Source of the DNA: a virus
IMG/VR virus record: IMGVR_UViG_3300016457_001510
Location: 1-40,267 of that record
Reading direction: 5' to 3' (one strand)
DNA length: 40,267 nucleotides
Shown: piece after piece, positions 1 through 40,267 of the stretch
How the letters are laid out: every line of letters begins with the position of its first letter
How positions within the stretch are numbered: position 1 is the stretch's first letter
Made by a program: the position numbers and the translations under genes
The notes under the pieces: generated by a model
Told to the model about the DNA's origin: nothing
Database searches by the model: none
The model's input: only the letters and a program-made list of their open reading frames with translations

Positions 1-1056
1 ATGGGGCTCGGCCCAGCGCCTGAGGTCACACTCGCGGAGGCTCGCCGCGCACGGGATCGTTGGGCCGAGGAAATTCGGGCTGGCCGCGATCCAATTACAG
101 AGCGAGAGAGGCAAAAGCGAGCAACAGCGAATGAGTTGAACAAAGAAGATCCGACATTTGAAGCGCTGGCACTCATGGTTTTCGAAGCCAAAAAGCCAGG
201 GCTGCGCGGCGGCGGAGACCGTGGAAGATGGTTCTCACCTATAAAGACGCATTTGCTACCCAAAATTGGAAAAAGGCGCGCGAGCCAAATTCATCAGATC
301 GATATTGCCGACGCTTTACGCCCGCTGTGGAAAGCTAAACCTGCAACCGCCGAGAAAGCCGCACAGAGGCTCAGGATCATATTTCGGCAAGGGAAGCTCA
401 TGGGCTTTGATGTTGATCCCTTTACGGTCGAGGCTGCGACCCATATGCTCGGCGAGCTAAGGCGCGACATCCAACACATCGAGGCGACAGACTGGCGCCA
501 TATTCCTAACTTATATGCCCGTCTTGATAAGCCGCTTGCATCGCATAGAGCGTTGCGTCTCATCATCCTAACCGCGGTACGAGCCTCCCCTGCCCGTTCT
601 GCGCAGAAAAACGAATTTGATGGTGACGTCTGGACAGTGCCGGCCGATCGGATGAAGGGACGCGAGGGTAAAGTGACAGATTTCCGTGTGCCGCTCTCTA
701 TGCAAGCTCAGGATATCATCTCTGGTTGGATCAGCGAGACAGATGACGAGTTTCTTTTTTCGAGCCGCCAGGGGAAACCAATCACAGACCGATCAATCGA
801 AAAGGCGCTTGATGCAATCGGAGAAAAAGGGCGCCCACATGGCTTTCGGTCGAGTTTCCGGACGTGGGTGCAGGAAACAGATGCCGCATCATTCGACGTT
901 GCAGAAACGGCCTTGGGTCATATTGTTGGGAACAAGGTAGAGCGTAGCTATGCGAGGTCTGATCTTTTAGACCAGCGCCGTGCGCTCATGCAAAGATGGG
1001 CCGACTTTGTGACCGGGGCCGAGGCAAAGGTTATACAAATACGCGGCAATAGATAG
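1..1056 (+). CDS. int: Tyrosine recombinase (P4-type phage integrase), N-terminus missing
   Basis: Site-specific recombinase that would integrate and excise the prophage by strand exchange through a tyrosine-DNA intermediate. The catalytic set is visible: Arg194 (in TAVRAS), a likely beta-hairpin Lys219, His280 and Arg283 (PHGFR), His307 (LGH) and the nucleophile Tyr317 (ERSYARS). Residues 1-40 match the end of the DUF4102 arm-binding domain (LGPAPEVTLAEARRARD). The roughly 60 residues that normally precede this (VADGGGL-type segment) are absent, so the frame either continues left of the window or the gene is truncated; the ATG at base 1 is probably not the true start. Spacing after the core Arg is unusual: the normal W-x-E-I-D strand reads AQKNEFDG, but the fold looks intact. 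It stands alone, transcribed toward the cargo genes. Active enzyme is likely if the N-terminus exists upstream. Confidence 0.9.
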   Translation: MGLGPAPEVTLAEARRARDRWAEEIRAGRDPITERERQKRATANELNKEDPTFEALALMVFEAKKPGLRGGGDRGRWFSPIKTHLLPKIGKRRASQIHQIDIADALRPLWKAKPATAEKAAQRLRIIFRQGKLMGFDVDPFTVEAATHMLGELRRDIQHIEATDWRHIPNLYARLDKPLASHRALRLIILTAVRASPARSAQKNEFDGDVWTVPADRMKGREGKVTDFRVPLSMQAQDIISGWISETDDEFLFSSRQGKPITDRSIEKALDAIGEKGRPHGFRSSFRTWVQETDAASFDVAETALGHIVGNKVERSYARSDLLDQRRALMQRWADFVTGAEAKVIQIRGNR

Positions 1057-1067
1057 ATCGCTCCTAT

Positions 1068-1247
1068 TTAAAATCGCGGCTTGAGATACATCGATCCGAC
1101 GACTTCGGAAACCGCGTCGTGTTTCGCCAAGGTTTTGGCCGTCTCAACCGGATCGAAGGTCATCCCCAGCACAGACTTGCCGGCCTTCTGCGGCGCCTTG
1201 GTCATCTCGACCGCCAGCAATGTCTTGCCGCCGCGCCTTGCATCCAT
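1068..1247 (-). CDS. Small hypothetical protein, convergent with integrase
   Basis: A 59-residue reading frame starting MDARRGGKTL and ending in MYLKPRF. I chose the internal ATG at 1247 because AGGAG lies about eight bases upstream; the frame is open further, to 1325. The third codon positions are GC-rich as in the phage core, unlike the AT-rich DNA beside it, which favours real coding. I do not recognise the family, and there is no signal peptide or membrane segment. It could be a small gene or the remnant of a longer one. Its end lies 12 bp from the integrase stop, so the two genes converge. Confidence 0.35.
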   Translation of the reverse strand: MDARRGGKTLLAVEMTKAPQKAGKSVLGMTFDPVETAKTLAKHDAVSEVVGSMYLKPRF

Positions 1248-1492
1248 TGCCTCGCTCCTGACCAGACCGCCTCCATCGGCGTGACTAATGGCGTTGTCGC
1301 GAAATACGAAGGGAGATAACGCCATAGTGCTATGAAATTGATCAGATTGGATATTTTCGCACTTAGCGTTACCAGAACTGGAGTTGACATGCTGCTGTCG
1401 TTAAAAATTTACCCGTTTAGTGTTGAGCTGAACGTGATATTATGGTGACTGAAACCGAGTAGCAGTATCGGTGAATTTATTTAGGCAAGATA

Positions 1493-2596
1493 ATGCAAAA
1501 GAACAACGTTTCGAAAGCCTCCCAAAGACTTGGCTATGTCGATGCCATTCGTGGCATTGCTGCGATTCTGGTAATTTACTTTCATGTTGGCGTTGATTCT
1601 CTGAGAGAAGGCTCATTAGGAGCTTTTGAAACTTACGCGTTCACAATCTGGACCCAGTGGTTGGATCTGGGAAAAATTGCGGTCACTATGTTTTTCGCAG
1701 TATCGGGTTTTGTCGTGCCTTATTCATTACTTAGGTCAAGAACAAGCCCCGTTCGAGATTTTATAGTAGGTCGATTTTTTCGATTGTATCCAGCGTACTG
1801 GATGTCGATCCCTTTCGGAATTTTAGCTTATAACTCTCTGCATCCAACCCCTATTGATATTGTGACGGTCCTTGGAAACATCACAATGTTTCAGCAATTT
1901 ATAGGCATAGAGAATATTATTGGCGTTTACTGGACACTGCAGATTGAGCTAATTTTTTACTTTATCTGCGTGCTACTGTTTGTTGCCGGACTTCTCCGCT
2001 CAAATGCAGCTGTTTTTTGGACCGCCATCACAATGCTGGGTTTTGCTCTTTTGCTTGCGAGTGCTCGGTACGTCACGGGGAAAGGTTTTCCTGTCGCGTT
2101 AGGACTCGCGATGGCCGTTATGTATTTTGGATTGCTGTGGAGGCGAAATGTTCTCGAAAACGATATCTCTTCTCGCAAAAAATGCATTTGGTTTCTGGTC
2201 ATTTTTTCGTTGTCTTTGCCTTTGATTTCTTGGCTCGGCTACGGTTCGTTATGGCTGCGTTATATTGCGACTTATTACGTCGCAATTATAGCTTTCATGC
2301 TCCTGACTACCAAATTGCGCTTAAATAGTCCCGTCTTGGTTTATCTTGGTGCGATTAGCTACTCGGTCTATCTCTTTGGCCCGCCCTGCACCTCGTTTGT
2401 AGTGTGGGTACTCCCTCATGGTCTGGGCGGTGAAATCCACGCCCATCTGATAGCAATTGTCAGCATTATCCTCACTATTTGCGTTTCAAGCGTGGTATAT
2501 AAGTTTGTTGAAAAGCCATCGGTTAGGTTGGGGCGGCGTGTAATTAAACGACTTGAAACGACGCAATCTGCTTCAAGCAGTAACGCGTCAGTGTAG
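1493..2596 (+). CDS. Acyltransferase-3 family membrane protein (OafA/Oac-like)
   Basis: Integral inner-membrane acyltransferase, probably adding acetyl groups to a surface polysaccharide. The N-terminus (LGYVDAIRGIAAILVIYFHV, residues 13-32) is the family signature, with Arg20 and the proposed catalytic His31 in the first membrane helix. About ten hydrophobic segments follow and the length (367 aa) is typical. The C-terminus ends in a polar Ser/Asn-rich tail. The AT-rich DNA upstream (about 1326-1492) holds a TTGACA at 1384 but no convincing -10. Base composition is visibly more AT-rich than the phage genes, indicating acquisition. Acetyltransferases of this family are classical serotype-converting genes next to integrase in phages such as Sf6; that role here is inference from position and family. 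Confidence 0.88.
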   Translation: MQKNNVSKASQRLGYVDAIRGIAAILVIYFHVGVDSLREGSLGAFETYAFTIWTQWLDLGKIAVTMFFAVSGFVVPYSLLRSRTSPVRDFIVGRFFRLYPAYWMSIPFGILAYNSLHPTPIDIVTVLGNITMFQQFIGIENIIGVYWTLQIELIFYFICVLLFVAGLLRSNAAVFWTAITMLGFALLLASARYVTGKGFPVALGLAMAVMYFGLLWRRNVLENDISSRKKCIWFLVIFSLSLPLISWLGYGSLWLRYIATYYVAIIAFMLLTTKLRLNSPVLVYLGAISYSVYLFGPPCTSFVVWVLPHGLGGEIHAHLIAIVSIILTICVSSVVYKFVEKPSVRLGRRVIKRLETTQSASSSNASV

Positions 2597-2620
2597 CTCA
2601 ATGATAAAAATCGGCTTCAT

Positions 2621-2636
2621 CGCCGGCCTAACGGCG
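2621..2636. terminator. Hairpin between convergent genes, possible bidirectional terminator
   Basis: CGCCG, a six-base loop, then CGGCG: a perfect 5-bp GC stem in the short gap between the convergent acyltransferase and glycosidase genes. There is no long T-run on either side, so intrinsic termination is uncertain. Confidence 0.4.
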
Positions 2637-2643
2637 GCTTCAC

Positions 2644-3666
2644 CTATTCACTAGATGTGAAGTTGCGTATTTTGCCGATGATTGGCTTCGCGGACCAGTC
2701 ATTTCGATAAATGCCAAAGTGGGCTTCATATGGCTTCTTTTGAGTTTCGTCATCAGTCAATTCATAGAATATGAAACCAGAATACCCAAATTTCTCGGCG
2801 GCTGGTAGTGCTGCTTCTGCAATCTCGGCTTGTTGTTTTTCAGATACGCCGAGCTTTTCGTCCATTGCTGTCGTCCAACCAAGTTCAGATATCCACATTT
2901 CATGTGTGGCCCAGTTTGGATTTGATCTAATAAGACGAGAGAGGATATAGAGATTACTTACTATAGTGTCTGAGAACTCTGAGGGAAATCGGCGTCTAAC
3001 GTATGGGTGAATAGCAATAGCGTCGCTGTATAAGTATGCGTCGGTTTCTAGATATCGTTCAAATAAATCTCCAAAGCCGACATTCAGAACTTTTGAATGA
3101 GCTCCATCGGCAAAGGAACCAGTTAATATAGTGGTGTGAGGGGAAGCTTCTTTGATTGCAGGGTATGCAACTTTCAATAGCTCAACATAGTCTTCAATAC
3201 TGCCCTTTGATGTGTGGCCAATCTTGATGTTCCATTCGTTCCACATTTCAAAATACTGAACACGCCCTTCAAAGTGCTTTGCAACAAAGGCAGCATATTT
3301 TGCAAAGGCATGCCTAGCTTCACGCGATCTAGGCTTGTCCCCTCCGTCATATCGCTTATTTCCATAGCCCAACACGATGAGGGGAGATAGGCCAAAATCT
3401 CTTGCTGTATCAACGAGGTAGTCCCATCTTTCTGGGATTTCGAGTGTTCCATCTTCTTTTTCAACAATTGCCCATGAAGCGTTCCAGCGCACTGCGCTAA
3501 GCCCTGCCTTCTGTGCAGCCCGAAGTCGAATTTCAATATCTTTTTCGTCTAATCTCGTCATATGGCTGACAGCGCCAACTACGAGTTCCTCTTGCTCATC
3601 TGCAAGCGCATCCGAACATGCCGCGAAAAAAAACAGTCCCAGAGCGATTAGGGAAAGATGTTTCAT
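2644..3666 (-). CDS. Secreted clan GH-A glycosidase-like protein (GH39/GH5-like)
   Basis: Putative exported glycoside hydrolase acting on a polysaccharide in the periplasm or outside. It begins with a hydrophobic signal (residues 4-16); cleavage may be at Cys17 as a lipoprotein (FAAC, imperfect lipobox) or after Ala22 (ALA/DE). The mature part reads as a TIM barrel: WNASW on an early strand, the acid/base Glu144 in MWNEWN, HPY at 220-222 and the nucleophile Glu261 in WISELGWT. This arrangement is diagnostic of clan GH-A retaining enzymes; GH39-like (PslG/xylosidase type) is the closest I recognise. It overlaps the upstream membrane-protein gene by 4 bp, so the two are co-transcribed. PslG-like hydrolases commonly accompany polysaccharide polymerases. 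The substrate is unknown. AT-rich codon use marks it as cargo. Confidence 0.8.
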   Translation of the reverse strand: MKHLSLIALGLFFFAACSDALADEQEELVVGAVSHMTRLDEKDIEIRLRAAQKAGLSAVRWNASWAIVEKEDGTLEIPERWDYLVDTARDFGLSPLIVLGYGNKRYDGGDKPRSREARHAFAKYAAFVAKHFEGRVQYFEMWNEWNIKIGHTSKGSIEDYVELLKVAYPAIKEASPHTTILTGSFADGAHSKVLNVGFGDLFERYLETDAYLYSDAIAIHPYVRRRFPSEFSDTIVSNLYILSRLIRSNPNWATHEMWISELGWTTAMDEKLGVSEKQQAEIAEAALPAAEKFGYSGFIFYELTDDETQKKPYEAHFGIYRNDWSAKPIIGKIRNFTSSE

Positions 3667-5018
3667 GATGTTTTAAGTTCGCCGTGAGTACTCTCCGCGC
3701 TCATTCTGAACGGGCCCGGATTATACGATTTTTTGTGGCGAAATTGTTTCGCTTCCAAAGGGTACTTAGCACCGATCAAGGCGCAAAAGAGCACGCCACA
3801 GGTCAACACATCTATGCTTACCATGCGTGCAGCAAGGATAGCAACAATCCCATAGTTTAGGGCTGCTTGATATGGCGTAGTAGAATAATTGCGCAAAGCC
3901 CGAATTAAAATTGTAGCGAACAAAAGAGTTCCGATAAGCCCGATGTTCGATAGTAAGACGAGCAACAAACCGTTCGACCGTACACTTCCGGCACCGACGC
4001 CAAGTCCATAGCTATCCCAAAAAGCCTTGATGCCATAGTATGCCCAAGCCCCACGTTCGTATCCAGAAACGCTGTCTGCCTTGCTAAATAAAGCTGCTTC
4101 CAAAACTCCCAATACAAGGTCGGGTTTCGCAGCTAGAAACAATAGTGCGCCAGTAACAACGAGTCCGACACTTGCATAAATTTTCTTGTTTACTTTTCTT
4201 CCAGAGGTTCCTTTCAGGATAGTAAATAATCCGAATGCCGCAATGGCAACAAAGCCTGTTGAACTCACAGAGAGAAGGCAGAAGATTAAAGTAATCATGC
4301 CTGAAGCTAAGAACCAACGTTTCCCGGTTTGATAATAGTAGCCAAGAAAATAAGCCCCCATTGCAGCTGAAAAATCGGCATATCTAGATGCTTCAGGAAA
4401 TGAGCCGACCAAACGCGCAAAGCCGCTAGCGCTGGCGCCTAACTTGACCTTGTTATCTCCCGTTAGAAGGGGATCTAAGAAAAATGGGCCAAGAGCTAGC
4501 GCCAAACATGAAAGAATTATGTTGGTTACGCCCGCAATAACAAGCATCTTGTGAATTTTATGGGGAGATTTACGAGCAATAGTCGCAAAAAACATGATGT
4601 AAACTACAGAAATTATCAAATAAAATGTCTGCGAAATGTTGGCTGAGCTGTGCTCTAGCGGCACAAGTGAAGTTGAGAACAGCGTGCTCAAGCGTACACC
4701 ATCGCTTAAACTGACCGGAATAACGAACATTCCGCGAAAGATGGTAGGATAGAAAAGAGCGGTTATAATCGCATACACTGCGAGCGCAATTGGGACGAGA
4801 AATAGCCTACGAATTTTGCCGTCAAAATGGAACACGAAATAACAAAGAGCAAGCGATGCAAAATAGAAGTCTGCAACATTCAAAGATGCGCCAGACGCAG
4901 ACAAAACTGCGGTGGTAGCAAATGGCACTACTACGCCTCCTGCGGCCAACAGACCCACGCGGGTCGACAATAGGAGAGCGATGACAATTGGCAGGAAGCC
5001 GATTGGAAAAATAGCCAT
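3663..5018 (-). CDS. O-antigen polymerase/ligase-like polytopic membrane protein
   Basis: A 451-aa inner-membrane protein with about ten to twelve hydrophobic helices and a larger loop before a YGLGVGAGSVRSNG segment, typical of the Wzy/WaaL O-antigen polymerase/ligase superfamily, which polymerises or transfers undecaprenyl-linked polysaccharide on the periplasmic face. Sequence in this superfamily is poorly conserved, so polymerase versus ligase cannot be decided. It is first in a two-gene minus-strand unit with the glycosidase-like gene (4-bp overlap). Codon use is AT-rich relative to the tail genes on its other side. In serotype-converting phages an alternative polymerase replaces the host linkage; that function here is inference. 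The N-terminus (MAIFPIGFLPIVIALL) is a membrane helix with no cleavable signal. Confidence 0.78.
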   Translation of the reverse strand: MAIFPIGFLPIVIALLLSTRVGLLAAGGVVVPFATTAVLSASGASLNVADFYFASLALCYFVFHFDGKIRRLFLVPIALAVYAIITALFYPTIFRGMFVIPVSLSDGVRLSTLFSTSLVPLEHSSANISQTFYLIISVVYIMFFATIARKSPHKIHKMLVIAGVTNIILSCLALALGPFFLDPLLTGDNKVKLGASASGFARLVGSFPEASRYADFSAAMGAYFLGYYYQTGKRWFLASGMITLIFCLLSVSSTGFVAIAAFGLFTILKGTSGRKVNKKIYASVGLVVTGALLFLAAKPDLVLGVLEAALFSKADSVSGYERGAWAYYGIKAFWDSYGLGVGAGSVRSNGLLLVLLSNIGLIGTLLFATILIRALRNYSTTPYQAALNYGIVAILAARMVSIDVLTCGVLFCALIGAKYPLEAKQFRHKKSYNPGPFRMSAESTHGELKTS

Positions 5019-5141
5019 GAGTTACTTTACATATATGCAGGTTGAGTCGTTATAACCCTATAGAGAAAGACTGGATTGGCCAATGGTTTAGGCTTTGCAT
5101 GTCTTCGGATAGCCTGGTTGTGCATGGGTTTCCAACGAACC

Positions 5142-5156
5142 GCGCTCATGTAGCGC
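5142..5156 (-). terminator. Hairpin downstream of tail gene D
   Basis: GCGCT, a five-base loop, AGCGC: a short perfect stem about 30 bp beyond the gene D stop on the minus strand, the end of the long late operon. There is no U-tract, so it is only a candidate end-of-operon structure. Confidence 0.3.
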
Positions 5157-5185
5157 CCCCAAGGTCCGGCTACCCCAGCCTGATA

Positions 5186-6190
5186 TTAAAACGTTTCACC
5201 CTCGACGTCGCAACGATAACCGCCGCTGTCGATCGTGTGAGTCACACGTGTGATCAGCCACTCGCCATCAACGCTATGACGAAATCCGGAGAGCACAAGA
5301 CGAGCCTCAGCGACGAGATCAGGGTCACCCGGCAATGATATCGAGACGGTCATGCCTGCTCGCTGCGAGCGCCTATATTCCGCATCAGCTGCCCTTTGGG
5401 CCGCATCCTGCGTCGGAAAGCGACGTTTCAGGCGGCGCACCGGTTTACCATCGCCAGCAATCACCTCGACATCGGCTGCGGCGCTCTGATCACGCCATAC
5501 GGCGATGACCTGGCCCGCCGGGTCGCGCAATGATCGGCGAAAGCGCCACCGGCTAACCTGCGATGGTATCAGCGACAGCCGTGGCATGTCCTGCCCACTT
5601 GCCGTCTTACTTTCACCGCGCTGGAACATGCCGAGGAAACCTCCGCCAGGCTTTGCGATTGCGTCGATATCCAGCGCTACCCGCGTCAGAAGGTTTATGT
5701 CGCTCTCATCCGTCTGGTCGAGGTGCGGGAGCGTGATCGAGGCGATGCTCTCGGATACGGCGGGTTTCAGGCCATGCTCGCCAGCGATTGTAGAGACAAG
5801 CGTCGAGACGGTCGTGCCTTCCGGCCAACTGCGATTCTTCTGCTCGGTCAGGGCAGTCTTTCCGCCGGACGTTGTTCCGTTCACGCTTGCAACTCCAGAA
5901 ATCCGCATAAGGTCTGGCGGCCCGCCAAGTTCGACGCTGTCAGCGATAAACAGGCCCATATATTTGAGCTTAAACATGTATCCGAGCGCGACCTCGATCT
6001 CCGCGCCATTTGGCGGAATTTCGAGCTTTGCATAAGGTAAATGATCTGTGAGCGAGATCTCGACCGTGTCCGACTGCACGCCAGCCTCATCGGTGAGCGT
6101 GATTGATGACAGCCGCGATGCGAAAATAGATGTCACGTTCGTGCCGTTCACGATAACGTCAAAGGCCGGCTTCCAGTCGGTCAATCCCAT
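5186..6190 (-). CDS. D: Phage tail protein D (P2 gpD-like baseplate hub)
   Basis: Late control protein D family, forming the central baseplate hub that holds the spike and tail tube end, related to VgrG and T4 gp27. The 334-aa length matches P2 gpD. It opens with DWKPAFDVIVNGTNVT and a first beta domain (SSITLTDEAG...DTVEISLTD, residues 27-48), then the family's LTRVALDIDAIAKPGGG region near 175 and a C-terminal beta domain ending in DVEGETF. It is the last gene of the P2-order block T-U-X-D and overlaps X by 10 bp, which fixes its start. P2 gpD was first seen as a late control factor, but the structural role is the certain one. Confidence 0.92.
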   Translation of the reverse strand: MGLTDWKPAFDVIVNGTNVTSIFASRLSSITLTDEAGVQSDTVEISLTDHLPYAKLEIPPNGAEIEVALGYMFKLKYMGLFIADSVELGGPPDLMRISGVASVNGTTSGGKTALTEQKNRSWPEGTTVSTLVSTIAGEHGLKPAVSESIASITLPHLDQTDESDINLLTRVALDIDAIAKPGGGFLGMFQRGESKTASGQDMPRLSLIPSQVSRWRFRRSLRDPAGQVIAVWRDQSAAADVEVIAGDGKPVRRLKRRFPTQDAAQRAADAEYRRSQRAGMTVSISLPGDPDLVAEARLVLSGFRHSVDGEWLITRVTHTIDSGGYRCDVEGETF

Positions 6191-6393
6191 AGGCGCACGC
6201 TCCCCGTGCTCTGATCCTCGTCGGTGATCTCTGGCAATGCGATCTGCAGGCCCTCGGGCAATATCGGCCCATAGGATGCCAGGTCATGATTTGCCGCGAG
6301 CACGGCCTCGACGATGCCGTCGTTTTGCCGCCCGTAATAGAGCCAAACAATGCGATCGACCGTGTCGCCTTCCTTAGAACGGTAGTATTGCAC
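6181..6393 (-). CDS. X: Tail protein X (P2 gpX-like, LysM-type)
   Basis: Short 70-aa tail protein with a LysM-like fold; in P2-type phages it sits in the baseplate/tail hub region. The sequence YYRSKEGDTVDRIVWLYYG followed by VLAANHDLASYGPILPEG is the family pattern. I chose the GTG at 6393 because GGAGG lies five bases upstream and the protein then begins exactly where homologues do. An in-frame ATG pair at 6408/6405 would add four or five residues and lacks this spacing. The gene overlaps the end of U by 20 bp and the start of D by 10 bp, so translational coupling is likely. Confidence 0.88.
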   Translation of the reverse strand: MQYYRSKEGDTVDRIVWLYYGRQNDGIVEAVLAANHDLASYGPILPEGLQIALPEITDEDQSTGSVRLWD

Positions 6394-6790
6394 GCAAGCC
6401 TCCATCATACCGGCGCAGGCGAATTTCGAATTCCTGGCGCCGCGAAATACCAGATAGATCGAAAACAGACTCTCCTCCGCGAACTGCTTCGACGACCCAC
6501 AGTCCCAGAACCTTGCCGCGCCCACTTACCAGCGGCAGCGGCCATCCGAGCGAAGCCTGTGCCCGCATGCTGTCAATCTGGCCAATACCGCCCTTGTAAT
6601 ATGGATAGATCACGCCGCGCAGCTCGATCGTATCGCCCGCCGTCCCGGTAAATTGTAGCGCATCTGATGCGCCGATCCTGCTTTGTGCGGCCCATCGATA
6701 TTCACTAGACCGCGTCAGCTCTTGATATGCGGCGTTGTCGATTGAGAACTGATAGCCGCCAAGCTGCATCATTGTCTTGCCCACGATCAA
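6374..6790 (-). CDS. U: Tail protein U (P2 gpU-like)
   Basis: A 138-aa member of the P2 gpU family, a baseplate/tail completion component. It begins MIVGKTMMQLGGYQFSID, carries the conserved TRSSEYRWAAQSRIG segment (residues 26-40) and the YYKGGIGQID...MRAQASLGWPLPLVSG stretch, all typical. The start overlaps the end of the tape-measure gene by 4 bp (ATGA), and it is followed by X and D in P2 order. No oddities seen. Confidence 0.92.
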   Translation of the reverse strand: MIVGKTMMQLGGYQFSIDNAAYQELTRSSEYRWAAQSRIGASDALQFTGTAGDTIELRGVIYPYYKGGIGQIDSMRAQASLGWPLPLVSGRGKVLGLWVVEAVRGGESVFDLSGISRRQEFEIRLRRYDGGLRAILPF

Positions 6791-8757
6791 CCCCCGTATT
6801 GTCCATAGCTCGTCGCGCCATCAAATAGGGCGCCGGATGCGGCCCGCCGTTTCAAACGTTCCAGTTCGTCGATGATTTCACGGGCGCTCGTTCCAGGTGC
6901 GTTGATCGTGATATTCTGCGTCACAGACTGCCCACCGGATGCAGCACGACCACCGCCACTTGTGACCTGCTGTGACATATCCCGCAGGCGTTCCAGCGCG
7001 CGATTGTGAGCGATAAACCCCCCTTGATTTTCGTAACGCAACTCTGGTCCGCGTTCTCCGACCAGCAACGGCCCGCGACCAAATGCACCGCCGATCGCGC
7101 GTTTTGTTGGATCATCACCACCACCGATACCGATTTTTCCAAGGATTGCGCCACCCTTGTCACCTATCCATCGCAGACCGTCCAAAACAGGTTTGATCTT
7201 TTTACCCAACCAGTCGAACTTTGCTCCGATCCAATCGATGACAGAACCTAGGCCGGATTTCATGGCCTCCCATCCTGCGACAATTCCGTCGATCCCTGTT
7301 TTCATTGCGTCAACGACGGGTCTGGTCGCCCCATCCCAAAGCCATTTGATTTTGGCACCGATCCAGTCGACCAAAGGACCAAATTTGCTTTTAATTTCAC
7401 CCCAGTTTTTCCAAATGAGATAGCCAGCGCCTGCGATCGCGGCTGCGGCACCTATTGCCAGCCCAATCGGGTTGGCAAATAGCGCAACACCGATAGCCTG
7501 AATGCCGCCAGCTACAATTGGCAATGCTGGGGCCAGAGCCCACATCGCACGTCCGAGCGAAAACACTGATCCGGCAAAAGCGCCGATCGATAGAATTGCT
7601 TTAGACGCCATCACGCCGCCGATGATAATGCCAAAGTTTTCCCAACCGCCCACCATGTCAGCGACTTTCGTCACTACAGTGCCGACCTCTGTCGCGATCT
7701 TGCTTGCGCCGTTTGCGACTTCAAATAGGATCGGGATCACCGTTTCGAGCTTTTCTGCCGCCGTCGTAGCAAATTGCTCAACCTGAGAACGGTTTGATTG
7801 CATGAACAGGCTAAACCTGTCCATCGCTGCCGTGACGGCGGGCATAAGGGCCGCTCCAACAGTGTTTTTCAGGCCCTTGGCAGAAAGCTGGGCGTTCAAT
7901 AGGCTGTCTTGATAAACCTCGGCAGACCGTGCTGCATCCTCGCTTAGAACATAACCTGTTCGGCGTGCGTCCTCGCGCAGTTGCCGTAACCCATCCGAAC
8001 CGCCACGCAACATGTTGATCATGCCAACGCCAGCGCGTGAAAAAAGTGCGGCGTTAAGCGCCGCCTGCTTTGCCGGGTCCTCTATTTTCGCCATTTTGTC
8101 GGCGATCTCAGCAAGAGCGTCCTCTGGTGCCATTTTTGACAGCTTTTGAGCCGACAAACCCAGTTCTTTAAGCGCGTTTTTTGCCGAACCCGCTCCGCTC
8201 GCCGCCTCGCCGATCCGCTTTTGCATGGCGACCATAGAGCTGTCGAACGTCGAGATCGAAACGCCGGACCGCTCGGCGGCATAGCGCAATTCTTGAAACG
8301 CCTCGATTCCAAAACCCAACTTGTCAGCGGTCTTTGCCACTTCGTCACCGAGCGACGCGGTATCACTGGCCAGCTTGAACACGGCAGCACCAGCCGCAGC
8401 GACGCCAATCGCGGCGTTTCGCGCGACCTTGCCGATTTGGCTGGTCATGTTCTTGAAATTGTCGCCGACGTTGCGCGCGGATTTCATGGCCCGCGCATAG
8501 CGTTCCTGTTTCTTGCGCAGCTCGTCGAGCGTCCGACCTAACTGTTCATATTCGCGATCGAGATCCTCGACGCTCTTTCCCTGGCGCTCCAAAACCTTGC
8601 GCTGTTTGGAAAGCTCTTTCTGTCGATCGATTACGCCCTTGATCTCGTCGCCGACGCTGTCGAGACCTTTGCGAATAAAATTTAGGTTTTTGCCGACCGA
8701 CTTCTGTAGCACAGATCCGATCGTAATTGTCGCGTCGAGCCGCTGATTTTTAGCCAT
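6787..8757 (-). CDS. T: Tail tape-measure protein (P2 gpT-like)
   Basis: Sets tail length and helps DNA pass the membrane. It is 656 aa: a charged N-terminal coiled coil (about residues 24-110, repeated KQRKVLERQGK-type heptads), a hydrophobic helix near 113-130, and a long alanine/glycine-rich hydrophobic region (about 375-450, including ALPIVAGGIQAIGVALFANP). A duplicated segment follows, with DWIGAKIKWL near 464 and DWIGAKFDWL near 508. The C-terminus has TQNITINAPGTSAREI, common at the end of these proteins. The length is shorter than P2 gpT (815 aa), implying a shorter tail if the length rule holds. The start lies inside the end of the E' frame (8 bp overlap). Confidence 0.93.
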   Translation of the reverse strand: MAKNQRLDATITIGSVLQKSVGKNLNFIRKGLDSVGDEIKGVIDRQKELSKQRKVLERQGKSVEDLDREYEQLGRTLDELRKKQERYARAMKSARNVGDNFKNMTSQIGKVARNAAIGVAAAGAAVFKLASDTASLGDEVAKTADKLGFGIEAFQELRYAAERSGVSISTFDSSMVAMQKRIGEAASGAGSAKNALKELGLSAQKLSKMAPEDALAEIADKMAKIEDPAKQAALNAALFSRAGVGMINMLRGGSDGLRQLREDARRTGYVLSEDAARSAEVYQDSLLNAQLSAKGLKNTVGAALMPAVTAAMDRFSLFMQSNRSQVEQFATTAAEKLETVIPILFEVANGASKIATEVGTVVTKVADMVGGWENFGIIIGGVMASKAILSIGAFAGSVFSLGRAMWALAPALPIVAGGIQAIGVALFANPIGLAIGAAAAIAGAGYLIWKNWGEIKSKFGPLVDWIGAKIKWLWDGATRPVVDAMKTGIDGIVAGWEAMKSGLGSVIDWIGAKFDWLGKKIKPVLDGLRWIGDKGGAILGKIGIGGGDDPTKRAIGGAFGRGPLLVGERGPELRYENQGGFIAHNRALERLRDMSQQVTSGGGRAASGGQSVTQNITINAPGTSAREIIDELERLKRRAASGALFDGATSYGQYGG

Positions 8758-8884
8758 CTGTCGGCAGCCCCTCTATCCAAAAAAGAAATCGGCTGGTGCT
8801 CATTCTGGCAATATCACCCCAAGGCCAGCCGGAATGTGCGGAAAGCGCAAAAACAAGCCTCCGCACGACCTTCGGGTCGATCAG
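8750..8884 (-). CDS. E'-like tail assembly chaperone extension (P2 GpE family), alternative frame
   Basis: A short frame between E and the tape measure, in the -1 frame relative to E. It reads RRLVFALSAHSGWPWGDIAR then MSTSRFLFWIEGLPTDG. The W-P-x-x-D-I-x-x-M-S-x-x-x-x-L-x-W-I-E pattern matches the P2 GpE (E') family. In P2, E' is made as an E+E' fusion by -1 frameshifting. Here the -1 frame is open from 8959, overlapping the end of E, so fusion is possible. I see no canonical X-XXY-YYZ slippery heptamer in the overlap, so separate initiation (GTG at 8866, or the CTG at 8884 used as boundary here) is the alternative. Its stop overlaps the tape-measure start by 8 bp. Confidence 0.6.
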   Translation of the reverse strand: MIDPKVVRRLVFALSAHSGWPWGDIARMSTSRFLFWIEGLPTDG

Positions 8885-9123
8885 GTAAAATCCGCGTAGG
8901 CATCCTGCACTTTGCCATAGTCCTTGAGCGACAGGCTGCTGACCTCTTGCGGTGTGGCTTCACACAGGTTCGCGATCAGAGCCACTTCGGCTCGTGCAGC
9001 GGATTTATTGCCCTCTTGCGCAGATAGTTGATCTTCGACTGTAGGCTCGCGCATGGTCAGTTCTTTGATGACCTGGCCATTGCGATCAAAGCCTTTTTCA
9101 AGCGGAATTTTTTTGGCGGTCAT
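8881..9123 (-). CDS. E: Tail assembly chaperone E (P2 gpE/Mu gp41 family)
   Basis: An 80-aa protein of the tail assembly chaperone family that includes P2 E and Mu gp41; it is thought to bind the tape measure before tube assembly. The sequence IPLEKGFDRNGQVIKELTMR followed by EPTVEDQLSAQE is the typical opening (a beta hairpin around 'reltlRePtv.D'), and SLSLKDYGKVQDAYADF the typical end. It is located between the tail tube gene and the tape measure, as in P2. The stop codon lies inside the E'-like frame described separately. Confidence 0.88.
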   Translation of the reverse strand: MTAKKIPLEKGFDRNGQVIKELTMREPTVEDQLSAQEGNKSAARAEVALIANLCEATPQEVSSLSLKDYGKVQDAYADFT

Positions 9124-9126
9124 ATT

Positions 9127-9633
9127 TTACAGTCCCAGAGCTTCGCGCTGTGCGGCGAGACGATCCGTCCCATTCACAATGCGCACCATATTTTCGACAT
9201 CGATCTCGTGTAGATTTGTGCCGTTGTGTGTTTCCTTGAAATAGGTGAGGCGCAACGTCACAGACAGCGGCGCAGGCGATCCGGGCGTCCATTCCCCGCG
9301 CGACAGGCTGGTGATCTTGCCCCGCATATTGTGCACGACAGGTTTCACGGTGCCGTCGAAACTTTCAAGCGCGCCGCGCGCGGTAAGTTGAACATTCGCC
9401 CCGGAAGCCACGCCAAAGAGCGCCAAAACGTCAGAGTCATAGGCAATCAAAGAGAACGATGTTTCGAGCGGCTCTTGCCCCATTTCGATCGCGACGGCGC
9501 TGTCCATACCACCGCCACGAAAATCTTCTGTCGACAGCGTCAAGTCAGGCGGGCTGTAGTTTTGGATTTGCCCGGCATAGCCACGGCCATCGACAAAAAG
9601 GTTCAGGTTTTTAAGGACGTCACGCGCAGCCAT
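9127..9633 (-). CDS. FII: Major tail tube protein (P2 FII-like)
   Basis: Forms the inner tube of the contractile tail. The 168-aa length equals that of P2 FII (about 172). Family features are the opening MAARDVLKNLNLFVDGRGYA, the GGGMDSAVAIEMGQEPLETS segment (residues 41-60) and a C-terminal beta strand LSVTLRLTYFKETHNG followed by HEIDVENMVRIVNGTDRLA. It shares one base with the sheath stop (TAATG junction), so the two most abundant tail proteins are translationally coupled. Confidence 0.93.
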   Translation of the reverse strand: MAARDVLKNLNLFVDGRGYAGQIQNYSPPDLTLSTEDFRGGGMDSAVAIEMGQEPLETSFSLIAYDSDVLALFGVASGANVQLTARGALESFDGTVKPVVHNMRGKITSLSRGEWTPGSPAPLSVTLRLTYFKETHNGTNLHEIDVENMVRIVNGTDRLAAQREALGL

Positions 9634-11168
9634 TAGCTAAACACCTCCGAAATATAATCGTTCGTGAGGAACGATCGGAAAATCACATGCTCGGCGGGAT
9701 AAACAGGCGTGAAGTCAAAGTTGAAATAGACCTTGCCTTGGGCGATGTTCGCCGCCGTGTTCAGATCAGGGTCGGCCCAGCATTCGCCGCCCAGGATCGC
9801 GCCAAGGTTCACCAGTGTGCGCAGGTACGCATTCACGCTTTCGGTGACGTCCTCGACATATGTTTTCGTGATCCCGCGATCGACGGCCCAGAGGTGCGCG
9901 CGCTGCAGGCTTTCATTGATAATGTCAGCCGTGCGGCGAACCGACAGGAACGCCCATTTCGCATCACTCGCAGTCGAACGGTTGCCCCAGAGGCGATAGC
10001 CGTCCTCGCGAATGATCGTTGCGACTTCCTGCTCGTTCAGAAGGTTCGCACGCGACGAGCTGTCGCCGAGTTTGAAATCGACAGGTCGGCTTGTGCCAAT
10101 GATCCCGTTAATCACCTTATTGGAAGGCGAACACCAGAACCCCACGTCGTTGTCGGTTTTGGCGATCACGCCAGCCACGCGAGCGGATGCCTGGCGGTTC
10201 GTGATCGTGCCGTCGTAGTCATAGACTTTCACCCACGGGTCGACGATATAGATGCGATCGCTGCCCCAATCCTCGCGATACTCGAAAGCGGCCTCGTCGG
10301 TCGTGTCCGGGCCATCGGCGATGATCACGGCGCGCAGGCGTTCAGCAATGCCAATTGCCTCTGAAACGACAGGATTGGCGGCGGCGTCTGGGCGCTGGTG
10401 TGTCCATCCCGGCGCGCAGATAATGCGCGGCGCATAGCCGACGACACTCTCAGCCCCCGCCAAAGCATGCAGCCCCTCAAAGTTGCCGGTCGTGGCGTTC
10501 ACGCCGCCGACGACGTTTGCCAGGGTTTCAGCCTCGGTCGCTTCATCGGCGACGCGTACGATCACAACGACGGCGCCGATCTGGTCAAAGATGCCATCAA
10601 GCGCAGGTGCGAGCGTTCCGGTGTTTGTGCCGGTCGTGTCGAGGTCTGAAATCACCCCGCGATTGCCAGCGACAAGAACAGGCGTGTCGAGCGGGAATGG
10701 TTCATCCTCGCCATCGCTCAGATATTGCGCAGAGCCCGAAGACTTAACGACACCAGTGCTGTCCGAGCCCGACAGTTCTGATGCTGTCACGAGCGCGCTA
10801 GCTTCTGTGCTGCCGGTGATCGCTGTCACAATGTCGTCGGCGGTAGATGTGATTGCACCAGTCGCATCGGTCGCGAGGGAAACTGTGATTGCAACGCCTG
10901 AGATGTTAACCGCAAGAGCTGCAGAATTTTCCGATGGGTCAACGAAATTCACTGTGATGTTGTTGCCGGCATTGCCTGCGGTTTTCGCTGTGAAGGTGAT
11001 CCCGGTTTTGGCCGCTGCGGTGCCGATTGTAACAGTTGCGGCAACAGCTGTGGCAGCGTTCGGTGCAGTGCCAACAATGCCGATCACGCCGCTGCGAACC
11101 GTGCGCACGGGGCGCGGCCCCGTGTCGATCTCGATCACCTCGACGCCGTGCAAGAATGTTTCAGACAT
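9633..11168 (-). CDS. FI: Contractile tail sheath protein (P2 FI-like) with inserted domain
   Basis: Sheath subunit whose contraction drives the tube through the host envelope. The P2 FI core is clear: FLHGVEVIEIDTGPRPVRTV at the start, FPLDTPVLV near 158, VVVIVRVADEAT near 200, GFWCSPSNK, then DFTPVYPAEHVIFRSFLT at the end. At 511 aa it is over 100 residues longer than P2 FI (396 aa). The extra part is residues about 40-156, a Thr/Ala/Val-rich beta domain (TAKTAGNAGNNITVNFVDP, then SGVAITVSLATDATGAITST) placed between strand GIVGTAP and FPLDTP, probably exposed on the virion surface. The intergenic leader upstream carries a repeat copy and a hairpin. Confidence 0.93.
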   Translation of the reverse strand: MSETFLHGVEVIEIDTGPRPVRTVRSGVIGIVGTAPNAATAVAATVTIGTAAAKTGITFTAKTAGNAGNNITVNFVDPSENSAALAVNISGVAITVSLATDATGAITSTADDIVTAITGSTEASALVTASELSGSDSTGVVKSSGSAQYLSDGEDEPFPLDTPVLVAGNRGVISDLDTTGTNTGTLAPALDGIFDQIGAVVVIVRVADEATEAETLANVVGGVNATTGNFEGLHALAGAESVVGYAPRIICAPGWTHQRPDAAANPVVSEAIGIAERLRAVIIADGPDTTDEAAFEYREDWGSDRIYIVDPWVKVYDYDGTITNRQASARVAGVIAKTDNDVGFWCSPSNKVINGIIGTSRPVDFKLGDSSSRANLLNEQEVATIIREDGYRLWGNRSTASDAKWAFLSVRRTADIINESLQRAHLWAVDRGITKTYVEDVTESVNAYLRTLVNLGAILGGECWADPDLNTAANIAQGKVYFNFDFTPVYPAEHVIFRSFLTNDYISEVFS

Positions 11169-11193
11169 TGTTTTCCCTCGTCATGCTCAGATC

Positions 11194-11215
11194 AGGCGCG
11201 TGAAATATTGCGCCT
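11194..11215 (-). other. Hairpin in the leader of the sheath gene
   Basis: AGGCGC, a ten-base AT-rich loop, GCGCCT: a perfect 6-bp stem ending about 26 bases before the sheath ATG on the minus strand. It could stabilise or process the mRNA of this highly expressed gene; the function is inferred. Confidence 0.4.
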
Positions 11216-11241
11216 AGGATGAGCAGTCATAGCGGATCGTT

Positions 11242-11259
11242 CCACTGGCGTTTTTGCCG
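11242..11259 (-). repeat. 18-bp dispersed motif, copy 1 (before sheath gene)
   Basis: Minus strand CGGCAAAAACGCCAGTGG, one of five copies of CGGCAAAARCGCCAGTGG in the window. It lies 26 bp past the fibre chaperone stop and 73 bp before the sheath start. Including its flanks it is identical over 22 bases to copy 3. Confidence 0.85.
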
Positions 11260-11285
11260 CGAAAATGGGAAATCGTTAGATGTCT

Positions 11286-11564
11286 TTAGTCAGCTGTATC
11301 GAGCAAATCCGCGACGTCTGGGTTCTCAGTTAAAAACGTACGGAGTTTCTCGACAGGGTCGACGGCCTGAACTATGGCCGGCGCATTGATAATCGACCAC
11401 GACGCGCCGTTCCAGCGCGCGGCCTTGTCTGCCGGGATTTCATCAGGCGGTGCAATGGTCGTGCAGCGCGCCGGGATCAAATATTTGCCAGGTTCGAGCG
11501 GCGACGGATCGGCGACCTCTGTCCCAATATAGATACCCGCGACATCATGTTGATAAACCTGCAT
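11286..11564 (-). CDS. Putative tail fibre assembly protein
   Basis: A 92-aa protein directly after the fibre gene (9 bp gap), the usual place of a fibre chaperone (P2 G analogue). It reads PLEPGKYLIPARCTTIAPP in the first half and ARWNGASWSII in the middle, a pattern common in small fibre-associated proteins of alphaproteobacterial phages (a 'describe the input then W-x-G-x-x-W' module). A short acidic helix ends the protein (LLDTAD). The family assignment rests on position plus this pattern. After its TAA the same frame stays open for about 23 codons, possibly a lost C-terminal extension. Confidence 0.65.
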   Translation of the reverse strand: MQVYQHDVAGIYIGTEVADPSPLEPGKYLIPARCTTIAPPDEIPADKAARWNGASWSIINAPAIVQAVDPVEKLRTFLTENPDVADLLDTAD

Positions 11565-11573
11565 GCGATCACC

Positions 11574-12935
11574 TCAATATTTAATGCACGCCAATAAAGC
11601 GATGTTTCGCGGCCGCACGTCGGTTACCATATTGTTATTACCGGCCCCATTTAGTGACTCTAGTACTTCGTGGACCTCAATTTTGCCGGATCCTACGATC
11701 AGACAGCCCTCAGACTTCGACTGATTGGGTGAAGGATGGAGAGCGTCAGTCCCCCACCCGTCTCGGGGGAGGTTCACATAGCCTCCTTGGCTACTACCGA
11801 ACGCCCGCCCACCGTCGACGCCGCGACCGTTATCCCATCCGCGCAGGAATTCGCCCCGCAGATCCGGCAACGTGAACGTGGTCGATCCGTTTCCTGATCC
11901 GAATTGCGTCCCGATCACGTTGAACAGATCCGCGTAAACCGTGCGGCTGATCTCTGCCCCGCTTGCCTTGAGCCACCCTGTTGGGGCCGTGTTGCGGGCG
12001 AAATAAGTCACCATCCCAGCGGGCGCTTTCTGGTTCGTTTCACTCTTGCTGTAAACGTCTAGATTCGCGCGCGCCGTCGCCTTGTCCGACACGTCGGCCA
12101 AGTTCTGATCTTTCCGCAGGCTGTCGGGCAGCGACGACGCAGGTTCGTTTTGCGCTGCGATCAACTGCGTTCCGGCGGGGTACGATTTGCCCAGGTTGAT
12201 TTTTGTAGCGTCGGATCCGTCAGCCTGCCAGCCGTCGACGCTCGCATCATTCGGCAGGCGAGCGCCATCGATGTAGATCGCGACACCGACGTTCGTCACG
12301 GTCGTGAATGTGACAACGGTCTGAGATTCGGCGAGTGTTTGCGTTTCCTCAATCGTATTTACGACGACATTCGCCTCAGTCGGGTCCGCCCATTCGTAAT
12401 CACCATCTGCGTTCGATGCCTTTCGCAAAACTTGCTCAGTCGTGCCGCCAGGGATAATCGTCGCCGCAGTGACGTTGTTCGAGATCCAGTTTTGCGTAAC
12501 GACCGCGACGTATGGGTCAAACACGATCGACACCACGTCGGAATTCGTCGCGAGAAACTCAAGGCGCACGATTGTGTCAGAAAACGCACCCTCGCCTGCC
12601 TCTGGCTTATATGTTGACGGCAAATTTCCTAACGCGAATAGCGTTCCATCGGCATCAAATATCCCAACCTCGCGCATAGTGAAGCCACCCTCGCTCGCTG
12701 GAATTACCAGCTCTGCGGCGAAAAGAGCTGGATAATTCACGGCGTCGGGTCGATATACCCGGTTCACAGTCGCGCGATAGACCTCGCGCACAAGCGATGT
12801 TTGCGCTTCGTCAGGTGTGACATCACTCCCGTTACCATCGCCGACGGCCATATGTGTCAGGTTTACAGGGTCGCCTGAACTCGCTGCGTACATAGCCGCG
12901 AGGCCTGCTGTTGTGTGGATTGTCGAAAATGCCAT
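11574..12935 (-). CDS. H: Tail fibre protein (P2 gpH-like) with collar domain
   Basis: Receptor-binding fibre attached to the baseplate through gpI/gpJ. Residues 1-150 are the phage tail-collar fibre N-terminal domain (FSTIHTTAGLAAMYAASSG, LTHMAVGDGNG, GGFTMREVGIFDADG). The middle is a short shaft with DVSDKATARANLDVYSKSET (residues 281-300), a common register in fibres. Residues about 306-365 form a tail collar domain (GMVTYFARNTAPTGWL, then FTLPDLRGEFLRGWDNGRG), and the C-terminus ends DVRPRNIALLACIKY, the usual end. At 453 aa it is shorter than P2 H (669 aa). It is followed by its likely chaperone. A second candidate receptor-binding protein is the tailspike at 15.8-18.1 kb. Confidence 0.9.
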   Translation of the reverse strand: MAFSTIHTTAGLAAMYAASSGDPVNLTHMAVGDGNGSDVTPDEAQTSLVREVYRATVNRVYRPDAVNYPALFAAELVIPASEGGFTMREVGIFDADGTLFALGNLPSTYKPEAGEGAFSDTIVRLEFLATNSDVVSIVFDPYVAVVTQNWISNNVTAATIIPGGTTEQVLRKASNADGDYEWADPTEANVVVNTIEETQTLAESQTVVTFTTVTNVGVAIYIDGARLPNDASVDGWQADGSDATKINLGKSYPAGTQLIAAQNEPASSLPDSLRKDQNLADVSDKATARANLDVYSKSETNQKAPAGMVTYFARNTAPTGWLKASGAEISRTVYADLFNVIGTQFGSGNGSTTFTLPDLRGEFLRGWDNGRGVDGGRAFGSSQGGYVNLPRDGWGTDALHPSPNQSKSEGCLIVGSGKIEVHEVLESLNGAGNNNMVTDVRPRNIALLACIKY

Positions 12936-12944
12936 GTGTGCCCC

Positions 12945-13493
12945 TTACAAAAGCTGCCCGCCGTATCCTACGACGATCTCGTTACCCATTGTAGCGACCG
13001 CCGCGGCATATGGCCCAGCGCGAGACGATGTGCTGATTTCGATTTTATCAAGGTGAGATCGCAAAGATTTCGTGCGGTCGATCGCCTCAATTATCTCCTC
13101 GATATCTGAGATCGTCGCAACGGTTGCACCGTCTTCTGTATCAATCTCAATTCGGTAGGTGAACGGATCGCCAATTGTATCCATGTTGTGCCATTCAACG
13201 ATGCGCGCAGCTAGAGACGCAGCCGCAAGAGACTTTCGAACAGCCCCAACGGTGCCTTTGATTTGTTGAACCTCTATCGCAGATTTGATCGCAGCGCGCT
13301 TTTGCGTCTCCGTCCAGTCTGTCGACCATGTGTCGACCGAAAATGCCCACGCAAGCCACGGCATGACATTCGACGGGCATTCGTCAGCGTTCCAGACCTC
13401 ACGCACGACGACCTGCACCTCTGATATTCTCGCAGTCGCTACGTCAAGCGCGCGCTCTTGCACGGTCGCATTGTGGGGTAACAGATCAGACAT
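12945..13493 (-). CDS. I: Tail protein I (P2 gpI-like baseplate component)
   Basis: A 182-aa member of the P2 gpI family that links the baseplate wedge to the fibre. The opening MSDLLPHNATVQERALD and the stretch MPWLAWAFSVDTWSTDWTET are the family hallmarks (the 'lpwLAwalsVD.Wd..W' block). It overlaps the end of gpJ by 8 bp and precedes the fibre gene by 9 bp, so W-J-I-H are in P2 order and co-translated. Confidence 0.92.
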   Translation of the reverse strand: MSDLLPHNATVQERALDVATARISEVQVVVREVWNADECPSNVMPWLAWAFSVDTWSTDWTETQKRAAIKSAIEVQQIKGTVGAVRKSLAAASLAARIVEWHNMDTIGDPFTYRIEIDTEDGATVATISDIEEIIEAIDRTKSLRSHLDKIEISTSSRAGPYAAAVATMGNEIVVGYGGQLL

Positions 13494-14385
13494 TTGTGCC
13501 CCCGATCGTGATCGTCACGCCGGTGCAATAGGCCGCCTCTCCGTCACCGATGACAATGTCGGCGGCCGGTGACGTCAGACTGACATTTTGCACACCGGAT
13601 TGATGCAATGCCGCATACAAGCCCGACAGCGTCACGTCGTACCCGATTGCGTGCAAGCCCTCGACATAGGACGTCACAGCGTCCTCTGCTGATAGCCGGA
13701 TCACCTCTGCGTCAGGGCCTGGATAAACCGTCAACTCTGCCGTGACCTCGTATTCGGTGATAGATGCGCTTTGCACTGTGACGTTATCCGTCATTGGCCT
13801 GATTGTGTCTGCGTTCAGGTATTCGTCTACAGCATCGACGATATCCACGCCTGCCGATCCGGTTCCGACGCGCGACAGGACATAAACAGTCACCGCACCT
13901 GGCGTCGGACTGATCGCCTGGGCGTCTTTCACGTCTGCGTCGGCGCTCAGGGCGTGATAGGTATAAGATCCTTGCGATCCCGCGACTGTGTAACCCTCGG
14001 GCGACAGCTGCACGCGGCGGCGCAGGTCGTCGTCACTTTCATAGGTTGGATCAACCGGCGGGATCGCGGCGGGGTCTCCCTCGTCAATCAGAAGGCGTGC
14101 GACGTTATAGTTAGCGGCGATCTGATCGAGATCCGAACTGGTAGCATATGCCAACATGACGGCATGCGCGCCGTCATTCACGCGCTGCCGAATGATCATT
14201 TCGCGATATGCCGCGACCTCAAGGATCTTATATGCCGGATCGCTTTCGACCAGCGCATCGAACGTCTCGTCGCGCGCTCTCAGATCCGCGAGCATGGCCG
14301 CGAAAATCTTCTCAAAATCGAGCTCCTCGACGATGTCAGGCGCCGTCAGCTGCGACAGATCAACGGCTGTAAATGTGTTTGCCAT
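13486..14385 (-). CDS. J: Baseplate assembly protein J (P2 gpJ-like)
   Basis: Baseplate wedge protein of the gpJ family (related to T4 gp6 and Mu gp47). Its 299 aa match P2 J (302 aa). Visible family blocks: a long acidic first helix region (PDIVEELDFEKIFAAMLADL), AVMLAYATSSDLDQIAANYN near residue 80, the ESDDDLRRRVQLSPEGYTVA block near 117-136 with GSQGSYTYHALSADADVKDA following, and a C-terminal beta part ending in GVTITIGGTNV. It shares one base with the W stop and overlaps I by 8 bp. Confidence 0.93.
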   Translation of the reverse strand: MANTFTAVDLSQLTAPDIVEELDFEKIFAAMLADLRARDETFDALVESDPAYKILEVAAYREMIIRQRVNDGAHAVMLAYATSSDLDQIAANYNVARLLIDEGDPAAIPPVDPTYESDDDLRRRVQLSPEGYTVAGSQGSYTYHALSADADVKDAQAISPTPGAVTVYVLSRVGTGSAGVDIVDAVDEYLNADTIRPMTDNVTVQSASITEYEVTAELTVYPGPDAEVIRLSAEDAVTSYVEGLHAIGYDVTLSGLYAALHQSGVQNVSLTSPAADIVIGDGEAAYCTGVTITIGGTNV

Positions 14386-14723
14386 TATGTAACCTCGATC
14401 CCGTCGATTTCAATTTCCGTTCCGTCGGGCAGGTATGTGCAGACGAGCGACAGCGTGAATTTCCCGGCCTCTGCGGCCTCGACCGAAACCTCATCGACGG
14501 AAATGCGGGGCTCCCATGTCGCCAGCGCCTCGGCGGTCGCCGCGATCATGTCGACCCGCGTAGCGTCATTCATGGGCGCATCGATCAGCTCGAACAGTCG
14601 CGAGCCGTATTCGCGGCGCATGATCCTGGACCCGATCGGCGTCGTCAAAATGTCGCGAATGGATTGACGCAAATGGTCAATCCCAGAGATATGTTTCCCG
14701 GTTGTCGCACTGGTTCCAATCAT
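14385..14723 (-). CDS. W: Baseplate assembly protein W (P2 gpW, T4 gp25-like)
   Basis: A 112-aa wedge protein of the gp25/lysozyme-like baseplate family. SGIDHLRQSIRDILTTPIGS then RIMRREYGSRLFELIDAP is the canonical block, with the Arg-Glu-Tyr-Gly-Ser motif at residues 40-44. It is first of the coupled W-J-I-H run. The 53-bp gap upstream, after V, is one of the few real gaps in the operon and carries repeat copy 2 plus a GC-rich palindrome (GGCGGCCGCC). Confidence 0.93.
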   Translation of the reverse strand: MIGTSATTGKHISGIDHLRQSIRDILTTPIGSRIMRREYGSRLFELIDAPMNDATRVDMIAATAEALATWEPRISVDEVSVEAAEAGKFTLSLVCTYLPDGTEIEIDGIEVT

Positions 14724-14755
14724 GCGGCGATGATCGCCTGGGGCGGCCGCCTAAT

Positions 14756-14773
14756 CCACTGGCGCTTTTGCCG
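14756..14773 (-). repeat. 18-bp dispersed motif, copy 2 (before baseplate W)
   Basis: Minus strand CGGCAAAAGCGCCAGTGG, three bases past the V stop and 32 bases before the W start. It is not in a coding frame. Together with flanking TT and A it matches copy 4 over 21 bases. Confidence 0.85.
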
Positions 14774-14776
14774 AAA

Positions 14777-15262
14777 TCAGCTAGGCGGAGACGTCGTTCC
14801 GCCACTGTCGCCGGTGTGCGTATGACCGATGAGGCTCACGCCTTCCGCGAGGACGTCAGCGTTCACGGTTACACCGCCTGCCCCGATTGAAATGGTCGTA
14901 CCGCCTGCGCTGATCTCGATCATGCCACCTTTGACGCTAATCCAAGCGTCACCGACCTCAATCAAATGTTCAGCACCATCGCCTGACGGTGCCGCATTGG
15001 ATCCGCTGAACATCCGCCCAATGATCACGCCCTGAGCCGTGTCTCCGCCTGGCGAAGCAATGATGACCTGTTCGCCGACGCTAACCGGCACCCAGACCTT
15101 GACGCCACCAGCGGCAGGCACAGACCACGGCAGCGATGCAGTTTCGCTGTCGCCACCGAGTGAGACTTTCGCGCGCGCTGCGGCAGCGTCGACAGCAGTT
15201 ACGGTGCCAATTCGGATCACACCTTGCATGCGCCGATCTTGATCGCCCTGAGGCCAGCTCAT
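14777..15262 (-). CDS. V: Baseplate spike protein V (P2 gpV-like)
   Basis: Membrane-piercing trimeric tail spike. An N-terminal OB-like domain is seen (RIGTVTAVDAAAARAKVSLG, then LPWSVPAAGGVKVWVPVSVG, residues 21-64), followed by a short beta-helix of alternating residues (SVKGGMIEISAGGTTISIGA) and a C-terminal tip GHTHTGDSGG containing the H-x-H iron-binding motif typical of these spikes. Its 161 aa are shorter than P2 V (211 aa), so the helix is short. It overlaps the upstream terminator-like gene by 4 bp. It would sit on the D hub. Confidence 0.92.
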   Translation of the reverse strand: MSWPQGDQDRRMQGVIRIGTVTAVDAAAARAKVSLGGDSETASLPWSVPAAGGVKVWVPVSVGEQVIIASPGGDTAQGVIIGRMFSGSNAAPSGDGAEHLIEVGDAWISVKGGMIEISAGGTTISIGAGGVTVNADVLAEGVSLIGHTHTGDSGGTTSPPS

Positions 15263-15798
15263 TCAATTGCCTTCCGATAGTCGCCCTCATGATCCGGACC
15301 GATTTCAGGGCGCCAGCTATACAGAATTTCCGTCGGCATCGTGTCATCGCTTTCCCATACGCTCGCGCCCAGGTGCGCAACCTGTTGCCATTCGACGCGC
15401 CAAACCTCGTATTGATCGAGCGCAGTATCGAAAGCGTCAGGCCCGGCGACGAGGAACTCTGCAGGCGCGACCGGCAGGCCCCAGCGGTTCAGGTTCACGA
15501 AATGCGCCATCGCCGCGGCGAGCATGCGGATCTCTGTTTTTGCACGAGCTGTGCGGAACCCGATCACAATCCGCGCCGAGATCCGCAGCTGCATGGCGGT
15601 CTGTTCGGTGCCGGGATCCGCGTCGGGATATGCCTCGAAATCCTCGACCTCGACGAACACCGCAGGCAATGGCTTGCCGTCGCGATCGTCCTCGTCATAG
15701 AGCGCAACGGTTCTGAGAGCGGGAAAATGCGCCGCGAGCGAGGATGTGATCGCGGTTTGCAGTTGGTCGATTGTGATTTCTGTGTTTGCGTTGGTCAT
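15259..15798 (-). CDS. Probable tail terminator/completion protein (Mu gp37-like)
   Basis: A 179-aa protein between tailspike and spike genes. It has an N-terminal helix (IDQLQTAITSSLAAHFPALR), acidic beta strands (LPAVFVEVEDFEAY) and a central segment RISARIVIGF followed by a long helix (MLAAAMAHFVNLNRWG). The WRVEWQQVAHLG block near residue 135 resembles the DUF1834/Mu gp37 family and other tail terminators. Such proteins cap the tail tube for joining to the head. I am not certain of the family, but the position just before the tail genes and the size support it. Confidence 0.55.
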   Translation of the reverse strand: MTNANTEITIDQLQTAITSSLAAHFPALRTVALYDEDDRDGKPLPAVFVEVEDFEAYPDADPGTEQTAMQLRISARIVIGFRTARAKTEIRMLAAAMAHFVNLNRWGLPVAPAEFLVAGPDAFDTALDQYEVWRVEWQQVAHLGASVWESDDTMPTEILYSWRPEIGPDHEGDYRKAIE

Positions 15799-15799
15799 T

Positions 15800-18079
15800 T
15801 CACATCACCGCGATCTTAACCAGAACGTCAGTGTACGACTGGTTTGGGATACTAATGTTAGGAACAACGCTAGAAGGCCAAGCTATAGCATATTCATCAG
15901 TTGTCGAGGCATGTGGAGCAGAAACTACAGTAGACAGCACTCGCGTTTGCCCCGGCGCTGATTTCGCCAAGGCAAACTTTGCCGCAGCCCTATTGGCTGA
16001 CGCGCCTCCAAATGTAGCCTCAAAGAACCCACGGGCTGATACAAACGGGAGATCAACCGGCGTTGGACCTATATCCATCGTGAAGATGAATTCACCGGTT
16101 ACGACACCCAGAGTTGTCCCGAGAGCAGCACCACCTTTAGGCCACTTGTTCCCCGGACCAAACCGAGTTTGACAGGATGATCCAAGGTTATAAGCGACAC
16201 TGCCCACAGACACGACCTCACAATCATCAATGTCAATGCGCGGAGTGTTTCCCGTGCCATAAATGGCGTAGTCTGTTGGGCAGTTGATCTTGCTCTGACG
16301 CATGGCCATTGCAACGCGACCCAGAAAGATTTGCTGTGGCAATGTTACTGCCGTATTGATGATCGTCACTTCTGGCCCAGACTGATCCTCCCCTTGGAAG
16401 TAACATGAAACATCATCCAAGATAAGACGTTTGACAGAGTTGCGTACGCGGACGATAGGTGGATTCGCCCCTGTCCAACGAACGCGCCGCATGTATGAAG
16501 GGTTTAGGCTCTCGCTGAGTGTTCCACCGTTGTTGAAATAGAACCGCTCTACACCGGAACCACCAACAACTGTGATGTCCTCATAGCGACCACCTGGGTT
16601 TTCAGCGAGCAGAATGACACGGTTATCAGGCGAAATTGTTGCGAGCGGCATGTAGAATTTCATGCCCTCTACTACCATCTTGCCGTTACGATCCCACAAC
16701 CCACGGGAGCCAACGCCAAGTGCATATCTGCACTCGTGCCCCCGAACAGTAGCCCGTGCAGCTTGAGAGTTCCCCACATCGACCTCACAACCAGACGTGA
16801 CGCAGTTAATGAGTTCGGCACTAACATCTGCGAGCGTATCGGCTACTTCATGCTCACCCCAGAATCCAGCCGACAGTTCACCGAATGCAATCAAATGATC
16901 GCCCTCTACTAAAGAGCTATCATCAGTGATGGTAAGTGTTGGTCCGGCGCGGGTGTAATCGGTAAACTCAACTGCTTCGGTATTTTCCCGCCACCGCATT
17001 ACCTTTTCCACCAGAAAATTATCGTCCGAGTTGACGCGTAGGGTGTACTCTGTTGTTCCTTCCACCCATGCAATATCATCGGCATTTTCTGCCGTGCAGC
17101 CAATGAATTTTGTACCGGGCGCGTTATCCCAACCAAAGGCATCACCGCGCCCACCCTGAACACGAATGTCAACGAACCGCGTACCGATAGCATTCCCGCC
17201 AGCTATACAAACTGCCTTGGCTGTGCCGCCACCCGGCCACACACGCTGCCCCCCAATTCGCCCACATCTACGGACTACCGTGGTGAATAGAGCTGGCTTA
17301 TAGGTTCCATAGTTATTCGCGGCTGGTCCCGTTACGACAAGAGTGCTGTGAGATCCGCCTATTAGCGTACCAACAGAAACCTTATTGTTGCGACCGCCGC
17401 TGAGTAGAAACGCCCCCTCAACAGACGCGCCGGACATATCAACTTTGTCAGGCAAGCTAAAAAAACAGTTGTCGCAATCGTAGGCGCGGAAAAAGCCGCC
17501 TCGGTTGCTATTATCTGGATTTCCCAGCGGCTTGATATGAGATCGACCAAAAACAATGGCAACATTGGACAGGTCTCTAACATGGACAAGACCTTCAAAA
17601 TCTACATCGAACACTTCCTCAACCAACACTACGCCACCGCCCTCTGCTGAAAGAGCTTCCGCAGCCTCGATAATAGCGGCGGCATCTAGCGACACGCCTA
17701 CAATGTTCGCCACGCCTCGCAGGGGCACATTGTTCATAATAGTATGGGGGCTTACGCTATTTTCAAAATACCGGAAAAGCTCTTTCCTCGTAGCAAACAA
17801 TGATCCAACACCCATAGATACAATGTTCGCACTAAGATCTTCTAGGCTGTCAAAATCCCCCCCACGAACCCGCTTTAACTCAATCCCGCCGGACGTTGCC
17901 AAATCGCCATCGGACGAAACCCGCTTGAACGTCTCCAACGTGTCCGCGCGGTGAACATATCGCCCGACGGCTAGGTCACCATCGGCAAGCGCGTCGATCG
18001 CGTCAAACCCCTCGACGGTCAGCTGAACAGGCCCGACGTTTTTTGTGTCAATAGGAAATCCATTGATTTGGTCGCTCAT
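15800..18079 (-). CDS. Tailspike-like beta-helix protein
   Basis: A 759-aa protein, most likely a receptor-binding tailspike, perhaps with polysaccharide-degrading activity. The start at 18079 overlaps the preceding small gene by 4 bp (ATGA) and gives MSDQINGFPID. Residues 1-80 form an attachment region (DGDLAVGRYVHRADTLETFK). Residues about 125-600 show the short alternating strands and stacked Asn/Gly/Val pattern of a right-handed parallel beta-helix (for example DAAAIIEAAEALSAEGGGVV, the usual entry to pectate-lyase-like spikes). The C-terminal 150 residues may form a separate beta domain. The DNA is clearly more AT-rich and differs in codon use from the tail genes around it, implying recent horizontal exchange of the host-range gene. 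No catalytic residues can be assigned by eye. Confidence 0.72.
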   Translation of the reverse strand: MSDQINGFPIDTKNVGPVQLTVEGFDAIDALADGDLAVGRYVHRADTLETFKRVSSDGDLATSGGIELKRVRGGDFDSLEDLSANIVSMGVGSLFATRKELFRYFENSVSPHTIMNNVPLRGVANIVGVSLDAAAIIEAAEALSAEGGGVVLVEEVFDVDFEGLVHVRDLSNVAIVFGRSHIKPLGNPDNSNRGGFFRAYDCDNCFFSLPDKVDMSGASVEGAFLLSGGRNNKVSVGTLIGGSHSTLVVTGPAANNYGTYKPALFTTVVRRCGRIGGQRVWPGGGTAKAVCIAGGNAIGTRFVDIRVQGGRGDAFGWDNAPGTKFIGCTAENADDIAWVEGTTEYTLRVNSDDNFLVEKVMRWRENTEAVEFTDYTRAGPTLTITDDSSLVEGDHLIAFGELSAGFWGEHEVADTLADVSAELINCVTSGCEVDVGNSQAARATVRGHECRYALGVGSRGLWDRNGKMVVEGMKFYMPLATISPDNRVILLAENPGGRYEDITVVGGSGVERFYFNNGGTLSESLNPSYMRRVRWTGANPPIVRVRNSVKRLILDDVSCYFQGEDQSGPEVTIINTAVTLPQQIFLGRVAMAMRQSKINCPTDYAIYGTGNTPRIDIDDCEVVSVGSVAYNLGSSCQTRFGPGNKWPKGGAALGTTLGVVTGEFIFTMDIGPTPVDLPFVSARGFFEATFGGASANRAAAKFALAKSAPGQTRVLSTVVSAPHASTTDEYAIAWPSSVVPNISIPNQSYTDVLVKIAVM

Positions 18080-18267
18080 TTGTTCACATCCCACGGTGAT
18101 TTATATTCGTATACGTATGCCCAGCCCGCGTCGTCGACGAAAACCTGCCCCACGTCATTCACCAGAACGACCGCGCGGGCGTATCCCATAAACGTCGGCA
18201 GCTCGCGGCGGGCTGCGTCGCCATCGCGTGATCCGGTGCCGACAATACCAGCTCGAACGACTGCCAT
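18076..18267 (-). CDS. Small conserved-type phage protein, unknown function
   Basis: A 63-aa protein between gene Z-like and the tailspike. It reads MAVVRAGIVGTGSRDGDAAR, then ARAVVLVNDVGQVFVDDAGW, and ends AYVYEYKSPWDVNK. No signal or membrane helix. It starts 3 bp after the Z-like stop and overlaps the tailspike by 4 bp, so it is certainly in the operon. Codon use is of the phage core, not of the tailspike. It may be a head-tail joining or tailspike adaptor protein, but I do not recognise it. Confidence 0.6.
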   Translation of the reverse strand: MAVVRAGIVGTGSRDGDAARRELPTFMGYARAVVLVNDVGQVFVDDAGWAYVYEYKSPWDVNK

Positions 18268-18270
18268 CCG

Positions 18271-18819
18271 TCACCCTCCGACGTTGTAGATCGTCCGCGC
18301 GCGAACCTCGGCGCGAAACGTGGTGAAGAAATACTCGGCTATTTCGGGATAAACCTCTCGTTCGAGGATCTCGTCGACGTCGTCCTGAACCTCGACCGAA
18401 ACCGCCCCTATCGGCAGCCGTCCCTTGCCCATGCGCACGAACGGCATTGTTGCTCCATTCGCACCCGTACCGATAAATGCCCCGGAAACCGTTCGACCTG
18501 CGATCGTGACACCTGTCGCCGATTTCGTCATACGACCCTTAAAATATCGCAGTGGCATGTCATTCTCGCCGATCCATAGCCGTGCGCCGCCGATCAGATC
18601 ACCGTGCGGTTTCTGCCGCGTCAGGCGCAGTCGGGCCTTCAAGACGGCTGCACTGCGCAATTCCAATCCCTCACGGATCGCTTTGCGCGCCATAGTGCGC
18701 ATGCGCGATGCCGTCCGGCCCAGAGCCCGGTTATATGCCTTGCGCAAATCTTCGTCGCTGGCCTCAAATTCGTCGGCGATCGCGCGTAGCTTTTTGTCGT
18801 CGATCGAAAGATCCAGCAT
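18271..18819 (-). CDS. Z: Minor tail protein Z-like (lambda gpZ family)
   Basis: A 182-aa protein of the prophage minor tail protein Z type, needed at the head-proximal end of the tail. An Arg-rich amphipathic N-terminal half (AYNRALGRTASRMRTMARKA, residues 28-47, then IREGLELRSAAVLKARLRL) is followed by LIGGARLWIGENDMPLRYFK, the usual 'G.i.vg...i.l..F..R' block, and a GANGATMPFVRMGKGRLPI segment. It lies between the attachment protein and the tail genes, as in lambda. Confidence 0.8.
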   Translation of the reverse strand: MLDLSIDDKKLRAIADEFEASDEDLRKAYNRALGRTASRMRTMARKAIREGLELRSAAVLKARLRLTRQKPHGDLIGGARLWIGENDMPLRYFKGRMTKSATGVTIAGRTVSGAFIGTGANGATMPFVRMGKGRLPIGAVSVEVQDDVDEILEREVYPEIAEYFFTTFRAEVRARTIYNVGG

Positions 18820-18820
18820 G

Positions 18821-19144
18821 TTATGCGTCCGGCGGGGGCGACGCGAGTTTCAGGACGGCGACGCCGGTCCCGTCGCTCTGCGGCGCGGTCAAAATATCGT
18901 ATTCCTTTCCGTCGATCACGGCGACGTCGCCCCGCTTCACGCCCTGCACATCGGTCTCTTTGCAGGTAAATCGCGGGTCAGAAATATCCATCTGATATTC
19001 GCCTAGCTGGGCGTTCAAATACGGGTCGTCGTAAATGCCCGCTATCGTGAGAACCTGACCGGCTGCCGTCGTGATCTCCGCCGTGTCGGCGAATTCAGTC
19101 ACGACGAAAAATTCCGTCAGATCCTCCCAATCAGGCGCGGGCAT
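18821..19144 (-). CDS. Head-tail attachment protein (lambda FII-like)
   Basis: A 107-aa protein resembling the phage head-tail attachment family (lambda gpFII). The N-terminus MPAPDWEDLTEFFVVTEFAD and the central strand pair with DPYLNAQLGEYQMDISDPRF, then KRGDVAVIDGKEYDILTAPQ and a terminal strand GTGVAVLKL, follow the family's beta layout. It sits upstream of Z-like in lambda order, with a single base between them. Confidence 0.8.
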   Translation of the reverse strand: MPAPDWEDLTEFFVVTEFADTAEITTAAGQVLTIAGIYDDPYLNAQLGEYQMDISDPRFTCKETDVQGVKRGDVAVIDGKEYDILTAPQSDGTGVAVLKLASPPPDA

Positions 19145-19162
19145 TATGTTCTCTCCCCTCGA

Positions 19163-19510
19163 TCAGCCGAGGTATTGCTGCGGGCCGCAGACGGTCACGG
19201 CGGCATAAACAGCCGTCGCGGTGCCGAGTGTGGTTTTCACACGGGCGAATTTCTTCATGCCAGACATATCAACGGCCTTGACCTGATAGGACGCCGCAGC
19301 GTTGCTGACCTGGTCAAACGACACTTTGTCGAATGCCTCATAGGTCACATCATCGTCGCTGTGCTCGATCTCGAAATCGACCGTACCGTTCGCGCTCGCG
19401 TCAATGATAATCCGGCCCCATCCGTCGAATTCGCCGACGTCGACGCCATCGCTTTCGGCAGACGCCGAAATAAGGGCTGCGCCCATAATGCTTGCAAATG
19501 CAGCTTTCAT
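19163..19510 (-). CDS. Probable virion structural protein, unknown family
   Basis: A 115-aa protein; the ATG at 19510 overlaps the end of the upstream gene closely and is preferred over one ten codons earlier. After an alanine-rich start (MKAAFASIMGAALISASAES) it is beta-rich: GVDVGEFDGWGRIIIDA, TVDFEIEHSDDDVTYE, YQVKAVDMSG and AVYAAVTVCG. The pattern resembles small head or tail surface proteins with a jelly-roll or Ig-like fold. The alanine-rich beginning could be mistaken for a signal peptide, but its context among head genes argues against export. I cannot name the family. Confidence 0.6.
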   Translation of the reverse strand: MKAAFASIMGAALISASAESDGVDVGEFDGWGRIIIDASANGTVDFEIEHSDDDVTYEAFDKVSFDQVSNAAASYQVKAVDMSGMKKFARVKTTLGTATAVYAAVTVCGPQQYLG

Positions 19511-19511
19511 C

Positions 19512-19853
19512 TCATTCACCACCTTTCTCGTCGGCGGCATCGCCTTCCTCGGCGGCCTGAATGGCCTCGATCAGCTGCGCCTTGTTCATGCTTGCCACCC
19601 CGTCGATTTCATACTGGGCGGCGATTTCTTTCAGCTCGGGAACCGTGTGGTCATCAAGCGGTGCATCCTCTACATCTTCGCCATCGAAAGTGCCGGCAAT
19701 CGGCGCGATGATCGTGTCATGCAGATTGGCCTTGCCGCGTTGTAAAAGGTTTGTTGCCAACTTCTCATCGACAGTCACAACAGACCCGCGCGTCTTGATC
19801 TTGCCACCGATCACGACGGCAGAGGTCAATTTGATTTCGATTTTCTTAGCCAT
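19512..19853 (-). CDS. Head-tail/DNA packaging protein (lambda FI-like position) with HeH-type helix pair
   Basis: A 113-aa protein directly after the major capsid gene. The N-terminal half (IKLTSAVVIGGKIKTRGSVV then TVDEKLATNLLQRGKA) is the common 'membrane-free' beta module that recurs in phage head-tail proteins. The C-terminal part HTVPELKEIAAQYEIDGVAS then MNKAQLIEAI is a helix-extension-helix (HeH/SAP/LEM-like) DNA-binding pair. It ends in an acidic tail EEGDAADEKGGE. In lambda the gene at this position is FI, which helps terminase find the prohead; that role here is inferred from order. Confidence 0.7.
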   Translation of the reverse strand: MAKKIEIKLTSAVVIGGKIKTRGSVVTVDEKLATNLLQRGKANLHDTIIAPIAGTFDGEDVEDAPLDDHTVPELKEIAAQYEIDGVASMNKAQLIEAIQAAEEGDAADEKGGE

Positions 19854-19882
19854 TTCCGGCCCTCCGATTGTCAGGTTAGATT

Positions 19883-19904
19883 AGGCGGGCGACAGCACCC
19901 GCCT
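19883..19904 (-). terminator. GC hairpin after the major capsid gene
   Basis: AGGCGGG, an eight-base loop, CCCGCCT: a perfect 7-bp stem nine bases after the capsid stop, in the only gap between capsid and the downstream head genes. It is followed by AATCTAACC rather than a T-run, so it is more likely an attenuator or 3'-end stabiliser than a full terminator. Confidence 0.5.
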
Positions 19905-19912
19905 TGTGTATC

Positions 19913-21922
19913 TTAGCGACCGATACAGAAGCTCTCTTTGCGGCGCAGAACAGTGTCGACATCCTGCATGGCGATAATCCGCAGACGACCTTTTTTCGAG
20001 TTCGAATAAGGATCGATGGTCAGGTCAAGGCCACCCCACATGCCAATGATCGCGTCCACGAAGTTCCCAAAAATCAGGTCTGGCCGCAGGATCTGGTTCG
20101 TCACCCCAGTGCCATATCCGTTCACCGTGTTGCCCGGCTCCCAGACAGTCGCGCCAGACGTGCCCACGAATTTTTCGGTCGTCTTGAAATGGCCGCGCAT
20201 GCCGGTATGCATGATGTAGGCCATGCCATTGACATCGGCGTTATCAGCTGCGATTTCGCTCTCCATTTCCACAACTTCGGCATAAGTCGGCTTGCCTGCG
20301 GTCGTGAAATCAACGGCGTTGATGCCGTCATAATTCACAACACCGCGGGGCTGGTGCTCGGTGCCGGTGCCGTAGAAAAACGCTTTGTCGATCGTCAAGC
20401 CCAGGGCAGCGGCGAGATCCGCGCGCACCAGCGCCTCGACGTCAATGCTGGATTGCATCAACAGCTTGCGGGTGATCTCGGAGAAACCGGCGACCGTCTT
20501 CGGCGACATACCGAGTTGATCGAGTTCAAGGCCGGTTTCGGTCGCGTCGTCGTCCTCGCCCATCCAGTATCCGGTTGCGCCGGACGCCTGGCCGGGAACG
20601 GTGATCGAACCGACGAGACCGCCCATGACGCGGCCCAACTGCATCGCCAGAGTGCGGTTGCGCAGAAGGTCGATAAACGAGCTGGTCATGAGCGTGTTAT
20701 CGACAGCATAACCGCCGGTATCGCCCGCAACTTCGCCGCCGGTCGATGTGTTCAGAGCGCGGCGCAGAACGTCGGACGGAACGAGCAAGCCCTGCGGCTC
20801 ACGACCGGAACGCTCGGAAGCGGCGCGGGAAACCTCGAATTCGAAACCTGCGGCATCTTGCGCAGAACGGTCGTGAGGCATTGCCAGCGCTCGCAGCGCA
20901 CGGGTGAACGAGAACGCGCGAACCTCATGGTCAGACATGCCAAGATCGTTCTCGGTGCCCTGGTCGTTCAGCGGCGTTTGTTCGCGCTGCGTCTGGCGTT
21001 CGAGGATCGCGGTCTGCAGTTGTTCGGGGGATTGCCCTTCACGGATCGCGGTCATTGCCAGATCGCGAGCATTGAAGGCGTCACCGATCTCGATCAGGCG
21101 CGCATTACGCTCACGAACAGCACGCTCGCCTTGCTGCAAGGCGGAGCGCACATCTGCGCCAGCCTCTTCGAGCATTTCAACGACTTCGACAATCTTGCCG
21201 TTTTCATCAACTTTCGCGCGCACAAGATTGCCGTGCGCGTCACGGGTCACAATAGTTTTCATGTCAATACTCTCTTTTTGACGTGTTTCGGTTTGTGCGG
21301 GTGTCTTCTGTCTTCCGTCGCTTTCCATGCTGCGCCCGACGCCGACCGTCGGATCGGCAGGCACGCTCACAATCGAAATTTCGTAAGGCTCCCAATCGGT
21401 GACGCGCACGAGATCAGACTTTCCTTTACGGATCTCGACTTCCACCTTGTGAACGGCGTAGCCAAATGAGACATGCTTTCGGATGCCATCAACCACGTCC
21501 TGAAAAATTTCGTCGGCCCGCGCACTTTTCCCAAAGCGCACTTTCGCCCGGCCCCGCCGGTCTTTTCCGATTTCAATTTCCTCGATGACGCCAACCTGAT
21601 CGTCCCAATCGTGATTGATGAGAAGAGCGGCACCACCTTCCAATCGGTCGAGGCGGATCGCCCCCTCCGAATGGTCGAGCACTTCCTCGCCGAACCAACG
21701 CTCGACGGGTGTTTCAGAGGAAAATGCCACCCAAACAGTGCGCGCATCGATATCGATCTCACGCACTTCAGCTTGACGAAACACCATTCCACGCTGCGAC
21801 CCATCGCCCGTATTGATTTGCTCAGGAGTGATGGATCGGACTAGATATTTGCCGACGACACCGCTCGCGCTGTTGTCCTTGCTGGGCTGATCACGTTCAT
21901 GTTTTTGGGTTAGAAATTTCAT
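19913..21922 (-). CDS. Fused prohead protease and HK97-fold major capsid protein
   Basis: A 669-aa fusion. Residues about 20-200 are an HK97-type (U35) prohead protease: LLINHDWDDQVGVIEEI, HVSFGYAVHKVEVEI and YEISIVSVPADPTVGVGR, the last two being the core of that family. Residues 221-340 form a helical delta/scaffold-like region (VEMLEEAGADVRSALQQGER). Residues about 370-669 are the HK97-fold capsid: STGGEVAGDTGGYAVDN, LRNRTLAMQLGRVM, AFFYGTGTEHQPRGVVN and RLRIIAMQDVDTVLRRKESF. An internal ATG at codon 221 (21262) has AGAGAG seven bases upstream and could also give the capsid alone. Capsid cleavage by its own protease is expected. Hairpins flank the gene on both sides. Confidence 0.92.
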   Translation of the reverse strand: MKFLTQKHERDQPSKDNSASGVVGKYLVRSITPEQINTGDGSQRGMVFRQAEVREIDIDARTVWVAFSSETPVERWFGEEVLDHSEGAIRLDRLEGGAALLINHDWDDQVGVIEEIEIGKDRRGRAKVRFGKSARADEIFQDVVDGIRKHVSFGYAVHKVEVEIRKGKSDLVRVTDWEPYEISIVSVPADPTVGVGRSMESDGRQKTPAQTETRQKESIDMKTIVTRDAHGNLVRAKVDENGKIVEVVEMLEEAGADVRSALQQGERAVRERNARLIEIGDAFNARDLAMTAIREGQSPEQLQTAILERQTQREQTPLNDQGTENDLGMSDHEVRAFSFTRALRALAMPHDRSAQDAAGFEFEVSRAASERSGREPQGLLVPSDVLRRALNTSTGGEVAGDTGGYAVDNTLMTSSFIDLLRNRTLAMQLGRVMGGLVGSITVPGQASGATGYWMGEDDDATETGLELDQLGMSPKTVAGFSEITRKLLMQSSIDVEALVRADLAAALGLTIDKAFFYGTGTEHQPRGVVNYDGINAVDFTTAGKPTYAEVVEMESEIAADNADVNGMAYIMHTGMRGHFKTTEKFVGTSGATVWEPGNTVNGYGTGVTNQILRPDLIFGNFVDAIIGMWGGLDLTIDPYSNSKKGRLRIIAMQDVDTVLRRKESFCIGR

Positions 21923-21928
21923 AGCTTC

Positions 21929-21960
21929 CCCTGCGAATGTGTCACGATCACACCGCAGGG
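21929..21960 (-). other. Hairpin in the leader of the capsid gene
   Basis: Arms CCCTGCG and CGCAGGG enclose an inner TGTG/CACA stem with an eight-base loop, 7 to 38 bases ahead of the capsid start. The downstream arm ends next to the ribosome site (GGGGAAGC). It lies just after repeat copy 3. Likely an mRNA processing or stability element for the most abundant head protein (inferred). Confidence 0.5.
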
Positions 21961-21967
21961 ATGGGTT

Positions 21968-23566
21968 TCATTCCACTGGCGTTTTTGCCGCGTCGCCGTC
22001 CGCTTCATCAGGCGCAGCTTGGCCCGCGATTTTCATACCGAGCGCGATCTCGATATATTTGTCGTCGATTCCTGCATCGCGCATGGCTTGAATATCCCGT
22101 CCCACCTCGCGCCAAACCGTGTCTGGGTCGTGGCCTCGGTCGCGGATGATCTGAGACGGGCTGGTCAGAAAATTATTTTTCGCCGTCACGGCAGCCTTGA
22201 CGTCGGCGTTCGGGTCAATCCAATCCCAACGGCGAGGGACCCAGCTCACGGCGCGATATTTATCAATGCGCTCAGCCTTAAGCGGGCGTCCCTTCACTGT
22301 GATTTTTCCGCGTAAAAGCGCATTGATAAGCCACCGATCAAACACAATCTCGATCAGATCTTCGATCAGCCATTCCTGAAGCTCTTTCCAGTGTTCACGT
22401 TCATCAAGCGTGCCCTGCCGGATCGACGAGAAATTCACATTTTCGAGGTCGTTCGCGAAATTGTTGTAGGCGACGCCTAGGCCTGTTGCTGCCCCGCGCA
22501 GCATGCCTTTCGAGAACGACGCGAATTCTCCGTTCGGATATGTCGGATCGTTGGTGACCGCTTCAACGCCCTCCGGCAGTTCCTGCCACATACCCGGCTC
22601 GACGTGCAATTCAAGGTCGAATTCGTCCTCATCATCCTCTGGCCCATATCCATCGCGCCATTGGTAAAACCCGCCCTTGGCTGCGCTCGCTCGCGCGTTC
22701 ACAAGCGCGGCGCGCTCGAACCCACCGAGCATATTTAGACGCCAGAGCGCAGTTGCCGCCCATGGCAAGCCTCGTTTCTGTCCGGTCAGGTCATCGACAA
22801 AACCGTGAATTATCTGGTCTGCAGGTATCCGAACAAAGCCGCGCCCGCTGAACAGATAGGCGTCAGCCTCATCCTCAGGCTTTGTCGTAGTGAAGTGATA
22901 CGCAACAGGGCGACCCCAGCTGTTGAATTCGATCCCGTGCCGAATGAAATTCCCTCCACCACGTCCGTAGCTGTCGCGGTCATAGTCAACCGGTAGCCGC
23001 ATCGGGTCTAGAATTTGCAGCGCAAACCCCCATTCGCCCCCCGCTGATCCCTCGATCATACGCACGAAAAACTCGCCGTCCCGCGCAGAGCTGATCAGGA
23101 CCTGTTTCTGGATGCGGCGCCAAGACATACGCCCGCGCACGTCGGCTGTGCGCTTTCCGCTCCATTGTTTAAACGCTGACTCAATCGCATCGTTTGCCAG
23201 CTTATCAAGTCCGCCTCCTTCATCACGAGCCTGCGCCTGCATCTGCACACCACGAGGACCGACGACGTTCGTCGTACATTGGCGCAGAAACCCTTTCATG
23301 TAATCGTTGTTTGATGCCTGTTCGCGCGAACGGGCCACCAGTTGGCGAAGATTGCGACGCACGACATCGTCGGCGGTAAGTGGTTGTGTCGTCCACTCTG
23401 ACGTGAGGCGATCGGTTTTACCTGCATCAAAATTCCGGGCAGCGATGCGACCAAACTTCGCGGGCGTCCGGCGCTTCACATTCGGGACCGTGCTAGACAC
23501 CTCACGCAAGATAGGCTCCGATTTATTTACGACATCATTGCGCTTGTTTTTTCCAAATCCGAACAT
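21968..23566 (-). CDS. Portal protein (lambda gpB family)
   Basis: Forms the dodecameric portal through which DNA is packed. The 532-aa length equals lambda B (533 aa). Family blocks: TADDVVRRNLRQLVARSREQ then ASNNDYMKGFLRQCTTNVVG near the start, SARDGEFFVRMIEGSAGGEW near residue 160, HGFVDDLTGQKRGLPWAATA near 255, VNFSSIRQGTLDEREHWKEL near 395, and WVPRRWDWIDPNADVKAAVT near 456. The last six residues AKTPVE are encoded by repeat copy 3. It follows the W-like gene with one base between. Confidence 0.94.
   Translation of the reverse strand: MFGFGKNKRNDVVNKSEPILREVSSTVPNVKRRTPAKFGRIAARNFDAGKTDRLTSEWTTQPLTADDVVRRNLRQLVARSREQASNNDYMKGFLRQCTTNVVGPRGVQMQAQARDEGGGLDKLANDAIESAFKQWSGKRTADVRGRMSWRRIQKQVLISSARDGEFFVRMIEGSAGGEWGFALQILDPMRLPVDYDRDSYGRGGGNFIRHGIEFNSWGRPVAYHFTTTKPEDEADAYLFSGRGFVRIPADQIIHGFVDDLTGQKRGLPWAATALWRLNMLGGFERAALVNARASAAKGGFYQWRDGYGPEDDEDEFDLELHVEPGMWQELPEGVEAVTNDPTYPNGEFASFSKGMLRGAATGLGVAYNNFANDLENVNFSSIRQGTLDEREHWKELQEWLIEDLIEIVFDRWLINALLRGKITVKGRPLKAERIDKYRAVSWVPRRWDWIDPNADVKAAVTAKNNFLTSPSQIIRDRGHDPDTVWREVGRDIQAMRDAGIDDKYIEIALGMKIAGQAAPDEADGDAAKTPVE
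21973..21990 (-). repeat. 18-bp dispersed motif, copy 3 (end of portal, before capsid)
   Basis: Minus strand CGGCAAAAACGCCAGTGG, forming the last codons of the portal gene (A-K-T-P-V then E-stop) and lying 50 bp before the protease-capsid start. It is identical including flanks to copy 1. Confidence 0.85.
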
Positions 23567-23567
23567 G

Positions 23568-24104
23568 TCAGAACCTCGTCAGAATACGACGACCGAGAAG
23601 CGAGTTTCCCCGAGCTTTCGTAGCGCTTAGTTTGCGGGCTTCTGCACGATATTTCTCACGCAAGGCGATAAGGTCATTAATCGGTGTACGCTGCAGCTCT
23701 CGGTTGTTGATCCGATAGCGCTCCTGATCCTTCGAGGCACGGCCCTCGATCACAGCCTCGATCGATTCGAGCACTTTTTCGACGTGCCCACGACCGTCAT
23801 AGCCCGCGCCCTGCGCCGAGATATCTGGAAGAATCTCGATCGTGCCGTCATCGACCTCGATCACATCGACACCATCGGTCGCGCGCAGGCTGAACCAATA
23901 GGAACCCGACGACCATGTCGCTGTGACTGCAGCTGTGGCGCTGATCATGTGCGCCGTGCCGTTGTCAGTCGACAACAAATCAATGGATGTAGGTCCGCGC
24001 AGGATCAAAGACAGCATCCATTCGGGCGCAGCGTATGCAGTCAGTGAAACCGGGATTTCGAGCGTAATGCCCGCGACGATTTTTTTAGGGATATATCCGC
24101 TCAC
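23568..24104 (-). CDS. Head-tail joining protein (gpW-like C-terminus with added beta domain)
   Basis: A 178-aa protein between terminase and portal, where lambda carries gene W. I chose the GTG at 24104 because GGTGAGG lies just upstream, it follows the terminase stop by four bases, and homologous phage proteins begin with a similar GYIP segment; the open frame extends 33 codons further into terminase. Residues 1-100 form a beta domain (IVAGITLEIPVSLTAY, WMLSLILRGPTSIDLLS, SSGSYWFSLRATDGVDVIEV). The C-terminus (RYRINNRELQRTPINDLIAL then REKYRAEARK) resembles gpW-type joining proteins. Function is assigned from position and this tail. Confidence 0.7.
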   Translation of the reverse strand: MSGYIPKKIVAGITLEIPVSLTAYAAPEWMLSLILRGPTSIDLLSTDNGTAHMISATAAVTATWSSGSYWFSLRATDGVDVIEVDDGTIEILPDISAQGAGYDGRGHVEKVLESIEAVIEGRASKDQERYRINNRELQRTPINDLIALREKYRAEARKLSATKARGNSLLGRRILTRF

Positions 24105-24108
24105 GGCC

Positions 24109-26118
24109 TCACCATTTTGTCGCGCTCCACCCCGTCGGCTTATTGCGCACCTTTCGGCGGCGTAACCGCGTGGCCTTTGACGCATCATCCGCAGCGGGTT
24201 CATTTGGTTCCACTGGCGCTTTTGCCGAAAGACGCCGGCGCAGACGAATGGGCTTTTGTGGTTCGATCACGTCTTTTTTCGCTTGGTCCCTCCTTTCTTC
24301 TTTTTCGGGTTCTGGATTCAGGCGATCTACAAGCCGTTTGAGGTTTGGGTTCATGATTTTTAAAGCGGCGAACGCATAGACGCGACAATCGAAAGCCTCA
24401 TTTCTGGCACGCGTTTGATGCCATTCGCGAACGGTAAAACCTCGATGAATTTTGGTCTGAAGTTTTTCCGCTGTCGCTTGCGCAAACCACTCTGGCTCAC
24501 GATCACTTGGGAAATGGCAATAACCTGGCCCTTCGCCAGTCAGACCAAAACGGCGTGCAACGACGACTTTTGCCTCGTCGACGCCGACCTGGAACAGATC
24601 GACAGGACGAGCGCCGCGCCCTGTGCGCTTGCGGCTCGGCGACGAGTTCACGACCGGACGGCCCCAGCCCGGCACGCCCTTGATCGCGAACAGCCGCCGC
24701 CCCTTGCGCTTCCTGACATATTCGTAAGCGGCCTGCGTCGCGCCGCCGGTGCCACCGGTGTCGAGGCATGCCGACGAGATCGCCAGCTGCGCGCCGCTTT
24801 CGTGCAGAAATGTCCCATCAAGATACATGTCGAGATCATCCCAGACATCGGGCCGCATAATGTCGCCCCATAAAACCTTGTATTCAACAGACCAGCTTTC
24901 CTCGCCAAGCCCCCAGCCGACCACCTCAACCTCTAATCGATCTGGCTGCATGTCGATCCCCGCGGTTAGGTATGCTGCCCCCTGCGGGACCGGAGCGCGG
25001 TATTCTTCTGCCCGAGACATAAGATCCCCACTGTCGACCTGCTCGCCATCCTCCTCCCACGTCTCAGCAAGAGATACGTTGACGAATGTCTGCAGATCGC
25101 CCGCAGCTTTCTTGTCGAGGAATGATTGCACAATTTTTCGAAGCGACCGAAAGCATGAATAAAGCTCATTAATGTGAAAAGAAGCATGGCCGCGAAATGG
25201 TTTGCTGGCCTTCCATCCTGCACCCAGACGCTCGGCGTTTCGTATTGCCGCGACCCGCTCGCCGTCATTCCAGAGCGTGCCGCATTCCTCTTCCTCGCAC
25301 ATATAGGACGCAGTTTCCGGCAGGTGATTGCCCTCGCCGTCCTTATCCCATTTCACGCCCGACCATTTCAAAGTTTGCTCGTGGCCACAGTGTGGACACC
25401 TCACATGAAAACGACGCTGGTCTCCCTGTTCGTATGCGCTTTCGATCCAGCTTGCGCCCTTAATCGACGGCGTCGAAATCTCGATCAGCTGGGATTGCCC
25501 CTCAAACGTCGCGGCGCGTTGCCACAACAGCCCAACCGGATGCCCTTCATTTGTCCGATCATATCCGTCTGTCTCATCGCAAACGATAAACGGCGCCGAT
25601 CTACCGCGCATTGTTTTCGGAGATCCAGACCATGAGAACATGATAAATCCGCCAGGGTATGATTTCATTTTCTGGTTATTCACACCCTGACGCCCGCGCG
25701 GCTTTGCGATCAGGCCAGACAGTTTTTCATTTGCCTCAATCAAAGGGTTGAATTTTGTTTCAAGCCAAGTTTCCAAGTCGCCCTGGCTCGGCTGCATCAT
25801 CATTTGCGAGGTCGGATTATGCTCGATCCTGTACGCCTGCGCACATAGCGCCAGTGTAGTTTTTCCAACCTGCGCACCCCACATGAGGGTTATACGATCA
25901 CAGTCAGGATCAATAGTAAGGTCCAGGGGTTCACGCTGATATGGTGCGTTATCAAATCTGATTACGCCAGGTACCGCATTGCCAGCCGGAATTTTCACAC
26001 CGCCGGACTCGGCCCATTCTGTAGGCTTTAGATCAGGCGGCGGCGAAAGCAATTTGAGCGCCCGGCGCATCGCCGCACAGACGCCCTTTGCATTACCGAA
26101 ACCATCAATCGGCACCAT
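24109..26118 (-). CDS. Terminase large subunit (lambda GpA family)
   Basis: ATP-driven packaging motor and endonuclease that cuts concatemers. It is 669 aa (lambda A 641). Walker A is GAQVGKTT at residues 81-88, preceded by RITLMW; Walker B is FIVCDETDGY with Asp181-Glu182. A zinc-ribbon-like region (CPHCGHEQTLKWSG, then CEEEECG) lies near 235-276, and the nuclease half includes YLTAGIDMQPDRLEVEVVGW and VREWHQTRARNEAFDCRVYA. A Lys/Arg/Pro-rich tail of about 60 residues ends the protein and contains SAKAPVE, encoded by repeat copy 4. It overlaps the small subunit by 14 bp. The lambda-type pair implies cos packaging, but no cos site was recognised. Confidence 0.95.
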   Translation of the reverse strand: MVPIDGFGNAKGVCAAMRRALKLLSPPPDLKPTEWAESGGVKIPAGNAVPGVIRFDNAPYQREPLDLTIDPDCDRITLMWGAQVGKTTLALCAQAYRIEHNPTSQMMMQPSQGDLETWLETKFNPLIEANEKLSGLIAKPRGRQGVNNQKMKSYPGGFIMFSWSGSPKTMRGRSAPFIVCDETDGYDRTNEGHPVGLLWQRAATFEGQSQLIEISTPSIKGASWIESAYEQGDQRRFHVRCPHCGHEQTLKWSGVKWDKDGEGNHLPETASYMCEEEECGTLWNDGERVAAIRNAERLGAGWKASKPFRGHASFHINELYSCFRSLRKIVQSFLDKKAAGDLQTFVNVSLAETWEEDGEQVDSGDLMSRAEEYRAPVPQGAAYLTAGIDMQPDRLEVEVVGWGLGEESWSVEYKVLWGDIMRPDVWDDLDMYLDGTFLHESGAQLAISSACLDTGGTGGATQAAYEYVRKRKGRRLFAIKGVPGWGRPVVNSSPSRKRTGRGARPVDLFQVGVDEAKVVVARRFGLTGEGPGYCHFPSDREPEWFAQATAEKLQTKIHRGFTVREWHQTRARNEAFDCRVYAFAALKIMNPNLKRLVDRLNPEPEKEERRDQAKKDVIEPQKPIRLRRRLSAKAPVEPNEPAADDASKATRLRRRKVRNKPTGWSATKW
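24210..24227 (-). repeat. 18-bp dispersed motif, copy 4 (terminase tail)
   Basis: Minus strand CGGCAAAAGCGCCAGTGG inside the terminase C-terminal tail, coding A-K-A-P-V followed by E, 105 bp before the GTG of the next gene. It is in the same reading frame as copies 3 and 5. Confidence 0.85.
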
Positions 26119-26626
26119 CGTCGTCTAGATCCTCCGGCTCGATCAGCTCCGATTGAGAGAGGGTGTCGAGCGCCTGATCTAGTTCGGCCAATAAAACAGA
26201 CTTGAACCGCGCCTCATCAGTCTCCCCGATCAGCATTCTGGTGACACGGTTCGGAACGTTTCTGATCGATGTTTTCAGCTCTGCGAAAACCTGTGCTTGG
26301 GCTCGCTCGAATTGCTCGATCGGCGCAACCTCACCTTTGTCACGTGCCAGTGCTAGTTCAGCTTGTTCGGTCTGGGCTGCGAGCTTGCGGCGAAAAAGTT
26401 CCTTTTCGCTCACGCCTTCGATCCCAGAGGATTCCTCGCGAATTTTATCCTCACGCCATGACAAGACATCGGCAGTATTAAATTTCCATTTTTTCCCCCG
26501 CCCCCCGCGCTCTACTATTGGGCAGCCTGTGCGAACCCAATGGTCGACAGTCGTCAAAGCGACGCCGACAAACTCAGCGAGGCCAGTCCGTGAGACCTCT
26601 TGTCCCTTACCTTTTCTCCCCGCCAT
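26105..26626 (-). CDS. Terminase small subunit (lambda Nu1-like)
   Basis: DNA-recognition subunit of terminase. A 173-aa protein with a winged helix-turn-helix at residues about 12-50 (SRTGLAEFVGVALTTVDHWV then RTGCPIVERG, KWKFNTADVLSW), which is the Nu1 pattern. A charged helical region follows (KELFRRKLAAQTEQAELALA, then RDKGEVAPIEQFERAQ), as in Nu1 and related DNA packaging proteins. The acidic C-terminus (EPEDLDDDGAD) overlaps the start of the large subunit and probably contacts it. A TATATA box lies 20 bp upstream, so a packaging promoter is possible. Confidence 0.9.
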   Translation of the reverse strand: MAGRKGKGQEVSRTGLAEFVGVALTTVDHWVRTGCPIVERGGRGKKWKFNTADVLSWREDKIREESSGIEGVSEKELFRRKLAAQTEQAELALARDKGEVAPIEQFERAQAQVFAELKTSIRNVPNRVTRMLIGETDEARFKSVLLAELDQALDTLSQSELIEPEDLDDDGAD

Positions 26627-26645
26627 GTGTGCGCCTGTGCCTTCT

Positions 26646-26651
26646 TATATA
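26646..26651 (-). promoter_or_regulatory. Candidate -10 box upstream of terminase
   Basis: TATATA in an AT-rich gap between the Rz1 and Nu1 genes, 20 bp before the Nu1 start. The hexamer at 17-bp spacing upstream (CGAACA) is a poor -35, so if real the promoter would need an activator, as late phage promoters often do. Confidence 0.35.
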
Positions 26652-26705
26652 GTAACGTGCCCCAATTTGTTCGCTCTCGCACAAGTAATTAAATGCGGAG
26701 CCGTC

Positions 26706-26951
26706 CTACCCGTATGCCACCCCGCCTAAGAAGGACCCAACATAGGGGGGGTATGCGGGGCATATAGCATCGAATGTTTCAATAAAATCAGCGCCTTGAT
26801 GCTTGCTTTGTTCCGTGTCCTGCGTTGACCACGTCGGCAAGTCACGCCGCAACTCCGTACAGATTGTACGCTCAGTCACGGAGCCGCCCATGCTCGTGCA
26901 GCCGGTCATCAGGGCTACGATCATCAGATTTGGCACGATCACGCGCATCAT
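26706..26951 (-). CDS. Outer-membrane spanin subunit (Rz1-like lipoprotein)
   Basis: Lipoprotein that with Rz fuses inner and outer membranes at the end of lysis. From the ATG at 26951 it reads MMRVIVPNLMIVALMTGCTS: a short signal with a lipobox (LMTGC) and lipidated Cys18. The 81-aa precursor ends with a proline-containing segment (CPAYPPYVGS), as is usual for Rz1. Its first part is embedded, in another frame, within the 3' part of the Rz gene. Longer upstream in-frame starts exist but would bury the signal. Confidence 0.8.
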   Translation of the reverse strand: MMRVIVPNLMIVALMTGCTSMGGSVTERTICTELRRDLPTWSTQDTEQSKHQGADFIETFDAICPAYPPYVGSFLGGVAYG

Positions 26952-27147
26952 TCGCGTTATTTCGCACAACACTTGCCCGCCTACCGTCTCTTTGCTCATT
27001 TTTGCGCACCTCTTCATTCCGCCCAATCGTGCGCCCGCGCAAAAATGCACCGATCACGATCAAAGCCAGACCAGCAGCAGCAATGAGTACGCGACCGATC
27101 CAGCTTGATTTGATTGCTGACCAAATCAATGGACGCCCTCGGCCCAC
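26872..27147 (-). CDS. Inner-membrane spanin subunit (Rz-like)
   Basis: A 91-aa type II membrane protein: one N-terminal helix (IGRVLIAAAGLALIVIGAFL, residues 17-36) followed by a highly charged helical periplasmic domain (RTIGRNEEVRKNEQRDGRRA). This is the i-spanin layout. The GTG at 27147 is used here as the boundary; a TTG at 27129, overlapping the endolysin stop as TTGA and preceded by GAGGG, may be the true start and would remove six residues. The gene hosts the Rz1 start in a different frame, giving a partly embedded Rz/Rz1 pair. Confidence 0.78.
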   Translation of the reverse strand: MGRGRPLIWSAIKSSWIGRVLIAAAGLALIVIGAFLRGRTIGRNEEVRKNEQRDGRRASVVRNNANDARDRAKSDDRSPDDRLHEHGRLRD

Positions 27148-27932
27148 ATCTTGAGACGGTTGCGCATGATCCAGATGGCCAGCAATGCGACAGCCCCAGA
27201 AAACGTCAGAGCGATGATCTGCGCATTGCCATCAAGTGCGGCAATGGCAGACGCACCTGCAGCGGCTGCGGTACCAACCTGGGCCACAGATGCCTGTACC
27301 GCACCAGTGCGGGCGACACTCTTGGCCTCAGGCTCAATTGCCTTGCCTTGGGCAACAACCTTAGGTGGCTCTGCATCGCCGTCGACCGCGAGTTTTGCCG
27401 CGCGGTCGATCACACCGCGATCATATGCTTGAACGCCATCATCTGCGCCCATAACGCGAATTTTCCAACCATCACCAAAGTCCGACCAATGGCGCAGCCC
27501 GCGCAGGAATTTCATACGCCGGTCGCATAGGGCCACAATGACGTGGATATGATCCGCGGCCATTGCTGCCGCAATCGTTTTGGAACCCGCCACACCGTCG
27601 ACTTTCAGCCCTCCGAGAATGCGCTGTAAATCCTTGACTGCGCGAGACACGCCGGAATTAACGGCATAATCGCCGACGGCATAGTCGATGCCGCTTGGCA
27701 GTCGATCACATCCGGCGGCGTCGAGATAATTCTCTGCGATAATGGCCTCTGCAACGGTTTTAGAGATCCCGCGAACACTGCGCGTTTCTCGGCCCTTTTG
27801 GATCATATACGCATCATAGGTCGCTTGTGTGATCCCGCGATCAGTTGCTCCGCCTGGATCTTTTGGGTGATTTACAAAACCGCCCTCCGATAGCCCGACC
27901 CACGCTTGAATTTTTGGGTAATTGTTCCGCAT
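27126..27932 (-). CDS. Endolysin: GH108 N-acetylmuramidase with C-terminal membrane helices
   Basis: Peptidoglycan-cleaving lysis enzyme. Residues 1-85 are the GH108 (TtsA/ZliS) domain with the catalytic Glu16 in SEGGFVNHPKDPGGATDRGI. Residues about 86-165 match the peptidoglycan-binding partner domain (VNSGVSRAVKDLQRILGG). No N-terminal signal is seen. The C-terminal third is unusual: a Lys/Ala linker, then a weakly hydrophobic Ala-rich stretch (about 211-233) and a strong membrane helix (IIALTFSGAVALLAIWIMRN, 239-258) with a basic end. It may anchor the enzyme or supply a holin-like function; this layout is known in 'holin-associated muramidases'. It lies upstream of Rz/Rz1 in one lysis unit. 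Confidence 0.88.
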   Translation of the reverse strand: MRNNYPKIQAWVGLSEGGFVNHPKDPGGATDRGITQATYDAYMIQKGRETRSVRGISKTVAEAIIAENYLDAAGCDRLPSGIDYAVGDYAVNSGVSRAVKDLQRILGGLKVDGVAGSKTIAAAMAADHIHVIVALCDRRMKFLRGLRHWSDFGDGWKIRVMGADDGVQAYDRGVIDRAAKLAVDGDAEPPKVVAQGKAIEPEAKSVARTGAVQASVAQVGTAAAAGASAIAALDGNAQIIALTFSGAVALLAIWIMRNRLKMWAEGVH

Positions 27933-27945
27933 GATCTCGCCTCCG

Positions 27946-28233
27946 TTATTCCCGACCGCCCTGCGCCTCGATCCGTTCGAGGCGGCCCTTGATTTCAGTT
28001 AATGATTGCAAAATGAGCACGTTCGTTGCGTCTTGGCGCTGCGCCATTGTCTCGACAGCCCTCAATCGCGTGCGCTGCTCGATTATCTCAGACGACTGTG
28101 CTTCTTGGCCTTTTTCGACGGCAGAAATTCTACCGCTCGCCTCGGCCCAGAAAAAGGTTGCACCAACGATCATCGACACAATCGTGATCACGTTTCCCAG
28201 CGAAATTCGCCCATCAAAATTTGGTTTTGTCAT
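27946..28233 (-). CDS. One-helix membrane protein, candidate holin or lysis accessory
   Basis: A 95-aa protein from the ATG at 28233 (MTKPNFDGRISLG); a start seven codons earlier overlaps the Mor-like gene. It has one membrane helix (NVITIVSMIVGATFFWAEAS, about residues 14-33) and then a coiled coil rich in Glu/Gln/Arg (EKGQEAQSSEIIEQRTRLRA, then SLTEIKGRLERIEAQ). It lies directly before the endolysin, so a holin-like or lysis-timing role is likely, though similar short coiled-coil membrane proteins in phages have no proven role. No classical holin with two or three helices was found elsewhere. Confidence 0.6.
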   Translation of the reverse strand: MTKPNFDGRISLGNVITIVSMIVGATFFWAEASGRISAVEKGQEAQSSEIIEQRTRLRAVETMAQRQDATNVLILQSLTEIKGRLERIEAQGGRE

Positions 28234-28250
28234 GACCGCCCCGGCTTGTA

Positions 28251-28673
28251 TCACCTCGTATGGTTGTCATTCCCCGCTGGTTTTGCCACTGGCGCTTTTG
28301 CCGACGCAATTACGTGCCTGACAGTTCGACAGCTGATCCCCAAATCATGGGAAATTTCTGATGTCGTGCGCCCGGCGTCGTTCATTGTCATAATCGACTG
28401 ATTCCGAAATGCCCTCTCGATAAAGCTACAGCTTGAAGGCTGAAGAATTTCGCCACCAAAATAGCGGCATAGTCGGTATGCGCTATGCCAACCCAAAATC
28501 CTGACAAGTTGATGATCTGGTGAAAGACGCGCGGGAACATATATATTGACCCTCCATGATCGTCTCCCTGCGCCCTTGGCCGAGCCAATCAGTTTCAAAG
28601 CGCTTTCTCGACCGATCACATCGGCTATTTCTTGCACACTTTGCGGCAGCTTAATTTGATGAGCGACACTCAA
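28251..28673 (-). CDS. Mor-family transcriptional activator (Mu Mor/C-like)
   Basis: DNA-binding activator. Residues 8-75 give the Mor dimerisation domain (KLPQSVQEIADVIGRESALK, then VNIYVPARLSPDHQLVRILG and LCRYFGGEIL, the 'R.YVP..l...h.l....G...A..L...fGG' pattern). Residues about 84-124 form a helix-turn-helix (AFRNQSIMTMNDAGRTTSEI, then GISCRTVRHVIA). In Mu, Mor and C switch on middle and late promoters. Here it is the last gene of the early-left operon, directly before the lysis genes, fitting a late-gene activator. Its C-terminal tail SAKAPVA is encoded by repeat copy 5. It overlaps the methyltransferase gene by 4 bp. Confidence 0.8.
   Translation of the reverse strand: MSVAHQIKLPQSVQEIADVIGRESALKLIGSAKGAGRRSWRVNIYVPARLSPDHQLVRILGWHSAYRLCRYFGGEILQPSSCSFIERAFRNQSIMTMNDAGRTTSEISHDLGISCRTVRHVIASAKAPVAKPAGNDNHTR
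28286..28303 (-). repeat. 18-bp dispersed motif, copy 5 (end of Mor-like gene, before lysis genes)
   Basis: Minus strand CGGCAAAAGCGCCAGTGG within the Mor-like gene's 3' end, coding A-K-A-P-V. It is 52 bp before the lysis-accessory start. A degenerate second unit (GGCAAAACCAGCGG) follows directly. Confidence 0.85.
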
Positions 28674-29371
28674 ATCAAAACCTCCTGACGCGGATCATGG
28701 GCATCCTTGTAGAGCCTCTTGCGGACCCAGCCGCCGCCGCCCAGCGCGGGCCTATTCTTGTCCCAAATAAACCAGCTGTTGCGCTGTGGTGGCGCACCAA
28801 GACCCCGAAAGTCGATTTTCCAACAGCACAGATATTCGACGGATGGAGGATGTTCTGTAAGAAGGCGATCCATGCCATTGATCCGTGCGGCGGGCCAATC
28901 CGCATTTAACAGCAAAGCTGTATAGTCGATGCCCAGCGCAAATGTATGCCAAAGCCATCGACAATGCCCATCGCGTGCGCTGATCTCGCAATACGGCGGA
29001 TTTGAGAACTGAACTCTCGCCTTAGCCTTTGTACAATCAAAGAACGATTTGAGTTCTGTCCCTGGCCATCCTCGATCGACAACGTCATTGCCATATACCG
29101 TGAGTCCGAGCTGGGCCAAAACCTTTGCGATGTGCCCAGCGCCTACGGCAGTTTCCCAGACCTCAGAGCCATGCTTAAGGATGTGTGGCATCTCTTCGCG
29201 CAAAACAGACTCGGTTGCGCTGAGCGGTGTTGGGTCATAATCCAACGGATCGCGACCGGCCTTAGACTTTCTCTGCTCGCGCTCCATTCCTTGGATCATC
29301 AACTGGGCTGGATGGGGTTTTCTCCCTCCTCCACTGATTGCCTTAAACAGCGGCTTTACACTTGCGACCAT
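28670..29371 (-). CDS. Phage DNA adenine methyltransferase-like protein
   Basis: A 233-aa SAM-dependent methyltransferase of the phage N6-adenine type. After a basic N-terminus it has DYDPTPLSATESVLREEMPH (the usual 'YeTP..a...ll' opening), motif I WETAVGAGHIAKVL (residues 72-85), GNDVVDRGW (motif II) and the catalytic motif IV SNPPY at 123-127. The C-terminus has RNSWFIWDKNRPALGGGGWV, common in this family. Modification would protect phage DNA from host restriction or mark replication origins; the target sequence is unknown. Motif I has ETAVGAG in place of the more usual EPxxGxG, so activity is not guaranteed. It overlaps the Mor-like gene by 4 bp. Confidence 0.78.
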   Translation of the reverse strand: MVASVKPLFKAISGGGRKPHPAQLMIQGMEREQRKSKAGRDPLDYDPTPLSATESVLREEMPHILKHGSEVWETAVGAGHIAKVLAQLGLTVYGNDVVDRGWPGTELKSFFDCTKAKARVQFSNPPYCEISARDGHCRWLWHTFALGIDYTALLLNADWPAARINGMDRLLTEHPPSVEYLCCWKIDFRGLGAPPQRNSWFIWDKNRPALGGGGWVRKRLYKDAHDPRQEVLI

Positions 29372-29373
29372 TC

Positions 29374-29778
29374 TCAGACCTCCGTGATTTTGAAGCCTTG
29401 GGCCTCAGCTGCGGATTTCCGAACAACGTAGTCGCGAGTTTTCTTGCCTTTGGCATCCTCCCAGACGGTCAGGCCAGTCCTGTTGTCTGTATACCTGAAA
29501 TCGACCGTGAGCCGCATTGGGCGACCTGTCTCTGTCAACATGGGGCCGTCCTTGCCCTCTAGGATCAAAGGCACCTGCAGTTTGAGGTCTGAAATCGTCC
29601 CTGCGCGCTCTAAGAGTTTCAACTCCCCGTAGCGCTTTGCCTCATGGCCACTGTCAAAGATGATCCCGTCCACAACCGTTTTACGAGCGTTGTATTTGTT
29701 CTTGCTCGCACCCAGGGCACTCTTGCCCTGATCCAGAGAGGCGCGATAATCAGCTGCAGACATGCGCTCAGCCATCAC
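29374..29778 (-). CDS. DUF1064 family protein, PD-(D/E)XK nuclease-like
   Basis: A 134-aa protein with the DUF1064 pattern: [20 protein letters not shown] then [20 protein letters not shown] (residues 26-66), LKLQVPLIL, and the motif strand [20 protein letters not shown] followed by [11 protein letters not shown]. The spaced Glu46, Asp92 and Glu106-Asp107-x-Lys109 suggest a PD-(D/E)XK (VRR-NUC-like) active site, so it may cut recombination or replication intermediates, taking the place of RusA. Family function is unproven experimentally as far as I know. It overlaps the GapR-fusion gene by 4 bp. Confidence 0.8.
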
Positions 29779-30524
29779 GACATCCCCAGCGCTTCTTTGT
29801 ACATGTCGAGGATGGCTTCTTCTTCGGCGATCTCATCAGAGGATTTTTTACGAAGCGCGATGATTTTGCGCATCACCTTGGTGTCGTAGCCGCGGCCCTT
29901 GGCCTCGGCCATCACCTCTTTTTGTTGATCGGCAATGTCCTTTTTCTCCATTTCAAGGCGCTCAAAGCGCTCGATGAATTGGCGCAGTTCTTCTGCAGTC
30001 ACGCGATAGGCACTGTCGTTGTGATCTCTAAAATCTGGATCGTGTTTCATTGGAGGGCGCCCCTTACGTGCCGCGGCCTCCATTTTGTTGCGCGAGGCGA
30101 TAGCGGCATTGTCGATTGGGTCTGCGGATTCCGGCGCATCCTTTCCCATGAAAGAATTCTCACCAAATCTAACATGAACACCGGGAGACATTTCAATATG
30201 GCTGGGATCAGCATCTTGGATGGGCTTCACAATTTCTTTGATCAATGCACACTGATCAACTGTGTTCCTGATCTCATCCCATCGTAGAGCAAGTGCCTCC
30301 CAATAGGCGTTTACAGTTGCCATTTCGGAAAGCCTCGGCTCAAGAGATGGGGCCGCCGTGAGAAGCATTTCACAGCGACCAAAATCACCATCATCCAAGG
30401 GATAATCCCCTCTTTGATTACCGTACCCGACGAGATGGGCAGCAATTGAATTTGCCGATGCACCACTTACCCCGGCACTGACCCACTGTTGAAATCCGTC
30501 TGGCCATCCATTTTGATCAAGCAT
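29775..30524 (-). CDS. GapR-like (DUF2312) DNA-binding domain fused to a phage replication-region domain
   Basis: A 249-aa protein from the ATG at 30524, chosen for AAAGGG eight bases upstream; an earlier ATG at 30545 lacks a ribosome site. The C-terminal 77 residues ([20 protein letters not shown], then [20 protein letters not shown] and [20 protein letters not shown]) are a full-length GapR domain, a coiled-coil protein that in Caulobacter binds overtwisted DNA and stimulates topoisomerases. Normal GapR is about 90 aa and stands alone. Residues 1-100 carry a phage domain ([20 protein letters not shown], then [14 protein letters not shown]), joined by a polar linker ending [12 protein letters not shown]. 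It lies downstream of the replication initiator, so it may manage torsion at phage forks (inference). Confidence 0.82.
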
Positions 30525-30804
30525 TTTTGCGCCCTTTATGTTCATGTTTTGGATTGAGTGCCTGCCCAGCGAATTTAAGCGCGCGGGCCACATCTGTTTC
30601 ACCCGAATTGGCGTTGAACATCTGGGCGCGGTATGCCCCCTCGATCTCTTCGATACTGTGAAATCGCTTCGCTATCGGGATTTGACCTGTGGGCCCGGTC
30701 CGGGTTGTGCGAACGACGCAATCACCAAGCTCACGATCGACAGTCACCACGACGTCGCCAAACTTCGTTCCGTGGCGATCAGGATCAGCATGCGGAGAGG
30801 TCAT
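30517..30804 (-). CDS. Hypothetical protein in replication operon
   Basis: A 95-aa soluble protein: a beta-rich start ([20 protein letters not shown] then [10 protein letters not shown]), a short helix region [20 protein letters not shown] and a basic C-terminus [11 protein letters not shown]. It overlaps the replication gene by 4 bp upstream and the GapR-fusion start by 8 bp downstream, so it is translated as part of the early-left operon. I do not recognise the family; the basic tail may touch nucleic acid. Confidence 0.65.
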
Positions 30805-31745
30805 TTCAGCACCCCAGCACGACGGCAGTCGTTCAAAGTCACGAGGTCGACCTTGCGGGCCTCGTCGATGGTGACAAGCCCCTCTCGGATCAGATCAATC
30901 GCCTGTGAGACGCTGATGCGCTGACAGAGCGCGTGCATGCCGGATTTGATTGCTGACGCCATCGATGCCTTTGGGTTTTTGTCCACATCACCGACAGGCG
31001 CACTCTTGCGCTCAAACGCCTCCCAGCGGCGATCCTTCAACCAATTCTGCGAATAGGCGATGTACTGGCGGGCGTTGCCCTTCTGTTCTTCGGCATAGGA
31101 TTTGGCCCCGACGATGATGTGATCCGGGTCGGCCCCGGCGTCCAGCGCCGATTTCAATGCGGATAGGGTTTCGTCTTGGTTTCCGATCCGTGGATATGCC
31201 TCAAAGAATTTCTCGAAAACCAATTCGAAATCATGTGTGTGCGGAGCCTCCGGCGACACACAAGGTTCTTTTACTGGTTCTATTCCATGGTTAGTGTCCG
31301 GATTTCGGACATGGGATTGCCGTTTTTCCGGACATGGGATTGCCGTTTTTTCGGACATGGGAGCCAAGTCCGAATTTCGGACATGGCTTTCATCTTTGTT
31401 CCCGTTTTTGACCTCTTCAATCCGTGTCCGGAAATCGGACACGGCATAATCTACATGTGGCGGATTTTCGAAATCCAATCCCAAAATATAGAATGTGGAA
31501 AGGCGCTTTTTTGTGGCCGGATTTTCGCGCGGCACGCGAACCAAAAGCCCCAACTCTTCTAGGCTCCCCAGATGCACATTGATGGTGGACCGGCTCATGT
31601 TGCAATCCACAGCAAGCGTCACTTGCTCTGGGTCGACCCGCAACGTGTCTCGGTTGTGCCGGTCTGCCAACTGGATCAAAACGACCCACGGCGCAGCTTT
31701 TAGATGCCTCTGTTCAAGAGCCCAATTCACGGCCTTATGGCTCAT
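30801..31745 (-). CDS. Replication initiator/replisome organiser with winged-helix N-terminus
   Basis: A 314-aa phage replication protein of lambda-O-like layout. Residues 1-90 form a winged helix (AVNWALEQRHLKAAPWVVLI, then CNMSRSTINVHLGSLEELGL, LVRVPR). Residues 102-150 are an unstructured, charged linker whose DNA contains 23-bp iterons and dyads. Residues about 175-245 are a typical phage replisome C-terminal block (FEKFFEAYPRIGNQDETLSA, then ARQYIAYSQNWLKDRRWEAF), expected to load helicase. The start overlaps the preceding gene by 4 bp. Initiator binding to repeats inside its own gene is known for lambda O; the same is inferred here. Confidence 0.8.
   Translation of the reverse strand: MSHKAVNWALEQRHLKAAPWVVLIQLADRHNRDTLRVDPEQVTLAVDCNMSRSTINVHLGSLEELGLLVRVPRENPATKKRLSTFYILGLDFENPPHVDYAVSDFRTRIEEVKNGNKDESHVRNSDLAPMSEKTAIPCPEKRQSHVRNPDTNHGIEPVKEPCVSPEAPHTHDFELVFEKFFEAYPRIGNQDETLSALKSALDAGADPDHIIVGAKSYAEEQKGNARQYIAYSQNWLKDRRWEAFERKSAPVGDVDKNPKASMASAIKSGMHALCQRISVSQAIDLIREGLVTIDEARKVDLVTLNDCRRAGVLK
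31295..31441. repeat. Iteron array inside the initiator gene, candidate replication origin
   Basis: CGGACA occurs at 31306, 31329, 31352, 31378 and 31436. The first two units are 23-bp direct repeats of CGGACATGGGATTGCCG plus a T-run and C or T; the third starts identically and then diverges. Three copies are completed into dyads on their left side: TGTCCG-N5-CGGACA (31295-31311), GTCCGA-N3-TCGGAC (31369-31383 region) and CCGTGTCCG-N5-CGGACACGG (31422-31444). AT-rich DNA follows at 31445-31500, suitable for unwinding. This matches the position of the lambda origin within gene O. Confidence 0.7.
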
Positions 31746-32086
31746 TGCTCACCTCCGCATAGTATTCCATGAAGAGCTTGAAAGCGGCTGCGGGGTGCGC
31801 CTACAACACTCCCCGCAGCTTGAGGTGGGCAGGAATCTACGCCCCCTCCACAAGAGGCCCCAAGGGGCCCGCGCTTCTGCGCCTCTTTTGCGTGGCCGAC
31901 CAAGGTGCCAACCACGCGCTTTGTGACGGACGGAACGACAGAATGCGCGCCCTTGGCCGTCAGATAATCAGGATGACTTTTGAAAGTGTCGACCACGGCC
32001 CCCTCGACCATGCGCCATAGTCGTTGATGGTCCCTGTGCTTGAGAAACGCCGGGTGTCTGGGCGATATGTGCCTCTGGGCTTTCAT
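31742..32086 (-). CDS. Hypothetical protein of the early-left operon
   Basis: A 114-aa protein: RHISPRHPAFLKHRDHQRLW then RMVEGAVVDTFKSHPDYLTA and SVTKRVVGTLVGHAKEAQKR in helical form, then a Gly/Cys/Pro-rich low-complexity tail (LGASCGGGVDSCPPQAAG). The helical first 70 residues look like a small phage-specific family found beside replication genes. It overlaps its neighbours by 4 bp on both sides. The tail has two cysteines but no clear metal site. Function unknown. Confidence 0.65.
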   Translation of the reverse strand: MKAQRHISPRHPAFLKHRDHQRLWRMVEGAVVDTFKSHPDYLTAKGAHSVVPSVTKRVVGTLVGHAKEAQKRGPLGASCGGGVDSCPPQAAGSVVGAPRSRFQALHGILCGGEQ

Positions 32087-32559
32087 GACGCGCCCTCTGC
32101 CTTGGAAATCAGAGCGGCGCGCAGGGCGGCACCGACGGCGAGAAGGTCATCAACCTCTTTCACCTGGGCGCGCGCTTCCTCCGGGGTGTAATCGCTCGGG
32201 TCTTTCGAAATCGCCGAATGGGCCTCGGCATGACGCTGCAAAACGTCTGAGAACGCCATGGTCAGGCGGTGAATGTCCGCACTCATGACGCCGCTCAGAT
32301 CAACGGGCTGATAGATGCCCCCGGCGAGCGCGGAGAAATACTGTGCGATTGGCTCTGCCGCCTCCGGCATGATCTGCCCAAGCCGGTCGAGGTAATTTAC
32401 ACCCAACCCACCGGGCCGATCTTCGCGGATCTCCGTCCCGTAGGACAGCGAGGACAGCGGCAGCCCGAGCACACCCTGTATCCGCTTGAGCGGGCCGACG
32501 ACCTCATAGGCCTCGGCCACCGCGGCCTGAATGGTTCCGGGAATTTTCTTACGCGACAT
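32083..32559 (-). CDS. Phage regulatory protein, CII-like (tentative)
   Basis: A 158-aa protein. The ATG at 32559 is chosen because GGAGGTG lies upstream at good spacing; the frame opens nine codons earlier. The N-terminus RKKIPGTIQAAVAEAYEVVG then PLKRIQGVLGLPLSSLSYGT looks like a non-canonical helix-turn-helix ('agg..aa..lGls.s.ls'), as in phage CII-type regulators of the CP76 family. The C-terminal half is helical and acidic (DVLQRHAEAHSAISKDPSDY). It is second in the early-left operon after the Cro-like gene, which is where CII lies in lambda. The assignment rests on position plus the HTH-like segment, not a clear family match. Confidence 0.5.
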   Translation of the reverse strand: MSRKKIPGTIQAAVAEAYEVVGPLKRIQGVLGLPLSSLSYGTEIREDRPGGLGVNYLDRLGQIMPEAAEPIAQYFSALAGGIYQPVDLSGVMSADIHRLTMAFSDVLQRHAEAHSAISKDPSDYTPEEARAQVKEVDDLLAVGAALRAALISKAEGAS

Positions 32560-32646
32560 GTGAAAACACCTCCGTCGCTTTCGCATGCCCCGCCCAGCGC
32601 GGCGTGCAAATGTCAGAGCATGAAAAACAAGATCGCATCAATGACA

Positions 32647-32883
32647 TCAAGCCGCTCTCTCATCACTGGAAGCCGCTGCATCTCCATCCTTAGGCGCAGA
32701 CACCCAAGAGGCTGCAGCGACGGCCCCCCCTGTTATGCGCTCGATAGACACTGCAAGCTCCAAACTTGGTCGCATCATGTTGCGAGCAAGCCGCGAAACC
32801 GTGGCTTGCTTCACTTTGATCTCATCAGCGAACGCGGCTTGGGAAATGCCGGTTTTTGCAAGGTACTCTGAAAGGGTCATCAT
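32647..32883 (-). CDS. cro: Cro-like repressor (HTH, P22 Cro/YdaS type)
   Basis: A 78-aa DNA-binding protein with helix-turn-helix at residues 3-45 (TLSEYLAKTGISQAAFADEI then KVKQATVSRLARN) and GGAVAAASWVS after it, typical of P22 Cro/YdaS-like proteins. It is transcribed divergently from the repressor and heads the early-left operon. I chose the ATG at 32883: a strong promoter (TTGACG, 17 bp, TATATC) ends seven bases before it, so the message would start at the ATG itself and be leaderless. In-frame ATGs further upstream (32928, 32952) would lie in or before the promoter. It would repress the maintenance promoter. Confidence 0.78.
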   Translation of the reverse strand: MMTLSEYLAKTGISQAAFADEIKVKQATVSRLARNMMRPSLELAVSIERITGGAVAAASWVSAPKDGDAAASSDERAA

Positions 32884-32889
32884 GGTGAC

Positions 32890-32918
32890 GATATACGCTA
32901 CAGGAATATACGCGTCAA
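32890..32918 (-). promoter_or_regulatory. Early-left promoter with operator-like spacer (cro operon)
   Basis: TTGACG at 32918-32913, exactly 17 bp, then TATATC at 32895-32890 (minus strand). The spacer CGTATATTCCTGTAGCG is shared at 15 of 17 bases with the early-right promoter at 34820-34848. GCGTATAT occurs twice as a direct repeat 15 bp apart across the spacer and -10, probably the repressor binding sites. Confidence 0.75.
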
Positions 32919-32926
32919 GAATGTTC

Positions 32927-32941
32927 ATACGGGACCCGTAT
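32927..32941. promoter_or_regulatory. 15-bp palindrome between cro and repressor, candidate operator
   Basis: ATACGGG-A-CCCGTAT, a perfect palindrome between the two divergent genes, nine bases upstream of the cro -35 and directly before a possible repressor promoter (TTGCCA at 32942, 17 bp, GAGAAT at 32965). Found once only in the window. Likely bound by Cro or the repressor. Confidence 0.55.
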
Positions 32942-32976
32942 TTGCCAAACACCCAACTCCGAGTGAGAATTGGAAT

Positions 32977-33291
32977 ATGACAAACATTGCCTATTACAGA
33001 AAATTGCGCGGACTAAGTCAGGAAGACTTGGCCCAAAAGGTCGGGGTAAAGCAGCCCCATATATCGCGCATTGAAAATGGCGACGATGGTCCGCCGCTCC
33101 GCCTCTTCAAGGACATTGCCGACGCTCTTGATGTGTCGTTGGCAGACCTTTTTTCAGAACAGATGAGTAAGGCCGCGCTTATGGTTGTCGATGCGTTTCG
33201 GTCTGGATCTGACGAGACTCGACGCTTGATGTCTGCGATGGCGAAAGAGGTAGAACACCAGCCTCAAGCAGGAGATCGACAAAACTCCTAA
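32977..33291 (+). CDS. CI-like phage repressor (short, HTH XRE family)
   Basis: A 104-aa XRE-family regulator. The helix-turn-helix covers residues 1-60: MTNIAYYRKLRGLSQEDLAQ then KVGVKQPHISRIENGDDGPP and IADALDVSLADLF. It lacks the LexA-like protease/dimerisation domain of lambda CI; the remaining 40 residues are a helical tail (AALMVVDAFRSGSDETRRLM), so induction cannot be by RecA-stimulated self-cleavage and must use another route. It is divergent from the Cro-like gene across a 93-bp operator region. The role as immunity repressor is inferred from this arrangement. Confidence 0.8.
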   Translation: MTNIAYYRKLRGLSQEDLAQKVGVKQPHISRIENGDDGPPLRLFKDIADALDVSLADLFSEQMSKAALMVVDAFRSGSDETRRLMSAMAKEVEHQPQAGDRQNS

Positions 33292-33343
33292 ATTTAACAA
33301 TGTCCATTGATAGAACGCGCCTTTCAAATTCATCTGCCGTCAT
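33179..33343 (-). CDS. Possible small antisense gene overlapping the repressor 3' end
   Basis: A 54-codon frame starting ATGACGGCAGATGAATTTG on the minus strand, reading MTADEFERRVLSMDIVKFRS then FVDLLLEAGVLPLSPSQTSS. It has a strong ribosome site (GGGGGTGAG, close upstream) and a helical start, but its second half lies opposite the repressor coding end. It could be a real small gene, whose transcription would also oppose the repressor, or chance. No family recognised. Confidence 0.3.
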   Translation of the reverse strand: MTADEFERRVLSMDIVKFRSFVDLLLEAGVLPLSPSQTSSVESRQIQTETHRQP

Positions 33344-33650
33344 AACTCACCCCCAACCCGCCAATTAGAACAAAATGAGAACATTTGAGCTGAGAGTCAA
33401 CGCAGGAGTAACTCATTATTGGGCCAAGACGCTCCGCACAGCAAATTATGCTAATGACACGATGCATGCGAATAAAAGCCTTAAAGCGAGCCAAAGCAAA
33501 CCACCTCACCCGCAGGCAAACTCATTCAGCTACCACCCTGGCTCACATTTTTGACTGAGTATACAATGGAACACTGGCCATTATTGATTGACTCGCAAAT
33601 GAATAGATGCTCACTTTTAAATATGCTTTATATTTAAGAGGTTATACATT
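33344..33650. other. AT-rich non-coding stretch upstream of accessory gene
   Basis: About 300 bp with no convincing gene, clearly more AT-rich than the phage core. The last 60 bp contain TTTATATTTAAGAGG, that is a TATATT -10-like box close to the ribosome site of the next gene, so its promoter is probably here. Otherwise nothing recognised. Confidence 0.45.
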
Positions 33651-34385
33651 GTGTCATCGAATGATCCATTTCTTGGTGTCTACCTAAAACTTGATAGAGC
33701 TAGTCACCACATCAATGATTTTAAGCGCATAGTGGATCAATGGGTGAAAGCAAACGCACGCTCAGTTAGGGCAAAAAACAAGAAAAAACCTACAACTTGG
33801 GGTACAAAACTCCCGCGCCACGCCCCAACAATTCTCGGCGATGCGTTACACAACATGAGAGCTGCATTAGATCACGCATACTGCACCCTCGTTGAAGCTA
33901 ACGGTGGAAAAATCAACAGCTATACGAAGTTCCCAATCAGAGAGGACAGGCATGGCTGTGCATCGATGATTAAAGGGCAGAAACTAGGCTCCACCCCCAG
34001 TAATGCCGTATGCGATTTCATCTTGAATAATATCCAGCCGTACGGCGGTGGGAAAGGTGCAGACCTTTACGGCCTGCACAGCCTAGATATTTCCGACAAG
34101 CACACCAACATCATCGCTGCAAATTCGGTCATCAAAAACAAAGTTATATCCACCGGACCTGGCGGCGCTAAGATTTTTGGCGGCACGTTCATTCTAAACG
34201 CAAACAACAAATTTCTTGAAGCCGCTCCCGGTGTCGATGTAAAATTTGAAGGAAATCCAGAGACTGCCTTTTTTATTCATTTTGCTAATGGACAACCATT
34301 TGAGGGAGATGAGATCGCACCCACCCTCACGTCGCTCCACGCAAGTACGACTATCGTTGTGAATAGCCTAAAAGAGCTAGCCTGA
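33651..34385 (+). CDS. Accessory protein of unknown function with R-x4-H motif (possibly HEPN-like)
   Basis: A 244-aa cytoplasmic protein starting at GTG (AAGAGG nine bases upstream). Residues 58-80 (APTILGDALHNMRAALDHAY) form the only clear motif: a helix with L-H-N-M-R-A-A-L-D-H, a pattern I know from widespread unannotated proteins ('LHNLRSALDHL'). Arg70-x4-His75 fits the R-x4-6-H catalytic motif of HEPN ribonucleases, but the rest does not confirm that fold. A basic segment (ARSVRAKNKKKPTTW) precedes it and the C-terminal half is beta-rich. It stands alone between the repressor and the early-right operon, AT-rich, beside an IS remnant: a typical lysogen-expressed accessory gene, perhaps for defence against other phages (inference). 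Confidence 0.6.
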   Translation: MSSNDPFLGVYLKLDRASHHINDFKRIVDQWVKANARSVRAKNKKKPTTWGTKLPRHAPTILGDALHNMRAALDHAYCTLVEANGGKINSYTKFPIREDRHGCASMIKGQKLGSTPSNAVCDFILNNIQPYGGGKGADLYGLHSLDISDKHTNIIAANSVIKNKVISTGPGGAKIFGGTFILNANNKFLEAAPGVDVKFEGNPETAFFIHFANGQPFEGDEIAPTLTSLHASTTIVVNSLKELA

Positions 34386-34435
34386 AACAACCTCTATGGT
34401 TGCGCTGCCCCCCTCAATCACACAATAGATCACTA

Positions 34436-34700
34436 GGGTCTGTTGACGTTCAGAATTTCCATTCGGTGTGAGTTCTGATTCAAGGTTGCAAACAGAGGAG
34501 AGCAACCTTGAGCCGACGCGCCCTGACCGACGCCCATTGGGCGATCATCGAACCTTTCTGCCTTGGCAAGCAAACCGACCCCGGCCAGACCGGACGCGAT
34601 CCGCGGTTGTTTATGGAAACGGTCTTGTGGATTGTGCGCACGGGCGCGCAGTGGCGCGAATTGCCTGCTGAGTTCGGGCAGTCGTGGCAACAATCATTCG
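34436..34700 (+). mobile_element. Remnant of an IS5-family insertion sequence (left part)
   Basis: Starts with GGGTCTGTTGACGTTC next to CACTA, which looks like a left inverted repeat about 70 bp before the transposase start. Only the first fifth of the element remains; the right end and rest of the transposase are absent, so it is immobile. It marks an insertion/deletion scar between accessory gene and early-right promoter. Confidence 0.6.
34508..34684 (+). pseudogene. Truncated IS5-family transposase (N-terminal fragment)
   Basis: Begins at TTG with GAGGAGA upstream and reads MSRRALTDAHWAIIEPFCLG, then RLFMETVLWIVRTGAQWREL and PAEFG, the standard DUF4096 N-terminus of IS5-type transposases. 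Homology stops after about 58 residues, where the normal 'W..v..rf.rW...G' continues; the frame then runs into unrelated sequence (QSWQQSFGSDEHQQALEP) and the terminator. No DDE catalytic residues remain. Confidence 0.75.
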
Positions 34701-34718
34701 GCTCCGATGAACATCAAC

Positions 34719-34756
34719 AGGCTCTAGAGCCTCGCCTCCGTGCGGGGTTTTCTTTT
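34719..34756 (+). terminator. Intrinsic terminator with overlapping palindrome
   Basis: CCTCGC (34730-34735), six-base loop, GCGGGG (34742-34747), then TTTTCTTTT: a good rho-independent terminator on the plus strand. The upstream arm overlaps a perfect 14-bp palindrome AGGCTCTAGAGCCT (34719-34732), so two exclusive folds are possible. It would stop accessory-gene or IS transcripts before the early-right promoter. Confidence 0.75.
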
Positions 34757-34819
34757 GCCTCTATAGCACTGTGATTCGAATTTCTGAATATTAAGTATTC
34801 CCATTGGGTATTTTTATAC

Positions 34820-34848
34820 TTTACAGGTATATTCCTGTTGCGTATATA
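34820..34848 (+). promoter_or_regulatory. Early-right promoter with operator-like spacer
   Basis: TTTACA (34820-34825), 17 bp, TATATA (34843-34848). The spacer GGTATATTCCTGTTGCG differs from the early-left promoter spacer at only two of 17 positions, strong evidence for a common repressor operator. An ACAGG/CCTGT inverted repeat lies at the start. Transcription would begin near 34855, giving a leader of about 58 bases before the first gene. Confidence 0.75.
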
Positions 34849-34912
34849 TACACTCCATCAGCCGCCGAAGACGCCCAGCGCAGATCGCGGAATTTCATTG
34901 ATGGAGGCCGCA

Positions 34913-35146
34913 ATGCAGCACGCCGAAAACACCTTTGCCCTCAGAGGAACGAAATCCCCTGACCTGATCTTTGGCCTTGATCCCCTCCGGGTCGATCACG
35001 CCGAAATCATCGCCGCAAATCCCGAGCACTACCCTGCGGGCCGTCGCGCCATTGCGTTTCGCACCCTCAAAGAGGCGCGCGGCGAAACAGTTGACCCGGC
35101 GCTGATCCGCAAGGCGTTTGGCCTATCCGTCGTAGGTGCCGTATGA
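34913..35146 (+). CDS. First gene of the early-right operon, unknown function
   Basis: A 77-aa protein starting MQHAENTFALRGTKSPDLIF. The ATG at 34913 has GGAGG five bases upstream; longer in-frame starts run back into the promoter and are excluded. It is soluble, with a FRTLKEARGETVDPALIRKA helical C-terminus. The next gene begins within its last codons (4-bp overlap). The first product made on induction is often an anti-host or anti-restriction protein, but nothing in the sequence identifies one. Confidence 0.65.
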   Translation: MQHAENTFALRGTKSPDLIFGLDPLRVDHAEIIAANPEHYPAGRRAIAFRTLKEARGETVDPALIRKAFGLSVVGAV

Positions 35147-35658
35147 TCACCGAGACCGCTCAAATCATTCGCCCAGCGCTGGCACATGCTCTGGCCGAGC
35201 AAATCCTCAATCATGCCATTGGCCAACATGAGCCGGTGGTCATCGAACAGACCTTTACCGAGGCTGGTGGTAAAATTATCCGCGTCGAAGGCGACGAGCC
35301 CGCATGCGTCGAAGCCTTCGGCATTTGCGAATATCACACCAGCGAGGCTTATCTGGCGATTTACCTTTGGGCAGAGCGCAGCTTCGACAGCGTGTCAGGC
35401 ATGGATACGAAAAACCCGCTTGAGGTTTTCACATCCCTGCACAGAGACACCAAGCTGGACGATCTTGTCCGCCTACTGCGCGCACTGTGTGACGAGGGGT
35501 TGGGAACATTCGTTCCCCCACAGGATCACTGCAACGACCCGGCCACCCACCTCTTTGAAATCGATTTCCTCGGCGTTCATTCTACAGGCTTCGGGGAATT
35601 CGAAGCGGCACGAAACTGGCGCAAAGCGGCCATGGCTACAATCAGTGAGGGTGCATGA
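35143..35658 (+). CDS. Hypothetical early protein
   Basis: A 171-aa soluble protein, overlapping the first operon gene by 4 bp. It has an N-terminal helix (AQIIRPALAHALAEQILNHA), then an acidic alpha/beta body (AYLAIYLWAERSFDSVSGMD, DTKLDDLVRLLRALCDEGLG, THLFEIDFLGVHSTGFGEFE) with a helical end WRKAAMATISEGA. No catalytic motif, signal or membrane segment seen. Family not recognised; operon membership is certain. Confidence 0.65.
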   Translation: MITETAQIIRPALAHALAEQILNHAIGQHEPVVIEQTFTEAGGKIIRVEGDEPACVEAFGICEYHTSEAYLAIYLWAERSFDSVSGMDTKNPLEVFTSLHRDTKLDDLVRLLRALCDEGLGTFVPPQDHCNDPATHLFEIDFLGVHSTGFGEFEAARNWRKAAMATISEGA

Positions 35659-35659
35659 C

Positions 35660-35815
35660 ATGGGCCAAAAGGTGAAAGCAGAGCGCGAACGCTGTGCTGA
35701 CATTGTGCGCCGGAAAATACCCTTTGCACACGGTCATCCACTTTTGGGCTCCGACGAAGCGGTTGCCGTCGTTCTTGAGCGCATTCTGTCTGAAATTCTC
35801 ACGCCAAATTCCTAA
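35660..35815 (+). CDS. Small early protein of 51 residues
   Basis: Starts ATG two bases after the previous stop (TGACATGGG junction) and reads MGQKVKAERERCADIVRRKI, PFAHGHPLLGSDEAVAVVLE, then RILSEILTPNS. A charged helix at each end around a short loop; no known motif. This 'AERERCADIVRR' type of peptide recurs in small early proteins of alphaproteobacterial phages as I recall, without known function. Tight spacing supports translation. Confidence 0.55.
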   Translation: MGQKVKAERERCADIVRRKIPFAHGHPLLGSDEAVAVVLERILSEILTPNS

Positions 35816-35880
35816 CCACGCCCCCCAATCGCCCCCGGACACCGTGGAGCGAGGCGGTCAATCAACTGAAGGGAAAAACC

Positions 35881-36075
35881 ATGACAATGCCGTGTGTAAA
35901 CCTGAACCAAAATGAGGTCCTGATTATCAAGTCTGCTCTGACCCGCATCAACAACGACAATATGGATCGCGGCTGCGCTGTAACACAGGATTTCAAGAAC
36001 CTATTGATTAAGATCGAAGTCGCCGCACGGGCAGTAGATCGTGCCGAATACCCCGTCCGTCATATCACCGCCTGA
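35881..36075 (+). CDS. Small hypothetical early protein
   Basis: A 64-aa protein with AAGGGA seven to eight bases before its ATG. It reads MTMPCVNLNQNEVLIIKSAL then TRINNDNMDRGCAVTQDFKN and LLIKIEVAARAVDRAEY: two or three helices, no catalytic or membrane features. It sits alone between 65-bp and 72-bp gaps in the operon. Unknown function. Confidence 0.6.
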   Translation: MTMPCVNLNQNEVLIIKSALTRINNDNMDRGCAVTQDFKNLLIKIEVAARAVDRAEYPVRHITA

Positions 36076-36147
36076 CCCACCGGTGAGGGCCGACAGAGCG
36101 CGGCCCGATCCCGTGCGACAGCACTTTATCACCGAAAGGAATCCCAC

Positions 36148-36693
36148 ATGTTCGACAAAACCACACGCACCGCCATTTTCATTGATGGCTCGAACCTCTA
36201 CGCGGCCTCAAAGGCGCTTGGGTTTGACCTCGACTATAAGCGCTTGCGTGACCACCTCGACGGCCTCTGCCAAATGCAGCGCCTGTCTTATTACGCGACC
36301 ATTTTTGATGACGAAGAGTTTAGCCCAATCCGGCCTCTGATCGACTATCTGGCCTACAACGGCTTCAACATGGTGACCAAACCCGTCAATACCTACACCG
36401 ACGCTCTGGGCAACCGCAAAGTTAAAGGCGGCATTGACGTCGAAATCACAACCGACGCGATGGAAATCGCGGACTGTGTGGACCACATCGTGATCTTTTC
36501 CGGCAATGGCGACTTCACCGCCCTGATCGGCGGGCTGCAGCGCCAAGGTGTGCGCGTGACTGTGGTGTCCACCATTCGCTCGCAACCCTCCATGTGTTCC
36601 GACGATCTGCGCCGCGCCGCCGACGAGTTCATCGAATTGGACACCCTGCGCCCCATCATCGCCCGCCCGCCGCGCGCGGTCGCAGCGGAGTGA
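36148..36693 (+). CDS. NYN-domain (LabA/DUF88) ribonuclease-like protein
   Basis: A 181-aa PIN-like protein of the NYN family, metal-dependent RNA nucleases. Acidic residues at the expected places: Asp13 in AIFIDGSNLYAA, Asp97 in KGGIDVEITTDAM with Asp103, and Asp122 in IFSGNGDFTALI. The family's VVSTIRSQPSMCSDDLRRAA DEF region follows. It has AAAGGAAT as ribosome site and no extra C-terminal domain. In phages such proteins may degrade host RNA or counter host tRNA/RNA-based defence; this is open. Catalytic residues are intact, so activity is likely. Confidence 0.85.
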   Translation: MFDKTTRTAIFIDGSNLYAASKALGFDLDYKRLRDHLDGLCQMQRLSYYATIFDDEEFSPIRPLIDYLAYNGFNMVTKPVNTYTDALGNRKVKGGIDVEITTDAMEIADCVDHIVIFSGNGDFTALIGGLQRQGVRVTVVSTIRSQPSMCSDDLRRAADEFIELDTLRPIIARPPRAVAAE

Positions 36694-36703
36694 GGTGGCG
36701 GAT

Positions 36704-37237
36704 ATGAGCAACGACGAAATCCAATGGCCGCGTGAAATCTGGGCCGCAGCAAAAGAAGAGTACGAACACTCCGGCGTTCACGTTTTCTCAGAACACGGCA
36801 CTATTCCACGCTGGGACGGCGATAAAGAGCGGGATCGTGAATTTCACCGCTATTTTGACGCCGACATTCTCGACAGCGCTGAAAAATATTTCACCACCAT
36901 GTTCAAAGGCATCAGGCGCAGCGCAGCCGCGCATGACGCTCTTGCCGAGCGCCAGCGCCAGATCGAGGTGGAAGGATTTTCAGAGGACCGTGATGACAAA
37001 TATGTCGACGGCGAACTCGCATCCGCCGCCCTGTGCTACGTGATGAGCGCAGCACATGCACTCACGCCGCAGAACAGCGACAAGATCGAGGATCTGCCAG
37101 AATGGTGGCCCGTGTCGTGGGATGAGGCGTTTTTCAAACCGACGACAGCCCGCCGCGACATGATCAAGGCCATCGCTCTCCTATTGGCACAAATCGAAAG
37201 TCTCGATCGCGCCGAAGATCGGCAGGCCAGCCAATGA
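36704..37237 (+). CDS. Phage early protein with conserved WPxSWD domain
   Basis: A 177-aa protein from the ATG at 36704 (GAGGTGG upstream; a GTG three codons earlier is less well placed). Residues 1-75 are an acidic, aromatic-rich domain (IQWPREIWAAAKEEYEHSG). The C-terminal part carries a widespread phage pattern: ALAERQRQIEVEGFSEDRDD, YVDGELASAALCYVMSAAHA, WWPVSWDEAFFKPTTARRDM and IKAIALLLAQIESLDRAE. That domain occurs in many phage early regions and I know no proven function. It overlaps the DUF4326 gene by 4 bp. Confidence 0.75.
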   Translation: MSNDEIQWPREIWAAAKEEYEHSGVHVFSEHGTIPRWDGDKERDREFHRYFDADILDSAEKYFTTMFKGIRRSAAAHDALAERQRQIEVEGFSEDRDDKYVDGELASAALCYVMSAAHALTPQNSDKIEDLPEWWPVSWDEAFFKPTTARRDMIKAIALLLAQIESLDRAEDRQASQ

Positions 37238-37542
37238 CCGCACAAACCAAAATCACCAAGCCATGCCGGATCACAGTCAAAGCTGCGCGGCACACGCCGC
37301 CTGACGCTGTCTTTGTTGGGTGCGGGTCAGAATGGTCAAACCCGTATCAAGGCACCGGATCACTCGGTGCCCCCGCATATGTGGCCAACCTGTTCCGCCA
37401 ACACATTTGGCGTCCGGGCAAATTCAAAAAGCGTGTGGAAATCCGTGCCGAACTCTCCGCCCGCAACCTCGCTTGCACCTGCCCCCAAGGCCAACCCTGC
37501 CACGCCGATATCCTCCTCGAAATAGCCAACGGAACGGAGTGA
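37234..37542 (+). CDS. DUF4326 family protein
   Basis: A 102-aa protein with the DUF4326 pattern: TPPDAVFVGCGSEWSNPYQG (residues 22-41), then FRQHIWRPGKFKKRVEIRAE and the strong C-terminal block LACTCPQGQPCHADILLEIA, where Cys83, Cys85 and Cys90 with His91 could bind a metal. The family is common in phages and next to methyltransferase genes. Function is unknown. It is translationally linked to the previous gene and lies four bases before the cytosine methyltransferase. Confidence 0.85.
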   Translation: MTAQTKITKPCRITVKAARHTPPDAVFVGCGSEWSNPYQGTGSLGAPAYVANLFRQHIWRPGKFKKRVEIRAELSARNLACTCPQGQPCHADILLEIANGTE

Positions 37543-37546
37543 GATT

Positions 37547-39544
37547 ATGGACGGAAGCCTTTTCCTTGACTGGCCAACGCAGCCCGCGCGCGACGACAGT
37601 CGCCCAATGATCATCGACAGCTTTGCCGGTGGTGGCGGTGCCTCGACAGGCATTGAAATGGCTCTGGGACGCTCTCCCGATGTGGCAATCAACCACAACC
37701 CAGCCGCCTTGGCACTTCACGAAGCCAACCACCCGGACACGTTGCACCTGATCAATTCGATCTATGCCGTGGACCCGGACGATGTGTGTCACGGGCGTCA
37801 TGTCGGCCTCGCGTGGTTTTCGCCAGACTGCAAGCATTTTTCCAAAGCCAAAGGCGGCAAGCCGGTCGAAAAGGGCATCCGTGATCTCGCATGGGTCGTG
37901 GTCCATTGGGCCAAACGGGTGCGCCCGGATGTGATCATGCTGGAAAACGTCGAGGAATTTGAGGATTGGTGCCCACTCACAGACGATCACATGCCCGACA
38001 CGACGCGCAAGGGCGAGACATTCACAAAGTGGGTCAGGTCATTGCGTCGATTGGGTTACAAAATCCAATGGCGCGTTCTGCGCGCCTGTGATTACGGCGC
38101 ACCCACGATCCGCAAGCGCCTCTTTGTCATCGCCCGCCGCGACGGTCGCGATATTGTCTGGCCGAAGCCCACACACTTTCCGACCCCCGAACTGCTCCGC
38201 GATGGTTTTGGCAATCCTGATGACGCCAAATACCAACCAAAACCATACCGCACCGCTGCCGAGTGCATTGATTGGTCACTGCCCTGCCCGTCGATTTTTG
38301 ACAGCTCCGCCGAGATCAAAGAGAAATTTGGCCTCCGCGCCAATCGTCCACTGGCAGATAACACACTGGCTAGGGTCGCGCGCGGGATGAAACGTTACGT
38401 CTTGGACGCCCAACGGCCATTTATCGTCAATCTGACCCACGGCGCGCGCGTCGAGGATTTGGCCACGCCTCTGCGCACGATAACCGGAGCCAACCGGGGT
38501 GAAAAGTCTGTGATCGCCCCAAGCCTGACCCGTTTCAACGGCGGTGCGACAGGCCAAGACCTGCGCGAGCCTTTGGCAACGATCACCGCAAACAGCTACA
38601 TCAAGCGCCCAGGTGGAGCGGCACCGCTTGGCCTCTTGGCCCCATCCCTCATGTCGATGAAAGGAACAGCACGGCGAGACAGCCCCATAAACGCGCCGCA
38701 CCCGACCGTTTTAGCTGGGGGTGGGCACAGCGCCCTGATCGCGCCAGTCCTGACCTATGCGCAGCAAGGCGGCGCATGCCGCGACATCCGCGAACCGCAC
38801 CACACGATCTGCGCCAACAGCAAGGATCAGAATGCGGTGATCATCCCAACGCTGATCCAGACCGGATACGGCGAGCGCCATGGTCAAGCACCACGCACCC
38901 TCGATATTGGCGCATCCCTCGGAACCATTGTGGCCGGCGGCATCAAACACGCCACGGCGGCGGCCTTCATCGCCCAACAAAACGGTGGTCCGAAGATGGA
39001 CAACCACGCGGGCCGAGATCCGCGCGACCCCATGTCGACGGTCACCGCAGCCGGGTCGCAACAAACGCCCGTCGCCGCGTTCTTTGCAAAATACTATGGC
39101 ACCGGTGATGGGGCCCGCCACGACGAACCGGCGCACACGATCACAGTCAAAGACCGCTTTGCCCACACTCAGGCCGAAATGGCAGTGCCACCGTTTAGCA
39201 AGGACCATGAAGCCCGCGCGCGCGAGGTGGCCGAGTTCCTGCGCGCGCATGGCGCTTGGGACGGCGGCGAGTTCGTCACCCTGACCATTGACGGCACCGA
39301 CTATGTGATCGTCGACATCGGACTGCGCATGCTCACCCCGCGTGAGTTGTTCAACTGCCAAGGTTTCCCGCGCGACTACGTCATTGACGGCGTTTGGCAT
39401 CAGAGCGGCGACACCTGGACTTTCAAATCCTTCCCGAAAAACGTCCAGGTCTCATGTGTCGGCAACAGCGTGGCACCCGACATTGCCGCAGCACTCGTCA
39501 GCGCGAACTGCGCACACCTCATTGAAAAGGAAATGGCGGCATGA
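37547..39544 (+). CDS. DNA cytosine-C5 methyltransferase with seven-repeat recognition region
   Basis: A 665-aa Dcm-type enzyme. Motif I DSFAGGGGAS (24-33); motif IV SPDCKHFSKAKGG with catalytic Cys95 (the usual PCQ reads PDC, a known phage variant); motif VI ENVEEF (133-138); motif VIII QWRVLRACDYGAPTIRKRLF (174-193); motifs IX-X around VGNSVAPDIAAA (638-649). Residues 302-547 replace the normal target-recognition domain with about seven tandem units of 33-40 residues, each with a core like DLREPLATITANS followed by a strand and NGG/GG turn. This is almost twice the length of an ordinary C5 enzyme. It would modify phage DNA against restriction, perhaps at several sites. It overlaps the next methyltransferase by 4 bp. 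Confidence 0.92.
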   Translation: MDGSLFLDWPTQPARDDSRPMIIDSFAGGGGASTGIEMALGRSPDVAINHNPAALALHEANHPDTLHLINSIYAVDPDDVCHGRHVGLAWFSPDCKHFSKAKGGKPVEKGIRDLAWVVVHWAKRVRPDVIMLENVEEFEDWCPLTDDHMPDTTRKGETFTKWVRSLRRLGYKIQWRVLRACDYGAPTIRKRLFVIARRDGRDIVWPKPTHFPTPELLRDGFGNPDDAKYQPKPYRTAAECIDWSLPCPSIFDSSAEIKEKFGLRANRPLADNTLARVARGMKRYVLDAQRPFIVNLTHGARVEDLATPLRTITGANRGEKSVIAPSLTRFNGGATGQDLREPLATITANSYIKRPGGAAPLGLLAPSLMSMKGTARRDSPINAPHPTVLAGGGHSALIAPVLTYAQQGGACRDIREPHHTICANSKDQNAVIIPTLIQTGYGERHGQAPRTLDIGASLGTIVAGGIKHATAAAFIAQQNGGPKMDNHAGRDPRDPMSTVTAAGSQQTPVAAFFAKYYGTGDGARHDEPAHTITVKDRFAHTQAEMAVPPFSKDHEARAREVAEFLRAHGAWDGGEFVTLTIDGTDYVIVDIGLRMLTPRELFNCQGFPRDYVIDGVWHQSGDTWTFKSFPKNVQVSCVGNSVAPDIAAALVSANCAHLIEKEMAA

Positions 39545-40047
39545 CCAAACCCATTCTCGATGCATGCTGCGGGAGCCGCATGTTTTGGTTCGATAGATCA
39601 GACGAGCGTGCAGTCTTTGGCGATATTCGCAAAGAAACGCACACCCTCAAAGACAAGTCTAGCAAGGGCGGGTCGCGCGAACTGGTGATTAGCCCGGATG
39701 ACCTGATCGACTTCCGAGATATGCCCTACCCCGACTTCACTTTTCACTTGGTAGTTTTCGACCCGCCACATTTGATCCGCAATGGACGCAGCGGATGGCT
39801 TGCCAAGAAATATGGAAAGCTGGGCGCAGACTGGCGTGAGGACATCCGCGCCGGGTTCAAGGAGTGCTTCCGTGTCCTGAAGCCATACGGGACGCTGATC
39901 TTCAAGTGGAACGAGCACGAAGTGAAAGTATCTGAGATTCTGGCGCTCACCGAAGCAAAGCCGCTGTTCGGAAACCGCTGCGGCAAGAATGCAAAATCCC
40001 ATTGGATTGTCTTCATGAAAGACCAATCCAGCAACCACGGAGGCTAA
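39541..40047 (+). CDS. SAM-dependent DNA methyltransferase (DPPH type)
   Basis: A 168-aa small methyltransferase. Motif I is ILDACCGSRMFWFD (5-18), and the catalytic motif IV is VVFDPPHL with Asp74-Pro-Pro-His77, the form seen in phage N6-adenine or N4-cytosine enzymes. SGWLAKKYGKLGADW and LKPYGTLIFKWNE follow, with a terminal PLFGNRCGKNAKSHWIVFMK block shared by this phage family. It lacks a separate recognition domain, so target choice is unclear. It overlaps the C5 enzyme by 4 bp and precedes the excisionase-like gene by one base. Confidence 0.85.
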   Translation: MTKPILDACCGSRMFWFDRSDERAVFGDIRKETHTLKDKSSKGGSRELVISPDDLIDFRDMPYPDFTFHLVVFDPPHLIRNGRSGWLAKKYGKLGADWREDIRAGFKECFRVLKPYGTLIFKWNEHEVKVSEILALTEAKPLFGNRCGKNAKSHWIVFMKDQSSNHGG

Positions 40048-40048
40048 C

Positions 40049-40267
40049 ATGGGAAAGCAAAGCCCGATCAGCATTGCACAGATGCAGCGCCCGGCGATGA
40101 TCAGAATTTCATCAGCTGCCATCATGCTCGGAATCAGCCGCAGCACACTTTACCGCCGCGCGTCTGACGGTCAGTTCAACATCATTAAGCGCGGATCAAT
40201 GTCATACGTTCCCATGAAAGATATCGACGCATGGCTTGATCCAAGCGAAGAAAATATGGTGGGCTGA
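40049..40267 (+). CDS. Excisionase-like helix-turn-helix protein (AlpA/HTH_17 type)
   Basis: A 72-aa protein with GGAGG before its ATG. Residues 18-65 form an excisionase/MerR-type helix-turn-helix: RISSAAIMLGISRSTLYRRA, then DGQFNIIKRGSMSYVPMKDI DAWL. This is the standard 'trt.vA..LGvs..tvyrwi..G.lp..r.g....v...dl..wl' layout. As the last gene of the early-right operon it would be made on induction and direct excision with the integrase, whose gene is at the opposite end of the window. A general small regulator is the alternative. Confidence 0.75.
   Translation: MGKQSPISIAQMQRPAMIRISSAAIMLGISRSTLYRRASDGQFNIIKRGSMSYVPMKDIDAWLDPSEENMVG

Follow-up and report, generated by a model that had tools for sequence, protein, structure and literature searches.

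The stretch of DNA analysed here (the window) is a complete virus record of 40267 bases. It carries a lone accessory gene, which follows a Cro/C1-type repressor and precedes a truncated IS4/5-type transposase (Table 1). Given the local composition, the probability that a start is followed by 244 open codons by chance is about 2e-6, and the protein has homologues of 18–42% identity, hence the open reading frame is a genuine gene. The sequence AAGAGG, resembling a ribosome-binding site, precedes it, and the AT-rich inverted repeat found there may be an operator or a hairpin. A preliminary description, made from the sequence alone, had considered the gene an AT-rich accessory gene beside the repressor and an IS scar. 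The accessory position was borne out by the profile matches of both neighbours (PF01381 and PF13340). The GC content is indeed low, 46.7% compared to 54.9% across the window, though not extreme (9.5% of 735-nt window segments have an equal or lower value). The same description had assigned the gene its own promoter; a consensus scan of the + strand between 33292 and 33650 found no such site.

Table 1. Positions of the accessory gene, its conserved motifs and the surrounding features in the window.
Feature	Position	Strand	Basis
Divergent Cro-like regulator	32647–32952	-	Profile matches
Operator-like ACAGGAATATAC, Cro side	32900–32911	+	Exact match; putative function
Cro/C1-type repressor	32977–33291	+	PF01381, E 7.2e-18
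AT-rich upstream region, 41.8% GC, without consensus + strand promoter	33292–33650		Composition, consensus scan
Inverted repeat with 11-nt arms (91% complementary) that covers part of the ribosome-binding-like sequence	33614–33640		Repeat scan
Lone accessory gene (P0001), HEPN-like family, 244 aa, GTG start	33651–34385	+	ORF and homologues
Conserved motif G63-D64-x2-H67-N68-x-R70-x3-D74-H75, helix 2, H75 variable	33837–33875	+	Alignment, model
Conserved D149-K150-H151 just past helix 3, candidate catalytic His	34095–34103	+	Alignment, model
Truncated IS4/5-type transposase (IS scar)	34508–34774	+	PF13340, E 2.6e-16
Operator-like near-palindrome before the right-hand operon	34823–34838		Sequence match; putative function

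Exact occurrences of operator-like sequence are located at 32900 and 34823–34838, and the accessory gene therefore lies between two probable repressor sites. An inverted pair at 32900/34816 was also considered as a remnant of IS1595 repeats, but this was rejected, repressor operators being the better reading. The right-hand operon encodes an NYN-domain protein (36148–36693; PF01936, E 8e-33), a putative RNase.

No closer phage was found by DNA match in the phage collection searched. Among 15 window proteins compared, five viral loci had only the replication protein in common with the window. One viral locus related by this protein, a predicted prophage, encodes a quorum-sensing pair (L062:2846–4120) made up of an autoinducer synthase (PF00765) and a regulator that binds the autoinducer (PF03472). 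The pair is situated between the repressor and an integrase-like gene. In L061, the corresponding slot adjoining the repressor is occupied by a zinc-ribbon protein that probably contains a membrane helix (5500–6225).

Distribution of the family and association with IS1595 elements

The window protein had no match beyond chance in Pfam, PHROGs, NCBIfam or PADLOC, 25 family members matched nothing in Pfam and PADLOC, and sequence searches of the PDB returned nothing convincing or nothing. Viral contigs yielded nothing when scanned with either the window protein or the plasmid protein (see below) as a single query, and an initial genome scan for family members was likewise empty. By tblastn, matches were obtained to gp32 of Gordonia phage ZiggyZoo and to a gene of a Mycolicibacterium plasmid. 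An alignment including these two proteins led to four viral loci, and the enlarged alignment to 22 loci in the genome collection, distributed over Alphaproteobacteria, Acidobacteria, Actinobacteria, Chloroflexi, Nitrospirota and one Bacteroidetes MAG. In a viral library, one unnamed 275-aa protein also matched (E 1.6e-6). Thus, relatives are widespread and uncharacterised, in agreement with the preliminary description.

The distribution is patchy, with the gene present in 1–8% of the sampled genomes of five groups, in addition to phages and one plasmid. Counting the seed genome in each case, it was found in 15 of 298 genomes in the family of the Blastomonas locus L009, in 4/295 in the family of the Rhodobacteraceae locus L018, and in 13 of 200 in the order of the Brevundimonas locus L010 (genomes G002, G005 and G003, respectively). 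At the level of phylum, the counts were 23/296 for the Actinomycetes locus L016 (G009) and 6/149 for the Acidobacteriaceae locus L011 (G008). No conserved partner gene was seen when neighbourhoods, delineated by a crude gene caller, were inspected by eye.

In the Brevundimonas locus L010, the family gene and an IS1595-type transposase lie within inverted repeats flanked by a 14-nt duplication. An IS1595 transposase adjoins the family gene in 24 of 92 loci (86 from genomes and six from phages, viruses or a plasmid, near-duplicates included), contig ends explaining some of the other 68; all six of the phage, virus and plasmid loci lack it. The three transposases tested carry PF12762 with PF12760. 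At equal locus size, the transposase was present in 19/64 family loci versus 0/60 HepT/HEPN controls, which come from one phylum (Fisher p 9e-7, each locus being taken as independent). Fifteen family-bearing genomes, selected partly for the IS1595 link, hold 0 to 4 IS1595-type transposases each.

Inverted repeats enclose both the transposase and the family gene in 15 of the 19 transposase-bearing loci scanned, the exceptions being L018, L123, L142 and L178. Direct repeats of 7–14 nt, mostly 8 or 9, accompany 12 of these 15, and no flanking direct repeat was detected in 16 transposase-less regions, the window included. Elements with the family gene measure 1965–3648 bp; in that of L008 (1982 bp), a small divergent ORF takes up what the family gene and the transposase leave. 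These results establish the protein family as a passenger of IS1595 transporter insertion sequences (ISs) in relatives. Small divergent Lys/Arg-rich ORFs of about 40–55 aa were noticed upstream of the family gene in L008, L010, L013, L123 and L124, and L010 contains a second passenger ORF of 105 aa (4463–4777) with no Pfam match.

Around the window gene we found neither an IS1595 transposase nor a terminal repeat pair of this type, a direct repeat or a remnant of IS1595 repeats. The window protein clusters with those of L008, L009 and L010 (support 100/99, the bootstrap not being fully settled), and in L008 and L010 the gene is a passenger in a complete IS1595 element. Given this clade, the window copy would most simply have been captured from such an element.

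Two further viral copies occupy moron settings. In L007, the family gene is on the other strand from the genes for prohead protease, capsid and portal; in L004 it adjoins an integrase-like gene. Hence the accessory setting of exclusion morons is seen both beside the repressor (window) and opposing late genes (L007). The gene of L007 also neighbours an Mrr-type nuclease. Restriction-endonuclease-type genes near family genes, hand-picked and without statistics, are those at L007:5772–6251 (Mrr_cat) and L016:6420–7376 (PDDEXK_13/REase-ARP).

Predicted fold and conserved residues

AlphaFold models were obtained for the window protein (mean pLDDT 79.3, pTM 0.79) and for a compact Nitrospirota member (mean pLDDT 86.7, pTM 0.81), the two being 27% identical. 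Both show two long helices, an insert, and a third helix ending right before a D-K-H motif, which is followed by a beta-rich segment, itself poorly predicted, and by a final helix. Foldseek against the PDB returned no significant match, the best (E 1.2) being a HEPN. With VIA-align, HEPN chains top both lists, at Z 9.7 for the window model and 9.3 for the second, values to be read with the caveat that for helix bundles Z below about 13 may reflect a common arrangement. In the top 15 rows of the window model (Z 9.7 to 6.9), 5yep and YutE (1ylm) are termed HEPN in the available text of PMC7157771 and PMC3710099, respectively. Ten rows are titled HEPN or MntA-HepT, and 7bxo (a toxin-antitoxin entry), 3mfn and 3c18 are not named HEPN. 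We take 7bxo to be a HepT complex. The first unrelated row has Z 6.8. For the second model, the titles of seven of the nine top rows name HEPN or HepT (Z 9.3 to 8.0), the remaining two rows being 1ufb and 7bxo; a designed bundle comes next at Z 8.0, and hemerythrin-like and designed bundles fall at Z 6.6–8.0.

Pfam HEPN models matched none of 25 family members, and HHalign of the family against PF01934 and PF05168 scored no better than reversed decoys (comparison alignments of 25 rows for HepT-like and 21 for HEPN). The protein is thus HEPN-like as judged from the models, not proven HEPN: a HEPN-like helix arrangement appears in two models, but unrelated helix bundles score nearly as high, Foldseek gave no significant match and known HEPN profiles did not match.

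The preliminary description had based the HEPN assignment on R70-x4-H75 within LHNMRAALDH. The motif is present in the window protein, but we rejected it as the HEPN motif because it sits in helix 2 and position 75 is His in just 35 of 68 aligned family members, the conserved His being H151. R70 and H75 occur together in 35 rows, versus 65 for R70 and H151, and the pair first noticed is therefore not the conserved one. In the same 68 rows, the helix-2 residues G63 (66), D64 (64), N68 (59) and R70 (66) are highly conserved, position 74 is Asp in 64 and Glu in 4, and downstream D149, K150 and H151 are kept in 64, 63 and 67 rows, respectively.

The position of H151 agrees with that of the HEPN catalytic His, located just after helix 3 according to the available text of PMC3710099. 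H151 is nearly invariant, but the canonical HEPN Arg is missing: no Rx4-6H motif was found at the end of helix 3, where position 146 is mostly Asp (29), Ser (17) or Asn (12). In the Parep1/8 family, as far as the accessible description goes, the His is likewise kept and the Arg lost, with substitution by other basic residues being possible. The models and the alignment together suggest a composite site formed by helix-2 residues (R70, D64 and D74) and by H151 after helix 3.

Possible role and alternative explanations

We tentatively favour the explanation that the gene is former IS1595 cargo kept by a temperate phage and codes for a lysogen-expressed, RNase-type exclusion factor with a HEPN-like core. 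The gene would be a moron, descended from a family that moves as an IS1595 transporter-IS passenger and taken up by the phage. Its product would fold into a four-helix core of HEPN-like type, helices 3 and 4 being separated by a beta-rich insert. RNA would probably be cleaved, independently of metal, at the composite site of D64, R70, D74 and D149-K150-H151, in which H151 would be the catalytic His and R70 and K150 would compensate for the missing HEPN Arg. In the lysogen, the product would most likely be dormant until triggered by a superinfecting phage, whereupon infection could be halted at the RNA level in the style of abortive infection. By analogy with Tha (see below), a superinfection-aborting RNase made in the lysogen would be the likeliest role.

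The view that the protein is a selfish IS1595 accessory, serving transposition control or addiction but not defence, with the phage copy a benefit-free leftover, appears improbable to us. In elements as short as about 2 kb, such as that of L008, the transposase is accompanied by no sizeable passenger other than the family gene, and the small divergent basic ORF upstream in five IS-linked loci could be a partner, both of which would suit such a function. However, no transposase adjoins the gene in the 68 loci mentioned above (partly through contig ends), the gene stays intact in phages and a plasmid, and the small ORF was unseen by eye at the window or at the transposase-less loci checked. We give no more credence to a non-catalytic, HEPN-like RNA- or nucleotide-binding protein, serving as a regulator or, to the benefit of the phage, as a counter-defence factor. 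The canonical Arg is absent here, and some motif-less HEPN domains are thought to be non-catalytic in the available part of PMC3710099; yet charged residues of active-site type are kept in nearly all 68 divergent rows, which binding alone would hardly require.

The least probable of the alternatives in our estimation is an enzyme built as a helical bundle but differing from HEPN in fold and chemistry, its likeness reflecting a common helix arrangement. The Z-scores below 13, the hemerythrin-like and designed bundles not far down the list, and the absence of a sequence-profile link to HEPN all fit this idea. It is countered by the HEPN chains at the top ranks for models of two members so divergent, and by the family's conserved His, which coincides with the HEPN His location.

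Extending the favoured reading, that of an exclusion factor derived from IS1595 cargo, to the whole family is a bolder and rather doubtful step. The family would then represent a minimal mobile immune unit: an IS of about 2 kb comprising an IS1595 transposase and one antitoxin-free RNase with a rewired HEPN-type site (R70/D74 with D-K-H151). Such units would have reached several phyla, and temperate phages and plasmids would repeatedly have acquired them for exclusion. The favoured reading, if right, would name a widespread unannotated family found on insertion sequences, phages and plasmids, explain part of the IS1595 passenger content, and mean that simple ISs are able to carry a single-gene conflict protein. 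R70, D74, K150 and H151 would become a test set for a HEPN-type site lacking the classical Arg.

Comparison with known systems

HEPN RNases (HepT, AF0298 and the sacsin HEPN), as portrayed in the accessible sections of PMC3710099, resemble the family in the four-helix arrangement seen in its models, polar helix-2 residues, a conserved His just past helix 3 and an insert between helices 2 and 3. Unlike them, the family has no Rx4-6H Arg (Asp, Ser or Asn at position 146 in 58 of 68 rows) and carries D-K-H instead, has helices 3 and 4 separated by a large insert rich in beta structure, and shows neither a profile match nor, as far as seen, an MNT partner. Tha, a Staphylococcus prophage HEPN anti-phage system, is akin to the proposed working model in being prophage-encoded and abortive-infection-like, a likeness by description. 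In contrast, Tha has 301 aa, a canonical R265-N-S-I-M-H270 motif and is paired with Ith (available text of PMC11087260).

IS1595 elements bearing passengers are known as transporter ISs (PMC3129680, PMC8496243). In the portions of these open-access papers at hand, the likeness comprises a PF12762 and PF12760 transposase, inverted repeats, direct repeats and a passenger gene, and a HEPN-like passenger is unmentioned. The window copy differs in having no remaining element. A transposon-borne HEPN-type gene is also described in the available text of PMC7157771, namely the HEPN/MNT pair of the Tn3-family transposon TnSod9. This is a two-gene toxin-antitoxin system with a canonical HEPN, whereas the family reported here travels as a lone gene in an insertion sequence.
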